Origin: a virus
IMG/VR virus record: IMGVR_UViG_3300025684_000016
Coordinates: 1-64,000 of that record
Strand: one strand, 5' to 3'
Length of the DNA stretch: 64,000 nt
The position numbers and the translations under genes are program-made. How positions within the stretch are numbered: position 1 is the stretch's first letter; every line of letters begins with the position of its first letter. This document shows positions 1 through 64,000 of this stretch, one piece after another. Below the pieces are notes generated by a model. The model was not told the origin of the DNA, searched no databases, and worked only from the letters and a program-made list of their open reading frames with translations.

Positions 1-108
1 ACATATAGAAATTCTTTGATTTTTTTCTTCTTGTGTACAGTAATCCGTTTCTTCGTTTGTTATCACATTATAAGTAATACCATTTTCTATATGTGTTTCT
101 GTTTTCAT
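1..108 (-). CDS. hypothetical protein, 3' end cut by window edge
   Basis: The reverse strand from the ATG at 108-106 is open to the left edge (36 codons), beginning MKTETHIENGITYNV. The gene starts one base after the stop codon of the 191-residue gene upstream, so it is the next member of the fibre operon. The visible piece is hydrophilic with many Glu and Asn residues and shows no recognisable domain. The position directly after tail-fibre genes would fit a small fibre-associated or assembly protein, but that is only context. Confidence 0.6.
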   Translation of the reverse strand, partial: MKTETHIENGITYNVITNEETDYCTQEEKNQRISIC

Positions 109-109
109 A

Positions 110-685
110 TTATTCTTCGTACCAAATATTAATATCTGTTATTTTTACATTGTGACCCACTCCACTACCTTGACACGCAGTTGAGTGGTATATACCAGCA
201 AGTTGACCATTTTCATCTCTTCTTCTCTTCATTATAAAAATTTTAGGGTCACCTAAATGGAATCCACTATGATAGAAATTATTACTACTATTATCACATG
301 CATGTACTCTACTGTGTGATTGAAACTGTGTATGTCCCCATGAATTGGTTGATCTACTTTCTGAAAAGAAATCATTTTGATTACTGTCGTAACCGTGTAA
401 ATTACCAGTAAAGGGACCTGGCCCCCAACCACTACTATGGTTAAATGACCAACAAGACGCATACCCATTGATAATAAACCTACACGATATTCTATTCCAA
501 TCAATAGTGTCTTTTAATTCAATATAAACCGCAGAACTATCACATCCCGCAACCGTTTTGTATCCCTCAAACACATATTGACCGTCAACATCGGCTGAAA
601 AGGTTTGTTGTGTGTTATGAACCGTAACTGAACTGATCATCGACGCATCTACTTTAGTTGATTTTGGTCCTCTCTTACTCGACAT
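110..685 (-). CDS. small putative virion protein next to the giant fibre
   Basis: A 191-residue protein whose ATG overlaps the stop of the 3018-residue fibre gene (TAATG), which indicates translational coupling. It is rich in Ser, Asn, His, Gly and Trp, with several short aromatic/His segments (for example FNHSSGWGPGPF and HSGFHLGDPK) and no signal peptide or membrane segment. I do not recognise the family. A coupled gene immediately after a long fibre suggests a fibre tip, collar or receptor-binding accessory, but nothing in the sequence proves this. Confidence 0.7.
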   Translation of the reverse strand: MSSKRGPKSTKVDASMISSVTVHNTQQTFSADVDGQYVFEGYKTVAGCDSSAVYIELKDTIDWNRISCRFIINGYASCWSFNHSSGWGPGPFTGNLHGYDSNQNDFFSESRSTNSWGHTQFQSHSRVHACDNSSNNFYHSGFHLGDPKIFIMKRRRDENGQLAGIYHSTACQGSGVGHNVKITDINIWYEE

Positions 686-3600
686 TATTTTTTGGTTAAT
701 TTTTTTTCTAATTCTTCAACTCTATTAAGAAGTTCTTTATTTGCTTCAATTAGTAATGCTGTTAATTTTTCATATCTAACACCTTTATACCCATCGTTTC
801 TTGTACTAACCAATTCAGGTAATACCTCTTCTATTTCTTGTGCAATAACACCAACATCATGACCTTCGTTCTTAGATTGTTCATTCCAATCAAACTCGTA
901 ACCACCAATCAATTTAATTTTATCAAGTGGATTAAGTATTGGTTTGATATTATCTTTTAATCTCTTATCCGATGAATGATATGCAATTACATCACCTTTA
1001 ACATGTAGAGTATCATCTACCGTAACCGTACCCGACGCATTAACCGTTAAGATTGGGACTCCTGATATATCTGAAACCTCAAATATGTCTCCTGTCATAT
1101 CATCCGATATCGAGAATAATGGTCCTTGTGTTCCATGTACCTCAAATACTGTCGCTCCGGCAGTTGTACCTTCAACATACAATGGTGTCGATGATGGTGA
1201 AGTTGTGTCTCCTTGACCAATAGATAAAGATTTTTTAATATTCGCTCTACCATCAGTGGTAAGTGCCATTGCACCTTGGTTGTCTGTATCACTACTTGTT
1301 CCCCACCAAAAACCCCTATCCGATGATGCATTCATTTGGAATGACATTGCGTAGTCATTACCGAGATGACCAAATTGATATCCACTCTTCATACCAATGG
1401 TGTATGCCCCATCAGTCCAAACTCTAATTTTATCCCTTGTTTGAGATCCGTTACCATCAATTAAACCAATATTGTAACGTGTGGAATTTGAGAACACATC
1501 AGGTAAAGTACCTGTTGTCATGTTACTTGCATTAAGGGTTGACGACGATGTTAAGTGACCTACTTGTGAGTAAGTGTATGCCGTATTCCAATTACCCGAA
1601 TTACCACCAGTGGCAGTAATGACATTCGCTATAAAGTCCTCGTAACCTGTTCCAGGATTATTTCTAATTGCTATTCTACCGCTAGCTTCCATCATAATAC
1701 TCGACGCAACAACACCAGACCAATGGAACGCCAATGTAGGTGCTCCATCTATTGCTGTATTACTTCCCGCACCATTGTTTTCTCTTATTTGATAATTATT
1801 TTGGTAGGAAGTTCCTGAAGAGTTAGATTGTATATACCCAAGACCGTAAAGATTAGTACTACTTGTGGCGGTTGTTGCATTTCCTGATAATGCTCCTACA
1901 AATGTTGCAGCTTGTACTGATGCATTATTTGTTCCTCCATCAGAATCAAAATGGAATCTACCCGCTCCGTTAGCATCATCATATCTAATGAAATCATTAT
2001 TTTGAAATTGAATTTTTGCTGAAGATCCTATTATTAACGTGTTAACAGTCAACTGTGTTGCTTCATCAGCCTCATCACTTCTTAAGAACTGAGTTGAGTC
2101 TAATAAGTCTAAAGTATCAGCATTACCACCATTTGGTGATGTTATATAACCAGCACCTGCGTGGTCACCCCATCCATATGCTGTGTCCCAATTTCCATTA
2201 TTATAAGAAGATGAATTACTATGTATAACCTCACTTAGTGTTAAACCTGTCCCACTTGTTGCATCTTTATACCCTATCATTACACCACCATTGTACGGTG
2301 CTTGAAGTATTACCTTATCTGTTGAGTCATTAGAAACTCCTATTACAAAGTTGTTTGCTTCACCTGATGTGTTACCATAACCATATGAATGAAATTGTAT
2401 GAAACCATAATCTGAAGGATCATTAATATTTGTACCGTCTTTTTCTGACTCAAAGAATATTCCACTTCTACCTATACTATCTCCTTTTAATATTATGTTA
2501 GTACCCGCACTTTGGTAATAACCCATGTCAGTAGCTCCTGAATCTACAGACCCTGCAATGGTTAGTCCACCTGTTAAAGTTCCACCTCCGATTGGTAAAT
2601 CATCGTCCTGTGAAGTTAAGTAACCAGCACTTGCGTGGTTACCCCATCCGTATGCGGTATTCCAATTACTGTCATTGTAACCCGATGCGGATAATGTACC
2701 ACTTGCGGCAATATCTCCAGTACTACCATCAAGCCAAATTCTTGCATCACCATCAGCGGCGACGTACATACCCCAACCACTTCCACTTGCGACTCCCATA
2801 AATGAAGCATCAGCCCTTGTATATCCAATACCATACATATTACCAAGAGTCGTTACCGCTGGAAGGTAAGAGGTACCAATAGTGAATATAGGGTTTGTTG
2901 CCGTTGCACTTGCACCTATATTATTATAACCACCCACTAAGTATCCATTATTGTGGGCACTTCTTCCAATATTTCCTGACATCACTCCACCCGCAAGTGG
3001 AAGTTTAGTTGCAATGGAAGTTGTGATCGTCGTTGCGAAGTTTGGATCATCTCCAAGTGCCGCGGCCAATTCATTAAGTGTATCTAAAGTACCTGGTGCG
3101 GAAGCAATAAGGTTATCTATTTGTGTTCCAACATATGTTTCAGTTGCATAACCACTTAAATCTTGGTCACCAGTATATCCAGCTAACGAATGATCTCCCC
3201 ATCCATATGCCGTCACACCATTTGCAACATCTGTTGTTGTGAAGTCACCTGCATGATGTACACGATTACCATTAACTTGTAATCTGTTATCACCTCTTGT
3301 AATATTTACAAGACCATTATGATCAATCGATATTGCGGTTTTTGAACCAGTAGCATAACTGTCGGTGGTTGCGATGTACATTTTTGTACCATAAGAACCA
3401 TCAGACTTTACATATATACCCGCTTGTGCATTATTTGCATCAGATGAGTTGAATGTAATTGCACCACCCGCATGGTCGGTATTAACACTCATTAAATGAA
3501 TATTACCTTCACCTAAACCTGGTGTGGTTGCATTCCATACATCAGAACCATTAGAGTGTGTTCTCCTCCCTCTTGCGGTTACAGTTGATAACGTATCGGT

Positions 3601-6600
3601 TTCACTATATCCTGTGATGTAACCAACACTTGCATGGTTACCCCATCCAAATGATGTCACACCATTTGCAACGTCTGTTGTTGAAAAGTCACCAGCATGA
3701 TGTATTCTATTGTCATTTAAATACGCAAGACCCGCTGTTGTAGTTATTTCGAATAGTGGTGTACCTAAGTTATCAATTGTTGGTATTGTTGAGTTCGCTG
3801 TTCCGTGAACCTTAAAGGAATTATCCTGATCGTCTATACCTAATGCCCAAGAAGCATCTCCGTGTTCTGTAAATCCAATCTGTGGACTACCATTCACACC
3901 GGTATTAATTACAATTTCACCTTCGTTGTTTACTGTGGATTTACCAAAGTAATTTAAATCATTACTAAATCTTACTGAAGTTGCTGTTGTAGCCCCTCTT
4001 GCTGTTACAGTTGCTAAAGTATCAACTTCACTATATCCTGTTATGTATCCTGCACTTGCGTGATCTCCCCAACTATAGGCAGTACCCCAATTATTTATTT
4101 CTGTTTGGTTGAAGTTACTATCTGTCCATATTTTATACCAAGTAACGTTGTTAGTGTTTTGTATTGTGTTACCATGAAAAAGTTCATTACCATTATAAGA
4201 TTGTAGTAAAGCTCCGTATCCACCACCAGCATCTCTTCTACCTAATATATGATAGTAACCGTGTGTGTTAGTAAGAGGGTTTTGGTAACTTGTGGGTTGG
4301 ATCATTGTGGAATATCCACTTGGTTTGTTATAATCCTCTAAAACACTAAATACAAGTGTTGACTGAACCATCTTATTTAATCGAAGACTATCTCTTTCCG
4401 AAGTGTATATTGGGTCGGTTTCGCTATATCCTGTAATGTAACCAGCACTTGCATGATCTCCCCACCCATATGATGTATTCCAATTGGATACATTCGTAGA
4501 TGTAAAATCACCTGTGGTCCAAACATCTTCATAAGAAGAGTACGCTGTTGCCGAACCGTAAGTTTGTTGCCAAATCCTCATACCAATACCTGACTTCTTA
4601 AACATTACTAAGTTGTCAGCACCACCCGATGTATCAGCATAAGATCGTAAGTGTAAGAAATCCGCGTAAGGGCCTGAATTATTATTATCCCATGACGTAA
4701 ACCCAAATTTCATCAGATTTGCACTGAGTTCACTTGGTGAGATAGTTCTATTATCTTGTGCCAATAATGTACCTGAATAACCACTAATGTTAGTTACTGA
4801 AGTAAGATATCTACCATCTAAATCAACGGTAAATGTATCTCCACCATTATTTCTTGTAAATGTGATAACACCGTTACCACTATTAAAAGTAGCCCCTGTA
4901 ACAAATTCATTTGTATCTGTAAATCCTGTAATATAACCTTCCGTTGAATGGTCACCCCACCCATATGCTGTATTCCAATTACTATCATTATAACCTGATG
5001 CTGATAATGTACCCGTTACAGTAACATCCGTATAGAAAGTAGATGTTGTGTCATTTATAAAGACACCATTTACCCCGTTACCTAAAGTTGTGTTTACACC
5101 TATTCTAACACCACCGTCTCCGAAGTTGTGAAGATATATTGGGTTGGTATTCCTATTACCTAACACACCAAATCCACTTACATTTAAATCGTCCACCCCT
5201 GGATTGGTATTATTGGTGGTTGTGAACTCACCCCATGTTGTGGTAAGTTTCCCAACTGTTATGTCGTTAGATGTGGTTGCTCCTCTTGTTGTTACACTAT
5301 CTAAAGTATCAACTTCACTATATCCTGTGATGTATCCAGCACTTGCATGGTTACCCCATCCGTATGCTGTATTCCAATTCGATATATTAGTATCGGTTAT
5401 TCCCGCTGAAGGTGATGCCGTAAATATCGGATCCGTCTCTGTAAATGATGTTAAGTAATTTGAATCATTAGTGAACATTGATATGTTACCTGTGACATTA
5501 CTTAAAACTCTACCACTACTTAATACTTGAGTTCCTCCGATTTGTAAACCAAATGCCGCGTTAACACCAGTGTCATCCAATATTTGGAAGTGTATTTTAT
5601 TACTATCCTCAGGTTCGTAAAAGTCTAAACCTTCAGGTGTTGCTTTGATTGCCATATCAACACCAACATCTGAAGTTCCGTTAAATAAAATCTCAGGGTT
5701 AGTACTGTTAAGTGTTAAATTACCTGTAAGAGTTCCTCCACCCAATTGTAGGTATCTATTGTCAATATCTACAGTCCACGTACCACCATCACTTCTTGTT
5801 CCTGTAATGACTCCGTTACCAGTATTAAATGTTGCTCCTGTTGTATACCAATTCACATCAGTATCAATTGCAAAACCTGAAACATCTACAGTACTACCAT
5901 CTGATTTGGTAAGTGTTAATATTTGTGTTCCTGATGCATATGTACCACCTGTAACAGTAACATCTGTTAAGGTCTCCAACATTTGGACATTATAAGTGTC
6001 CCCATCATTTCTTGTGAAAGTTAAGGTTGCAGTTGCCGCAGTCCATGTTACTCCTGTGGTGTATTCGTCATTATAACTTGTTAAATACCCTTCAGTAGAA
6101 TGATCACCCCATCCATATGCTGTATTCCACTGAGATGAGTTACCATTACTTGTAACGGATATTTGTGCTGGAAAGGTTGATGTACCATCCGCTTTATTTA
6201 TATGTGCAACATTCCTATCTAACCAACCATTACCTTGCCAATTATTAGGTGAAGAGTTTATTTCTAATCCTTGTTCTGCATTTATGTAAACATATTCATT
6301 TGTCTGTCCTGTTGCGTAAGAGTGAGATTCACCACCGTTTAAAACAAGTTGTTGACCACTCCCTCTTATGTATCCATTTACAATTAAGTCACCTGTAATT
6401 GTTCCACCCGACAGTGGTAAGTATTTACCATCAATATCAACCGTGAATGTATCTCCACCATTGTTTCTTGTGAATGTAATAATACCCGTAGTACTATTGA
6501 AAGTGGCACCCGTTGTAAATTCATTTGTATCTGTAAATGACGTAATGTATCCTTCTTGTGAATGGTCTCCCCATCCATATGCTGTATTCCAATTAGATAT

Positions 6601-9600
6601 ATTAGTATCGGTTATTCCCGCTGAAGGTGATGCCGTAAAGATTGGGTCCGTTTCTGTGAATGACGTAAGGTATCTACCATCTAAATCAACGGTAAATGTA
6701 TCTCCACCATTATTTCTTGTGAATGTAACAACACCATTACCACTATTGAAAGTCGCTCCCGTTGTAAATTCATTTGTATTTGTAAATCCTGTTATATACC
6801 CAACACTTGCGTGGTCACCCCATCCATATGCCGTGTTCCACTGAGATGAGTTACCACCCGTTGCGTTTATTATACCTGTTACACTAACACCTGTACTATC
6901 GGTCGTAAATTTAACAACGTTATTATGTCTTAAAGTAACACCCGCGTTTTCAGTATATTGAATACCTACCTCACCATTTGTACCACCAATATTAAGAACT
7001 GTGGATCCTTGTATATTTAAAACACCCGTTCCATTATCTTTTATGTAACTGTTAGTTCCGTCGTGGTACATTTGAAGATCTCCCGAACCTCCGAATAATA
7101 CCTTTTTATTGTCGGTGAAAATTGCATCTTTTTGGAAATTAATATTTTGTTGACTACCATCCAAGAAAAAATACGTCACTTCCCCCGTACTCCCATCACT
7201 TCCTAAAAATTTAAGGTCCCCATTACGACTACCGACATTTAAATCACCATTGTAGTTGAATACGTATGAGTTAGTTCCATTGTGCCAAAGTCTCAAGTCA
7301 TTATCAGTCCCCAATTTAAGTTGGTCACTATCTAAGAATCTAACATCACCTGTAATTGTACCACCACTTAGTGGTAAGTGACCTACGGTTGAGTAAGTGT
7401 ATGCGGAATCCCAATTCGTAATATTGGTTTCTGTTATTCCCGCTGAAGGGGATGCAGTAAATATTGGGTCTGTTTCTGTAAATGAAGTTAAGTATCTTCC
7501 ATCAAGATCAACAGTAAATGTATCACCATCATTTCTTGTGTATGTTATTACACCATTAGTACTATTAAAAGTAGCCCCTGTTGTGTACTCATCATTATAT
7601 TCTGTTAAGTAACTACCACTATTAGACTCTAATGAATCTAACCTACCATCAACTAAATTATAATTTGTGGTTCCTGTAATATCAATTTGTACAGAACCAC
7701 TAACGACTGTTTCAGTGTTTAATTTTGATTTTACTCCACCTAAGAAGTGTGCCGATCCCGTGTCAAGTGTTAAACTTCTACTCGTATCAATACTCCCTCC
7801 ACCACTTAGACCTTTACCACTACCAATAGTAATACTTGAGTGATCAATGTGTTCGTTTGCTACAAAGTTTGTTGTTGAATCGTGATCTATTTGTATAGAA
7901 CCACTTATTACACCTTCAGTGTTTAATTTACTTTTTATAGTAGTGTTTATACTACTCGTAAATGAGTTAAGTGATGAGGTTGATAATTCAATTCTATCTA
8001 ACCTATCATCATTTGATGATGTGAATGAATTTAAATCACCAACTAAAACAATACCATCTTCACTTCCTTTAACACCCGCTTTCCATTTATTGTCTGTACC
8101 ATCCCATATTAAAGAACCTGATAATATACCAGGTGATGTAACATCTCTTACTTCAATACCACCGTTAGCGGCACCACTACCATTTAATGAGATTACGTTG
8201 TCAGAAACCTCAACAGTTGTGGAATTAACTCTCGTTTCTGTTCCCTTTACTAATAAATTACCTTTTATTGTAACGTTCGAACCTGTTAGTTCAATTGCCG
8301 TTTCAGTATCATCTTTAAAATCAACTAAATCTTCAACTCTACTGTCATTTGATGCTGTATATGTGTTTAACGCCGATCTTACGGAACCACTTTCAGTTTC
8401 TAATGAACCGACTTGTCCTTCTAATGTTGATAAATCACTGTCGATTAAATAACTTCCTGTTTGTGACTCAATTGAATCTACCCTACTATCGTTTGATGAT
8501 GTATATGTGTTTAATGTAGACCTTACCGACCCACTTTCAATTTCTAACAAATCTAACCTACCATCATGTGATCCACTTGTGGTTTCTAATGAACCTACTC
8601 TACCATCATTTGATGATGTATATGTGTTTAATGTTGTTCTTACCGACCCACTTTCTGTCTCTAAGGATCCTACTTTACCCTCTAACGTAGATAAATCACT
8701 ATCAACTAAAAAACTACCTGTTTTCGACTCAATCGAATCAACTCTAATATTGTTTGATGAAGTATATGTATTTAATGTTGTTCTTACCGATCCACTCTCC
8801 GTTTCTAAGGAACCAATGATGGTATCGATTGATGATGAGAAAGAATTAAATGATACAGAACCACTTAATATACCTTCTTTCCAAGTTGGGACTCCACTTA
8901 AAGTAACAAGTGTTTTATTATCACTTGCTGTTGTTGTTGGTAATCCACCACCGACAGTCGCAGTTACATAACCAATTTGTGGAGAAGCAAAGGACACAAC
9001 TAATTGTGTTGTACTTACCGCTTCAATATTTTGTGGGATAATAACGTTGTTGTTACTATCAAATACCATAATAGATGGGTACTTTTCACCTAATCCATGG
9101 TTGAATGTCCATGTACTACTTGGTGTTGTTACCTCAATAAACTTTGTACTACCATCACCACCACCACTTTCAGATGCTACACCATCTAAATATATTTTTG
9201 CAATACCTGTTGAGGTATCTCCCTCGACTTTAATTCCTGTGGATTCATCGAAATGAATTTTTGTGAATAAACCGTTGTAATTTGTGGATGTGTGACTTGA
9301 CCCCGAAATGTTAACTGGAACATTTGTTAAACCTAATCCACTACCCGTTATTTCTGTTGCTGTTAGAGATCCGTCAATGACCGTATTAACGTTTATATCA
9401 AGTTGTTCCGCAGTGATTGCAGCAACTGCACCATCTGAAGATATTTGATCTAAACTAAGACCGACCACTCCTGATGCAGGAATGTTATATAACTCTGAAC
9501 CGTCACCTATAAATGATGAACTAACAACCGACGCGGTTAAAGCACCGACTAAGTCAATTGAACCCGTGTTTTGGGTGTTCGTAGTTATGATTTCTTCAAT

Positions 9601-9741
9601 CGAAGGTCCTAATGAACCCGATTTGGCAAAGAATAATTTCCCATCCGCCGTGTTTACTGATAATTCACCAAGTTGTAGTTGTGAATTAATTGGTACCCTT
9701 CCGGATACCGCGCTTCTACGCAGTTTAACTGTCTGTCCCAT
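685..9741 (-). CDS. giant tail fibre with C-terminal S74 intramolecular chaperone
   Basis: A 3018-residue fibre. The N-terminus contains LQLGELSVNTADGKLFF, typical of virion-attachment ends of tail fibres. A stretch of short TSSN/LETESGS repeats follows (about residues 290-490), then a module shared with three neighbouring fibres (about 509-560). Next come thirteen copies of a repeat built around WNTAYGWGDHASAGYITGYS. The last 96 residues match the S74 endosialidase-type chaperone: SDKRLK with the Ser-Lys dyad (S2924, K2929), then GVIAQEIEEVLPELV and a terminal coiled coil. By family knowledge this domain drives trimer folding and then cuts itself off at the Ser. The protein is probably the main long fibre and host-range determinant. 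Confidence 0.93.
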   Translation of the reverse strand: MGQTVKLRRSAVSGRVPINSQLQLGELSVNTADGKLFFAKSGSLGPSIEEIITTNTQNTGSIDLVGALTASVVSSSFIGDGSELYNIPASGVVGLSLDQISSDGAVAAITAEQLDINVNTVIDGSLTATEITGSGLGLTNVPVNISGSSHTSTNYNGLFTKIHFDESTGIKVEGDTSTGIAKIYLDGVASESGGGDGSTKFIEVTTPSSTWTFNHGLGEKYPSIMVFDSNNNVIIPQNIEAVSTTQLVVSFASPQIGYVTATVGGGLPTTTASDNKTLVTLSGVPTWKEGILSGSVSFNSFSSSIDTIIGSLETESGSVRTTLNTYTSSNNIRVDSIESKTGSFLVDSDLSTLEGKVGSLETESGSVRTTLNTYTSSNDGRVGSLETTSGSHDGRLDLLEIESGSVRSTLNTYTSSNDSRVDSIESQTGSYLIDSDLSTLEGQVGSLETESGSVRSALNTYTASNDSRVEDLVDFKDDTETAIELTGSNVTIKGNLLVKGTETRVNSTTVEVSDNVISLNGSGAANGGIEVRDVTSPGILSGSLIWDGTDNKWKAGVKGSEDGIVLVGDLNSFTSSNDDRLDRIELSTSSLNSFTSSINTTIKSKLNTEGVISGSIQIDHDSTTNFVANEHIDHSSITIGSGKGLSGGGSIDTSRSLTLDTGSAHFLGGVKSKLNTETVVSGSVQIDITGTTNYNLVDGRLDSLESNSGSYLTEYNDEYTTGATFNSTNGVITYTRNDGDTFTVDLDGRYLTSFTETDPIFTASPSAGITETNITNWDSAYTYSTVGHLPLSGGTITGDVRFLDSDQLKLGTDNDLRLWHNGTNSYVFNYNGDLNVGSRNGDLKFLGSDGSTGEVTYFFLDGSQQNINFQKDAIFTDNKKVLFGGSGDLQMYHDGTNSYIKDNGTGVLNIQGSTVLNIGGTNGEVGIQYTENAGVTLRHNNVVKFTTDSTGVSVTGIINATGGNSSQWNTAYGWGDHASVGYITGFTNTNEFTTGATFNSGNGVVTFTRNNGGDTFTVDLDGRYLTSFTETDPIFTASPSAGITDTNISNWNTAYGWGDHSQEGYITSFTDTNEFTTGATFNSTTGIITFTRNNGGDTFTVDIDGKYLPLSGGTITGDLIVNGYIRGSGQQLVLNGGESHSYATGQTNEYVYINAEQGLEINSSPNNWQGNGWLDRNVAHINKADGTSTFPAQISVTSNGNSSQWNTAYGWGDHSTEGYLTSYNDEYTTGVTWTAATATLTFTRNDGDTYNVQMLETLTDVTVTGGTYASGTQILTLTKSDGSTVDVSGFAIDTDVNWYTTGATFNTGNGVITGTRSDGGTWTVDIDNRYLQLGGGTLTGNLTLNSTNPEILFNGTSDVGVDMAIKATPEGLDFYEPEDSNKIHFQILDDTGVNAAFGLQIGGTQVLSSGRVLSNVTGNISMFTNDSNYLTSFTETDPIFTASPSAGITDTNISNWNTAYGWGNHASAGYITGYSEVDTLDSVTTRGATTSNDITVGKLTTTWGEFTTTNNTNPGVDDLNVSGFGVLGNRNTNPIYLHNFGDGGVRIGVNTTLGNGVNGVFINDTTSTFYTDVTVTGTLSASGYNDSNWNTAYGWGDHSTEGYITGFTDTNEFVTGATFNSGNGVITFTRNNGGDTFTVDLDGRYLTSVTNISGYSGTLLAQDNRTISPSELSANLMKFGFTSWDNNNSGPYADFLHLRSYADTSGGADNLVMFKKSGIGMRIWQQTYGSATAYSSYEDVWTTGDFTSTNVSNWNTSYGWGDHASAGYITGYSETDPIYTSERDSLRLNKMVQSTLVFSVLEDYNKPSGYSTMIQPTSYQNPLTNTHGYYHILGRRDAGGGYGALLQSYNGNELFHGNTIQNTNNVTWYKIWTDSNFNQTEINNWGTAYSWGDHASAGYITGYSEVDTLATVTARGATTATSVRFSNDLNYFGKSTVNNEGEIVINTGVNGSPQIGFTEHGDASWALGIDDQDNSFKVHGTANSTIPTIDNLGTPLFEITTTAGLAYLNDNRIHHAGDFSTTDVANGVTSFGWGNHASVGYITGYSETDTLSTVTARGRRTHSNGSDVWNATTPGLGEGNIHLMSVNTDHAGGAITFNSSDANNAQAGIYVKSDGSYGTKMYIATTDSYATGSKTAISIDHNGLVNITRGDNRLQVNGNRVHHAGDFTTTDVANGVTAYGWGDHSLAGYTGDQDLSGYATETYVGTQIDNLIASAPGTLDTLNELAAALGDDPNFATTITTSIATKLPLAGGVMSGNIGRSAHNNGYLVGGYNNIGASATATNPIFTIGTSYLPAVTTLGNMYGIGYTRADASFMGVASGSGWGMYVAADGDARIWLDGSTGDIAASGTLSASGYNDSNWNTAYGWGNHASAGYLTSQDDDLPIGGGTLTGGLTIAGSVDSGATDMGYYQSAGTNIILKGDSIGRSGIFFESEKDGTNINDPSDYGFIQFHSYGYGNTSGEANNFVIGVSNDSTDKVILQAPYNGGVMIGYKDATSGTGLTLSEVIHSNSSSYNNGNWDTAYGWGDHAGAGYITSPNGGNADTLDLLDSTQFLRSDEADEATQLTVNTLIIGSSAKIQFQNNDFIRYDDANGAGRFHFDSDGGTNNASVQAATFVGALSGNATTATSSTNLYGLGYIQSNSSGTSYQNNYQIRENNGAGSNTAIDGAPTLAFHWSGVVASSIMMEASGRIAIRNNPGTGYEDFIANVITATGGNSGNWNTAYTYSQVGHLTSSSTLNASNMTTGTLPDVFSNSTRYNIGLIDGNGSQTRDKIRVWTDGAYTIGMKSGYQFGHLGNDYAMSFQMNASSDRGFWWGTSSDTDNQGAMALTTDGRANIKKSLSIGQGDTTSPSSTPLYVEGTTAGATVFEVHGTQGPLFSISDDMTGDIFEVSDISGVPILTVNASGTVTVDDTLHVKGDVIAYHSSDKRLKDNIKPILNPLDKIKLIGGYEFDWNEQSKNEGHDVGVIAQEIEEVLPELVSTRNDGYKGVRYEKLTALLIEANKELLNRVEELEKKLTKK

Positions 9742-9767
9742 ATATATGGATCTCTATGTGTGTTTAA

Positions 9768-9805
9768 GTGGTATGTACCACCAGTTTATTTTACCTATAT
9801 AGGTA
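9768..9805. promoter_or_regulatory. two palindromes upstream of the giant fibre gene
   Basis: The leader of the 3018-residue fibre gene holds an inverted repeat GTGGTA-TG-TACCAC (9768-9781) and a perfect 14-base palindrome TACCTATATAGGTA (9792-9805), between the terminator of the upstream gene and the start codon. They could be operator-like sites or mRNA structures. There is no U-run after either, so they do not look like terminators. Confidence 0.35.
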
Positions 9806-9812
9806 TTATATT

Positions 9813-9820
9813 AATAAATA
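9813..9820 (-). promoter_or_regulatory. late-promoter-like octamer (variant)
   Basis: The coding strand reads TATTTATT, a one-base variant of the TATTTATA octamer found before most virion genes here. It lies about 72 bases before the giant fibre start and just after the terminator at 9844-9871, where a new promoter would be needed. Confidence 0.35.
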
Positions 9821-9843
9821 CTACGTTACTATGATATATAAAA

Positions 9844-9871
9844 AAAATCCCTCGATTTCTCAAGGGATTTT
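9844..9871 (-). terminator. rho-independent terminator after the 664-residue fibre gene
   Basis: An inverted repeat AAATCCCT / AGGGATTT with a 10-base loop is followed on the minus strand by a run of T. It lies 26 bases after the stop codon of the 664-residue gene and upstream of the giant fibre gene. Confidence 0.8.
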
Positions 9872-9897
9872 GTTAATTAATTATATGTTACTTTTGA

Positions 9898-11892
9898 TTA
9901 GTAAGTTCCACCATCAATAACTGTTGAGAAAGTTAAAGAACCATCACTTGATTTGTAACCTAAGATACCATCTAAAACATCTGTTGTTTCAGTTGCAGAA
10001 ACATAACCAAGTACATTTGAACTATTCTTAAATGTAATTGTTGATGAATTAGATCCAGCATCTGCACCACCCGAAGATGAAAGTGTAACATTACCCGCAA
10101 TAAGAGTAGCACCGTCAGCCGAAGCCACAGTAAACTTATTCGTATTATAAGTTAATGTTGTACCGTTGTCACCTATTAAAGAGTCACCGATATTATTATC
10201 ACCTGTTGATTTTGGTACAGTGTTAGTTGTTAATGAAGTTTCACTTCCGTATGTTCCAGCAGTTGTTCCAATCAATTTACTTGATTCTCCCGATGCAGAA
10301 ACAAACATCCAATAATCTTCTTTTGAATCCCAAACAAGAGATGCCGAAACACCTGTTGAACCTGAGTCAATTACTTCAAAACCTGCGTATCTCTCAAAAG
10401 GAGAGTATGCATTTAATCTAATAATGTTATCGTCAATTTCTAATGTCTGTGATTGAATTGTCACAGAAGTTGCGTCCCCTAAAATTTCTAAGTTACCCGA
10501 TATTGACACATTACCACCTAAAGTTGTAGTTCCTGTTACAGATAAATTTTCTTCAATATCAACACTATTTTCTAATGTTGCAAGTCCTGTTACATTTAAT
10601 GTGTTATTAACTGTTACCGTACCTGTTGTTCTTGTGTTTCCTGTAACTCCTAAATTACCACCAATATCAACTCCACTCTTAAGTGTTGCAGATCCTGTAA
10701 CTAATAAATTAGAATTTATACCAACATTTCCTTTTAATTCAGATGTTGTTCCAACTACTAATGAACCACCAGCACTTACGTTAGTACCTACTGTTGTACC
10801 ATCAACTGTTAAAACATTAGTTGTTTTGTCATATGTTAACTCAGCGTCATCCTGAAGACTGTCTCCGTCAGCCGCAAATGAAATTCTATTTACTGTTAAT
10901 GGAGTTCCATTATTATCTACTAAGGTTTCACCTTGTACCCTTGAGTCTAACGTGTCTTGTACTAATTTGTTACTCCCATCTAAACCAATAAAGATTGTTG
11001 TATCTCCGTCAGGAACATTTGATAGTTCAATATATCCTGAATTTACAGTAATTGTATCTGAACTTGCATCACCTAAGGTAATGTTACCTTTTAAGTCTGT
11101 AGTTCCTGATACTGTTAGGTCACCTGGTAGTGCCAAACTGTTTACGGCTAACCCACCTTCAAGTTCTAAATCTTGAATGTGTGCCGTCCCACTTACGTAT
11201 AATTCTCTCCATGCTTTAGTTGTAGAACCTAAGTCATATGTATCGTTTACGTCGGGTATGAATGAAGATGCTATATCCGCACCGAACGAAACAAAGTCTG
11301 ATGATGAATCACCAACAGTAATATTTCCACCTAAGTTTATATTACCCGCAATGTCGGCATCACCTGTAAGTTTTAAATTAGAACCTGTGATTTCACCCGA
11401 AATAAGTTTACCAACTGTTGCCGTAGATGTAACACCTAAAGTACCTTCAATAGTTTGGTTTCCCGTTACCGTTACCGTACCACCTGTTATGTTAGTGATA
11501 GATGCGTTTGAACCCGTTAAAGATGTAATAGTTACATTGGAAATACTATTCCCTTCCATGTTACCTGTTAAATCAAGTCTTTGATTTCCAACACCATCGT
11601 TGTTAAGGATATATAACGACTGATTTCCCGAAGCGTGGAACGGTGTTCCGTCCAGAATTGATCCGTAAGTACCAGCGGCTATAGTTGGTGCCGTAGTACC
11701 TCCATAGATTTTTGATGTAGGTTTAAATGCTCCGGCAACTCCTTCGTCAGAAGAAACTGGGGAACCAATGAATACGAAAGGTCCCGACAAATCTGAGATA
11801 GATCCCGAAGCAACAAGGATTTCCCCATTACGTGTCGTCGTCGTCTTTAGACTATCAATCGATCCTCTCCTGTGTTTAATAATTTGAGCCAT
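9898..11892 (-). CDS. fibre-type virion protein
   Basis: A 664-residue protein. The N-terminus (KHRRGSIDSL... RNGEILVASGS) matches the style of attachment ends in T4-like fibre proteins, with a GEI/GEL motif. Repeats of the type LSVTGTTTLGGNVSISGN follow, as in beta-helical or beta-prism shafts. Residues about 481-536 carry the module shared with the three other fibres (DDNIIRLN ... SASLVWDSKEDYW). It ends with no chaperone domain. It is its own unit, with an octamer promoter candidate upstream and a terminator downstream. Probably a fibre segment or adaptor; the exact role is unknown. Confidence 0.85.
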   Translation of the reverse strand: MAQIIKHRRGSIDSLKTTTTRNGEILVASGSISDLSGPFVFIGSPVSSDEGVAGAFKPTSKIYGGTTAPTIAAGTYGSILDGTPFHASGNQSLYILNNDGVGNQRLDLTGNMEGNSISNVTITSLTGSNASITNITGGTVTVTGNQTIEGTLGVTSTATVGKLISGEITGSNLKLTGDADIAGNINLGGNITVGDSSSDFVSFGADIASSFIPDVNDTYDLGSTTKAWRELYVSGTAHIQDLELEGGLAVNSLALPGDLTVSGTTDLKGNITLGDASSDTITVNSGYIELSNVPDGDTTIFIGLDGSNKLVQDTLDSRVQGETLVDNNGTPLTVNRISFAADGDSLQDDAELTYDKTTNVLTVDGTTVGTNVSAGGSLVVGTTSELKGNVGINSNLLVTGSATLKSGVDIGGNLGVTGNTRTTGTVTVNNTLNVTGLATLENSVDIEENLSVTGTTTLGGNVSISGNLEILGDATSVTIQSQTLEIDDNIIRLNAYSPFERYAGFEVIDSGSTGVSASLVWDSKEDYWMFVSASGESSKLIGTTAGTYGSETSLTTNTVPKSTGDNNIGDSLIGDNGTTLTYNTNKFTVASADGATLIAGNVTLSSSGGADAGSNSSTITFKNSSNVLGYVSATETTDVLDGILGYKSSDGSLTFSTVIDGGTY

Positions 11893-11922
11893 CTGTTTTT
11901 TTATTTAAAGTTTTAATTTTAT

Positions 11923-11930
11923 TATAAATA
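11923..11930 (-). promoter_or_regulatory. late-promoter-like octamer TATTTATA
   Basis: A perfect copy on the coding strand, ending 30 bases before the start codon of the 664-residue fibre gene, in a 47-base intergenic gap. Confidence 0.5.
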
Positions 11931-11939
11931 TCATCGTAA

Positions 11940-13148
11940 TTAGAAACCACCTAAATCCATGACACTATTATTCGATCTATCACCTATATTTCCTAAATTT
12001 TCAATATTAAGTGATGCTGATCTTATTTGATTATCTATTTGGTTCTTTAATATACTCATTGCTCCTGAAACAATTAAAGAGTCGTCACCTATGTTTTGAG
12101 ACTGTAATATTGTTTGTCCCTCAACCTTAAGATCACCTCTAATTATAACAGAACCTGTCACTTCTAAGTCTGAAGTTGCTGACCAATGTGATCCCGAGTT
12201 ACCCCATATAAGGTCTTCTCTCCTCGCAATTGGTAATTCCGAACCCTGTGGTCCCGCAATCCATTCATCGTTCACTGTGTCCCATAAGAGAGACCCTGAC
12301 ACTAAGTTTGGAGCTGAAGTATCTTTTATACTAATACCACCGAAATTAGACTCATTACCATTTAATTCAATTATATTATCATTAACAACTACTGTTTCGG
12401 ATAATGACGACGTAAAACTACCATGGACCGTAAAATCACCACCAAGACTTAAAGACCCTGTGATCTGTAAATCATTTGTTGTTGAATAGAAGGAACCTGT
12501 TGGTTTAAAAATGTCCTGAATACTATCAGGATTACTACTGTCAAGTTGCTCACTTAATGTTCTACCAACATATTGGTAAGCACTTAAATAAACGTATCTG
12601 TTTGAAGATGGTGTACCACTTTTAAATTGTACAACACCCGTCTTAAAGTCAAACGAGTAAGTTGATGGTTGAACTAAATCACTTGGTGATGGTGATGATG
12701 AATTTGTTGAAACATATAATTTAACACCGTAACCCGCAGTACCATCTTCAACTGTTGAGTTAGATAATGAGGAATCAGAATACTTTGGTGATATAAAATT
12801 AATCTCTTGGTTTGAGTCAATTAACTGAGCACCGATTCCGTTATCAACACCTACTGGGTTCAAAAAGAACCACACTTCATTGTTTAAATCTGATTTGGTT
12901 AGTTTATGTCTAAACCAATATTTCAACACATTGAATCCTGTTGTAGGATCCGCATATACACTTAAATGGTCACCCGAACTATTAAAAGGTAAGTTGTTGG
13001 ATGGGATAAGTCCCTGATCCACATAAATCTCATTACTATTCAAATCAAGTACGGACGTGAATGATTCTTGAGAATCACTTAAGTTGTTGTGAGTGTATCT
13101 CCTACCTTGTAGGAACCTGGAGGATTTTAAATTACTATCGTATGCCAT
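11940..13148 (-). CDS. fibre-type virion protein
   Basis: A 402-residue protein starting five bases after the stop of the 1104-residue fibre gene, so the two are co-transcribed. Residues about 1-200 form a unique globular-looking domain (VWFFLNPVGVDNG, VYLSAYQYVG). Residues about 249-301 carry the shared fibre module (NDNIIELNG ... SGSLLWDTVNDEWIAG), followed by a short GSVIIRGDLKVEGQT shaft repeat. No membrane segment. Best read as a short fibre or connector that assembles with its neighbours, based on the shared module. Confidence 0.82.
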   Translation of the reverse strand: MAYDSNLKSSRFLQGRRYTHNNLSDSQESFTSVLDLNSNEIYVDQGLIPSNNLPFNSSGDHLSVYADPTTGFNVLKYWFRHKLTKSDLNNEVWFFLNPVGVDNGIGAQLIDSNQEINFISPKYSDSSLSNSTVEDGTAGYGVKLYVSTNSSSPSPSDLVQPSTYSFDFKTGVVQFKSGTPSSNRYVYLSAYQYVGRTLSEQLDSSNPDSIQDIFKPTGSFYSTTNDLQITGSLSLGGDFTVHGSFTSSLSETVVVNDNIIELNGNESNFGGISIKDTSAPNLVSGSLLWDTVNDEWIAGPQGSELPIARREDLIWGNSGSHWSATSDLEVTGSVIIRGDLKVEGQTILQSQNIGDDSLIVSGAMSILKNQIDNQIRSASLNIENLGNIGDRSNNSVMDLGGF

Positions 13149-13153
13149 TTTTT

Positions 13154-16100
13154 TTAATTAAAACTTACACTTATACTTGTTAATGGTGTTGGATCTCCTT
13201 GGTATCTCACTAATACCAATATCTCATCGTATGTTGCATTTAAGAACATACCATCTGAGTTTCTTATCGGTAGTGTCCAAGAACCACCAGAACCCGAACC
13301 ACCCGTATTACCGTAGAGATCAATATCACTACCAAATGGATTCGTACCGTCACCATTTGCGTTTATACTATAAATAAAATTTGATAGTGTCTTTGTTGGG
13401 TCGTAGAATCGTGGATTTGAATAAACATTTGTTGATGATGATTCAAACATAATAAGAACCGAAACTTTATTATTATTTTCTATATCATCCCAATTCGTCA
13501 ACGAGTTACCACCACAATTAATTGACATACTTGTCTTAGTTCCTGAAGTGGAGAATTTTCTAACGTAGTATTTGAAGTTACTATCACTATTTGGATTAGG
13601 TAACCAATATCCGTTGTTACCACCCGGTTTAACTAAACGGTTAGGTCTAACTTGTAAGTCTTTAGGACCCATAATATTATATTCACCGTACGAATTGTCC
13701 CACGAATCTTCACCGAAAGAAAGTAAACTATCGGTTAGTTTTAGTCTTCTACCTTCACCACTGAAATTCTCAGATGTGTTAGACGAACCATCATATGTTT
13801 GTGATCTACCATAATAATGTAAACTACCACTTGATGCTGGTTGACCAAAGGTTCCTGAGGTGTGTACGGATCTACTTTCAGAATCTGATCTACTTCCACC
13901 GAATCCAGTTCCATTTATTGAAACCGATTGGTTAGCTGAGGTACCATACGAATTACCAGCACTCCAACTCAAACCTGAATTAAGTTTTATTTTATCATTA
14001 ATGTGTGGAATCGTACCATTAGTTCTAAGATCTGTAAATGTTTCATCGTAAAAAACACCGTTTGTTGATATTCTACCGTTAGAAACACTTGCACTTCTTT
14101 GACCACTATTACCTGACATTGAACCGTGTGTACCGTTTTGGTACAACTTATTAAATGTACCCCCAATGGACCCACTTGCATTAAACGTTGCCGTTTGTAA
14201 GTATGGTGCCCCACTTAAAGATCTTGATGTTGCGGTTAATTGTTCCATAGAATCAATATTTGCCGAAACACCTAAATTAGTTGACCCTATACCACTTTCA
14301 ATTGTCGGCATTGGTCCATATAGTATCTCAGTATTACTCTCTATTGGTGTAGTAAAATCACTTGACCCACTTGCTATAGATATCGAACTTGATATATGGT
14401 AATACCCAATATCGTCTATAGTATTACCAGCATTTAGTATTGTTGGGTTAAATACGTTCGAATATTTACCATCTTGGTAACCAGCAGGGATTAATTCAGG
14501 ATTTGCAGATTCAATTCTACCAAGAGTAACTCCGTTGGTAGTTCCTGCGCCTGATTGTGTTATTAAATGATTAGAACTCGATTCTTCTAATAAAACCCTG
14601 TTATGATCAAACTTTTTAAATGTAAAAGAACCCGAAACTTTAAACGTTGTAGGTGTACCACTACTTAATCTACCTAAACCAAATAAATTACCATCGTTTG
14701 ACGATCGAACACTCGTTGAACCACCATATCTACTTGTAAATGAGTGTCTATAGTTACTATTTGTATAAAAAGTACCAAATGATCCTAATATTGTTCCACC
14801 AATAGACGCAAAACCCGCGTCAACTAACTCAAGTAATGTTGTATTTGTCGTTCCTGAAGGAAGATATCCGTTAATACCTGAATCTGTCGATGTATTGAAT
14901 GTGTTTTTGGTATATCCGTTATAATATTTTGTATTTGGTGATGCATCAGGTGCTGATGAGGATAATAACCCCGCCATGAACCTAATAATCTCCGAAACGT
15001 CTGTGTTTTCGTTAAAATTATTAAAATACGAACCATTCATGGTTCCCCACTCATTTGAGGTTGGTTGTCCCACGTTAATATTTTCAGCATGTAGTGATTT
15101 ATGAACTCTAACACCGTATTTACCAGTGATTGAACCATCAGGTGAATCTAATCCACTACCTGATATTTGTAGATTCTCCGCAGTTCCATAATACGATCCT
15201 GTTTGTTGGAATATGTTACTTGCTCCAATATCTATCTGAGCTTGTTCAATTGCATCACTTAAAGATGACGAAACATCGTCTAATTCTTGATCTGTTGCGT
15301 AAGTATCATCTAAAGAACTACTAAAAAGTTCTAACCCGTCAATCCTTGTTTCATGATCAGACCCTGTCGTTTCTAATTCGACTAACCTACCATCATGTAA
15401 TGTGAATGTGGAATCAACCGATTGTGATAATTCGTTTATCGAAGATGATAATGACGATGATAAATCAGTTAGGTCATTATTAACCTGATCAAAAGATGAG
15501 GATACTGACTGTGATAAATCATTTATTGATGATGATAATGAAGACGATAATTCACTTATTGATCCTGATAATGAAGACGATAAATCTGTTAATTGTTGGT
15601 CTGTCGCAAATGTCGCATCTAATGAAGAACTAAATAACTCTAAGTCAACCAACCTACCGTCATGTAGGGTAAACGTAGAGTCGACAGATGAAGATAATTC
15701 GTTTATTGATGATGATAATGATGAGGATAAATCTGTTAAATCCGTATTGACTTGGTCAAACGACGACGACACTGATTGTGATAAATCATTAATCGATGAC
15801 GATATTGAAGACGATAAGTCACTAATAAACTCACTGTTTTCGTTAAAGGATGATGAAACAGATTGGGATAATTCATTAATTGACGAAGATATAGAAGATG
15901 ATAAATCACTAATAAACTCACTGTTTTCGTTAAAAGACGAGGATACTGATTGGGATAATTCATTAATTGATGAGGATAGTGATGATGAAAGTGTTGTTAA
16001 TTCACTCTCAACCACTAAATTCTCTTCACTCCCTAATTGACCACCGATCCATCTATCGTTTGTCGTGTCCCATAATAATGAACCTGAAACAAGATTTGGA

Positions 16101-16468
16101 CTTGTTGGGTCTTTTATTAATAATCCACCATATTTTTCTTCACTACCATTTAATTCAATGATATTATCATCTAATATCACCGTTTCCGATTTAACTGATG
16201 TAAAAGTACCTAAAACATTAAGACCCCCTTTAACGGTTAAGTTTGAACCCGTAAACTCCAATGAGTTGGAGACAGACCCTGTAAATGAATTAAGACCCTC
16301 AAGACTAAATTTTACATCTAATGATTCAGAAATATTAGTCCCACCTATCACTAAATTGTCCGCGTAAACGGATCCCAAAGAAGATGATGGGTTACCTAAT
16401 GTAATATTAGATCCCGATACAACATTTTCAGTTGCAATTTGTTCCCAGTATATTTGTTGTAAAGCCAT
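13154..16468 (-). CDS. coiled-coil fibre protein
   Basis: A 1104-residue protein. After a short N-terminus it carries the shared module (about residues 94-144, DDNIIELNG ... SGSLLWDTTNDRWIGG). Then come about 250 residues of repeated SSLSSSINELSQSVSSSF units with heptad character, which suggests a long trimeric coiled-coil shaft. The C-terminal half is Gly/Ser/Asn-rich and ends in a compact domain (WTLPIRNSDGMFLNATYDEI). An octamer promoter candidate and an AAAGGA ribosome-binding sequence lie just upstream, and a terminator precedes them. Likely a tail fibre shaft plus tip; the receptor is unknown. Confidence 0.85.
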   Translation of the reverse strand: MALQQIYWEQIATENVVSGSNITLGNPSSSLGSVYADNLVIGGTNISESLDVKFSLEGLNSFTGSVSNSLEFTGSNLTVKGGLNVLGTFTSVKSETVILDDNIIELNGSEEKYGGLLIKDPTSPNLVSGSLLWDTTNDRWIGGQLGSEENLVVESELTTLSSSLSSSINELSQSVSSSFNENSEFISDLSSSISSSINELSQSVSSSFNENSEFISDLSSSISSSINDLSQSVSSSFDQVNTDLTDLSSSLSSSINELSSSVDSTFTLHDGRLVDLELFSSSLDATFATDQQLTDLSSSLSGSISELSSSLSSSINDLSQSVSSSFDQVNNDLTDLSSSLSSSINELSQSVDSTFTLHDGRLVELETTGSDHETRIDGLELFSSSLDDTYATDQELDDVSSSLSDAIEQAQIDIGASNIFQQTGSYYGTAENLQISGSGLDSPDGSITGKYGVRVHKSLHAENINVGQPTSNEWGTMNGSYFNNFNENTDVSEIIRFMAGLLSSSAPDASPNTKYYNGYTKNTFNTSTDSGINGYLPSGTTNTTLLELVDAGFASIGGTILGSFGTFYTNSNYRHSFTSRYGGSTSVRSSNDGNLFGLGRLSSGTPTTFKVSGSFTFKKFDHNRVLLEESSSNHLITQSGAGTTNGVTLGRIESANPELIPAGYQDGKYSNVFNPTILNAGNTIDDIGYYHISSSISIASGSSDFTTPIESNTEILYGPMPTIESGIGSTNLGVSANIDSMEQLTATSRSLSGAPYLQTATFNASGSIGGTFNKLYQNGTHGSMSGNSGQRSASVSNGRISTNGVFYDETFTDLRTNGTIPHINDKIKLNSGLSWSAGNSYGTSANQSVSINGTGFGGSRSDSESRSVHTSGTFGQPASSGSLHYYGRSQTYDGSSNTSENFSGEGRRLKLTDSLLSFGEDSWDNSYGEYNIMGPKDLQVRPNRLVKPGGNNGYWLPNPNSDSNFKYYVRKFSTSGTKTSMSINCGGNSLTNWDDIENNNKVSVLIMFESSSTNVYSNPRFYDPTKTLSNFIYSINANGDGTNPFGSDIDLYGNTGGSGSGGSWTLPIRNSDGMFLNATYDEILVLVRYQGDPTPLTSISVSFN
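15420..16010 (-). repeat. tandem coiled-coil-coding repeats
   Basis: The DNA encoding SSSINELSQSVSSSFNE-type units recurs many times within the 1104-residue fibre gene, with only scattered synonymous changes. The repeats could change in number by recombination and so alter shaft length. Confidence 0.7.
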
Positions 16469-16485
16469 CTCTAAAAGTCCTTTTA

Positions 16486-16493
16486 CATAAATA
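16486..16493 (-). promoter_or_regulatory. late-promoter-like octamer (variant)
   Basis: The coding strand reads TATTTATG, preceded by AAAG, ending 17 bases before the start codon of the 1104-residue fibre. It follows a terminator, so transcription must restart here. Confidence 0.45.
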
Positions 16494-16517
16494 CTTTTGT
16501 TTATCTTCTTGAATACA

Positions 16518-16551
16518 AAAAAGGAAGACTTTTTTTAAAATCTCCCTTTTT
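16518..16551 (-). terminator. rho-independent terminator after the glutaredoxin gene
   Basis: An 11-base stem (AAAAAGGGAGA against TCTTCCTTTTT, one G-U pair in RNA) with a 12-base loop and a T-run on the minus strand. It lies directly after the glutaredoxin stop codon. Confidence 0.75.
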
Positions 16552-16553
16552 AA

Positions 16554-16817
16554 TCAGATATTATGTAAAATTTGTTCTATAAAGTGGTCCTCATCGTCCA
16601 CATTTAGACCCGGCATTAATAAAACACCTTTTCTTTTTTCTTCGTTTCTAAAGAACACAGTTGGTAAAGTGTCCATTTTTGTTTGTTCTATAATTTGACC
16701 CCATAAAAATGAGTGTTCGTCAATATCATACTCCTCATATTGTATATTCTCCTTACTTAATCTTTCTTTTAAGTTTTCACAATGAGAACAACCCTTTAAT
16801 GTGAAGACACAAACCAC
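16554..16817 (-). CDS. glutaredoxin
   Basis: An 87-residue glutaredoxin-fold protein. The redox motif CSHC is at residues 10-13, after a first beta strand (VCVFTLKG), and the cis-proline motif TLPTVFF follows further on. The start is GTG, overlapping the TAG stop of the thioredoxin gene by one base, so translation is coupled. By family knowledge it would supply electrons for ribonucleotide reduction or reduce protein disulfides; T4-like phages often carry such proteins. No reductase gene lies in this window. Confidence 0.88.
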   Translation of the reverse strand: MVCVFTLKGCSHCENLKERLSKENIQYEEYDIDEHSFLWGQIIEQTKMDTLPTVFFRNEEKRKGVLLMPGLNVDDEDHFIEQILHNI

Positions 16818-17125
16818 TACAACATACTATCTATGACCGTAGTATAATCACTGTCAGGTTTTGCACCAATACTTTTATTCATTATGGTCTCACCATTGTA
16901 TATGATTACGGTAGGTACGTTTCTAATACCCAATTCCATAGCAAAGTCTCCGTGTTCATCAACATTTACCTTAACGAAATGAACGTCAGGGTACTTATCC
17001 GATAGTGACTCTAATCGTGGTATTAATGACTTACATGGACCACACCATGGTGCCCAAAAATCAACTAATACTTTCTCACCTTTACTTAAAAGGGACTTTA
17101 CTTCTTGTGTTGTTAAATCTTTCAT
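16817..17125 (-). CDS. trxA: thioredoxin
   Basis: A 102-residue classical thioredoxin. The active site WCGPC is at residues 27-31 after VLVDFWAP, the NVPTVIIYNG cis-proline motif is present, and the length matches the family. It is a cytoplasmic disulfide reductase and could serve a phage ribonucleotide reductase or act as a polymerase cofactor; the window does not say which. It lies six bases after the 99-residue gene and is coupled to glutaredoxin, forming a redox pair. Confidence 0.95.
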   Translation of the reverse strand: MKDLTTQEVKSLLSKGEKVLVDFWAPWCGPCKSLIPRLESLSDKYPDVHFVKVNVDEHGDFAMELGIRNVPTVIIYNGETIMNKSIGAKPDSDYTTVIDSML

Positions 17126-17131
17126 TAAATT

Positions 17132-17431
17132 CTATTTTCCTTGTTTTATTATTTTAACCAAACCTCGTTCATCAATAAATATTTTAGGTTCGTAGAAAGA
17201 ATCAGGTCTTTTTGATATTTCTATTGCCCTCATTGTTTGTTTTACTGCTTCAAATTGTGGTAGGTCTAATGTTGGGTCTCCTTTTGTTGAAAAGTTTTTT
17301 TGTGCCAACTCTGTGACCATATCAAAAAATTTCTCCTCATTTAAGTTTTTTAAGAAATAGTTCTTAGCATTTTCGTTTTTCTTAAAGTACCCCCTTAGTT
17401 TGTTTATGTATATTATAATCTCAGGATCCAA
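17132..17431 (-). CDS. hypothetical protein
   Basis: A 99-residue, mostly helical, basic protein (KLRGYFKKNENAKNYFLKN...). No signal peptide, membrane segment or motif that I recognise. It sits between the methyltransferase and thioredoxin genes with gaps of 23 and 6 bases, so it belongs to the same transcript. Confidence 0.7.
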   Translation of the reverse strand: MDPEIIIYINKLRGYFKKNENAKNYFLKNLNEEKFFDMVTELAQKNFSTKGDPTLDLPQFEAVKQTMRAIEISKRPDSFYEPKIFIDERGLVKIIKQGK

Positions 17432-17454
17432 CGTTATTTTGTGTTAAACATAGA

Positions 17455-18363
17455 TTATGAGTAATCTCCCTCACCAAAAAGTGTTAGTTGTTGACCAATC
17501 ACGTGGTTCGGGGTACCATAATTCATTATCAGGAGTTCCATTCCATCGTTTTGTGTTCCATCTTTTTTAGCTGCCGCTGATTTCTTGAATGCCTTCTCCT
17601 CCCATTTATATTCTGTTAGTGGGAACCATTCACGTAAAAGTGGGAAGTCGTAATAAGATAAACTAAATTTACCTTTGATATTCTGTAAACAATTCGCTAA
17701 CCTTTCATGATCTAATCGATCAAAGTCGTGATTAGAATAATAGTTTTCTGTTTTCCAATACGGTGGATCCACGTAAAAATATGTTGTAGGTGAATCATAT
17801 TTACAAATCACCTCACTAAAATCTTCATTCTCAACAAAGGTTATCTTGTCGAAATGTTCTCTGAATTTAGGATTCTTTAACTTATCCATAAATATTAAAA
17901 CCTTACAACGGTACTTACCTTTATAATCTGTGTAGTTAGATGATTCAGGTTTTGATCCTGAAAATATCTGTGTTAGAACATAAACGTATTTACCCGCAGC
18001 GTCGTAATTAGGTTCATCACCAATTACATAATCGGGGTGAAATACCTCCTCTTGACATGTATTAAAGAATTCCCTACATTTTGGTGGTGTAATCTCTTGA
18101 CCAACCACTTGTATATATTCACTGTATTTGTCCAATTCGTCCCACATCTTATCATAGTCTAAGGAACATTTAATTAGGTTTGCATTTAACCCATTAAAGT
18201 CATTGTAAACGACAGTATTAAGATTTGGGTACTCTTTTAAATCCATGTTGAAAAAGACCCAAAACATCCCTGAGAATGTCTCCACATATGTTTCAATATC
18301 TTTCGGTATAAATGGGACAATCCATTTCCCAATACGTGCTTTTCCTCCAATGTAACTTATCAT
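17455..18363 (-). CDS. dam: DNA adenine N6-methyltransferase (Dam/D12 class)
   Basis: A 302-residue class D12 adenine methyltransferase. It has the N-terminal SYIGGKARIGKWI motif, an AdoMet motif I-like ETFSGMFWVF (28-37; a variant of the usual PF-G-G), and the catalytic DPPY at residues 199-202. It transfers a methyl group from AdoMet to N6 of adenine in a short DNA site. No restriction partner lies nearby, so it is an orphan enzyme that probably protects phage DNA or alters regulation. A host-like promoter (18390-18420) lies 27 bases upstream. Confidence 0.93.
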   Translation of the reverse strand: MISYIGGKARIGKWIVPFIPKDIETYVETFSGMFWVFFNMDLKEYPNLNTVVYNDFNGLNANLIKCSLDYDKMWDELDKYSEYIQVVGQEITPPKCREFFNTCQEEVFHPDYVIGDEPNYDAAGKYVYVLTQIFSGSKPESSNYTDYKGKYRCKVLIFMDKLKNPKFREHFDKITFVENEDFSEVICKYDSPTTYFYVDPPYWKTENYYSNHDFDRLDHERLANCLQNIKGKFSLSYYDFPLLREWFPLTEYKWEEKAFKKSAAAKKDGTQNDGMELLIMNYGTPNHVIGQQLTLFGEGDYS

Positions 18364-18389
18364 TTGCTTCTTATTAGATGTTCTTGTAT

Positions 18390-18420
18390 AAAATATAACT
18401 AAAATAAGTCACGTTATCAA
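18390..18420 (-). promoter_or_regulatory. Bacteroidetes-type promoter for the methyltransferase operon
   Basis: On the minus strand TTGATA (beginning at 18420), 20 bases between TTG and the next box, then TATATTTT (18397-18390). This fits the Bacteroidetes -33 TTG / -7 TAnnTTTG layout except for the last base. It lies in the only divergent intergenic region of the window. Confidence 0.5.
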
Positions 18421-18430
18421 CCCCCCACTC

Positions 18431-18461
18431 TTGATTATTGGATAATTATTATATATATTTA
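18431..18461 (+). promoter_or_regulatory. candidate promoter of the plus-strand island
   Basis: TTGATTA at 18431, 20 bases between TTG and the next box, then TATATTTA (18454-18461). The start codon at 18465 follows only three bases later, which would give a nearly leaderless message if this is the real promoter. Confidence 0.35.
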
Positions 18462-18464
18462 ATT

Positions 18465-18626
18465 ATGGCGTGTAGTAAATGTAAAAAACAAAAACAGAGG
18501 GAAGAGGTTTTAGCTGAAGTAGCAAAGGTAGAACGACCAATTAAGATATTCCTTGTTGTCGTTTTTGGTTTAGGTATGTGGGGGTTAGTATCTTTAATTG
18601 GGTACGTAGTCAACTTGTTTGGTTAA
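18465..18626 (+). CDS. small membrane protein
   Basis: A 53-residue protein from the ATG at 18465; an upstream in-frame ATG at 18438 would put the coding start inside the proposed promoter. It begins MACSKCKKQKQREE, a Cys-x-x-Cys cluster with basic residues, followed by an amphipathic stretch and one clear membrane segment (IFLVVVFGLGMWGLVSLIG). Its stop overlaps the next ATG (TAATG). It could be a small membrane-anchored regulator or holin-like protein; the function is unknown. Confidence 0.65.
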   Translation: MACSKCKKQKQREEVLAEVAKVERPIKIFLVVVFGLGMWGLVSLIGYVVNLFG

Positions 18627-19270
18627 TGAAGAAACGGAAGTATAAAATAATACTATTCTGTAATCAAAAGAGAAAAAAACTCATCTACCAAACAATTAGT
18701 TTACCAGCAATAAGAGATTTGTGGTATGAACTAAAAACTGAAAAAAAACCTCGTTATGTAAAAGAGTTTGGTGGTAAGAGGAATTTAAGTCTCTCATACG
18801 AACTTGCACTAATTTATCCTGATAATCGTTGGGCTAAATCTAAAACAATTACTAAACGAGACGAAATTGGAAGATTGATAAACGTCAGTGCCAGTGAAAA
18901 GGGGTATAGAATGAAAGAACTCATTCCTTATTGGGAAGAAGAAAAAGTTTATGATCATGACAATAAGAAAAGAATTCGTTACCATGAACTTCTAAAGATA
19001 TTTGACAAAGTCGATGAAATTGCACAAATTTTCACATTAAATAATAAGATATTTCTTCAGATTGAAAATGAAGTCAGGATGTTTGGTAATAAGAACCTAA
19101 GTGATTCTGAAAGACTATTCAACATTTTAAAGGAAGATCTTCTCGATAAGAGAAAGGGTAATTTTATATTTGTTAAAGATGTAACAACCACACAAAGAAA
19201 AAACCTTTATCCTCTATTAGAGAAAAAAGGTTATAAAAGAACTGATTTATTTAGACATTACTCTTACTAA
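18626..19270 (+). CDS. hypothetical basic protein
   Basis: A 214-residue protein whose ATG overlaps the stop of the small membrane protein. A longer reading start at 18578 would run inside that gene, so I prefer 18626. The sequence is Lys/Arg-rich and soluble, with no motif I recognise (FCNQKRKKLIYQTISLPAI ... RKNLYPLLEKKGYKRTD). It is one of only two plus-strand genes in the window. Its 3' end overlaps the convergent gene at 19251-19499 by 20 bases. Confidence 0.72.
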   Translation: MKKRKYKIILFCNQKRKKLIYQTISLPAIRDLWYELKTEKKPRYVKEFGGKRNLSLSYELALIYPDNRWAKSKTITKRDEIGRLINVSASEKGYRMKELIPYWEEEKVYDHDNKKRIRYHELLKIFDKVDEIAQIFTLNNKIFLQIENEVRMFGNKNLSDSERLFNILKEDLLDKRKGNFIFVKDVTTTQRKNLYPLLEKKGYKRTDLFRHYSY

Positions 19271-19499
19271 AGACATATATACATTCTCCAATACCAACAG
19301 AGAATACTTCACCCTCATCATCTATCTTATCATTATACTTAGTTTTAAGGTAATCTCTCACTCGATCATACTCTTCAACATCAAGTTCAAATAGTAACGT
19401 AGGTTTCTTAACCTCTAAATTCATCTTTTCAGTTAAATCCGCAATTATCGCTAATTGGTTTAATAGGTCACCTTTTTTTTCTTTATTGTCTCCCATCAC
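19251..19499 (-). CDS. hypothetical protein
   Basis: An 82-residue acidic protein with a helix-rich N-terminal half (LLNQLAIIADLTEKM) and a beta-type C-terminal half ending YVFSKSNV. Its ATG overlaps the stop of the preceding 68-residue frame (ATGA). It converges with the plus-strand gene and overlaps it by 20 bases. No recognised family. Confidence 0.6.
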   Translation of the reverse strand: MMGDNKEKKGDLLNQLAIIADLTEKMNLEVKKPTLLFELDVEEYDRVRDYLKTKYNDKIDDEGEVFSVGIGECIYVFSKSNV

Positions 19500-19702
19500 A
19501 TACCCAATATTTTACCCACCCTAAGTAAGAGTATTTTTAGTTTACTTTTTTTCTTTATCGTTGGTGGGATGAATATATCCTCCTTCTTCGTCTTCAGTAG
19601 TTCCTGAATCATCTTCTTCTTGTGTGTCTCCACCAGTAGTTGATCCTTCTGCACTTCCTTCTCCAACCAAGCTAAGTCCTTCGTTTTCGATTTCTTTATC
19701 AT
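19496..19702 (-). CDS. overlapping small basic protein (possible dual coding)
   Basis: A 68-residue, strongly basic frame (MIKKSKTKDLAWLEKEVQKD ...) lying in the +1 frame over the 3' end of the 172-residue gene (overlap about 160 bases) and ending in an ATGA overlap with the 82-residue gene. ATG at 19702, preceded by GAAAAGA. Arguments for a real gene are the coupled stop-start and the ordinary-looking helical sequence; against it are the length and the full overlap. Confidence 0.4.
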   Translation of the reverse strand: MIKKSKTKDLAWLEKEVQKDQLLVETHKKKMIQELLKTKKEDIFIPPTIKKKSKLKILLLRVGKILGM

Positions 19703-20060
19703 TCTTTTCAAATTTTAAACTGTGTAATTCATCTAATCCTGTTCTTTCAAAAACTTCTCTCAACTCCCTCACTTTCTCATCAAACAGTTTACGTTTTTGT
19801 TCTTCCTCAAGGTTTTTAATCACGACTTCATTCGCACATTGGAATGCAGTGTCAAAACCATCTTCGTTAGCAATAGCAACAAAAGAGACTAAAACACTCT
19901 TATCGTTCTTGTCTTGTATTTTCACTTCTAATGTTTTATAGACTTGTACTATTTTTTCGTACTTCCACGTTACGGGTAGTTTTAGATCTAAACTAACGTT
20001 GCTCTTTATTTCTCTCAATGAGAAGAAATATGGTTGTAATGGTTTTATATTTTTGTACAC
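19542..20060 (-). CDS. hypothetical protein with acidic tail
   Basis: A 172-residue protein starting at GTG. Residues 1-125 look folded (beta strands, then helices KRKLFDEKVRELREVFERTGL); residues about 130-172 are a low-complexity Gly/Thr/Glu/Asp tail (EGSTTGGDTQEEDDSGTTED). No recognised family. It follows the 59-residue membrane gene by two bases and probably shares its transcript. Confidence 0.7.
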   Translation of the reverse strand: MYKNIKPLQPYFFSLREIKSNVSLDLKLPVTWKYEKIVQVYKTLEVKIQDKNDKSVLVSFVAIANEDGFDTAFQCANEVVIKNLEEEQKRKLFDEKVRELREVFERTGLDELHSLKFEKNDKEIENEGLSLVGEGSAEGSTTGGDTQEEDDSGTTEDEEGGYIHPTNDKEKK

Positions 20061-20062
20061 TA

Positions 20063-20242
20063 TTATATGATTATATATGTTATTATGTATGATATTGAAA
20101 TGTAAATAAACACTCTTTCATACTTATTTATTTCTAATGGGTTAGGTGTTGTTTGTAGTAGTTTAACCCCAAACTCACCAATGAATCTAAGTATATAGAC
20201 TGTACTTAGAACCAATACGAATAGTTCTATGTTATCTATCAT
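20063..20242 (-). CDS. 59-residue membrane protein
   Basis: I translated this by hand: MIDNIELFVLVLSTVYILRF at the start and IYISISYIITYIII at the end, giving two hydrophobic segments separated by a polar stretch (QTTPNPLEINKYERV). The ATG lies inside the last codons of the H1-like gene (11-base overlap) and the stop is two bases before the next gene, so it fills exactly what would otherwise be a gap. It may be a small inner-membrane protein; a holin is possible by topology only. Confidence 0.6.
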   Translation of the reverse strand: MIDNIELFVLVLSTVYILRFIGEFGVKLLQTTPNPLEINKYERVFIYISISYIITYIII

Positions 20243-20414
20243 GTGATTTAATTTCTTCTAATACTTCTTTCCTGTATACCGAAATTAGACTCTTTATCTC
20301 CTGAGCGTATTTACGAGCTCTTATGGATGCAGAACGATTTCCCTTGTCAAATACTTTATTAGTATCGACAGACATTTTCTCGACAAGATTTTTAATTTTG
20401 ATTAACGTTTCCAT
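20232..20414 (-). CDS. histone H1-like protein (Hc1 family)
   Basis: A 60-residue basic helical protein: LIKIKNLVEKMSVDTNKVFD, then KGNRSASIRARKYAQEIKSL, then a Lys/Glu-rich helix. The pattern KGN-x(2-3)-A-x-R-A-R-K, with ELK/EIK after it, is that of the Hc1-type proteins found in Bacteroidetes and Chlamydiae, which bind DNA without sequence specificity. In a phage it could compact viral DNA or act on the host nucleoid. The length fits the family. Confidence 0.8.
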   Translation of the reverse strand: METLIKIKNLVEKMSVDTNKVFDKGNRSASIRARKYAQEIKSLISVYRKEVLEEIKSHDR

Positions 20415-20457
20415 ACTTATATTACGTTTTTGATAGTAATATACGTAATTTTTTCTA

Positions 20458-20898
20458 TTAGGTCAAGTTCTTTTCTAATATTTTGTAGATTTCTGTTAGT
20501 ACACCTAACTCTGGTCTCGTTTTTTTGTGTTTGTAGTTAAATAACTTAAAAAGGTACTCTTTTAGATTAGTTTCTTCACCATCCATTTGTGCATGGTAGA
20601 AAGTCTCCATAAAAAAAGTCCAAAAATATTCATAGTGGATACCTCTTTCTTTAAAGACGATTCTTTCCTTTTTAAAATTGTTGATTGTTTTGTCCCAACA
20701 CCACGTAAAGTGTCCTTTTTGGTTGAGTTCCTCATCCATTACATCAACCCCCAAATAAGTCCTATCCATTAAAGTGTGGATGGAATCGAGGAAATCATAA
20801 AATAAAATGATTTTTTCTGTGGATATGTCGTAAGCACGGTACCAAACTTCAGTCTGTTTACCGTAATTCTCATTATCAATCAAATGGTTCTCATTCAT
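20458..20898 (-). CDS. hypothetical protein
   Basis: A 146-residue soluble protein rich in aromatic residues (VWYRAYDISTEKIILFYDFL, HFTWCWDKTINNF, HYEYFWTFFMETFYHAQM). No recognised domain. A host-like promoter candidate (20924-20954) lies upstream, so it may begin a short operon with the H1-like gene 43 bases downstream. Confidence 0.7.
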   Translation of the reverse strand: MNENHLIDNENYGKQTEVWYRAYDISTEKIILFYDFLDSIHTLMDRTYLGVDVMDEELNQKGHFTWCWDKTINNFKKERIVFKERGIHYEYFWTFFMETFYHAQMDGEETNLKEYLFKLFNYKHKKTRPELGVLTEIYKILEKNLT

Positions 20899-20923
20899 CT
20901 CTCTTATTTGTTTTCTATACTAT

Positions 20924-20954
20924 AGAATATACACATAAAAGAGTTTAAAAACAA
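20924..20954 (-). promoter_or_regulatory. candidate Bacteroidetes-type promoter
   Basis: On the minus strand TTG (20954-20952), 20 bases, then TATATTCT (20931-20924). It is the same layout as the methyltransferase promoter with a weaker -7 box, in the 60-base gap before the 146-residue gene. Confidence 0.35.
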
Positions 20955-20958
20955 TGGG

Positions 20959-22059
20959 TTATTGAGTCTTTTCGTTGTAAGAGAACATTTTTTTCATTTT
21001 ACTGATCTCTTCCTGTAAAACATTCCCAACCTCACTTGTTTCTTCTTTAAGTTCTTTTACTGGTTGTACATCCTTAACATACATAGGTGCCTTTTCTTTG
21101 ACCTCTTTTCTTCTTTCAGCTGTCTTGTGAAGATTCTTACCTGTTTCTGTTTCAATTGTATTTCCTCCGTCAGCATTACCCATAGTTGAATCACCCTCTA
21201 AAGATTTCTTAAGTCTTTCTTTAAATTCTTCACTTGGTTCATGATCATAATCTAAGTCTAATGGATTCTCACCTCTTGAGTTTTCCATTTCTTCATTTTC
21301 CTCTTCAGTATTATGAACTACTTTCTTATCACCTTTACCATTAGCCTTAGGGAATTCAGGATTGTCTCCACCTTCGATAGTTAATGTGTCTTTAATTTTT
21401 TTATCTACGGTTTTCATATGTTCCGCAGTTTCTTTTTTGTTCGCTTTATGTACGTCATCCACTTCTCTAACACCAGGTACATTTGACTTTGACTCTTTAA
21501 CCATTTTTGTTACCATATCAATCATTTGTGATTCTGTTAAACGTAAAACTCTTTTTCTACTTTCATTTACAGACTCTTCCTCTTCCATCGCTCCACATTC
21601 ACAAAGACCATTACCACACTTTTCACATTCGATTTCTGTAATGTCAAAATCTTCATTAGTGTCACCCTGTCTTATGTCTTCAAGATCAGACGCTTCGATT
21701 TTACCATCGTTATCAACATCTAATTTGTGTTGGTCACCATGTAACTTTTCTTCGATTGATTGGTTTTCTTTCATGTTTTCTATGTCTTTTTCTTCACCCA
21801 ACTCATCTAACCTACTGATTAGTTCTTCTTGGGATTCAAATGTTTCAACCTCAACAACATAATCTTTGTCAGGGTTATTTTTATTATATTCTTCACATTT
21901 TTGATCTGCTTCATCTTTAGATTCACAAACCTCAATATATTCACCCTCACATTTAATACAATGTGCGGTTTTTTCACCCTTACTTTCGTTAAGGATTCTA
22001 CTTTTAATCTCCTTAGAGATGGTTTCTTCGATAATTTTATCTAATTCTGAAACTTTCAT
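20959..22059 (-). CDS. acidic protein with EF-hand-like loop and CxxC clusters
   Basis: A 366-residue, very acidic, probably largely disordered protein. It has two Cys clusters (CIKCEGEYIEVC near residue 34; CEKCGNGLCECG near 145), which could bind a metal, and between them a loop HKLDVDNDGKIEASD that fits the calcium-binding EF-hand/dockerin pattern DxDxDGxIxxxD. The C-terminus has charged helical repeats. An octamer promoter candidate sits five bases before the ATG, which groups it with virion genes. A scaffold or internal virion protein is conceivable but unproved. Confidence 0.72.
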   Translation of the reverse strand: MKVSELDKIIEETISKEIKSRILNESKGEKTAHCIKCEGEYIEVCESKDEADQKCEEYNKNNPDKDYVVEVETFESQEELISRLDELGEEKDIENMKENQSIEEKLHGDQHKLDVDNDGKIEASDLEDIRQGDTNEDFDITEIECEKCGNGLCECGAMEEEESVNESRKRVLRLTESQMIDMVTKMVKESKSNVPGVREVDDVHKANKKETAEHMKTVDKKIKDTLTIEGGDNPEFPKANGKGDKKVVHNTEEENEEMENSRGENPLDLDYDHEPSEEFKERLKKSLEGDSTMGNADGGNTIETETGKNLHKTAERRKEVKEKAPMYVKDVQPVKELKEETSEVGNVLQEEISKMKKMFSYNEKTQ

Positions 22060-22060
22060 A

Positions 22061-22573
22061 TTATATAAATATACGTTTTATCTCTTTTATCACTAATTTC
22101 TCAACCTCTTTGAATGGTAATCCGTATTTTTTTGAGATTTCCTTCACCGATTCATTTAATTGGTCGTTTTCGTAAAATTCGAGGTTATTTAATCCAACAC
22201 CCTGATTACAGTAAGGAAACTTTTTACACTTCTCCTTAATTGACACATAAACACCGTCAGGTCCACCCCACATTGGGAATTTCTTTTTCCTCATGGTCTT
22301 CATTCTCTTCTTAATTGTCTTTTCACCACCGATTTTTAGTGGGTTACCACCTGACCCATCACCAAAAGGTGCATCGTACATAGCACCAGCAGATACTCCA
22401 GCAGTCATCGCTTCGGTGAACTCACCTTCCTCAACATCTTCCTCAACTTCATCTTCGTTGTACTTTTTCTTGTTGTGTACTTTATATATCTCCTTTTTAG
22501 TTACAAATCCCATAGGTGCTGAGAAGGATCCTGAAGATCCTGCCATTGTTTGTTCTGTTGATTCTTTTTTCAT
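22061..22573 (-). CDS. hypothetical phage protein, possibly virion
   Basis: A 170-residue protein. The N-terminus AGSSGSFSAPMGFVTKKEIY and the centre (RKKKFPMWGGPDGVYVSIKE then KFPYCNQG) are polar and low in hydrophobic residues. The C-terminal 30 residues form a helix (LPFKEVEKLVIKEIKRIFI). I do not know the function. It is closely packed with its neighbours (1-base overlap upstream), so it is co-expressed with the acidic protein downstream. Confidence 0.7.
   Translation of the reverse strand: MKKESTEQTMAGSSGSFSAPMGFVTKKEIYKVHNKKKYNEDEVEEDVEEGEFTEAMTAGVSAGAMYDAPFGDGSGGNPLKIGGEKTIKKRMKTMRKKKFPMWGGPDGVYVSIKEKCKKFPYCNQGVGLNNLEFYENDQLNESVKEISKKYGLPFKEVEKLVIKEIKRIFI
22064..22071 (-). promoter_or_regulatory. 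late-promoter-like octamer TATTTATA
   Basis: A perfect copy, ending only four bases before the ATG of the acidic 366-residue gene. It lies inside the last codons of the upstream gene. Confidence 0.35.
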
Positions 22574-22812
22574 TATCTAACGTTTTTAAGTGGTGATTCC
22601 CAAAAAGACTTACGTTGCCAAAGTTGTTTAAATAACTCCACAACCACTTTAGTTGATAATTCAACCACCTTACCGTTTATGTCTCTCGTACCCATTTCCT
22701 TTTTAATGACATCAATCACTATTTTATGTGCTTGAGTACCATCAAGGAAAGTTTTAATCTCTTTCTTGACAATTCTTTCAATATCTTTCTTATCTGTGTC
22801 TGTAAGTGCCAT
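22573..22812 (-). CDS. small helical hypothetical protein
   Basis: A 79-residue protein starting MALTDTDKKDIERIVKKEIK, amphipathic and helical for most of its length, with no motif. Its stop overlaps the next ATG (TAATG) and its start is one base after the previous stop, which indicates a tight operon. Confidence 0.7.
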   Translation of the reverse strand: MALTDTDKKDIERIVKKEIKTFLDGTQAHKIVIDVIKKEMGTRDINGKVVELSTKVVVELFKQLWQRKSFWESPLKNVR

Positions 22813-22813
22813 G

Positions 22814-23296
22814 TTAGTCTATTCGTCTTTCAGAGATTAAGTCATTCATAGAATCAGAAAAGACATCTTCGAATTTTAAAAGTTTCTCAGTCGACTCTAA
22901 CACATCATAACTAACCTTTAACATACTCGTGTTTAAGTATGTGCCTTTATTTACACCCGCAATGATCACGAAATTTAAACCTACATCAGGTAGTACACCG
23001 TCTAACCTCACCGAACCACCCTCTATGGTGATGCCAGGTCTTAGATCACCCAAATCTGATACCTGAGTACCAAAGTTCTTTATAACGTCGGATATGACCT
23101 TCTTTTGTGGGTCCTTTAATTCTAAATCCTCTTTAGAGTCAGCAATTAACCTAACCTCAACACCGTCAACTACAATAACAGTGTCTTTCATTTGTTTTTC
23201 CTCTTCTTGTTCGTTTAAAGTTTTTACACCTCTACTCGACGACTCATTGAGTTGTCTAAGAGTATCTAACATTTTTTTTGTCTTATCGTAATTCAT
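22814..23296 (-). CDS. hypothetical protein
   Basis: 160 residues from the ATG at 23296 (MNYDKTKKMLDTLRQLNESS). An ATG at 23323 would overlap the upstream gene by 20 bases, so the downstream start is preferred. The first 45 residues are helical and charged; the rest is a beta-rich domain (VIVVDGVEVRLIADS, VGLNFVIIAGVNKGTYL). No recognised family. Confidence 0.68.
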   Translation of the reverse strand: MNYDKTKKMLDTLRQLNESSSRGVKTLNEQEEEKQMKDTVIVVDGVEVRLIADSKEDLELKDPQKKVISDVIKNFGTQVSDLGDLRPGITIEGGSVRLDGVLPDVGLNFVIIAGVNKGTYLNTSMLKVSYDVLESTEKLLKFEDVFSDSMNDLISERRID

Positions 23297-23303
23297 ATGT
23301 GTA

Positions 23304-23909
23304 TTATATTTCATTTTCCACAAACATTTTAAAATTGAATGATGGGTTTATATCTGTATAAATATTTGAAAAATTCGATTTACAAACAATTCCACCTAAT
23401 TTATCGATATTTTCTATAATTCCGTTAGTTGGAACTACGTGTTTTTTGATGTCATACTCCTCACAGAGGTGGTCACACAGGGAAATTAAGGTTTTTATTT
23501 GTTCAGGATTATATCGATCCCAATAAAACTTTTCTCTCCAACTCCTTATAAATGGTTCAGTTCTGTACGGATCTCCAATCCAATTTGAAAAAAACCCCGT
23601 TATTGTATTTTTATTTAACCACCCAAGATTCTCGATTGCAATCTTAATTTGCTGTCTGTCGATTTTGTCAATGTCAAAAGTCTTAGACGAATATTTTACA
23701 TCTAAGACTTTATATATGTCGCCCGACTTACTAATAATGAAGTGTGGAATATCTTCGTATTCACCATTTCTTCGAAATTTGATTTTTTTAACAAAATCAT
23801 CTATTCGTCTTTTAGTATCATATAATAGAATTTGTTTCTTCTTATACGATCTTTTAGAATGGTTTAGGTCGTCCTTATTAATTATTTCTACGTCTCGAAT
23901 TCCCAACAT
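23304..23909 (-). CDS. amidase-like protein lacking zinc ligands
   Basis: A 201-residue protein whose layout resembles the amidase_2 / T7-lysozyme fold: [16 protein letters not shown] (55-70), then [16 protein letters not shown] (133-148), then TDINPSFNF (185-193) near the end. In active enzymes the first zinc His lies where this protein has Y30 (ILLYDT), and the Cys/Asp ligand before PSF is replaced. The fold assignment is inference; if right, the protein is probably inactive on peptidoglycan and may bind it or act in the virion. Its start overlaps the -1-frame extension described below. Confidence 0.5.
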
Positions 23910-24213
23910 TTCTTCTAATTACTTTTTGACCAACCTTCATAAAAGGTTCTAATGGAATATCCCTATTTACCGTAGGTTCCAAATACAATTCATCAACATA
24001 AATAGTTGGTGTCGGAGTTGCACTTGGAAATGGAGTACTACTTGGTGTTGGTGTAGGGTTCTCCGTTGATTGTGGAGTGGACGTTGGTCCTTCAGTTTGT
24101 GAAGGTATTGGTGTTGGGTTCTCCGTTGGAAATGGTGTTGGACTACTGAAAGGTGTTGAACTTAATGTCGGACTTGGGGTTTCGGTAGTTTCTATTATTT
24201 TTTTTTTTCGGGA
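23878..24213 (-). CDS. Pro/Thr-rich -1-frame continuation of the membrane protein
   Basis: The reverse strand is open from 24213 to a stop at 23880-23878 in the -1 frame relative to the 437-residue gene, but contains no usable start before the coding-looking part. After the A11 run (24208-24198) it reads 104 residues: a Pro/Thr/Ser stretch ([20 protein letters not shown] and similar to about residue 62), then [20 protein letters not shown] and a basic end. The composition equals the linkers of the virion proteins. It is probably expressed by -1 slippage on the A11 run, or the run is miscounted and this is simply the true C-terminus. It overlaps the next gene by 32 bases. Confidence 0.55.
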
Positions 24214-25508
24214 TCATCGTTTGTGATGTCCTTAGTTGTTTCGTTGATTGGTTCCTTAAAAATGAAATTAGGTTCGGGGGTTGGTGGTTCAAACCTCACC
24301 TGTGGAACTTCTTTAATTTCAACATCAACACTAAACTCAGGACCATTATTATTAGGTAACTCGTCCAACACAACATTAACCTCTTTAAGTTTTTCTGTTG
24401 GTGTTGTTATTTGACCCGTATTTAAATCCAATTCTGCCGTTTCAACCACGTCAGGTAGTTGTTCCTTATTTACCTCTCTATATTTTTCTATAGGTACACC
24501 ATTAACGTGTTGTGGTGTCTTAGACGATAAAACCAAATTATAATCCTTATCAGGTTCTGTATCAGTTGTGTATTCTATATTTTCATTGAATTGGTGTGTA
24601 GATGGTTCTATTGTTTCTGGTTCATTAACTTCAATGTCTTTGACCATATCATTTAAAACCATATCCAACGCATGATCCTCATCCCACTTATCATCTACGT
24701 CAGTTTCAGTCTGACTATCTTCATATGGAATATCATCTAAACCATCATTAATTGTAGTGTCGAAATCTTTGTAGTCTTCTTCCGTTGGTTCAGGTCCATC
24801 ATTTAACCATGATGGTGGTTCAGGTGTTTTATTTCTTTCAGTGTCGTAATAGTGTTCACTTTTAGGTTCTTCTTCATCAGAGACTTTGGTCTTGGGTTTA
24901 GATAATATCTCATTTAATTTATCCAACTCCTCTGTTGTTGGTCGATATCTTGCAATCTCACCAACTAAATCAGATGCCTGTATTGGGTCTTCTTTAGGTT
25001 CGGTACTTGATTTGTCTTTTGTTTCATTAGAAAGTGTTCTCTCTTCATTAAACTTAACTAACATGTGAAGGAAAGATAACGATATCAGTGGTAACATACC
25101 CCCCGAAAATATAGCAAGAAAACGTCTATGTGATTGTAAATTATCTTGTTCAACACCAACATATTCCAATATTGGACCTGTTAGATCAACCCATGATAAA
25201 AATTGTGCAGATGAAATATCAATGTATTCGAATGCGAAGAATATATTCCCAACAAACTGAATTATTGTTACAATACCGAATGGTACGTAAACTTTAGAAC
25301 CCATATTGACCGATATTGCCGCCAATGCAGATAACGCAGCAATTTCAATACCTATTGAAAGATATAATGCCCACGACATAGGGTTTGACATTCCATACCA
25401 CCCCGTTACGTGTGATATTGACACAATTGCAACCGTAATGATAGGAACAAGAAACGCTACGTAGATAATTGTTTTAAAATTTCTACTAAACCAATTCGTA
25501 CCCTTCAT
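24195..25508 (-). CDS. multi-pass membrane protein with long acidic tail
   Basis: A 437-residue protein. Residues about 10-155 hold four likely membrane segments (for example [18 protein letters not shown] and [20 protein letters not shown]). Residues about 160-437 are hydrophilic, strongly acidic and Pro-rich (EPPTPEPNF), probably cytoplasmic. The zero frame ends EKKK-stop exactly at an A11 run, after which the -1 frame continues (see 23878-24213). No known family. It lies between a small membrane protein and the amidase-like gene, so an envelope role is possible. Confidence 0.75.
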
Positions 25509-25509
25509 A

Positions 25510-25812
25510 TTATTTTTTTAATTCACTTTCTAAGGATTCAAGTTCTTTCTCGATCTGACTTTGTCTTTGTAAATCAAACATTTTTCTGTCAGTTGCCTGT
25601 ATCATTCTATGTTCACTTTTTAAACCTTCAATCTTTAATCTAAGATCAATCTCATCCTTAGTAAATGTGTGATTTTCGTTATATTCTTTTAAGTCTCTCA
25701 TTTCTTTTTTGATTGAGGACATTTCTCTACTATCACCACAACCTCTAAAGAATGTAAATATTAGTACAACAAATACAATAACGTTAAAATACTTTTCTAT
25801 AAAATTTTTCAT
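25510..25812 (-). CDS. membrane-anchored coiled-coil protein
   Basis: A 100-residue protein with one N-terminal membrane segment (VIVFVVLIFTFF), then RGCGDSRE and a charged heptad-like helix to the end (EIDLRLKIEGLKSEH ... EKELESLESELKK). Topology and size resemble an inner-membrane spanin subunit. It shares the segment-then-RGCGD arrangement with the 233-residue gene at 27133. An octamer promoter candidate overlaps the stop codon of the sigma gene just upstream. Confidence 0.65.
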   Translation of the reverse strand: MKNFIEKYFNVIVFVVLIFTFFRGCGDSREMSSIKKEMRDLKEYNENHTFTKDEIDLRLKIEGLKSEHRMIQATDRKMFDLQRQSQIEKELESLESELKK

Positions 25813-25828
25813 AATTCTTATTTTACCT

Positions 25829-26632
25829 TTATAAATAGTTTAATAGAGTAAAACTCTCATTTCTTAATTTCTTCATCGCCTTTTCTTTCAACTGTCGAAT
25901 ACGTTCTTTGGTACAACCAAACTGTTCACCGAGATCTTCTAAATTACATTCGACACCATCCAAACCAAAGTACTTAGTTATGATGATCTTTTCCTTTTCA
26001 TTCAACAGATCCAATAACTTTCTCACCTGTTCTTTTGTTTCGTCTTGATTAATAACATACGATTCAGGACTAAACGAGTCATGATTTACGATGATATCAA
26101 TTAATTCATCACCCTCATCATTAATGGGTGTGCTTAAATTTACACATTTTGGTATTGAAAGTGTAGGGATCTCGAGAAGTTTTTCGGGATTTTCATATTC
26201 ATCAAAGAATAACTTTTTAAGTTTCTGTTGTTCTTGTATAATATTAGATGGGATACGTATTGTTCTTGAGTTATCATTTAGAGAGGACATTATTGCCTGT
26301 CTTATCCACCACACCGCATATGAAATAAATTTGATTTTCCTTTTAGGGTCAAACTGTTCTGCCGCCTTAATTAAACCTATGTTACCTTCAGAAATTAAAT
26401 CAGGTAGATCCAACCCCTGATTTTGAAAGTTTTTAGCAACTGAGATAACAAATCTCAAATTACCTAATACTAACTGCTTTAAAAGATCCTCCCTTTCTTT
26501 TGACGAAATATTTGTTTTCTGTAATCCCTTTACTATTAATGTTAATCTTTGTTTATCAGAAACAGGTAATTTTTTGATGTCTTTAAGATAGAACTGGATC
26601 TCTTCTGTGTTTAGGAAATTTGTGTTTTGCAT
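25829..26632 (-). CDS. rpoD: RNA polymerase sigma-70 factor, Bacteroidetes RpoD type
   Basis: A 267-residue sigma factor with a short N-terminus, region 2 (NLRFVISVAKNFQNQGLDLP, DLISEGNIGLIKAAEQFD, KFISYAVWWIRQAI), region 3, and region 4 with a helix-turn-helix (EQFGCTKERIRQLKEKAMKK). The wording of region 2 is very close to that of the short primary sigma factors of Bacteroidetes, unlike T4 gp55. It probably redirects host RNA polymerase to phage promoters, perhaps the TATTTATA class. It ends LNYL, where the stop overlaps the octamer of the next gene. Confidence 0.93.
   Translation of the reverse strand: MQNTNFLNTEEIQFYLKDIKKLPVSDKQRLTLIVKGLQKTNISSKEREDLLKQLVLGNLRFVISVAKNFQNQGLDLPDLISEGNIGLIKAAEQFDPKRKIKFISYAVWWIRQAIMSSLNDNSRTIRIPSNIIQEQQKLKKLFFDEYENPEKLLEIPTLSIPKCVNLSTPINDEGDELIDIIVNHDSFSPESYVINQDETKEQVRKLLDLLNEKEKIIITKYFGLDGVECNLEDLGEQFGCTKERIRQLKEKAMKKLRNESFTLLNYL
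25830..25837 (-). promoter_or_regulatory. late-promoter-like octamer TATTTATA
   Basis: A perfect copy, ending 17 bases before the ATG of the 100-residue membrane protein and overlapping the last codons of the sigma factor gene. Confidence 0.35.
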
Positions 26633-26691
26633 GAATGAACGGGTTTTTTTATTAGGTGAACGAAATATTATACTAAAATAACGATATTTTA

Positions 26692-27132
26692 TCAGTCCTC
26701 AAAATTATCTAAGAACTTTTTTTCATCAATTGATAAACTTTCAATACCATCCTTATTTATTTTTTCAAGTAGATCATCTATATCCATAGATATAGGTTGT
26801 TTTTGGTACTCAATCCGTAGGTATTGGTCTTCTATTTTTTCGAAGATAAATTCTTTTACTTTTTGAGGTAAGTGTGCCGCAACAACATCATTAATGTCAA
26901 ACATAAAATAGAACTTAACTTCTGGTGCCTCTAAAACTTTGTGAAGTGACTCAGCAAACTTATCAGTGTCAACCTCAGTTTCTACTAAAACTATTAAGTT
27001 TTTACTATTCTCCACTAAATATTTAACTGATTTTACCATTTCGTGTTCTCCGATTACTGAAAGACAGAAGAACTCAATATCTTCCATATCATCAAATAAT
27101 CCATATAGAAAGATTGTATACGTTTTTGACAT
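26692..27132 (-). CDS. hypothetical protein
   Basis: A 146-residue soluble acidic protein with a ferredoxin-like alternation of strands and helices (TYTIFLYGLFDDMEDIEFFC, NLIVLVETEVDTDKFAESLH). It ends LLEKINKDGIESLSIDEKKF, a short helical signature like that seen at the C-termini of some Bacteroidetes rhomboid proteins; no rhomboid core is present. One-base spacing from the gene upstream. Function unknown. Confidence 0.7.
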   Translation of the reverse strand: MSKTYTIFLYGLFDDMEDIEFFCLSVIGEHEMVKSVKYLVENSKNLIVLVETEVDTDKFAESLHKVLEAPEVKFYFMFDINDVVAAHLPQKVKEFIFEKIEDQYLRIEYQKQPISMDIDDLLEKINKDGIESLSIDEKKFLDNFED

Positions 27133-27834
27133 TTATTTTTTGTTTAAATTAATTTTCCAAAAGATTCCACCACCGATGTAAGGTACCACACCATCTACTC
27201 CGTTGGTTTGTACACCTAAATTTAATTGATACAATTTATCAGACTTTGTCTTTAATATAAGACCACCTGATGCCGTTGAGAATATATCTTGTTTGTTTCC
27301 ACCAAGATTAAAACCATAGTAAAGTTGTGTTTTAGGTAAATCCTTCACTATTGTTGTGTTATATATAGTAGGAACTTCAAAATTCCAAACAACGTCCCTA
27401 CTTAATACTTTATTTTGTGTTATAGTATCAGTAATAACCCCAAAACCTAATGTTGGATTTGGTTTAGTACCAATCGAATCTATTGTGATTTCAGGTGCAA
27501 ACTCATAAGTTAACCTTAAGGTATCTTTAGTTACAAACTTAGAATAATAGTCCTTAATAATTTGTAGAGAGTCAACGTGTGTTGGTATTTTAACTATCTT
27601 CTCAACAACCCTGTCAACGTATTTAGGTACGTATGTAGGTACTTCAACACGTTTTTCAACAAAAACAGTATCAATGGTTTTATCCACCAATTCATACTTT
27701 TTACCATCCACCTTAACGATTTCTTTAGTTCCTTGTGGTGTATCACCACATCCCCTTAAGAGGAGGAATATAATAAGTCCGACAATGATTATTGTCTTTA
27801 TATCGAGTTTAAAAAAATTGTTAGATAGTCCCAT
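27133..27834 (-). CDS. membrane-anchored envelope protein
   Basis: A 233-residue protein with one N-terminal membrane segment (IIIVGLIIFLLL) followed by RGCGD. Then comes a stalk rich in Val/Pro/Tyr (VEKRVEVPTYVPKYVDRVVE) and a C-terminal beta-rich part (LYYGFNLGGNKQDIFSTASG, VPYIGGGIFWKINLNKK) that resembles outer-membrane or periplasmic strands. It may span the periplasm and act in lysis (spanin-like) or superinfection control; both are inference. An octamer promoter candidate lies four bases before the ATG. Confidence 0.7.
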   Translation of the reverse strand: MGLSNNFFKLDIKTIIIVGLIIFLLLRGCGDTPQGTKEIVKVDGKKYELVDKTIDTVFVEKRVEVPTYVPKYVDRVVEKIVKIPTHVDSLQIIKDYYSKFVTKDTLRLTYEFAPEITIDSIGTKPNPTLGFGVITDTITQNKVLSRDVVWNFEVPTIYNTTIVKDLPKTQLYYGFNLGGNKQDIFSTASGGLILKTKSDKLYQLNLGVQTNGVDGVVPYIGGGIFWKINLNKK

Positions 27835-27838
27835 AACT

Positions 27839-27846
27839 TATAAATA
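27839..27846 (-). promoter_or_regulatory. late-promoter-like octamer TATTTATA
   Basis: A perfect copy in the 14-base gap before the 233-residue envelope protein, preceded by TG on the coding strand (TGTATTTATAAG). Confidence 0.4.
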
Positions 27847-27848
27847 CA

Positions 27849-28523
27849 TTATTTTTTTTTATTAACAATGTCGTCAATAATTCCATACTTAAGTGCTTCA
27901 GTTGAAGATAACCACAAATCTCTTTTTGAGTCATTCTTTACTGTCTCAGCTGGTTTACTACAATATTCACCAAGTAGATCAAACAGTTGATCATTCAATT
28001 TCTTCCACTCAACCATGTCGATTTCCGCGTCTTGTATGTTACCACTAAAACCACCACTCGATTGGTGTAACATAGTTCTTGAGAACCTTAGAGAACTTCT
28101 TTTCCCTTTAGTTCCCGCACCTAATAGTATCGAACCCATTGATGCTGCCATACCTGTGTTGACGGTACGAATATCTGAGACCACATAGTCCATTATATCC
28201 ACCATAGATAAACCTGACTTAACAGATCCACCGGGTGAGTCAATATGCATTGTGATATCATTATTATCAATACTATCAAGGAACATTAATTGTGCTTGAA
28301 CTATTGTTGACATCTGATCATTAACAGGTCCTGCAACCCAAATAATCCTTTCCATCATTAGTCTTGAGAAGACATCCATTGCAGTTACGTTGAGTTGTCT
28401 CTCCTCAAGAATGTAAGGTGTTAGGTTGTTTTCAATTTGTTTATTATAGTAATGTAAGTCTAAAGAACTTATTTTGTGGTCTTTAGCATACAGATCAAAG
28501 TTTTTGAATTCTTTTGATATCAT
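27849..28523 (-). CDS. clpP: ClpP-like serine protease
   Basis: A 224-residue protein of the ClpP/crotonase fold. It has DSPGGSVKSGLSMVDIM (95-111), the nucleophile S128 in GMAASMGS, H153 in TMLHQSSGG and D202 in SKRDLWLSS, so the catalytic triad is complete. By family knowledge it is a cytoplasmic, ring-forming protease that normally works with a Clp ATPase, none of which is in the window. In phages such enzymes may replace or modify host ClpP or process capsid proteins. A good host-like promoter lies upstream. Confidence 0.9.
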   Translation of the reverse strand: MISKEFKNFDLYAKDHKISSLDLHYYNKQIENNLTPYILEERQLNVTAMDVFSRLMMERIIWVAGPVNDQMSTIVQAQLMFLDSIDNNDITMHIDSPGGSVKSGLSMVDIMDYVVSDIRTVNTGMAASMGSILLGAGTKGKRSSLRFSRTMLHQSSGGFSGNIQDAEIDMVEWKKLNDQLFDLLGEYCSKPAETVKNDSKRDLWLSSTEALKYGIIDDIVNKKK

Positions 28524-28540
28524 AATTAATTTATTTGTTT

Positions 28541-28570
28541 CAAAGTTAAAATAATAATTCTATTATACAA
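28541..28570 (-). promoter_or_regulatory. Bacteroidetes promoter upstream of clpP
   Basis: On the minus strand TTG (28570-28568), 19 bases, then TAACTTTG (28548-28541), an exact match to TAnnTTTG. It lies 18 bases before the start of clpP, in a 66-base gap. It is the best match to the host consensus in the window. Confidence 0.6.
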
Positions 28571-28589
28571 GTATTTTTTTAAGATTTTT

Positions 28590-30932
28590 TTAAGAGATTT
28601 TTGTGGTGATTGATTCTATAATGGATACGTTCTCTTCTTTCTTAACCATCAACAGGTTATCTGACCAAGTTCGTATTAATGGATTGTGAGAAATTACAAA
28701 AATATTTTCAAAATATTCTTTTATTTTTTTAAAAAACTCACCAACCATCTCCAAATTTTCATCCGCAATCTTACCAAATACCTCGTCCATTACAACAATG
28801 TTTGGTTTTGGAAGTGCAGAAACCTTAGTTAGAACCGCACGTAATGCAAGAGACGCAATTGTTCTTTCATAACCTGAACCTGAGTTTAGTGGTTTAACAA
28901 CTCTTGTATCACTATCAATCATAACAAAGTCCAATTCATTCCTCTCATTAATATTTACCTCCAATTTAAAGTAACAACTATCATCTAACAACATACTTAA
29001 CTCATTATTTAATAAAGGTATCATGTCTCGAAGTATGGTTTTTGAAATACCGTTCTTACCAAAAACAGAAAGATAAGTCTTATATGTTAATTGTACCTGT
29101 TCCTCATTTTTTATTTTGGTGATTAGTTCCTTATTAATTGCAATCTTCTCTTTTAAATTCTTTATTTCATTTCTAAACCTCTCAATTTGAATGTTAGATT
29201 GTTTTATATTAGAATCTGCGGTTTCTATTTGAGTCCTAAGGATGACTAATTCCTTATCAATTTGTATATTTCTCTCGTGTTTTATCTTGTTAGCTTCGTA
29301 ATAATTAATCTTTGTTATCTTAGCGTCTAATTCAAGTTTCTTTTGGTCTATTTCCAATTCATACTTAGCCGAGATAAGTTTATTTTTCTCATACTCGTCA
29401 TATTCTTTTTTAAGTGTTGAAAGTACAACCTCACTTTTAATTGATTCATCAAGAAGTGTTTGTGTTTTCTTTATTGACTCCTCCAATTCAACGATTGATA
29501 ACTTCTTAGTGTCAATCTCTTTAGTATGGTCAACATTCTCTAAGGGTCTCTTACATTCCGAACAGACACTACCGTCAGTTAAGTGTTTAATGTGTGTAGT
29601 GACTTTATTAATTGAAAGACCACCTTCTTTTATCTCATAATTAAGATCCCTAATCTTATCTTTTAAAGTGTCGTGTTTATCCTCATAGTAATATTCCTTA
29701 GGTTCCACAACAACAGTTGTTTTTAAGGTTTCCTCAATCTTTTTTATCTTAACGTTAATGTCACTAATCTCATTAGTTAAAGTCTGCACATTTGTTTTAA
29801 AGAGTGCTTGATCAATATCATTATGTTTTTCACTTAATAGACTTTCTTTTTTTTGAACTAACTCACCCGATTTAACCGTAGTGTCATTCAGTTTTTTCTC
29901 CTCAATAACAATAGTCTTGTCAACATCAATTATAGTATCACTAAAAGTTACATTCTGATTTTCTAATGTAAATGCATTGTGAGTGTTAGAGACCATGGTT
30001 CTTGAATACTCGTTATACATAACCTTACAGACCGATTCTTTTTCTTTTAAAGTGTCAAGACCCATAAACTTAGTAAGTATTGCACCTCTTGCCGTTGGTT
30101 TTGAATCAATTAATTCTTCAAGATTATAACCTGTTGTTAATATCGTAGATAAAAAATCTTCTTGGGTACCAATTGCCTTGGTAATAAATTGTTCAGTTTC
30201 CCTTCTTTGTTCACCAGCTAAATTCTGTATATCTCCATTGGGTAATACTTTAGAGAATTGTAAATCTGTTTTAACGGTATATTCATCACTCCTACCTTTT
30301 TTCCTTGTGATAGTACGTTCGATAATGTAATCATCCCCATCAATTGTTATTAATCCTTTAACCTCAACACTATCCTTATCGGTAAATCTGTTAAAGACCT
30401 CTGCATTTGTTTTGGTCTTTGTTGTAGTATTAAAAAATAGAAATAACAGTAAGTCCACCGTTGATGTTGATTTACCTCCGAAATTTTTAGGTGTTGACTC
30501 AACCACCGTAATTCCTTCTAATCCTGTGAAATCAATAACATTATTATCACCAAAGGAAAGGAAATTGGAGAACTCAACATTCTTTATATACCATCTATTG
30601 TATTTAACACGATTCTCTTCTTTGTTAAAAATCTCTTCATTAATTTTATTATCTAAACGATCAAGATAATCAATATTAGAATTAATGTTATTTTGTATAA
30701 CGAAATCCCTCATTAACGCTTTTTGGTAGTTAGGGTCTGTTATACTATCAGAAACTTCAAGAGATTTTAATTTTGCATTACTATTGTTACTGAGAATTTT
30801 GGTAATAATTTTAACATGACGAGTATTGTACTTGTCTTTAAAATATTCTTTTACCCTTTTAATTCTTTCTGGTGTAAATGCATCGGGTGTGTCTGCCCAC
30901 GTAACCTTAATCTGAGGATTTTTGTATTCCAT
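28590..30932 (-). CDS. sbcC: Rad50/SbcC-type recombination ATPase (T4 gp46-like)
   Basis: A 780-residue SMC-like ATPase. An unusual N-terminal extension of about 115 residues precedes the ATPase head (YIKNVEFSNFLSFGD), whose Walker A reads TPKNFGGKST (147-156; Thr where Gly is usual). Long coiled coils flank a zinc hook CSEC near residue 456. The C-terminal head has the signature LNSGSGYERTIASLA, Walker B NIVVMDEVFG and the switch His in FVISHNP. With the Mre11-like partner at 32310 it resects DNA ends for recombination-dependent replication. It overlaps the upstream gene by 26 bases. Confidence 0.93.
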   Translation of the reverse strand: MEYKNPQIKVTWADTPDAFTPERIKRVKEYFKDKYNTRHVKIITKILSNNSNAKLKSLEVSDSITDPNYQKALMRDFVIQNNINSNIDYLDRLDNKINEEIFNKEENRVKYNRWYIKNVEFSNFLSFGDNNVIDFTGLEGITVVESTPKNFGGKSTSTVDLLLFLFFNTTTKTKTNAEVFNRFTDKDSVEVKGLITIDGDDYIIERTITRKKGRSDEYTVKTDLQFSKVLPNGDIQNLAGEQRRETEQFITKAIGTQEDFLSTILTTGYNLEELIDSKPTARGAILTKFMGLDTLKEKESVCKVMYNEYSRTMVSNTHNAFTLENQNVTFSDTIIDVDKTIVIEEKKLNDTTVKSGELVQKKESLLSEKHNDIDQALFKTNVQTLTNEISDINVKIKKIEETLKTTVVVEPKEYYYEDKHDTLKDKIRDLNYEIKEGGLSINKVTTHIKHLTDGSVCSECKRPLENVDHTKEIDTKKLSIVELEESIKKTQTLLDESIKSEVVLSTLKKEYDEYEKNKLISAKYELEIDQKKLELDAKITKINYYEANKIKHERNIQIDKELVILRTQIETADSNIKQSNIQIERFRNEIKNLKEKIAINKELITKIKNEEQVQLTYKTYLSVFGKNGISKTILRDMIPLLNNELSMLLDDSCYFKLEVNINERNELDFVMIDSDTRVVKPLNSGSGYERTIASLALRAVLTKVSALPKPNIVVMDEVFGKIADENLEMVGEFFKKIKEYFENIFVISHNPLIRTWSDNLLMVKKEENVSIIESITTKIS

Positions 30933-31446
30933 TTATTCTCTGTTTGGTGTATTTTCCGTTTCTTAAATCGTAAGTTTCGACATGTTCCTTCCTAAAGGAT
31001 AACCATTCTTCAACTTCGTTACTATTTCTTGGTTTAAACTTTGATCTAACCAATTTGTCTGAGTCCCTAATAGTATTAGGTCGTATAACAATAAACTGTG
31101 TAAAGTCAACATTGGACCTTACAAAAATATTCTTCTCACTACTCTTATTTTCTCTTAACTTATTGTACGAATAGTATTGGTCTAACCAATATTTTTCCTT
31201 TCTACTTGGTATGTTAGCGGTTTGAAAACTTTGTTCTGAGATCAATGAGTAGTTTTGGTTATCCCAAAAATTACCGACCCATTTACCGTGTTCAACCTCA
31301 ACACCCAATCTTGAATCTTTAACCCCAACTAAATCAATTCTATTATGTACGTCATTATGCTTTAGATTAACCTTAAATTTAATTTTAAAGAATTCTATTA
31401 CTGCATTTCTTATTAAGGTATCATTAAACTTACCGGGTATAAACAT
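30907..31446 (-). CDS. hypothetical protein, possible PD-(D/E)XK fold
   Basis: A 179-residue basic protein. RIDLVGVKDSRLGVEVEHGK (about residues 36-55) fits the D-x(n)-E-x-E-x(2)-K spacing of PD-(D/E)XK nucleases, after a helix (NDTLIRNAVIEFFKIKF). The remainder is rich in Tyr, Trp, Asn and Arg. It lies between a membrane protein and the Rad50-like gene, overlapping the latter, so a DNA-processing role would fit. The nuclease reading rests on this one motif. Confidence 0.6.
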   Translation of the reverse strand: MFIPGKFNDTLIRNAVIEFFKIKFKVNLKHNDVHNRIDLVGVKDSRLGVEVEHGKWVGNFWDNQNYSLISEQSFQTANIPSRKEKYWLDQYYSYNKLRENKSSEKNIFVRSNVDFTQFIVIRPNTIRDSDKLVRSKFKPRNSNEVEEWLSFRKEHVETYDLRNGKYTKQRINGIQKSSD

Positions 31447-31452
31447 TCATCA

Positions 31453-31764
31453 TCATTTTATTCTACTCTCTTCGAAGAATTCAATGACAGAGTTAAGTGC
31501 CCACACTGCACCAGCAGTGAAGAGACCGTCGAAAAAGATACCGAAGTATCCAACATTAAATAAATCCTTAGTTATTCCACCCAATGTAATAGATAGGAAG
31601 AACCCTACCCACGTTGCAGTACAAAGGGGACAGTTAATAAGTTCTCCAAAAAATTTAGAGTGTTTTGTAATCCACGTACGTAGTCCCTCAAAGATTGACC
31701 CGTATACAATTATGGTCGTCATTCCATACGCCATAAAAGTCCAAAATATTAATAATCCGATCAT
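31453..31764 (-). CDS. small membrane protein, DUF1360-like
   Basis: A 103-residue protein with an N-terminal membrane segment (GLLIFWTFMAYGMTTIIVYG), the motif LINCPLCTATWVGFFLSI in the middle, and a further hydrophobic stretch. The CPLC-x-x-x-WVGF pattern is that of the DUF1360 membrane family, common in phages and of unknown function. A promoter candidate lies directly upstream with only three bases to the ATG. Confidence 0.7.
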   Translation of the reverse strand: MIGLLIFWTFMAYGMTTIIVYGSIFEGLRTWITKHSKFFGELINCPLCTATWVGFFLSITLGGITKDLFNVGYFGIFFDGLFTAGAVWALNSVIEFFEESRIK

Positions 31765-31767
31765 AGT

Positions 31768-31798
31768 AAAATATACAGATTATTAATTTAGTAATCAA
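31768..31798 (-). promoter_or_regulatory. candidate Bacteroidetes-type promoter
   Basis: On the minus strand TTGATTA (from 31798), 20 bases between TTG and the next box, then TATATTTT (31775-31768), the same two boxes and spacing as the methyltransferase promoter. The ATG follows after three bases, suggesting a leaderless transcript. Confidence 0.45.
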
Positions 31799-31801
31799 CC
31801 C

Positions 31802-32341
31802 CTATTCATCATATAAAGACCCCAAATTGGAACTCTTCATATACTTTGCTCGGTTGAAACCTGAAAGTGATGTTGTTATTTTATCGAGATCCTCGATAAG
31901 TTTCGCGTTTTCTACCTTTAACTTTTCAATCTCTTGATCGTCGGTTATGTAAATTGGTTTTTCTACAATGACTTCTTTTATCACTTCTTTAGTGACAACT
32001 TCCGTATCGGATTTGACAGGTACTTCTTTTATCACCTCAACAATCTTCTCAACGATCACCTCTTTGGTGATTGTCTTTGGTTTTTTACTAAGTTCTGTCT
32101 CTAATTTATCCACTTTTTGGGACAACTCCTCGATTTTTTTGGTGTCTTCAACCTCAACGACCTTCTCCACTTCTTTAATAACGTCTTTACCACGTGCAAT
32201 TGAAGGTGTCTCACCAAATTTTAATATAGTGTAACCTCTTTCAAACACATCGTGTGCCAATTCTTCAATTTTATCAATATTATTTAACTCACAATACTGA
32301 ATAAATTCTTTACTTAAAGTTAAGGAGTATTTCTTTTTCAT
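31802..32341 (-). CDS. coiled-coil hypothetical protein
   Basis: 179 residues from the ATG at 32341; another in-frame ATG at 32362 lies deeper inside the Mre11-like gene. The N-terminus (MKKKYSLTLSKEFIQYCELN) is compact. Then comes a long charged, Val/Glu/Lys-repetitive stretch (VIKEVEKVVEVEDTKKIEEL; KEVIVEKIVEVIKEVPVKS), likely coiled coil or extended. No function recognised. It overlaps the upstream nuclease gene by 32 bases. Confidence 0.65.
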   Translation of the reverse strand: MKKKYSLTLSKEFIQYCELNNIDKIEELAHDVFERGYTILKFGETPSIARGKDVIKEVEKVVEVEDTKKIEELSQKVDKLETELSKKPKTITKEVIVEKIVEVIKEVPVKSDTEVVTKEVIKEVIVEKPIYITDDQEIEKLKVENAKLIEDLDKITTSLSGFNRAKYMKSSNLGSLYDE

Positions 32342-33113
32342 CGTCAATGTCTTTAATATCACTTATTGAGAAATGAAGGAAAGGTTCTTCATTATCTATG
32401 TCATGAAATGTGTATTTATCGGTTGGTACATCATAAATTCCATATCCATGGTGTTGTACCGTTTCTCCAAAGTTTTGTTGGATCATCGACCCCACCATAA
32501 TTGCTTGACCACCTTCAGGTAATTCAAAAACTTGTCTCTTATGAATGTCACCACACAACAATAGGTCTAAACCTGTGAAACTTAGAGGTGAAAACGAATC
32601 TTCAAACTCATAACCAGTGTCCGTTGATAATCCCATTATTGGACTGTGGAATAATCCAACATATAAACCTTCCCCCTTTTCAAACTCAGGTCTTTGGTTA
32701 TGTTGATACAAGGAATAAACAACCCAATTGATGTTATCGTCTTCATACACACCACTATCCTTGTAAAACCGTATGTTATCGTTGTTTAATAATTCAATGA
32801 TTGGTGTTATACTGTCAATCCTTTCATGGTTATTCTCTAAGAAATCGTGATTACCTGGTATTATAACTACAGGTGATATTTGTTCTGCAATATCATTTAA
32901 GAACTTTGCAGTTATGATTAATTGTTCATTTGAGATATTAATCTTTTCATGTACTAAATCACCCGCAATAACAACACGGACTTCTTCATAACTATATCCA
33001 TCCATTTGACCCTTAACCTCTGTTAGGAATTTTTGAAATTGTTTTTCGTAGTTCTCATGGTATAGTTGTCTACGAATGTGGATGTCGGCGGTGTGTATAA
33101 TCTTCTTAATCAT
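32310..33113 (-). CDS. sbcD: Mre11/SbcD-type nuclease (T4 gp47-like)
   Basis: A 267-residue calcineurin-like phosphoesterase with the ordered metal motifs HTADIHI (7-13), GDLVH (51-55), PGNHD (86-90), GLFHSPIMG and GDIHKRQ. It lacks the long C-terminal capping domain of cellular Mre11, in line with phage versions. It forms the nuclease half of the complex with the Rad50-like ATPase at 28590 and makes 3' ends for strand invasion. It overlaps the nucleotidyltransferase gene upstream by 8 bases. Confidence 0.93.
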   Translation of the reverse strand: MIKKIIHTADIHIRRQLYHENYEKQFQKFLTEVKGQMDGYSYEEVRVVIAGDLVHEKINISNEQLIITAKFLNDIAEQISPVVIIPGNHDFLENNHERIDSITPIIELLNNDNIRFYKDSGVYEDDNINWVVYSLYQHNQRPEFEKGEGLYVGLFHSPIMGLSTDTGYEFEDSFSPLSFTGLDLLLCGDIHKRQVFELPEGGQAIMVGSMIQQNFGETVQHHGYGIYDVPTDKYTFHDIDNEEPFLHFSISDIKDIDDEKEILLNFK

Positions 33114-33540
33114 CTAATTTCATTTTTTTACGATATTCATCGTGTATTAATTTTTTAAACTTAGTTGTACTCCAACCATGTTCCCTTCCAATATAATGTA
33201 TTGGTACCTCTAATTCAGAACCCGTAAAGTCAGTCCTATTTTTATAATCATCACCCAAAAACCTAACATCGGGGTTAAGATTTTTAATTAACTCTAAAAG
33301 ATCTTTCTCAAACGTATATATATGTACATCACTTACGTATCTAACAGAAAGTAATGTTTTCATTCTTTCCTCCACACTGAGTATTGGTTTTATTTTTTCT
33401 TTAGGTCTTTCAATTGATGGGTCTGTATGTAATAAAACCACAAACCGTTTACACATCTCACTACACTCCCTAAACATATGGATATAACCCGGATGGATTA
33501 CATCAAAATTACCAGCTATTATTCCTACTTCATATTTCAT
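33106..33540 (-). CDS. cytidylyltransferase-like nucleotidyltransferase
   Basis: A 144-residue protein of the glycerol-3-phosphate cytidylyltransferase type. It has AGNFDVIHPGYIHMF (9-23; the usual HxGH signature reads HPGY), the LSVEERMKTLLSVRYVSDV region and a C-terminal GWSTTKFKKLI motif in place of RTxGISTT. It would couple a phosphorylated compound to CTP or ATP; the substrate is unknown. It is a paralogue of the protein at 33821, separated from it by a membrane protein, so the three may act together on a surface or lipid-linked compound. Confidence 0.82.
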   Translation of the reverse strand: MKYEVGIIAGNFDVIHPGYIHMFRECSEMCKRFVVLLHTDPSIERPKEKIKPILSVEERMKTLLSVRYVSDVHIYTFEKDLLELIKNLNPDVRFLGDDYKNRTDFTGSELEVPIHYIGREHGWSTTKFKKLIHDEYRKKMKLDD

Positions 33541-33837
33541 CTACAGTAAATTAATAAGTAATGGTGCAACTTTATAACCAACATATGCCCCGATTGCTGT
33601 TGGTACGGGAAACACAATAAATTTACCTAAATCCGTAACATACTTCGGTCGACTCACTATCTTACCTAAAAAAAAGTAATATATTAAATACGATAAAAGG
33701 ACGGCGATGTCTATTTTAATTGTTACTGAAACGATAACAACCGCACCCAATAAACCATATATGAAATTATAAAGGACACCATCTACCCATATTTCCTTTT
33801 TATCATTTTCACGATATTCATTAACTAACTTCTTCAT
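33541..33837 (-). CDS. small membrane protein
   Basis: A 98-residue protein with two to three membrane segments (YGLLGAVVIVSVTI, IAVLLSYLIYYFFLG, FPVPTAIGAYVGYKVAPLLI) after a charged N-terminus. It lies between two nucleotidyltransferase paralogues, overlapping the upstream one by 17 bases and starting next to the downstream one. No family recognised. Confidence 0.68.
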   Translation of the reverse strand: MKKLVNEYRENDKKEIWVDGVLYNFIYGLLGAVVIVSVTIKIDIAVLLSYLIYYFFLGKIVSRPKYVTDLGKFIVFPVPTAIGAYVGYKVAPLLINLL

Positions 33838-34294
33838 TGTTGTTTAAAATATTTGGGTTTTGTTTAATTGTTTGTTTTGTGATTAGATCTTTTATTTTTG
33901 TCGTTGACCAATCGTGAGATCGAGTAGTGTAAATCACTTTTATCGGTAAATAGTCACCCGTAAATGGTTTTCCAAGATAATCTTCACCTAAAATCCTAAC
34001 ACTTGGTTTTATAATTGAAATCAATTCTAATAACTCTTCCTCAGTCTGATATACAAATACCTCATCAATGTACCTTATTGACATTAAAGTCTTATACCTC
34101 TCATATAATGGTACCACAGGTTTGTATTTACTCTTTCTGTGAAGTGAGGGGTCCCTCTGTAAAAAAACCACGAACCAATCACAATGTTGTTTTGCTGTTT
34201 CAAATGTATATATGTAACCAGGATGTAGTAAGTCAAAATTACCAGCGGTAAAACCAACTACTTTTTTTTCGGGTTGAAATGACACAATTTCCAC
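33821..34294 (-). CDS. second cytidylyltransferase-like nucleotidyltransferase
   Basis: A 157-residue paralogue of the protein at 33106: TAGNFDLLHPGYIYTF (17-32), VPLYERYKTLMSIRYIDEV in the middle and SHDWSTTKIKDLI near the end, then a polar tail. As in the paralogue, the second His of HxGH is Tyr. The start is GTG overlapping the TAG stop of the RecB-like gene. Chemistry would be nucleotidyl transfer; the substrate is unknown, and the His-to-Tyr change leaves activity open. Confidence 0.8.
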   Translation of the reverse strand: MEIVSFQPEKKVVGFTAGNFDLLHPGYIYTFETAKQHCDWFVVFLQRDPSLHRKSKYKPVVPLYERYKTLMSIRYIDEVFVYQTEEELLELISIIKPSVRILGEDYLGKPFTGDYLPIKVIYTTRSHDWSTTKIKDLITKQTIKQNPNILNNNEEVS

Positions 34295-35148
34295 TATTTT
34301 AAGACTTTTTCCATATCTAATAGGTAAATCTTTTGAATCACATCCATCGGTACTTTATACTCTTCGAACTCACCATCTTCCTTCACAAGTACTACAATGG
34401 AACCTAATAGTTTTTTATTTTCAAACTCAGTACCCTCTAACATTTTATTTAATAACCTACCATAAAAGGGTAGTTGTAGATAATAATGTCCAAGTGCTGT
34501 ACTATCAATGTTATTGAAGGGTGGATACATTTTCTTAGTGTATCTTTGTTTTTTAAAGTTAATTGGTTTGTTTGTTTTCCAATCCGTAATTAAAATACCG
34601 TAGTCCGTACCTTGTTTGTTTTCAACCAACCATACTTTATCGGGTTGACCCACATAACCTAAGTCAGGATCACCTAAAACAATTTCAGTATCAAGTAATA
34701 CCGCGTTTCTCTCATGCATTAGATCGAGGAACTTATGACCCGCAGTAATCATGTTATTACTTCTTTCGATCTGTTCATCGTCACAGACGTAGATCGGTTC
34801 TCTTACTTTTTTATAATCACCATACTGTTCAATTAACTCTTTTTCTAAGATATAATGAACCCTACTTCCTTGATTGGTTGCATAAGTACCTTTATCCGCC
34901 CACTCCTGCAGTAATTCTTTTTGTTTTGTTCGGTCACCTTTTGACATCCTTAACGATATCGCATCTGACTGAAATTCCTCGTAAAATTTCTTTATAATTT
35001 TTGAGACTGATGGGTAGTTTGACCTAATCATACCATGTTTGTCTCTCATATAATAAATGTGGTCCTCTTCAATAAAAGAAAGATCTATATCTTTTCTTCT
35101 TCTATTTAATATTTTCCTAATCTTCTCCGCTTCTATTTTTAAATCCAT
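34294..35148 (-). CDS. RecB-family PD-(D/E)XK exonuclease
   Basis: A 284-residue nuclease with the family motifs in order: GSRVHYILEKEL (H98), LLDTEIVL (E155), GYVGQPDKVWLV (D170), ILITDWKTNKPI (D189 and K191) and GHYYLQLPFYGRLL (Q225, Y229). This is the RecB/Cas4-like two-metal core without a helicase. It lies between primase and nucleotidyltransferase genes and overlaps both by one base. It probably acts in DNA recombination, repair or host-DNA breakdown. Confidence 0.85.
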   Translation of the reverse strand: MDLKIEAEKIRKILNRRRKDIDLSFIEEDHIYYMRDKHGMIRSNYPSVSKIIKKFYEEFQSDAISLRMSKGDRTKQKELLQEWADKGTYATNQGSRVHYILEKELIEQYGDYKKVREPIYVCDDEQIERSNNMITAGHKFLDLMHERNAVLLDTEIVLGDPDLGYVGQPDKVWLVENKQGTDYGILITDWKTNKPINFKKQRYTKKMYPPFNNIDSTALGHYYLQLPFYGRLLNKMLEGTEFENKKLLGSIVVLVKEDGEFEEYKVPMDVIQKIYLLDMEKVLK

Positions 35149-36083
35149 TAATCTAATTGTATTTCTTTAAACTCTGATAGATCTCCTTGCATATCCGCAA
35201 TATCCCTATCCATTGGTAACTTCATTACCCATATTTTTCCTAATAATTTTCCTGCATTCATTCTGTGGTATAACTTTTCGGTATCATTCCAAGCATCACC
35301 ATCTAAAACAATAACAACTTTCTTTGCCTTTCCGTAAAGAGTCATAAAAAGATGTTCGGTGATGAACTTACCTAACATTGGTATTGAATTATCTAAAAAT
35401 AGACTATCAAATACACCCTCAACTAAGTACACGGGTTTGGTCCAATCCACCATATGTTCATTCCAAATAAGACTATCCTTATCCGCTTGTGGGTTCTTAT
35501 ACTTCATTCGTGTCCAACTAAGGAACGATCGTGCAACAAAGAAATTTACATATCCTTTATTATCATACGATGGAATTATTATCCTATTTTCATATGGTCC
35601 ACTATCACAATACCCCATTCGATGTTTTATGATCATGTCCTTTGTGATGTTTCTTGACTTTAGATAATTGAATGCCTCCCTGAATTTATGTGTCATTTGT
35701 CGACCTTCGGACGATTTACTAAACTCAACAAACTCATATGGTAGTCGAACAATTGTGTCTCTTTTATCCACAACCATGACCAAATCTTCGGGAGTATAAA
35801 GTGTGAATTGTTTATACTGTCTCGGTGATGCGTACTTTCTAACCAACTTATTTAAATGACCTTTTGTGTTTTCAGTCTCCGCACATGACCAACATTTGTA
35901 CACATAATTCATATAATTAATCTCCAAATTACCTTTACCATCACCATCGTCTAACCCCTTCATGTCTGAACATACGGGACAGTCAAAAGAAATCTGACCC
36001 CTATAATCGTTGTGATTATGAGGTTCACCGAAAATATCCTGTAGGACATCAACAACTAATGAAAAATCTGCATCTTTGGTCAT
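35148..36083 (-). CDS. DNA primase (zinc finger plus TOPRIM)
   Basis: 311 residues from MTKDADFSL at 36083. Reading from 36182 would translate back through the hairpin terminator and add 33 odd residues, so that start is rejected. The zinc finger is CPVC (35-38) and CWSC (64-67); the central part holds GYVNFFVARSFLSW; the TOPRIM core has E222 in YLVEGVFDS and VVIVLDGDAW with DGD at 261-263. It makes RNA primers for lagging-strand synthesis and lacks a helicase domain, so a separate helicase is expected outside the window. Confidence 0.9.
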   Translation of the reverse strand: MTKDADFSLVVDVLQDIFGEPHNHNDYRGQISFDCPVCSDMKGLDDGDGKGNLEINYMNYVYKCWSCAETENTKGHLNKLVRKYASPRQYKQFTLYTPEDLVMVVDKRDTIVRLPYEFVEFSKSSEGRQMTHKFREAFNYLKSRNITKDMIIKHRMGYCDSGPYENRIIIPSYDNKGYVNFFVARSFLSWTRMKYKNPQADKDSLIWNEHMVDWTKPVYLVEGVFDSLFLDNSIPMLGKFITEHLFMTLYGKAKKVVIVLDGDAWNDTEKLYHRMNAGKLLGKIWVMKLPMDRDIADMQGDLSEFKEIQLD

Positions 36084-36112
36084 TATACAATAATATACGA
36101 AAAAAAAATGAC

Positions 36113-36148
36113 AAAAAAAAGTCCCCAGGAACACCACTCCCCGGGGAC
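36113..36148 (-). terminator. strong rho-independent terminator before the primase gene
   Basis: A GTCCCC / GGGGAC stem (36121-36126 with 36143-36148; a GG/CC pair can extend it inward) followed on the minus strand by eight T. It stands about 97 bases after the likely RuvC-like stop and 30 bases before the primase ATG. A 13-codon frame (36196-36155, MKYIHWILLILIR) just upstream of the hairpin could make this an attenuator, which is speculative. Confidence 0.85.
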
Positions 36149-36280
36149 AACCAACTAACGTATTAAAATTAACAGAATCCAATGAATATATTTCATTTCA
36201 TTTTCCTCATTAACGTTAACTTCATACGTCCCGTCCTAATATTAAATATAACGAATCATTTCCGTAAAGTAAAGACCCCT
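36149..36280. other. gap between RuvC-like and primase genes
   Basis: With the terminator this gives a 197-base non-coding stretch, the longest in the window. It contains the 13-codon minus-strand frame noted at the terminator and a TTAACGTTAA palindrome near 36210. I see no tRNA and no larger frame. Confidence 0.5.
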
Positions 36281-36889
36281 CTATGTATTTTCTGATTTTA
36301 TTTTATTAATATAACCGATTACTGCAGTTGCCGCATCACTCATATCATAACATTCTTTTTTTATTCTACCTGTTCGAGGTGAAATACCCCATTCAACTTC
36401 AGGAAAAAGATCATTAACGTGTTCCCACACTACATGTTTCTTATCAATATCTTTAGGATATCCACCAAACAACACATTCCTACCCTTAACGTTCTTACCA
36501 ACAAGATCAGGAAACGCAAATTTTCTTGCGTTATATGTTGAAATGAAATTTGGTACAACACCTAATATATCAAAACATGATTTTAAAACCATACTATTAT
36601 ATCTCAATAAGGTACCAACAGTGTAAACATTATTAGAATTTAACAATGGTTCTTCAATTATAATCTTAGTAATTCCCATGTTCTTGTATTTCTCAAGTTG
36701 TTCCGCAAACCCTTCCGATTTCTTCAGTAACTCCTCAATCTTATCTTCAGGTTGTGGTTTAATCTTAGGTGTAAAGTGTGTTAGTTCCAACAAATGGGAA
36801 CCTGTGATATCAAATAATGCCCAACCAATTGTCTTAGTTGAAACATCCAAACCCAAAATCTTAGGTTTATTTTTAAATTTACTATTCAT
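36281..36889 (-). CDS. RuvC-like Holliday junction resolvase
   Basis: A 202-residue RNase H-fold nuclease: ILGLDVSTKTIGWALFD (first acidic residue D15), KIIIEEPLLNSNN (E79/E80) and the C-terminal DMSDAATAVIGYI (D182, D185). The order and spacing fit the RuvC / phage resolvase superfamily. It would cut branched recombination and replication intermediates, a job done by endonuclease VII in T4. It has its own upstream region (36890-36953) and is followed by the strong terminator. Confidence 0.82.
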   Translation of the reverse strand: MNSKFKNKPKILGLDVSTKTIGWALFDITGSHLLELTHFTPKIKPQPEDKIEELLKKSEGFAEQLEKYKNMGITKIIIEEPLLNSNNVYTVGTLLRYNSMVLKSCFDILGVVPNFISTYNARKFAFPDLVGKNVKGRNVLFGGYPKDIDKKHVVWEHVNDLFPEVEWGISPRTGRIKKECYDMSDAATAVIGYINKIKSENT

Positions 36890-36953
36890 ATAATATTATA
36901 TATGTAATAATTATACATAATTAACATTCAATAGTAAACACTAATTAAATTCT

Positions 36954-39254
36954 TTAGAAGTCTATTTTTACTGATATTACCTGTGTTCCTTTTCGTTTAA
37001 CAGGTGATGAAGTTTTTGCAGTAACTAACACGTCCTTATTTTGGTCCAATAGTACAACTTCTGTAACAAATTTCTCGGTTGGAAGACCTCTTTGTGTTGT
37101 TACATATGTTGGGTTTTGTGTATTAGTGAATTGAGTGTGTGGTAGGTTTACCAAGAACCTCATTTCTTCAATATCTGTCGATCTAACAAGTTTTATACTA
37201 CCAGGGAATGGTTGTTCGTCACCAAATTGTGGTTGTATTGTTGAACCCGTGTACCCCAAATAATCAGTATCAGTGGTAATATAACTTTCCAAATCAAATA
37301 AAGATCCATTTTCAATATCAGAACCCGTTATAACGAAAGAGAAGTCTCTTAAGTTGGTTGGGTTAATTAATGAATTGGCTACGTGGTTTGGGATTCTACT
37401 TGTAATATCAATTTCCGTCCATAAATTTGGATCAGGTAATAAATCGGTGTTGTTGGTAGTTTCTTGTATTAATACTTTCAATTTGTCAGCGATGAATCCT
37501 TTAGTTGCACCACTAAACGATGTTTGTAAGTGTTGAAATGATCCAACACCGTTTGGATGGTCTGTTGATCCTCCAAATTTTAATGCAATATTAGATGGGT
37601 ATACAACGTCACATGCACCATCAACTTCATTTATCTGTACTTTAGAAAAGTTGTTACATGGTAATCCATTTAATGATTTATCACTCGAGTATTCTAACAT
37701 ATAAGTAACCCAATATGTTTGTGATGTACTTCCTGAGAAACACGCATCACTTATAGGTGTGTCACTTGGTATGTGGTATGCTTTAGGTGTTGGTAATGTG
37801 TATCTTCGGTTTGATCTGTAGTCAAGTAATGCAACTAATTCTTGATCGTCAAATACTATAACTTTTTTATCTACAAAAACTTTACCTACTTTCTCCCCCG
37901 TCTCATCTATTAAGAATCTATATTTTATATAGTTAGTTCTGATATCACCAGGTGTTCCCGCAAATGTAGAATCTATATAATAATCCGTAGTGTCCATTTT
38001 AAATTCAGCACCTATCGTAGTACCTGTACTATTTTCATAGTAGATGAATGGTAAATAAACATTAAAGAAATTTACGTCTTCAACAACCTCATCATCAACT
38101 AAGACACCTTCAGTAGTTGAACTACCTATATAATCATCATATTTAAAAAATCTATCAGGATCTTGGAAAATATGTCCTAATTCAGTGTAGTGAATTATTG
38201 CAACACATTTTTGTTCTTCAGGTAAGACCTTTATTGGTTCATCAAAAGAATTAGAGTATGTTACCCCTGTGTTACTAACCTGTCCATCAGATATACCATA
38301 ACCGAGGTATTCCATTGTAGATATGTGTTTACTACTGGTATAACCAGATACATTCTCGTCAATACCGTCAACATCTGCCCCTATTGGTTTTTCTTGCCAC
38401 ACAACATTTAATGACCATGGATCGTGTTGTTCTCTTGGATCAACTTGATTTGATACACAGTATGGTGATACTTTAGGTTCTAATGGATGTTCTATATTAC
38501 ACTTGTTACATATAACCTGTGCAAACCCACCTAATGTTGTGAAATCAGGTACAATCCTATCTATTGTTATTGTTGTTTGACCTGTAATGACAGTGTCACA
38601 CGATGGTGTCGTTGTAGATCCCGTAACCACACTTATATTAAGTATTTTATAAATTAAACTTGTTGAGTTACCTGTTACGACTTGTTCTTCTGAAACGAAT
38701 TGGTTGTTATATACCACAGTAACGTATTCACACCCATTAAATCTTGAAAGATTATTTGTGTCAATATCAGTAACCGCACCATTATTACAATCTAAGTACG
38801 CTAACGTCTCAGTAAATTGTATTGTAGTTCCTGTAATAAAACTTGTGGACGTACCACTTAATGGTATTCGAACACTCGTACATTCCACAGTAGTTCCTGA
38901 ACATTCACTACTATCATAAGGTTTATATTCTGTAATAAAACCAGCAGGTCCCATTCCGTTTTTAATGGTTTCTGTTATAGAATCCATCACAGGTACACCA
39001 TATGTTGTTGTACCATTAGTATCTAATAAGTAAGGATACTTAACTTGTGAGTCTTTATCAAAAGGTGCCAATACATTTTGTTGTGGATTATCCCCTATAC
39101 CATCTAACGAATCAAATGGTGTTGTATAGTCAAATTCAGAATCTCCTACTTGGAAGAATTTTATTTGAAAATCTCCTTGTGCAATTGATTTCCTACCCTT
39201 TTGGGTTAATCTCGCTGAGAGGAATTCCGCATTGTTTTGACTTAAAAAACTCAT
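36954..39254 (-). CDS. virion structural protein, probably baseplate or tail
   Basis: A 766-residue protein. The N-terminus (FLSARLTQKGRKSIAQGDFQ, then IKFFQVGDSEFDY) is compact and looks like a structural attachment region. The middle is rich in Cys-containing beta stretches (SRFNGCEYVTVVYN, VICNKCNIEHPL). The C-terminus is beta-rich (TEVVLLDQNKDVLVTAKTSS). No enzyme motif. It is the last gene of the virion block and is preceded by a perfect octamer promoter candidate. Confidence 0.72.
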   Translation of the reverse strand: MSFLSQNNAEFLSARLTQKGRKSIAQGDFQIKFFQVGDSEFDYTTPFDSLDGIGDNPQQNVLAPFDKDSQVKYPYLLDTNGTTTYGVPVMDSITETIKNGMGPAGFITEYKPYDSSECSGTTVECTSVRIPLSGTSTSFITGTTIQFTETLAYLDCNNGAVTDIDTNNLSRFNGCEYVTVVYNNQFVSEEQVVTGNSTSLIYKILNISVVTGSTTTPSCDTVITGQTTITIDRIVPDFTTLGGFAQVICNKCNIEHPLEPKVSPYCVSNQVDPREQHDPWSLNVVWQEKPIGADVDGIDENVSGYTSSKHISTMEYLGYGISDGQVSNTGVTYSNSFDEPIKVLPEEQKCVAIIHYTELGHIFQDPDRFFKYDDYIGSSTTEGVLVDDEVVEDVNFFNVYLPFIYYENSTGTTIGAEFKMDTTDYYIDSTFAGTPGDIRTNYIKYRFLIDETGEKVGKVFVDKKVIVFDDQELVALLDYRSNRRYTLPTPKAYHIPSDTPISDACFSGSTSQTYWVTYMLEYSSDKSLNGLPCNNFSKVQINEVDGACDVVYPSNIALKFGGSTDHPNGVGSFQHLQTSFSGATKGFIADKLKVLIQETTNNTDLLPDPNLWTEIDITSRIPNHVANSLINPTNLRDFSFVITGSDIENGSLFDLESYITTDTDYLGYTGSTIQPQFGDEQPFPGSIKLVRSTDIEEMRFLVNLPHTQFTNTQNPTYVTTQRGLPTEKFVTEVVLLDQNKDVLVTAKTSSPVKRKGTQVISVKIDF

Positions 39255-39283
39255 AGTTATAATATATACATTTTAATCTTATT

Positions 39284-39291
39284 TATAAATA
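39284..39291 (-). promoter_or_regulatory. late-promoter-like octamer TATTTATA
   Basis: A perfect copy in the 72-base gap before the 766-residue structural gene, ending 29 bases before its ATG. No -33 box was seen. Confidence 0.5.
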
Positions 39292-39326
39292 TCTAATTAT
39301 ATTATTTCTAATTAAATCCCACATTT

Positions 39327-40811
39327 TTAAGCTACATATGTCGTTATCTCATTTTGTTCTGCTCTAACAAATGACTCATTAAGTGACCATGCGAATGTAT
39401 AAGATACATTTTCACCATCAGTAGAATAATAAGATGGGTGTATTCCAACCGCAACAGTACGAGTACCGATAGGAGGTATTTCTATAACCCATTGGGATCC
39501 ACCATAAGCTGGATTACCACTTGATATTGTGCTTTGATAGTTAGCATTTTGAGTTCCTCCCTGAATCCCCACATATATTTGGTCCCCATCTTGAGTCACA
39601 TTTGAGTACACAATTTTCGCCATAGCGTCAAAAGACTGATTACTTCCACTATATGTTTTAGCCATCATCCTAACGTAAATTGTTTCATCTGAACCATTGT
39701 AAATACTATGAACCTTCCCACTCCCTTGTGGAATGTTGTATTCCCCAATAGGTCCTTGACCATCGTAAACGGGGAATGAGGAACCCTCTGAACCCGAAAC
39801 AAAACCTTTAATTATAATATTTTGGTTGGTTGGAGGATTTGCTTCAGGAGTTGGTTGTGGTGTCGCTTCAGGGGTTGGTTGTGGGGTTGCGTTTGGTGTT
39901 GCCACTGGTGTCGCATCAGGAGTTGGTTGTGGCGTTGCGTTTGATGTTGGTATTGGTGTTGCGTTTGGTGTCGCATCAGGAGTCGCGTTTGGTGTTGTGT
40001 TTGGAGTTGGTTGTGGGGTTGGTTGTGGAGGACATGGGTCAAAATCCTCAATAAAGTTACCATTAGGACAACCATTATATAGTTCTTCTTCAGTGGATAA
40101 TCCCATATCTTTTATTATTCTAACCCAACTAACATCAGTATGACATGAAGAACCCACACAATTTTGATTAGCTCCAGACCATATACATGCACAATCAAAC
40201 GAAAAGTCAATAAATCCATTTGGGGAGTTAGCTGCAATACTCTGAGCTTGTTGTGATGTTATTGATAACGCGTTATACCTATCACCTGAGCTAGCACCAG
40301 GATAATTAGGGTAAGTAGGTGGTCGATTTACATCGTCATATATTCCACCCGCATTATTCATATTAACCTGACCAATATTTACATTATTCGCCATAATGTC
40401 GAACTTCGCCCTATTACATCCATGACCACCACTACAAGGTGATCCATTTAAACCACTATTATTATATTCAACAACAAACGTTAAGGAATTAATACAACTT
40501 TCTAAAACAGTTTGAGTGGTTTGGGGTGTTGGTGCAGGATTAAAAAATTCAACGAAATCCGCACATATTTCACAATCAACACTCGGTGATTTTATTAGTA
40601 AAACTTGATCTAAACAACCCGTACTAACTAATTTTAAACCAAACTCTATTATACTATCATCCACAGTAAAGGTAACAGGACTTGTTGTAACTCCCGCATA
40701 AACTAAGTTTGTGGCATTACCTGTGGTTGTTCCACTATATATATCAACAGGGAAATCAGTCAACGAATGACTATTATCTAAATTTATATTTACCCTTATT
40801 AATTTACTCAT
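39327..40811 (-). CDS. modular virion protein with Pro/Thr linker
   Basis: A 494-residue protein. N-terminal beta module (LIRVNINLDNSHSLTDFPVD ... CEICADFVEFFNPAPTPQ), then a Cys-containing middle domain (SPCSGGHGCNRAKFDIM, SSCHTDVSWVRII). Next a linker of PTPNATPDATP units (about residues 265-330), then a beta-rich C-terminal domain (IIIKGFVSGSEGSSFPVYDG ... GTRTVAVGIHPSYYS). No signal peptide. It is one of the set with the same layout between 39327 and 51598. Likely exposed on the virion; ligand unknown. It follows the 603-residue gene by 25 bases. Confidence 0.75.
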   Translation of the reverse strand: MSKLIRVNINLDNSHSLTDFPVDIYSGTTTGNATNLVYAGVTTSPVTFTVDDSIIEFGLKLVSTGCLDQVLLIKSPSVDCEICADFVEFFNPAPTPQTTQTVLESCINSLTFVVEYNNSGLNGSPCSGGHGCNRAKFDIMANNVNIGQVNMNNAGGIYDDVNRPPTYPNYPGASSGDRYNALSITSQQAQSIAANSPNGFIDFSFDCACIWSGANQNCVGSSCHTDVSWVRIIKDMGLSTEEELYNGCPNGNFIEDFDPCPPQPTPQPTPNTTPNATPDATPNATPIPTSNATPQPTPDATPVATPNATPQPTPEATPQPTPEANPPTNQNIIIKGFVSGSEGSSFPVYDGQGPIGEYNIPQGSGKVHSIYNGSDETIYVRMMAKTYSGSNQSFDAMAKIVYSNVTQDGDQIYVGIQGGTQNANYQSTISSGNPAYGGSQWVIEIPPIGTRTVAVGIHPSYYSTDGENVSYTFAWSLNESFVRAEQNEITTYVA

Positions 40812-40836
40812 ATTTTTTTATTTTATTTCTAATTAA

Positions 40837-42648
40837 TTAGACAGGTTCTAAACCTTCATCACGACCACCGCCACATTTATTTGTGGTTCCATAATTACCA
40901 TTTTTTTGGAAAAGTAATTTTTCACTACCTTCTGTTGATTCATCTGCGACCATATATGTACCATCAGACGAATATCTAAAGACTGTTGGTGTTCCAGACC
41001 ATATAGAATTAGGGTGTATTGTGTATGCACCACCACCACCATTTATAATCTCATTATCTGATAGTGCAAATGTTGATTTAACTATATTTTTCCCATCTGC
41101 ATTGGTGGTGAACCATGATGTGTTATAAGTTACATAAACTCTATTTTCTAAAATACCATCATTACCTTCATCACAATTCGCGTTGTTTGGTGCTGAAGTT
41201 GTGTTAGATAATAAAATGGCAGATATCTCTGTCGTCTCTGTTGTAGGACTTGGAGTTGGTTGTGGGGTTGGACTTGGTTCTTGTTCATATGTACAATTAC
41301 GATTTTCAGTACATGACCCTCCACTTGGTGGTCTTTCTACACCGGATGGGTCTATCACTGCCGCACCTCCACCAGACTGACCGAAATCAAACCATAGTGG
41401 TGTTGTTTGAGAACATACACCATATACCGATCCACTCACCCCTTGATATACTGCAAGAGTAGCCAAAAGATTTGAGAACGGTGTAAGTATTGCTGTTTCA
41501 CCACCTTGGAAGTAATCTAATCCCTGATTAGTTGTGTCGACGTTATTAGGAACAAATACAAAGTTACAGGTTAATGCACTAACCTCTGTTGTGGGACTTG
41601 GAGTTGGTGATGGGCTCGGAGAAGGAGATGGGCTTGGTGTCGGATTAGGTGATGGACAAATACCTCCAACACAATCTGAACCTATACTATAACTTAATTT
41701 AGCGTCCGACACCGTTATATTTTGACCACTACCACACACACTAAATGTTTCTTGAGTATAAGTCGTTCCTGTTTGAGGGACTCCCGAACAATCATCGTAA
41801 CCGTAATATCTTGCTCCGCTTGAGTTATGAGAGAACTCTATACAAACACAAGGTCCTTCAGTTGGTGTTGGTGTAGGAGTTGCAATGTTAATATCAACAT
41901 CAAAGTCACAATTTTCTGTAACTGTTGGTGTAGGTGATGGAGATGGTGTTGGACTACTTGAAGGTGTTGGACTTGGTGTTGGACTTGGTGTTGGAGTATT
42001 ATCACAAACACCATCAGTACATGTTCCGTAAACGCCGTAAGTTACTTTTTCAGCAACTGATATTATACTTTGTGCACATACGTGAAATGTTATTTCCTCC
42101 ATTGGTGGAGTGTCAGACGTTGCATTTACTGTCACACCACTACAATCAACATATGAGTAACTGAAATAACCCTGACGATTACTATTAATTTCGAAACATT
42201 GACACGCCACCTCATCCGTAGGTGTTGGAGTAGGGCTTGGTGATGGGGTTGGACTTGGTGATGGACTATATTCCACAAAATTAACCGTGAAATTACAATC
42301 AGTCGTTGGTGTTGCGGTTGGTGTTGATGTTGGGCTTGGTGTGGCAACAGGACTAAATGGTGGACAGTTTTCACAATCAATATTAATTAACTTAACTTGA
42401 AAACCACCTTGTCTTTTAGGTAATTCAGATGGTGGTGGTGTAACGTAAAAATCACAGTGTACCAAAAAGATATATAAAGGACCTTCATATGTACCAACAT
42501 CAAATGTGTGTGGTAAACTATGTGATCCAATTGATTGTGCACTTACAGGTATTATATATGGATCACCGTTGTAGGTTGTACCCGTATATATTGTGAATTC
42601 ATCACATACACCATTTTCATATAGATTATTTACCGTTATAAGACTCAT
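40837..42648 (-). CDS. modular virion protein with repeated Cys domains and Pro/Thr linkers
   Basis: A 603-residue protein. The N-terminal beta module is followed by Pro/Thr/Ser linkers that separate two copies of a small domain with pattern C-x-C-x-E ... Y-x-D-C-S-G ... F-x-V-C (about residues 145-210 and 270-335), a third Cys-bearing domain and a Gly/Ser C-terminal domain. One NCDFDVD tag precedes the second Cys domain. The same Cys pattern ends the 2045-residue protein. Probably an elongated virion appendage. Octamer promoter candidate upstream. Confidence 0.75.
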   Translation of the reverse strand: MSLITVNNLYENGVCDEFTIYTGTTYNGDPYIIPVSAQSIGSHSLPHTFDVGTYEGPLYIFLVHCDFYVTPPPSELPKRQGGFQVKLINIDCENCPPFSPVATPSPTSTPTATPTTDCNFTVNFVEYSPSPSPTPSPSPTPTPTDEVACQCFEINSNRQGYFSYSYVDCSGVTVNATSDTPPMEEITFHVCAQSIISVAEKVTYGVYGTCTDGVCDNTPTPSPTPSPTPSSSPTPSPSPTPTVTENCDFDVDINIATPTPTPTEGPCVCIEFSHNSSGARYYGYDDCSGVPQTGTTYTQETFSVCGSGQNITVSDAKLSYSIGSDCVGGICPSPNPTPSPSPSPSPSPTPSPTTEVSALTCNFVFVPNNVDTTNQGLDYFQGGETAILTPFSNLLATLAVYQGVSGSVYGVCSQTTPLWFDFGQSGGGAAVIDPSGVERPPSGGSCTENRNCTYEQEPSPTPQPTPSPTTETTEISAILLSNTTSAPNNANCDEGNDGILENRVYVTYNTSWFTTNADGKNIVKSTFALSDNEIINGGGGAYTIHPNSIWSGTPTVFRYSSDGTYMVADESTEGSEKLLFQKNGNYGTTNKCGGGRDEGLEPV

Positions 42649-42667
42649 TTAATAATTTCTGTATTTC

Positions 42668-42675
42668 TATAAATA
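42668..42675 (-). promoter_or_regulatory. late-promoter-like octamer TATTTATA
   Basis: A perfect copy, ending 19 bases before the ATG of the 603-residue gene. Here TTTG lies 19 bases upstream of the octamer, so a -33 element may also be present. Confidence 0.5.
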
Positions 42676-42713
42676 CTTTGGAATCAAATTAACACAAAGA
42701 GAATAGTATATAA

Positions 42714-42739
42714 AAAAACCCCCACCATGGAGGGTTTTT
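42714..42739 (-). terminator. rho-independent terminator after the 265-residue gene
   Basis: AAAAACCC / GGGTTTTT stem with a short GC-rich inner part and a T-run on the minus strand, 26 bases after the stop codon. Confidence 0.8.
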
Positions 42740-42765
42740 CAGATATTATAATACTTGTCTTTTTA

Positions 42766-43563
42766 TTACTCACCACAATGTAAAAAGTCATCACAACCAG
42801 GAACGATAGGTATACGTGATATGTATCCATTTTCACTTCCAGGAGGTGCAGTAAATGTGGTTGATATTACAGTTGCACAATACGTCGCACCACCACATCC
42901 ACTATTACTGGTCCCCCTAAACTGTACAACATCACCTATAGAATATCCCGGATCGGACACGACAGTAAGGTTACCATTCTCACAATACACAATCTTAGGT
43001 ACATGATAGTCCTGTGAGTCGTTACATCTCTCAAGTCTATAGTAAGTCTCAAGTTCGGTTGTTGGACTTGGTGTCGCACTTGGTATTGGTGTAGGTGTGT
43101 AAGTTGGCATTTGAGTTACATTTGGTGTTGCACTTGGATTAGGTGTTGCATTAGGTGTTGCATTTGGTGTTGCACTTGGATTAGGTGTTGGTTGTGGTGT
43201 TGCACCATTTGTTGGTAGTGGTGTTGCATCAGGTGTTGGTTGAGGTGTTGCATCAGGAGTTGGTTGAGGTGTTGCACCATTTGTTGGTTGAGGTGTTGCA
43301 CTTAATGTTAAGGGATATTCCACAATATTTGTTGGACAATCTTTTATCATAGTTGCATTATTATTATAAAAAATAACACTTGTTGCACTATCAGGTACCG
43401 TTATTAGTACACCTCCCTGAACTTGAGCTAATGTTAAATTAGTTGCCTGATTACTTGTTCCATAGAGGAGTGCTTGGTTACCATTCGTTGATGACGTATG
43501 GTATATTGTATACGGACCATTGTTGGTTCCTGAAGTTAACGTTACTGTGAAATGTCTTGCCAT
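42766..43563 (-). CDS. modular virion protein with Pro/Thr linker
   Basis: A 265-residue protein, a compact example of the set. The N-terminal beta module (residues 1-90, HFTVTLTSGTNNGPYTIYHT ... VPDSATSVIFYNN) is clearly related to the N-terminus of the 2045-residue protein. A linker of ATPQPTPDATP units follows (about 90-165), then a Cys-rich C-terminal domain (YYRLERCNDSQDYHVPKIVY ... GCDDFLHCGE). Octamer promoter upstream and terminator downstream make it a single-gene unit. Confidence 0.78.
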   Translation of the reverse strand: MARHFTVTLTSGTNNGPYTIYHTSSTNGNQALLYGTSNQATNLTLAQVQGGVLITVPDSATSVIFYNNNATMIKDCPTNIVEYPLTLSATPQPTNGATPQPTPDATPQPTPDATPLPTNGATPQPTPNPSATPNATPNATPNPSATPNVTQMPTYTPTPIPSATPSPTTELETYYRLERCNDSQDYHVPKIVYCENGNLTVVSDPGYSIGDVVQFRGTSNSGCGGATYCATVISTTFTAPPGSENGYISRIPIVPGCDDFLHCGE

Positions 43564-43578
43564 TTTATTACTTTTATA

Positions 43579-43586
43579 TATAAATA
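43579..43586 (-). promoter_or_regulatory. late-promoter-like octamer TATTTATA
   Basis: A perfect copy preceded by AAAG, ending 15 bases before the ATG of the 265-residue gene. Confidence 0.5.
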
Positions 43587-43617
43587 CTTTATTCTTTCTT
43601 ATTATCTATTACCTTAA

Positions 43618-44754
43618 TTAACAACTTGGTATACTATAACCTAAATTATTAATCGCCGTAATTATAAGTCCCATATAATATTGTGGACTACTCCCTGGTG
43701 TAACACCATAGGTATTATGCACTACAGATTTATCAGATAACCCATACACACCACTATAGTTACCTAAACCACCCTCAACCGCTTCCAATAGATTTTTAAA
43801 GTATAGATACTGACCTGTGGGTTGAGTTTGAACTTGAAAAATCTCACCAATAAGGTAATTGGTTGGATTATTATCAATGTTATTTCTTAAAGATGTTATG
43901 TCAGTATTAAAAGTACTGGTTCTGTTAGTGGTGTTGTTCCATCCAGAAGTAGAACCACCATGATATATTGAAGCCCCTTCGTCTTGGAATGATAAGTTTA
44001 TGACTTTAGTAATTGATGATGTAGTACCAGTCGTTGCTAAACAAGCGTAACTTCTTTCCCCGAAATTCAATGATGACATATTTAAAACTCTTACCCTACT
44101 ATCATATAATGCCGAATCATTGTTGTAAAACGGTAATAAACAGTTTTTAAGAATGGTAGATGCCATAGTATTTAATGGGGCTTCAGTGGTACCCATAGAA
44201 CCTGAATCATCAAAGAATATATTAATTTCAGTCTTGTCGTCTATGACCTCACCTGTTGGTGATGGGGTTGGACTTGGTGTTGCGTTTGGTGTTGCGTTTG
44301 GTGTTGCGTTTGGTGTTGATGCCAACGTTGGTTGTGGGGTTGGGGTTGGACATATTAATTGAAGATCTACCCCAAATTCAATCCTATCGTAACAATCAAA
44401 TGCCTTACTATCATGAATGTATATGTTATGAATAACATATCTACTCCTTAAATCATTCTCGTGAACATCAATATCATTTACGTTATCCTCCAACTTTATC
44501 CAATACTCAGTATCAAATTCTAATTCAGATACGACATTTTCACATGTAGTTCCCGATCCTGGTGGTGGAACAGTTGGGTCATCGTTAGTCATACATATCG
44601 GATTTGACATATAGTCTCTAACATTAGATGATGGCCACGCACCATTAACCTCAGGACCTTCAATTTTCTTGAAGTACCCGTAGGGTGATGTTCCAATACT
44701 TAAGTTAAACTTGTTTGGAGAAACAATATCATATAAACGTACAACTAATCCCAT
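43618..44754 (-). CDS. virion protein with Pro/Thr linker and vWA domain
   Basis: A 378-residue protein. Residues 1-130 are a unique beta domain; a linker of TPNATPNATPSPTPS units (about 137-165) follows. Residues about 170-378 are a von Willebrand A-like domain with an intact MIDAS start (IFFDDSGSM, DxSxS) and end NNLGYSIPSC. This domain is a close paralogue of the C-terminus of the 2658-residue protein, including INIFFD-x-SGSM, NCLLPFY and QYYM-L-I. vWA domains bind protein or glycan partners through a metal. Likely an adhesive virion component. Confidence 0.8.
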   Translation of the reverse strand: MGLVVRLYDIVSPNKFNLSIGTSPYGYFKKIEGPEVNGAWPSSNVRDYMSNPICMTNDDPTVPPPGSGTTCENVVSELEFDTEYWIKLEDNVNDIDVHENDLRSRYVIHNIYIHDSKAFDCYDRIEFGVDLQLICPTPTPQPTLASTPNATPNATPNATPSPTPSPTGEVIDDKTEINIFFDDSGSMGTTEAPLNTMASTILKNCLLPFYNNDSALYDSRVRVLNMSSLNFGERSYACLATTGTTSSITKVINLSFQDEGASIYHGGSTSGWNNTTNRTSTFNTDITSLRNNIDNNPTNYLIGEIFQVQTQPTGQYLYFKNLLEAVEGGLGNYSGVYGLSDKSVVHNTYGVTPGSSPQYYMGLIITAINNLGYSIPSC

Positions 44755-44760
44755 ATGTTA

Positions 44761-44768
44761 TATAAATA
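44761..44768 (-). promoter_or_regulatory. late-promoter-like octamer TATTTATA
   Basis: A perfect copy preceded by GGG, ending six bases before the ATG of the vWA gene. Confidence 0.45.
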
Positions 44769-44797
44769 CCCAATAATATAGATTACTTTAAATAAAA

Positions 44798-44819
44798 AAA
44801 ACCCATCGAAATGGGTTTT
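44798..44819 (-). terminator. rho-independent terminator after the 177-residue gene
   Basis: A perfect 9-base stem AAAACCCAT / ATGGGTTTT with the tetraloop CGAA (TTCG in the minus-strand RNA), followed by a T-run. A stable UUCG hairpin. Confidence 0.88.
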
Positions 44820-44847
44820 AATTAAATATTTAATTTTAATGATTTAG

Positions 44848-45381
44848 TTATATTTCATTACAATTGTCCCCTTGACTAATAGGTACATGTGTTACCGCCT
44901 TCGGTGTAGTACCATCAAATATCCATACATTCGAATTCTGGAAAGTACCTTGTCCATCTACTCTGATTGTATCTGTTCCACTTGGTAAAAACCCTCCACC
45001 ACTTATAGTATTCCATGCGGCTTCACTAATTATAACATTTGCCGGTGCTTCACCATCATTTCCACACTTATTGAATCTGAGATTTGAAACAGGGTCGTCT
45101 CCACCACCTTCAGTTGGTGTTGGAGTTGGTGCCGGTGTATTATTTAAACCTGTCCAACTCACTGAGTTATCACAATCACCTGTAGAAGTTACTGTACCAC
45201 CCGTTATCGTATCGGCCACTTGATATGTAACACCAGCCGTTAACTGTGCTTTAGTCACTGAAGTAGCAATTGTTGTATCCGAAGGACTCCCTCCCGAATG
45301 TTTCCCGATAATTGTGAAATTATCCGCTTGTGTTGTACCTGTGTACAATGCGTTTAATGTAAATGTTACTGAATATGCCAT
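44848..45381 (-). CDS. small modular virion protein
   Basis: A 177-residue protein, the shortest member of the set. N-terminal beta module (YSVTFTLNALYTGTTQADNF, ending CDNSVSWTGLNN), a short linker (APTPTPTEGGG) and a C-terminal domain with two Cys (LRFNKCGNDGEAPANVIISE ... QGDNCNEI). Its own promoter candidate and terminator flank it. It may be a spare or accessory display unit; the function is unknown. Confidence 0.72.
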   Translation of the reverse strand: MAYSVTFTLNALYTGTTQADNFTIIGKHSGGSPSDTTIATSVTKAQLTAGVTYQVADTITGGTVTSTGDCDNSVSWTGLNNTPAPTPTPTEGGGDDPVSNLRFNKCGNDGEAPANVIISEAAWNTISGGGFLPSGTDTIRVDGQGTFQNSNVWIFDGTTPKAVTHVPISQGDNCNEI

Positions 45382-45405
45382 GTTTTCTTTTTTTTATCTG
45401 TTTAT

Positions 45406-45413
45406 TATAAATA
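45406..45413 (-). promoter_or_regulatory. late-promoter-like octamer TATTTATA
   Basis: A perfect copy in the 79-base gap before the 177-residue gene, ending 24 bases before its ATG. An ATCGTG/CACGAT inverted repeat (45413-45438) lies just upstream of it in the direction of transcription and could be a weak terminator of the 2045-residue gene. Confidence 0.45.
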
Positions 45414-45460
45414 TCGTGTTTTTTTAAAATATCACGATACTCGTATTTATTTTTGTATTA

Positions 45461-48400
45461 CTATATTACACCACAATCAAAATTATTATCACATGGCGAA
45501 CCGTTAGATGAAATATCTGCAAACTCTGAAATGAATGAATCACCACTTGGACCATATTTAAACATATTACTTAGTGTTGGTTTACTACAGAAATAAAAAG
45601 TATTCACACCTCCATTCTCCATGGATAGTTGTGAATTTAAGTTTACTGAGGTTTCACCTGCCTCACAATCGTTGTTTATATAGTATAAGTCTTGGTTAGA
45701 AGCGTTGGTTAAATAACTACTCGGAACCGAAACTTCAATACAATTACATTTACTTACTCCCTCATCACCAAACGTACTTTGTATTGGTGAAGTTCCCACA
45801 GGACATCCATTTGCGTCTGTAACAACAACATAGTAATATCCTTCCACCAAGTTACTAAATGTTTGTGATGGGTTACCCGATGTTACACCTGTAATGGTTG
45901 CAACTAATGTTCCACCACCTACCGTGTATGGTGATGTTGTGTCATTGTAAAGTCTGTAAGTTTTATTCCATGTTCCACCTGACGATGTAACTACTATGTT
46001 ACCATTAGGTCCCACAGTAAATGATGAAATAGTTGCAGTACCCGCAGTTGGTTGTGTCACATTTATTATATATGCTTTTTCACATCCATCACCATCTTTA
46101 ATTGTAATTACATGGTTACCACTACTTAATGAGGAGTATGTTTTAGGGAATGTTGTACTATAAGTTCCTGAACCTATTTTAGAATTATATGTTCCTCCGT
46201 TTCCACCCGTTGGACTTGAGACTGTTATTTCACCATCACTACCTCCATTACAACTCACACTACTCATTACAAATGTTGCACTTGGGTCTGTCTTATTAAG
46301 TTGTGCACTTCCTGTTCGAACACAATCAGAAGTGTCTTTAACCCTTATTAAATATATTGCTTCACTTAAAGTGGAAAAAGTATTACTCGCTTGGTAACTA
46401 AATCCATTATTTAAAGAATATGTGTATGATCCACTACCACCACTTGCGTTAATTACTATTTTACCATCATTATCTCCACTACATGAAGGGTGTGTTAATG
46501 TGGTAGTAAAACTAACCTGTGTTGGTACCGTTATTGTTCTTGTATATGTGCTTGTACATCCACTACCATCTTTAATGTATATGGTATATGAACCAGCAAC
46601 TAAACTACTATATGTTTTAGGGAATGTAGTCGTATATGACCCACTACCCAATTTTACACTATATGTTCCACCATTTCCACCTGATGGACTACTAACAGAT
46701 ATTGATCCCGTACCACCATAACATGTAGGGTTTGAATGAGAAACTATTGCAGATACCGCCGATTTAGATAATGTTCTACTAAGACTTTTAGTACATCCAT
46801 TTTCATCTGTTGCAATTAAAGTGTATGTACCTTCCTCTAAATTTGTTTGGGAAAGATCCGTAATTGCCACACCATTTTGTGTGTATGTTTTTGTTCCTGT
46901 TCCACCACCAACAGTCCATGTAATTGATCCATCACTACCTCCAATACATGTGGGGTTGGAGAATGTACTACTAATGGTAATGGCAGTGGGTTCTGTTATT
47001 GTTTTTGAATATGATCGAACACACCCCTCACCATCTCTTACTTGTATTGTATAAGAAGTGGCACCTAAACTACTATATGTTTTAGGGAATGTCGTTGTCC
47101 ATGACCCAGTATCTAATCTAACACTATATGTTCCACCATTTCCACCTGATGGACTACTAACCACAAAAGATCCTGTAACTTGTTTATTACACAATGGATT
47201 GGTAGTTACTATAGTTGCCTGTGGGAGTGATTTAGATAACGAATAACTTTGAGTGTCTATACATTGATTGGCGTCTTTAACGTATGCAGTTCCACCACCA
47301 ATAGTTAAACCTGTAAACGTACCTGATGTGTAATAATTTACACCATTTATTGAATATAACTTACTTCCTGAACCACCTGTTGAACTAATAACAATCTGTC
47401 CGTCAGTAGACGATGTACATGTTGGATCTGTTACCACTACAGAAGCAACTAAGTTTGTAGGTTGGGTAACTGTTACAGTATATGATCTACTACATAGTTC
47501 TGAATCCCTGACTTGTATTGTATAATTACCCGCAGTTTTAGTACCGAATGTGACAGGTGTACTGAAATTAGTCCAATTACCACTTGAAAATTTAAATTGG
47601 TACTGTCCCCCATTACCACCTGTTATAGATGCCAATGTTATATCACCATCATTTCCACCGTAACAACTAACATCATTATTATATATTGATGCGGAAACAA
47701 TTGATTTGGTTAAAGTTCTTGTTGATGACGAAGTACAGTTACCACCATCTTTAACTTTTATTGAATACGTTCCAGTACCTAAACTATTAAAGACATTACT
47801 ACTCTGATAGTTTGTACCACCATCTTTAGAATATACTTTAGTACCTGAACCACCAGACGCTGACACTGTTATTGAACCGTCGGTATCGTCACTACATGTT
47901 GGATTAACAAATGTTGTTGTATGAGTTAGTGTTGTTGGTTCTGATATGGTTTGTGTGTATGTTTTTACACATCCTTCACCATCTTTAATGTATATGGTAT
48001 ATGTACCAGGTACTAATGATGTATATTCTTCAATAGTGTTATTTGGTAGGTCTATATAGGTACCTAATTTATTAATTTTTACCTGATATATTCCACCGTT
48101 TCCACCCGATGGATTTGCCACCGATATAGTACCATCACCAGCCCCATTACATGTGACATTTGTAAATGACCACGTTAATATAGGTGCTGATTTTGATAAT
48201 GTTAAACTACTTGATCCTGTTGTTGTACATAAATTACTATCTCTAACGTCTAATGTGTAATTTCCAGTTGTTAAACCTGTGAAGGTTCCCGAAGGACCCC
48301 ACTGAAAACCATCTTTAGTGTATTCATACGTACCACTACCTCCCGTTGCCGTTATAACTATCTCACCATCCGAACCGTCCCAACATGTTGGGTCAGTATG

Positions 48401-51400
48401 TGTTGATGTAAACGATACTTGAGTTGGTTCTGTTATTGTTACTGAGAATTCTCTTTCACAGAAACTCCCATCCTGTATTGTTATCGTGTATGTACCCGCA
48501 GATAAATTACTTATTGTACGAGTAGTCCCATCATCATCTTCAAATTCTCCATCATCAAATTTTATCTTATACGGACCACCATTACCACCACCAATTTGAG
48601 TTATTCTAATTTCACCCGAACTGAGTCCATTACATAATGTATTTGTTTTGGATAGTGATAAAGTTATTGCCGACTTAGTTAGTACTACCGTTCTTGAACT
48701 TGTACACCCATTTTCGTCAGTTGCAACTAAAGTGTAATTACGTTCATCCAACCCTGTTTGGGAAAGATCCGTAATTGCCACACCATTTAACGTATATGTT
48801 TTGGTTCCTGTTCCCCCACCAACGGTGAAAGTAATTGTACCATCAGAATCACCATCACATGTTGGATCTGTATGAGTATCGGATATGAATATTGCTGATG
48901 GTTTTGTAATTGTTTTACTTATAGTACCTATTTCACCATTACTATCTTTTATGTAAATTGTGTATGTCCCTGAATCGAGATTTGAAAATGTCGTTGATGT
49001 TTGGTAATTAGTACCGTTAATTGAATATGTATATGGTGAATCACCTCCCGTAGTTGAGGTAACCTCAATACTACCATCCCTTAAGTTGTTACATGTAATA
49101 TTGGTTACATTCGCAGTACCTGATACAGATATATTTGTTATTGATATGGTTATTTTCTTTTCATACCATAACCCTCCTTGATCTGTCGATCTTACTCTTA
49201 TTGTGTATGAATTCTTGGTTTCATAATCAAAAACTTCTTTGCTTTTTAAGGTTGTTCCGTCTATATAGAATGAACCATTGTTGGTATCTCCAAGACCACT
49301 TACTAATGTATATGTAAATGTATTTCCTGCGTCAGGGTCTGTTGTGGATAATGTTCCTACAGTGGACCCTGTTACCACATTCTCATCAATAGATGAATTA
49401 GATAATGATATGTTTGTTGGAGTTTCATTAACATTAGTTACATTAATAGTAAACGATTCTTCTCTATATAAACCACCTTGGTCTGTTGATCTTACTCTAA
49501 CTGAATAAGTGTTCTTAACTTCATAGTTGAATACTTCACTACTTTGAATATTATTACCACTTATGTTAAATGAACTATTATTAGTGTCACCCACACCACT
49601 TACTAATGTATATGTAAATGTATTTCCTGCGTCAGGGTCCGTGGTTGAGAATTGACCAACCGTAGTACCCGTAGAACTATTTTCAGGAATATTATTATCT
49701 GATAAAATTATATCTGTAGGTGCTTCGTTTGCGTTGGTGATATTAATTGTTACTGATCTTTCGTGTGTTAAACCACCTGAATCTGTTGCTTTGACTCTTA
49801 TTGTATACGAGTTTTTAACTTCGTAGTTAAACACCTCGTTAGATGTCAGAGTACCATTACTATTCAAACTAAACGAATCGTTGTTGGTATCTCCAAGACC
49901 ACTTACCAATTCAAAAGTATGTGTATCGCCCGCATCAACATCGGTGGCGGTGAATGTAGTCACTGTTGTTCCTGTCGATTGATTTTCTTGAAATGACACT
50001 GTTGATGGTGTTATGTTAGAAGGGGTTTCGTTAAGATCTGTAATCAAAATCGTAAATATACCTATGTAGGTTAATCCCCCCGAATCAGTAGTTTTTACTC
50101 TTATAGAATAACTGTTCTTACCTTCATAGTTATAAACTTCTTTACTTTTTAGAACACCACCACTTGTTAATGTAAATGAATCATTATTAGTATCTCCTAA
50201 ACCACTAACAAGTTCATAAGAATGACTATCTCCCGAATCAACATCCGTACTACTGAAAGTACCTATTGTTGTTCCTGTAGATTGATTTTCCGCAATACTA
50301 TTACTTGATAAGGATAAATTTGTTGGTGATTCATTAACGTCAAGTACTGAAATTGTAAATGTATCCGTATAAGTGTTATTACCACTATCCGTAACCGTCA
50401 CTTCAATACTATAAGAGTTTTTAACCTCATAATTAAAAACTATTGCATTTTTGAGTACACCCGTACTTGATAAGGCGAACGCCGAATTATTATTACCACT
50501 ACCCGTTAGTGCGTATGTGAATGTTTCGTTACTATCAACATCTAACCCTGAAAAAATACCAATTGTTGTCCCCGTTGATGTGTTTTCACTTTGTGAATTA
50601 TTACTTAAGGTTAAACCGTATGGTGTTTCATTAACATCAACTATGTCTACCGTAAATTCTCTTGTATTACTTAAACCACCATCATCAGTTGCTTTAACAT
50701 ATAATGTGTATAAACTTTTTACCTCGTGATTAAAAACTTGTGCATTAGATAAAACCTCATTAGTTAACGTAAATGAATTATTGTCGGGGTAATTTGCACT
50801 ATCTGTAAATTCCCACGTAATGGTTCCACCCTCAGTATCGTCAGCAACTAAACTACCAATAGTAGTTCCTGTTGCAGTATTCTCTGTTTGACTAAAATTT
50901 GGTAATCTAATCCTTGGTGATGTATTTGTTGTTACGTCTACATCAAAGTCACAATTAATTGTTGGTGACGGAGATGGACTCGGTGTAGGGGTTGGTAATG
51001 CCGTTGGTCTTGGAGTCGCGCTAAACGTCGGAGACGGAGATGGACTCGGTGATGGACTCGGTGACGGAGACGGACTTGGGCTCGGTGATGGGGATGGACT
51101 TGGGCTTGGTGTAGGTGATGGACTCGGTGTAGGAGTTGGGGTCGCAATATCAATGTCAACATCGAAATCACAATTCGGAGTTGGAGTTGGACTTGGGCTC
51201 GGGCTTGGTGACGGAGACGGACTCGGTGACGGAGATGGACTCGGTGACGGAGACGGTGTAGGTGTAGGGTTAGGGGTTGAACTCGGTGATGGTGACGGTG
51301 TAGGTGATGCCGTTGGATTTGGTGTTGCACTCGGTGTTGCCGTTGGTAACGGAGTTGGTAATAGAATGGTGTCCTCAATTAGACACGAGTCGTTATATAA

Positions 51401-51598
51401 TAATACCGACACCGCACTATCAGGTATCTCAACCTTTACACCTGGTGACGTAATTAAATCATTATATGTAACACCAGTTGCTGGTAATGTGGTACTAACT
51501 CTTGTGGCAATATTTGACGGACCCACCAAATCATAGTAGATTGTGTAATCACTATGTGATGTCCCTGATGTAATTAATATGTTAAATATTCTTGCCAT
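45461..51598 (-). CDS. giant adhesin-like virion protein with cadherin and SprB-type repeats
   Basis: A 2045-residue protein. Residues 1-79 are the N-terminal beta module shared with the 265-residue protein. Residues about 79-218 are a Pro/Thr/Ser linker with two NCDFDVD tags. Residues about 222-820 hold six cadherin-like repeats ([20 protein letters not shown] ... [10 protein letters not shown]). Residues about 825-1900 hold thirteen SprB-type repeats (pattern T-C-x-G-x(2)-D-G-x-I-x-V ... GG-x-G-x-Y) plus one degenerate copy, in two alternating subtypes. The C-terminus has the Cys pattern of the 603-residue protein. SprB repeats are known from flavobacterial gliding adhesins. Probably a long extended virion fibre. 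Confidence 0.88.
45900..49130 (-). repeat. SprB-type repeat array
   Basis: Fourteen repeats of about 70-80 codons. One subtype has GGSG-x-Y-x-Y-S and ends LSKS; the other has GGNGG-x-Y and ends T-x-P-T, and they alternate, giving a two-repeat unit of about 145 codons. The last copy ([19 protein letters not shown]) lacks the Cys and the DG. Confidence 0.8.
49135..50930 (-). repeat. cadherin-like repeat array
   Basis: Six tandem units of about 100 codons, each with ENxSTGTTxG, a DxDxG or similar acidic segment, and [17 protein letters not shown] followed by NExP. The acidic positions are those used for calcium in cadherin-type domains. Confidence 0.8.
50940..51365 (-). repeat. Pro/Thr/Ser linker repeat with two NCDFDVD tags
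   Basis: Low-complexity DNA coding for [10 protein letters not shown] units within the 2045-residue gene. Two copies of the NCDFDVD tag match the array in the 2658-residue gene. Confidence 0.75.
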
Positions 51599-51643
51599 TA
51601 TTAAAATATATACTTTTTATATTGTTTTATGTACTCATTATTC

Positions 51644-54600
51644 CTAACAACTTGGAATTGTATAACCTAAATTATTCATTGCGTTTACTATTAGATCCAT
51701 ATAATATTGTGGTGTACTTCCTGCAATCGTATCTTGAACACAACTAACTTCAGTTTTATCACTTAATCCCGCAGTTCCCGAATAATAACCCGTTCCACTA
51801 AACAACGCATTCATAAATGCTTGATATTGTGGGTATGCATCGTTTCCACCACTTAAAGTGTCCACTTGGAATATTATTCCTCTATGTGACGTTGAGCTGG
51901 TTGCGTTGGTCAAATTAGTTCTTAAGAGTGTAATATCACTATTACCCACTGTACTACCATTTGTCCAACCACTAACCGTTGGTGATTCTGCTTCGTATGA
52001 GTTACTCTCATCTGCGAATGCTAAATTCACCACATTCCTTGACGGATCTGATGGTTGAGTTGCAATCCAACTAATCGCCCTTTCATTACTAATACTTGTT
52101 ATTGTTACTCTTGAATTATATAAGTTAACATCATTATCATAGAATGGTAATAAACAATTCTGTAAAAGAGTACTCCTCATTGTATTAAGTGGACTTAGTG
52201 TTGAGTTCATTGAACCTGAACTATCAAAGAATATATTTATCTCCGTATCTGTACTAACCACTATCTCTTCCTGAATAACCTCAGTCGCTTGAACCTCAAA
52301 AGTACAATCACATAATATGTGTACATATTCTAAATCAAATAACGTCTGATTCCATTCGGCAACAACAAACACCGCATTATTATTAGAGTCAATAAATCTA
52401 ATTCCTGTGTCGTATAAAATATTTGTACCATGAGGTGTTAAATTACCTAATGAGTGATCCACACTACTAACTTGGGTACCGACAGGTGTTACGTGTTGTC
52501 CAACACAACTTGTGTTAGATCCACCAGAATAACCACGTACATAAACTAAACATGATGTGGAATCATACCACCATTCTTCACCGTCAGTATCAACACCAGG
52601 TGTCTCAGCACAATACCCACCTAAATCATATATTCCAGCTCCACTAACTCCTGTTCCTGTGGACACGAATAAACCACTAAAGATTTCAGTTCCACAATTT
52701 GGTGGACAACCTACCGATGTAGGACTTGGACTCGGACTCGGTGATGGACTCGGAGAAGGAGATGGACTTGGTGTAGGACTCGGACTCGGAGATGGACTTG
52801 GTGTAGGACTCGCAGTTGGGTTTGGTGTAGCACTTGGGCTTGGTGTTGGTGTAGGAGTTGCAATATCTATGTCAACATCAAAATCACAATTCGGAGTTGC
52901 CGAAGGTGATGGAGACGGTGATGGTGATGGTGTAGGACTTGCAGTCACACTTGGTGTTGGTGATGGACTTGGGCTTGGTGATGGTGTTGGTGATGGTGAC
53001 GGACTTGGTGTAGGACTCGCAGTTGCATCAGGTGTCACACTTGGTGATGGTGATGGACTTGCAGTTGGATTTGGTGTCGAACTTGGACTCGGCGTAGGAG
53101 TTGGTGTAGCAATATCTATATCAACATCGAAATCACAATTCGGAGTTGCCGATGGTGATGGGGTTGGAGTTGAACTCGCGGTCGTACTTGGTGATGGTGA
53201 CGGACTTGGTGTAGGACTCGCAGTTGTACTTGGACTTGGTGACGGTGTAGGTGATGGACTTGGCGTAGGAGTTGGGGTAGCAATATCTATATCAACATCG
53301 AAATCACAATTAACCGTTGGTGACGGTGAAGGAGATGGTGATGGTGACGGACTTGGTGATGGGCTCGGAGATGGGCTTGGCGTCGGACTCGCAGTCACAC
53401 TTGGTGATGGAGATGGACTCGGACTTGGTGATGGTGTAGGACTCGCACTCGGCATAGGAGTTGGAGTTGCAATGTTTATATCAACATCGAAATCACAATT
53501 TATTGTTGGTGTAGGAGATGTCGACGGACTCGGTGATGGTGTAGGAAATTGTGTAGCATCAGGTGTTGCCGGTGGTGTTGCAGTTGGGTCAGGTGTTGGT
53601 GCTGGTGTTGCCGAAGGTGATGGGGTTGCAGTTGGGGTAGCAATATCTATATCTACGTCAAAGTCACAATTCGGGGTTACCGACGGACTTGGGCTTGGTG
53701 ATGGTGATGGTGTAGGACTCGCAGTTGTACTCGGACTCGGTGATGGAGATGGAGATGGGGTTGGACTTGCAGTTGTACTCGGACTTGGTGATGGTGTAGG
53801 ACTCGCACTCGGCATAGGAGTTGGAGTTGCAATGTTTATATCAACATCGAAATCACAATTCGGGGTTGCTGATGGTGATGGACTTGGTGATGGACTTGGC
53901 GTCGGACTTGCCGTTACACTCGGACTCGGTGATGGAGAAGGAGATGGTGTAGGACTTGGGCTTGGTGTAGGACTACTTGAAGGTGCAGGTGTTGGTGTCG
54001 CAATGTTTATATCAACATCAAAGTCACAATTAGCCGTAGCCGATGGACTTGGGCTTGGTGATGGTGATGGTGATGGTGTAGGACTCGGGCTTGGTGTAGG
54101 AGTTGGGGTAGCAATATCTATATCAACATCGAAATCACAATTAACCGTTGGTGTAGGACTTGCCGTTACACTTGGACTTGGTGATGGAGATGGGCTCGGA
54201 CTTGGGCTCGGTGATGGTGTCGGACTACTTGAAGGTGCGGGTGTTGGAGTCGCAATGTTTATATCAACATCAAAGTCACAATTTTCTGTAACTGTTGGTG
54301 TAGGTGATGGAGATGGTGTTGGTGTAGGAGTTGCAATATCTATGTCAACATCAAAATCACAATTAGCGGTAACTGTTGGTGTAGGTGATGCAGACGGTGA
54401 AGGAGTTGGAGTTGCAATGTTAATATCAACATCGAAATCACAATTTTCTGTAACTGTTGGTGTAGGACTCGGGCTTGGCGTAGGAGTTGGAGTTGCAATA
54501 TCAACGTCCACGTCGAAATCACAATTTTCTGTAACTGTTGGAGTTGGAGATGGGCTTGGCGTAGGAGTTGGTGTAGCAATATCAACGTCCACGTCGAAAT

Positions 54601-57600
54601 CACAATTTATCGTTGGTGTAGGACTTGCAGTCACACTTGGTGAAGGGGTCGGAGTCGCAATGTTTATATCAACATCAAAGTCACAATTTTCTGTAACTGT
54701 TGGAGTTGGAGATGGTGTTGGAGTCGCAGTTGGTCCCGCAATATCTATATCCACGTCGAAATCACAGTTCGGTATATCTATATCCACGTCGAAATCACAG
54801 TTCGGTGTTGCCGAAGGTGATGGTGACGGTGTAGGACTTGCAGTCACACTTGGTGAAGGACTTGGTGATGGTGTCGGACTACTTGAAGGTGATGGTGATG
54901 GTGTCGGACTTGCAGTCACACTTGGTGAAGGACTTGGTGATGGGCTCGGTGTAGGAGATGGGGTTGGACTTGCGGTCACACTTGGTGTTGGTGCCGGTGT
55001 TGCAGTTGGTGGTTGTGTTGGTCCTGGTGTGGGTGTAGGTATGTCATTACAATCCTCAGTATAAATTGGTCGATTTAAATCTTCAATTGAAGGTATAACA
55101 GCACAATCTAATTGGTCTTGGAAATATTGTTGAGCACTTAATGATAAATCCTCAAATGTTTGTTGTGGATAGTGAACTAAAATACAGTCGTCATCATCTC
55201 CGTTATATAAAATAACCTGTGGATATGCCACTTCAGACACTTGTGTCATTGTTAAGTGATAAAATAATTCACGTTCACAATATTCTAAATCTAAACTCGT
55301 AACTTCAATTGGGAAACCAAATTCATTAATAAGATAATCACCTTTTATGAAGTAATCCTTATCATATGTACAACATGGGTCAACACCTTGTTCTAAAGGT
55401 CTAACAAATAAATCTTCAGGGTATTTTTCTGTAAATTCCCACAAACCACTCACTTTAGTTAATACCCTCACCTTTGTATTTGGTAGGATTCTAAAACGAT
55501 CATTAATGACGTTCATTTTAGTAGTCCCCAAACAATCAATATTATCTACAGTAACTTCAGTGTAGTTCTGACCAAATGAGAATCCATTTAAAACTGAGTC
55601 TCTAAAATCTTCAGAACCAAACGGACATGACAAATATTCACCCGACAACAATCTATCACCATCATTCACTTCTTGAGCCTTGATTCGTACTATATTATTA
55701 CCATTAATTAATGTCTGTATATCTTCCCATGTTGTGGTTGATGATATAACCACCGCATTGTCTACAATTTTTAAAACTGTACTATCTTGTTTTATTCCAT
55801 AATCAAATGTTGGTCGATACTGTACCTTAGGATGTATAGTATATCCAAGGTAATTATCACAATATGTTATACCACTTAGAGTCTCTATTGCCACATTACC
55901 ATTTTCTGGTAATTCACCAGGTAAAAAAGATTCTACAGAATATTCAACATAATGACTTTTTGGTTCTGTAACCGTATCATTAATTGGATCCCATTCTAAT
56001 TTTTGTTGTAACCCCTCAATTCTTACTTTTTGATCACAGTTTGCTGCGTCGGTGATTGATATATCAATGACATCATGTTCTCTTACATTTTTTACTATAA
56101 ATGTACAACCCGACACATAATCAACCACATAAGATGGTGGTTCTGAAATACCCTCATTGTAATCACCAAGACAATTAATGAATATGTTAACCGGCCAATC
56201 AGTATTGTATGGTGGACATGTATCACACACATCACCATTATCAACAGTATCTTCATTTCCAAATGTTATACCTGATACCTCAAAATAAACGTCTGACACT
56301 AACACACATTCGTCAGGATCTTCAGGTAATGTATACATTGTACCATCACCATATACCTTAACTTTAGGGTCACATTTTGTTGTTCCTGTTAGGTAAACCG
56401 AATCAAAATAGAAATCAAACGTACTCGGATCTAAACAATCAAAATCAACAGGTGTATATGTCACATAAGGTGATCCCGTTGCACTATATAATTGTAAATT
56501 ATAAACGTAGGGTACAATTGCAATTTTTTGAATACCATCCGTATCTGTAAAAATTCTATAATCTAATAAAGGTGCGTATTCATAATCATATGTTTCAGTC
56601 ACTTTCGCAACACCACTAACATCATCAGTTGTATCACTTAGTTCGTTTGTGAATGCCGTAGATATTGATGTATTACCACTTACTTTAAATTCTTCCCATC
56701 CAGCATGGTTGTTAATTAACCCACCATGACCAGTGTATTTTGTTTTCTTATAATATGTCTTATTGATTTGATTATCAATAATATCTTTTATTTCGTCAAT
56801 CCAAAGACATTCTAAAATCTCCAATTGTGGTTCTAAATAACATTTAAAATCACATAATAGTGGTAAGTGTACCGTTTTATCAAATTGGGTACCTCCACTT
56901 GTCACTGATTCTTGTGTTAATGTTGTTATCCCTGAAAATTCAAGAAACTCAACAGTTTGAGCACAATTATCATTATCAAAGTATACATTTTCAATGTCAG
57001 TACATTCAGATGTTATTGTGTATGGATCGAATAACCCCGCATGATTATGATTAACAAGTATTTCATCACATGTTGAACCAGTTACTGTTTGTGTCTCACC
57101 ACTAATGACAATATCAGTATCACCAGTAAATGTCAACCCATTAAAGTCAATATGAAGTGTGTAAGTCACACCACTTACAACTGTAAGTCCCCTGAAATTA
57201 TCATGGTCACCTAAAATTGTTTCTAAATCTTCTTCAATTACATCCTCAAACTTAGGAAAAAGGTTTTGTGTAAACTCATTTGGTAAACATGGTTTCTCAT
57301 ATTCAAACTTAGATCTTCCAATTCTACCGTTTTCAATGATATTACCACCAGTCCATAGTGTTGTGGCAGGAACAAATTGTTCAATCACTTGTGTCCAATA
57401 AGGACTCATTCGGTTTATAAATTCACTAACAGTAGGTAAACTATATGGATTGGACACCTTTGATAGGTAACCCTCATATATGTCTTCTAACTGTATATAA
57501 TTCTTTTTATATCGAATTATGTGTGTGTTACGTATTTGTTCGTTTAAAACGTGTTCAGTGTACTCAGCAAACGTGAATCCTGTCTGTGGTTCTAACGTTG

Positions 57601-59620
57601 CACGACCAAACGACACTTTTAATTCTCTACTTTGTCTGTATATGTCATTATCAACACCTTGTGACGATGAAAGATAGATTTGAATATTTTTTCTGTTAAG
57701 GATTCTTGAATCTTCATCTTCTAAAACTTCTGTCTTATCATTGTCAACCGTGTTATGTAATTCATAACCGTAATCTAAACCCGAAAACTGTCTATATAGG
57801 TCAAAATAGTCCTCACCATAGGTGAAATCTTTGTTTTTAGTCTTTATAACTTTAGGGTTCAAAGTCAAGTTTGAATTCTCAGTATCTAACTCAGTTGATG
57901 ATCTGTGGTCTAATGTTATATCATACCATCCAGCACCTTTTTGGAAGAATGTGTCTTGTTTTTCACTTTCTATACCCTTTATATCCCCATATTGTGATTT
58001 ACCCGACACAAGACTTACAGGGTATTCACCCTCACTATAAAGTGTGGAACCTGTGGTAGTTACACTATTGTAACTAAAACCTGTTGTTGATAATGATCCC
58101 ACTTTAAAGGTTTTATCACCTTGAATAAGGTCATAAACATCACTATCAATGTCACTCGTTGTCTTTTTTACTTGATCGTAACGGTAAACATATTCGTTAA
58201 TATTAATCAACGGTTCAGGTGCACCAATAAATCTTAAAAAGAATTCAATTGCTTTCCTTGTACCTTTTGATTTGTAAATGTGTGAAAGGTTGATGACAAG
58301 TCTTCTGTAAAACTCAGTCTCTGCTTCCACCATATTCATTCCAACACCAACACCATCGTACTGACTGTCAACTCTTGTGTAAAGTGAATCCTGTAGATTC
58401 TTTTCGTCAAATAGGTTTAAAGTGTCTAAACCAAGTGTGTTGGATAAGTTTTTTAAAAGTACGTCAGGTAGGTTATTAATACGATCATAACTCACATTTC
58501 TCATGTAAGCGATATTATCAATAAACTTCTTAACCTGATCAAAACTATGACCAAGTAACTGAGTTGCCGAGTCAAATCTTCTATCCTCAGTATCAAATTC
58601 GTATAATGATGCGGTCGTTAAAAATCTTGAAACTACATTCGATTTGTAATTATCAATACGTTCACCGAGTATACTTAACTCTTCAACATAATTTATGTAT
58701 GCACTTCCCGATATCTTTAAATTCCATTTATCCCTATATAGTGGCCACGAAATCTCATTAGTTTTTAGTTCTGTTTTTGAACCATCGAAACTATCTTCAG
58801 GTGCTCTGAACTTTGCGGTGTATTTTATTTTAGATTCACGATTTAATAAAACCGATTCTAAGTCATCTAACCCTTCAAAAAATTCTTCAACAACACTATT
58901 GTTCGGTCTTATTAAAAAACTATCGTCATATGTTGATGCCCCACCAAATGGAGACCCTTTTACCGTTAGACTTACTAACCCACTTAAATTAACCTCAGTA
59001 TAACTTATAACCTGATATGAAATCGAATTTACTTCTAATTCATATCTCTTAAAAGAATCGTAAAAATTCTTAATAGTGTTCGTTGTCTCAGGTAATGTAT
59101 TACTCTTTGGTTTTTCAAGAATAACATCTAACGGATTGAATATTTTACTATTTTCAATCTGAAATGAAGTTACATTGGTTTTCTTATTATATGTAGAATT
59201 TAACGCGGTAAATAACGTAGATGCCGTTGGGGTTTCTTTATCAATATAAATTCCAGCTGGAAACTTACCAATGATTCTTGATACGGATACCTGTAATCTT
59301 TGTTTTAGTGAACCAAATAAAGATTTACCACCATCTTCATTAGATTTTCTAAAGGTTACCTTATCCTTTCTTCTTTTAGTTGTAATTGTAGAGACACCAC
59401 TTTCAATTGGTTCCTCTTCTTTAATGTCCTCAAATGTGAGGTATTCAGAAAATGGTTTAGATTGGAATGATTTTTTATCCCTTTGGGGAATACTTTTATC
59501 CAATGCAAAGTTCGCAGAGGTCAGCTGACTTGTACCATCGGTAATTTGATTACCGACCAAGTTGTCATTAAAGGTTTCCCTCCCACTCGCCGCTTGACTT
59601 GGAACTTTTCTTTTCGCCAT
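51644..59620 (-). CDS. giant baseplate-like protein with Pro/Thr/Ser repeat and vWA domain
   Basis: A 2658-residue protein. Residues 1-1520 resemble a large baseplate wedge component: a basic N-terminus, helical segments, and [20 protein letters not shown] near 455 (a motif of phage tail proteins that start the baseplate). Beta-rich Cys-containing domains follow. Residues about 1523-2300 are Pro/Thr/Ser repeats with sixteen NCDFDVD tags. Residues about 2300-2460 form a Cys-bearing domain. Residues about 2460-2658 are a vWA domain with [13 protein letters not shown], paralogous to the end of the 378-residue protein. The 304-residue gene upstream overlaps it by one base (TAATG). It would join the baseplate to an adhesive end. 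Confidence 0.82.
52720..55050 (-). repeat. 2.3-kb Pro/Thr/Ser repeat array with sixteen NCDFDVD tags
   Basis: The array consists of (S/T)P-type linkers of variable length broken by tags NCDFDVD[IV][DN]IATPTP. The tag DNA is almost identical from copy to copy (more than 30 bases), for example near 52865, 53115, 53285, 53645, 54115 and 54745. At 54735-54800 two tags follow each other directly. The structure invites unequal recombination and length change. Confidence 0.85.
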
Positions 59621-60534
59621 TATTCTTGGATATCATCAAAATTTTTAGTGTCATCAATTTCATCTCTCTCTTCTCTGATTTCATATAACGTTTCGTTAAA
59701 CTCATCTTTAACTTCAAATAAGTTAAACTGTTTGTAGATGTTATCGGATTTATCATAGATGGTGTATATACCATCAGAAACTGATTTAGACTGATTACCG
59801 TAAAGTGCGTATGCTAACGTAGTGTCATCATGTTCAACCATATCAACCTCAATCGTTGTTGGGTTGAAGAATGTATTTGTGAAAATAATATTCTGTGATG
59901 GTTCACCAATAAACGGAACCGTATTCGGTCTGTTTGTCGGTGCTGAAGATGGTGTCACTGTTAGATACAAAAGATTAGTAATCGAGTCGGTATATTGATA
60001 TCTAATAGCCTTCTGTGATGTACTTGTTAAATTTGATACTATTGGTGTACAATAGAATGAAGATGTAACTACCCTATAAAAATTAGGTATTTTTGATCCA
60101 TCATCGTTTAAATATTCTATTCTATACCCAGTTAATCCTTGAGGTGTGAATTTATTTCTGTCCCCTGATGGAACATTACTTAGATCTACAATAATCCCTC
60201 TCACTGATGGTAAGGACGCTAAGATCCCACAGTCAGTGATACTTGTTCTAATTTGTTTGGGTCTAATATGTAACGTGTACACACCTAACTCATCGAAATC
60301 AGACGAACTTAATTTAAGATTGTATAAACCACCTAATATCTCAGTATCAGGTGCATTAGGACTATCCGTAGTATCTGAATTATGATATACAGGTGTTAGG
60401 ACATCCTCCGAATTTAATTTTTTAAATTGCACTGGAGCCGTAGAGGTCCTACCCGATACATAGTGGAAGAAAATTTCCACATCGGATGGTGATACATCTG
60501 CCGGTCTAATTGTGCCATAACTACCTACTGCCAT
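59620..60534 (-). CDS. baseplate-associated structural protein
   Basis: A 304-residue protein with beta-rich segments ([40 protein letters not shown]) and an acidic helical C-terminus ([20 protein letters not shown]). No enzyme motif. Its stop overlaps the ATG of the 2658-residue gene (TAATG), so the two are coupled and probably assemble together in the baseplate. An octamer variant precedes it. Confidence 0.7.
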
Positions 60535-60546
60535 ATTCTTTTAATT

Positions 60547-60554
60547 AATAAATA
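60547..60554 (-). promoter_or_regulatory. late-promoter-like octamer (variant)
   Basis: The coding strand reads TATTTATT, ending 12 bases before the ATG of the 304-residue gene, in a 25-base gap. Confidence 0.35.
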
Positions 60555-60559
60555 TAATT

Positions 60560-61672
60560 CTATTGTTTTTTTACATTAAAAAACCCATTTCCGTAAACAG
60601 ATATTTCTCCAACGTTGTCTAATTCACCTAACCTTAGATTCATTTCCAACACTCCTTGCTTTCCACGCTCAACAAACACGTCTGAATAAATAGACGGTTC
60701 ATCAATAAATCCGATGAAATGTTCGTTTCTGGTTAACATTTTATTGAACACTTCTTCTTGTTCAAATGATGTCGTTGTACCTGTTATTGTCGTATGACCA
60801 TCGTCGTAATCTCTATATGTTAGGTTATCAATAGTGTAACCTGAATATGTTAAACCAGCACTGTCAGTACCCGTTGTCACACCGTTATAGGTGTTTTGTC
60901 CATATTTTTTTAATTCTGATATTCTACTTCTACCCATCCCCGCAAAATATAATGTTGCGTCTGAATCATTATCAGTTATATCAAGATCATTGATATAATT
61001 TTGATTAGTTGTGATTGATTTGTAAGGAATTGTAAAAGGACCAAAAGTTCCGTTCGGATTACTCACAGAAATATTTTTGGGTACTGTAATCTTTTTTGTT
61101 GTTTTTTTATTTGCCCACACATTATTTAATGAAATTGAGACATTATAAGTCCCAACAGCACTAAAAGTGTGTTGTAAAAATGCGAGGTTATTGCCTGTAC
61201 CAACATTAATCGTATCGGTATTACCATCTCCCCAATCAACATCAAACGTTTCGTTTACTATTATCTTTAAACTGTCCCGATCAATTGAGTTATATAACCT
61301 AACAGTATTTCCACCTGTTATTGTATAATTAAAATTACATAATAATTCAACCTGTTGAATGTCACCATCAAAACCGACCATTCCACCCATTTCATCTGCC
61401 ATAGATTCTAAATAAACAGGAAGGTCGTAAGTGTCATATGCTTGTTCTCTTGTGATTGTGCTCCATGATGTTCCACCCCATTTGTAATATCCTTCACTAA
61501 GACTTCCTGAATTGTAAACAACTTCGTTTACTTCAGGACCAATATAAACCCCGTTGGATCCTGACCATGGAATGACATTATCATTTGGGTCGTACCATGT
61601 TTGATCAGTTAATGATGTTAACGATCCTGTCTGTATTGATTTTAATCTTAATGTGTATCGATTGTTTTCCAT
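60560..61672 (-). CDS. structural protein with PKD-like domain
   Basis: A 370-residue protein. Residues 1-110 form an N-terminal beta domain. Residues about 140-200 match a PKD fold (FDVDWGDGNTDTINVG ... LQHTFSAVGTYNVSISL), an Ig-like domain found in surface and virion proteins. The C-terminal part (residues about 235-370, YINDLDITDNDSDATLYFAG ... FIGFIDEPSIYSDVF) is unique. It starts two bases from its upstream neighbour. Probably a baseplate or tail-surface component. Confidence 0.75.
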   Translation of the reverse strand: MENNRYTLRLKSIQTGSLTSLTDQTWYDPNDNVIPWSGSNGVYIGPEVNEVVYNSGSLSEGYYKWGGTSWSTITREQAYDTYDLPVYLESMADEMGGMVGFDGDIQQVELLCNFNYTITGGNTVRLYNSIDRDSLKIIVNETFDVDWGDGNTDTINVGTGNNLAFLQHTFSAVGTYNVSISLNNVWANKKTTKKITVPKNISVSNPNGTFGPFTIPYKSITTNQNYINDLDITDNDSDATLYFAGMGRSRISELKKYGQNTYNGVTTGTDSAGLTYSGYTIDNLTYRDYDDGHTTITGTTTSFEQEEVFNKMLTRNEHFIGFIDEPSIYSDVFVERGKQGVLEMNLRLGELDNVGEISVYGNGFFNVKKQ

Positions 61673-61674
61673 AA

Positions 61675-62481
61675 TTAAGGTGTTGTGTCTTTCATTTCGT
61701 AAAAATTAATTGGTGATGCTGACGTACCAATTCGAGTACCCGCGACGTTGTTTACACTATCATATTCAGATATCATGTAGTTATATGTCGGAGCATTACT
61801 CTTATCCATCTCAACTATATAATATAAATCTTCCTCTTCTACGGGTATTGAAAGATCACTAATTGCGTTATTTGTGAATTGTGAACGTTCTCCGTTAAAT
61901 GCATTATGAAATTTAGCCGTCATATAAAACGTACCACCCGTTAAAAGTGTCTCCTCAAGTACGGTGTCATCTTCAAACCAAAAGAGATACATATTTTCTT
62001 TATTCTTAAATGGTGACCCATTAAAGACAGGAACTTTTATTTCTTGACCTGAAGTTAGTGTGACCTCTTCTCCAACCATTGGATTCAACATTTTAGAAAA
62101 AACCAATCTTCTATTTTGTCTATTAGGTGGATCATTGTCAGGTGTTTTATAGAATTCTAACTTAAAGAAACTATTTTTTAAATCTATCACGTTTTGATCT
62201 GTCTGTTCAATACCCACAATATTATAATCTAACCCAAGTGTATATGAGTTTAGTTTTTTGAAATAGAAGTAAAACCAAATATCACTCTGTTGAATACCAT
62301 TAGAGGTGTATGGTTTATGAATATACCTACACGTCTCATAATTCTCCACAGGATTAATTATGTCCTCTAAAACCTCCCTTTCGTACGTTTGGAATGATTC
62401 ATCCCAACCCGCATCAGTTCTGAAATTCTGATTAGTCCCTATAACCAATTTCTTATCTCCGTTTTCGTTTCTTAATTTCAT
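61675..62481 (-). CDS. structural protein
   Basis: A 268-residue beta-rich protein (IWFYFYFKKLNSYTLGLDYN, FKLEFYKTPDNDPPNRQNRR, NMYLFWFEDDTVLEETLLTG) with no enzyme motif or membrane segment. Its ATG directly follows the stop codon of the gene upstream (TAA-ATG), which indicates a tight virion operon. Best described as a baseplate or tail protein of unknown detail. Confidence 0.68.
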   Translation of the reverse strand: MKLRNENGDKKLVIGTNQNFRTDAGWDESFQTYEREVLEDIINPVENYETCRYIHKPYTSNGIQQSDIWFYFYFKKLNSYTLGLDYNIVGIEQTDQNVIDLKNSFFKLEFYKTPDNDPPNRQNRRLVFSKMLNPMVGEEVTLTSGQEIKVPVFNGSPFKNKENMYLFWFEDDTVLEETLLTGGTFYMTAKFHNAFNGERSQFTNNAISDLSIPVEEEDLYYIVEMDKSNAPTYNYMISEYDSVNNVAGTRIGTSASPINFYEMKDTTP

Positions 62482-64000
62482 TTAACAGTCATCATCATCA
62501 CTTGTAAAGTTTTTAATCCCAACTCCCTTATTAAGGAATCGTTCTTCATTTCTAAACAAAAAGTTTATGTCGCTATGGACGTAGTGTTGGCCGTTGGTAA
62601 AAGGGTGATTTGTTCCAAAATTGTCAGGATCAACATACCCATGATCGTATAAATCTCTCCATTTCCACACACCATTTAGTTCATCATATATTACATTTTC
62701 AGGTAAATTATGAATGTTATTTGTATTCGCAGTCTCAACATAAGGTGATAATTCCCTTAGTTTTATTCTGTGGTGTGGTTGGTAGATTAACCCACTCGGA
62801 TTAGTTTGACTAAGTCCCGCGAAAGTACCCTTCAAGGATGACTGACCGTGATTAAAAATGAGGACATCCGAAGATATTTTATGAAACCCCTCACTTAGTA
62901 TTGTTTCCTTAAAATCTTGTTCGTTATATTCGACAAATGCACCATCTAATACAGTTCCCACAGGTAACTCATCACCCTGTTTGAAGGTGAAACCACTACT
63001 ACTGACAGATGTAAATGGTAAATTCGTATCAGAACCCGAAAACGAGTCATCAAATTGTTCATCCACCCAACTATTATGAAAATTAAACTTCCATCCGTTT
63101 CTTGGTGGGTAATTAAAATACCCATTTCTATTTCTGAATGTAGTTGTCAGATATACCTCAGTTGGTGTATAATTAAGGTTATTTCTTAATCCTTTAATAT
63201 CTATTGCATTTTTAAAATGATACAATACCGATTCAGGTCTATTCTGTTCGATATAAACATCATTTCTTTGATCCGCAGTTTCAAATTGTAATTTCCTTTC
63301 AATTTCAAAAATCGGTGTCTCAAACCCACAATTATCAATAATACAATCATCCACGGTAGTTATTGTCTTATGTTTGTGTACGTAATATTTTGATGTGGTT
63401 TGTATAATGTTAGTTCTATCTAAACATCGTTGTCCGAAAACAACACCAATAGAATCCATAATTGTAATTTGACTCGTAGTGAATTCTGATTTTGATATGT
63501 TTATAACATATAATTCAGATTCATAGTTATTATCTCCAACAGAAGTAATATTAAAAACCCTGTCAGATTTATTTACGTTTGTTAATGTTGTTCCCGAAAG
63601 AACAATATGTTCACCTAAAGACATATTATGTTTTATAGGACTTATTAATTGGTATGAGGTATCGAAAACCTCAACTCTAAATGGTACTCCTGATTCAGCA
63701 GTGAAGTCGTACGTTGTGTTACCAGATAGGGTGTATTTCATTGGGTAAGTACTATCATGATCATAAACATAACTCACATGGTAGTTCCAATTCCACGTAG
63801 ACGAATCCAACACAGTTATTGTTGTATGGTCAGTTGTCCCCGTTAATGATATTGTTTGGTTGAATTGTCCAATTGTGGATCCTGTTGCGGTCGCGACTTC
63901 TCTAACCGTATCTCTCCTTATAAACGCAAATTCGTCATAGGGTAAATAACCCGTCCAATCACCATCTAATCCATCACCTAAATCGTATAAACTATTTTTA
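62482..64000 (-). CDS. structural protein, 5' end outside the window
   Basis: The frame is open to the right edge. Upstream of the GTG at 63813 it continues as coding sequence (EFAFIRRDTVREVATATGST, IGQFNQTISLTGTTDHTTIT), so that GTG is an internal Val and not the start. 505 residues are visible, beta-rich, with aromatic and Asn-rich stretches (YFNYPPRNGWKFNFHNSWVD) and an Asp-rich end (FTSDDDDC). Probably another baseplate or tail-surface protein. Confidence 0.75.
   Translation of the reverse strand, partial: KNSLYDLGDGLDGDWTGYLPYDEFAFIRRDTVREVATATGSTIGQFNQTISLTGTTDHTTITVLDSSTWNWNYHVSYVYDHDSTYPMKYTLSGNTTYDFTAESGVPFRVEVFDTSYQLISPIKHNMSLGEHIVLSGTTLTNVNKSDRVFNITSVGDNNYESELYVINISKSEFTTSQITIMDSIGVVFGQRCLDRTNIIQTTSKYYVHKHKTITTVDDCIIDNCGFETPIFEIERKLQFETADQRNDVYIEQNRPESVLYHFKNAIDIKGLRNNLNYTPTEVYLTTTFRNRNGYFNYPPRNGWKFNFHNSWVDEQFDDSFSGSDTNLPFTSVSSSGFTFKQGDELPVGTVLDGAFVEYNEQDFKETILSEGFHKISSDVLIFNHGQSSLKGTFAGLSQTNPSGLIYQPHHRIKLRELSPYVETANTNNIHNLPENVIYDELNGVWKWRDLYDHGYVDPDNFGTNHPFTNGQHYVHSDINFLFRNEERFLNKGVGIKNFTSDDDDC

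Follow-up and report, generated by a model that had tools for sequence, protein, structure and literature searches.

A conserved A-run closing a phage membrane-protein gene is most likely a programmed slip site for a short and a long product

In the stretch of viral DNA analyzed here (64,000 nt, hereafter the window, part of a 74,841-base virus record), the gene for a membrane protein stops directly after a run of eleven A's, and a second frame is open across the run into a long tail. Does this gene encode one product or two, and if two, what changes the frame? The sequence-only reading had proposed that slippage yields a short and a long product; the conserved split, selection on the tail and retention of the run where the frames flip lend support to that proposal. 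On the sequences compared, a programmed dual-product slip site giving a short and a long form is the most likely interpretation.

The slip gene and its A-run

The features of the locus are listed below; all lie on the minus strand.

25035..25508, minus: N-terminal membrane domain, very conserved, with 66-85% identity to relatives (from model and alignment)
24195..25508, minus: short form, the zero-frame ORF, a membrane protein of 437 aa ending DPEKKK-stop (read from the sequence and relatives)
24198..24208, minus: A11 slip site, exactly eleven A's (read from the sequence; homologous runs in relatives)
24195..24197, minus: zero-frame stop TAA, directly 3' of the A11 run (0-12 nt past the run in all relatives of the shift type, described below)
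23878..24207, minus: tail in the −1 frame, 109 codons counted from the run and then a stop, accessible only by a frame change (from the sequence and relatives)
23974..23994, minus: the tail's DELYLEP motif, corresponding to (D/E)LY(W/M)E in the tails of many relatives
23878..23909, minus: 32-nt overlap of the tail end with the start of the amidase-like gene (read from the sequence and relatives)
23304..23909, minus: Amidase_2-like gene, 201 aa, without the two His (CHT, GHNT) of a non-shift sister group

At the run, the minus strand reads GAT GAT CCC GAA AAA AAA AAA TAA TAG. Re-reading the letters showed that the sequence-only reading had correctly placed and described the A11 run (24208-24198), right before the zero-frame stop of an ORF ending EKKK. 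Its account of the −1 frame was equally accurate: a stop (TGA, 24216-24214) lies two codons ahead of the run, and 104 of the 109 tail codons follow the zero-frame stop, with no ATG, GTG or TTG in the first ~70 codons of the tail and a tail stop at 23880-23878. The tail begins with a Pro/Thr/Ser-rich part, followed by an acidic/aromatic motif and a basic end. The long product predicted from −1 slippage (or one added A) has 543 aa. Elsewhere in the 64 kb window only two runs of A9 or longer occur, both A9, at 36100 (+) and 27860 (-), the latter at the very end of a ClpP-like ORF (...IVNKKK-stop).

The membrane domain was modeled, at pLDDT 75, as a mostly helical bundle that spans the membrane with about four helices. 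No Pfam family covers the domain, PHROG gave no useful match and the PDB no meaningful fold (best E 1.8), and its BFVD matches are uncharacterized phage proteins only. No relative of the slip gene was found in bacterial genomes. Among annotated phages, the closest are LR756500, with 28% over 31%, and the immuto phages of Flavobacterium, which share only a module of 45 residues; run plus tail are absent from both. In Flavobacterium phage immuto 2-6A (immuto26A_86; L010, 4143-5288), the module shared with the window (~24640-24760), W(D)VTxxDGL plus WDEDHxLDxVMNDMV, follows a membrane head of another kind and has the look of a short, mobile interaction motif. Upstream of the slip gene, 25510-25812 (-) and 27133-27834 (-) encode two small proteins that each have a single N-terminal membrane segment and, behind it, the sequence FFRGCGD / LLLRGCGD. 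The protein from 25510-25812 is a coiled coil, and its gene ends 1 nt before the slip gene start. Judging by the gene neighborhood, our guess is that the slip protein could have an envelope- or lysis-related role, perhaps as an anchor for a cell-wall-binding amidase-like partner.

Relatives and gene architectures

Three scans of IMG/VR, the full protein serving as query first and alignments of the conserved N-terminal membrane domain later, yielded close to two hundred contigs. After removal of duplicates, the relatives fall into three architectures: a shift type with 45 distinct genes (window included), an in-frame type with 4 and a non-shift type with 20. Two more shift-type loci, L067 (with its duplicate L165) and L157, stand outside these counts solely because a search motif differed.

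All 45 shift-type genes share the layout of the window. The run is A9 in 2, A10 in 33 and A11 in 10 of them (L163, L166, L170 and L171, with A11, have short tails); the zero-frame stop follows 0-12 nt after the run in every case, most often as EKKN-stop or EKKK-stop; and the −1 frame stays open over ~30-150 codons, reaching near the start of the next gene (45/45). In the in-frame type (L029, L030, L038 and L161) the tail is fused to the zero frame. The non-shift sister group (20 distinct sequences, ~230-300 aa, ending ...RLSYxRRDA) is missing both the terminal slip run and the tail. Homologues without the tail, which according to the sequence-only reading would refute it, are found in this sister group, but the whole lineage of the window has run and tail, 45 genes with a shift and 4 in frame.

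Conservation of the run

The A-run is a real, conserved slip site, neither a sequencing error nor a chance occurrence. The loci of 27 shift-type relatives, 311 kb in total and counted on either strand, contain 26 homopolymers of at least ten A or T, and 25 of the 26 are the slip site. Other [EK]KK[NK] sites in the same loci carry A9 or longer in 3 of 57 cases, compared with 45 of 45 at the slip site, so that coding necessity does not explain the run. The DNA flanking the run varies among relatives and the split is retained.

The simplest competing explanation is a sequencing or assembly error, or a fresh indel, in a gene that is truly one continuous frame. Homopolymers are error-prone, twelve A's would give the window a single frame, and the tail is in frame in 4 relatives. 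Against this, the split with A9-A11 recurs in 44 further distinct relatives from many separate metagenomes, all with nearby stops in the standard frame, which answers the concern about sequencing error raised by the sequence-only reading. Moreover, near-identical genomes have the same run length every time, including 12 contigs from different metagenomes that are identical through the run; an error is hardly credible on these grounds. The same constancy counts against a phase-variable contingency locus, in which the run length in the DNA would change between phage generations and switch the tail on or off. In favor of such a locus, replication can alter runs of A10-A11, lengths of 9, 10 and 11 occur, and the frame relation is flipped in 4 relatives. 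However, the length does not vary within near-identical groups, and the genomic state is “off” in 45 of the 49 run-carrying genes, yet the tail is under purifying selection. We regard phase variation as very improbable.

Selection on the tail

The tail evolves as a translated protein. Between the zero-frame stop and the downstream start, the −1 frames of the 45 tails contain no stop in 3144 codons, compared with 220 and 281 stops in the other frames. With the overlap with the amidase gene excluded, pN/pS of the tail is 0.33 (12 independent close pairs), and it is 0.28 ahead of the first possible start codon (159 codons). Upstream of the run, the open −1 frame contains a start codon in 1/45 genes, and the first later start lies at a median of 15 codons into the tail. 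Since the tail is under selection ahead of any start, and a start upstream of the run is present in only one gene, the ribosomes that translate it must come from the upstream frame; an independent start for the tail is ruled out.

Recurring features of the tails are a (D/E)LY(W/L/M)E motif, seen in many of them, and a basic end, which lies either ahead of the next-gene overlap or within it. The tail end RNVGNSRRR is not independent evidence, because it is partly dictated by the overlapping MLxIxxVE start. The sequence-only reading had likened the composition of the tail to the Pro/Thr linkers of virion proteins. This holds for the window, whose tail DNA matches a 603-aa ORF (40837-42648) at 85% identity over 55 nt and a 2658-aa ORF (51644-59620) at 76% over 51 nt, but it applies to only a few lineages, and the tails of most relatives are not Pro/Thr-rich. 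Such linkers occur in the tails of the window and its nearest relatives, and others have short linkers or none (L018, L033, L043, L060). We therefore dropped a virion-linker tail as the defining property, given the tails without Pro/Thr linker in L018, L033 and L043. The conserved elements are the run, the open tail, the next-gene overlap and, for many tails, the (D/E)LY(W/L/M)E motif. The 2658-aa protein (51644-59620 (-)) has roughly twenty CDFDVDI(D/N)IATPTPTP repeats between Pro/Thr/Ser linkers, and a FDVDVEIKPSPTPTPT stretch similar to this repeat lies near the short-form end in L004-L005.

The in-frame relatives show the converse arrangement. Runs of A9-A10 are retained in all 4 (L029, L030, L038, L161), and a slip of one added or one lost A leads to a stop within a few codons; in L029, L038 and L161 either slip does so. 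Examples of the slipped endings are EEKKK-stop in L029 and DDLKKKR-stop in L161. These genes lie at separate places of the membrane-domain tree, and well-supported branches force at least three changes. The run is thus kept whether slippage yields the long or the short form, which indicates that selection holds the pair of products, whichever frame is standard.

The downstream amidase-like gene

The protein encoded downstream matches Pfam PF01510 with 30.6 bits (gathering cut-off 26; E 4.9e-7). Neither the phage collection, searched at E 0.01, nor the PDB contains a match to it. We take the zinc-binding positions to be two His plus Asp/Cys, from general knowledge of the Amidase_2 family rather than from a solved structure. 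At the presumed zinc-His positions the window protein has YDT and PTNG, and the shift and in-frame relatives have YDT/FDT/CDT/HDT in 48/48, with PSQG/PSHG/PTNG at the second site. The sister group has CHT (LCHT) in 17/17 and a GHNT-like sequence in 16/17. The Asp of TD(I/L)NP is retained. With the presumed zinc His lost, the product of this gene in the window is probably amidase-like but non-catalytic. A tree of the amidase-like gene unites the shift and in-frame types in a single clade (100/100), apart from the non-shift type; the loss of the presumed zinc His is found in exactly the lineage with the slip site, while the sister lineage retains them.

Probable mechanism of the frame change

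A programmed polymerase slip site that gives a short and a long form is probably the best explanation of the locus. RNA polymerase would slip on the 9-11 A's and produce some mRNAs with one extra A. Ordinary translation of the unslipped mRNA would give the short form ending at the run, and translation of the +1A mRNA would give the long form, with a C-terminal tail that runs into the start of the next, amidase-like gene and stops there. Selection would then maintain both forms and the ratio between them. We infer that slippage takes place at transcription rather than on the ribosome; with less confidence, we suggest that frame-shifted translation may also raise expression of the downstream gene by translational coupling.

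Several observations bear on the choice between polymerase and ribosome. Runs of 9-11 A's are longer than a ribosomal heptamer needs and within the range known for bacterial polymerase slippage. All 45 shift-type genes have A9-A11 at the frame transition, where transcriptional slippage is expected to have a homopolymer run of ~8-9 or more, and a run whose length is conserved among homologues counts in the literature as evidence of purposeful slippage (PMC1088944). The RNA downstream of the site has no conserved structure (mean z -0.53; 5/27 below -2; several with almost none), nor is an SD-like sequence upstream of the site conserved (20/45 shift-type genes). An SD was seen in only 2 of 35 window genes, in line with a putative host of Bacteroidota type; the phage genes look Bacteroidota-like, and ribosomes of that group do not read SD.

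Programmed −1 ribosomal frameshifting on one or more A_AAA_AAN heptamers in the run would instead produce the long form from a faithful mRNA. A_AAA_AAA is in phase at 45/45 sites, followed by A_AAA_AAT/A/G/C, and ribosomal shifting is the usual recoding route of tailed phages (PMC5009743). The direction is −1 in all 45 shift-type genes, with 4 relatives in frame and the run kept, and Antonov et al. read a conserved direction as a ribosomal sign (PMC3711429); a single inherited origin together with a predominance of one-A insertions would also fix the direction. On the other side, the runs are always 9-11 A's where 7 would do, and the most efficient A-run heptamer of E. coli, A_AAA_AAG, is present in only 3 of 45. 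The lack of a conserved downstream structure or SD-like element lowers the claim, although some prokaryotic −1 frameshift signals have no stimulator. Ribosomal frameshifting is possible, though in our view less likely. A further reading holds that the frame change mainly delivers ribosomes to the amidase-like start, the tail peptide itself mattering little. The long frame ends −38 to +21 nt from the amidase ATG in 45/45. The overlapped ATG has G at −3 in 63/69 genes (508 control starts: A 286, G 50), and A-3G lowered expression by 70% in F. johnsoniae. This context, poor in F. johnsoniae, fits a dependence on ribosomes arriving from the long frame, but a conserved Arg codon partly dictates the G at −3 and offers an alternative explanation. 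A precedent exists in spa13/spa32 of Shigella, where spa13 has a 112-aa extension that overlaps with spa32 and influences expression of the latter (Atkins et al. 2016 review, PMC5009743). Purifying selection on the tail protein well ahead of the overlap and the repeated (D/E)LY(W/L/M)E motif argue against a mainly coupling role, overlaps are frequent among compact phage genes, and the tail stop lies at or just before the amidase ATG in 4 relatives and 21 nt upstream in L135. As the main purpose of the site, coupling appears doubtful.

Comparison with known systems

Close parallels to the proposed polymerase slippage are tssM1 of Citrobacter rodentium and spa13 of Shigella. In tssM1, A11 before a stop gives 20-25% slippage, and both forms are needed, as is their ratio; tssM3 of Y. 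pseudotuberculosis has the reverse direction (Gueguen et al. 2014, PMC4256274). As in tssM1, A11 stands directly before a premature stop in a membrane-protein gene, with a short standard and a long slipped form, and the 4 in-frame relatives resemble the reverse arrangement in Yersinia tssM3. Unlike tssM1, a core component of the T6SS encoded on the host chromosome, for which slippage was measured in RNA, the protein here is unrelated and slippage is deduced from comparison. The run is rare in tssM genes, whereas here it is conserved across a large phage lineage.

As in spa13/spa32, the slippage tail is ~110 residues long and its coding sequence overlaps the start of the next gene; spa13 is a secretion-system gene on a virulence plasmid, with a downstream effect that is shown there and only suggested here. 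The two forms of dnaX (tau/gamma) arise from an A9 by transcriptional slippage in Thermus and from A_AAA_AAG by ribosomal shifting in E. coli, and a two-ORF type with A10 also exists (PMC3711429). There, too, an A-run leads to two C-terminal length variants, either of which is standard depending on the species, and the A10 two-ORF type has the closest layout; unlike the protein described here, DnaX is a cellular replication protein with known stoichiometry. The frame-flip pattern of the 4 in-frame relatives is like that in dnaX and that of tssM1 versus tssM3. The tail-assembly chaperones of tailed phages (lambda G/GT) likewise come from a phage gene with a short and a long product, the latter arising from a −1 shift close to where the first frame ends, but they are cytoplasmic, depend on ribosomal slippage and are encoded beside the tape measure gene, whereas the gene here encodes a membrane protein beside an amidase-like gene.

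Significance

The strongly conserved locus is probably a dual-product recoding site of a known kind, and of probable molecular mechanism, in an unannotated phage family. Gene callers would split the gene or truncate the protein in every genome that carries the site. The retention of the run where the long product becomes standard represents a natural experiment on dual-product genes, and the many independent variants in nature (runs of 9, 10 and 11, two phases and in-frame relatives) make the choice between polymerase and ribosome directly testable. If the proposal is true, polymerase slippage, rare in reports on tailed phages, would be used by a whole environmental phage lineage. The slip site and the loss of the presumed zinc ligands coincide in that lineage. 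As a tentative extension, a lineage of large phages may use polymerase slippage to set the ratio of the forms of an envelope protein and, by coupling, the dose of a pseudo-amidase.
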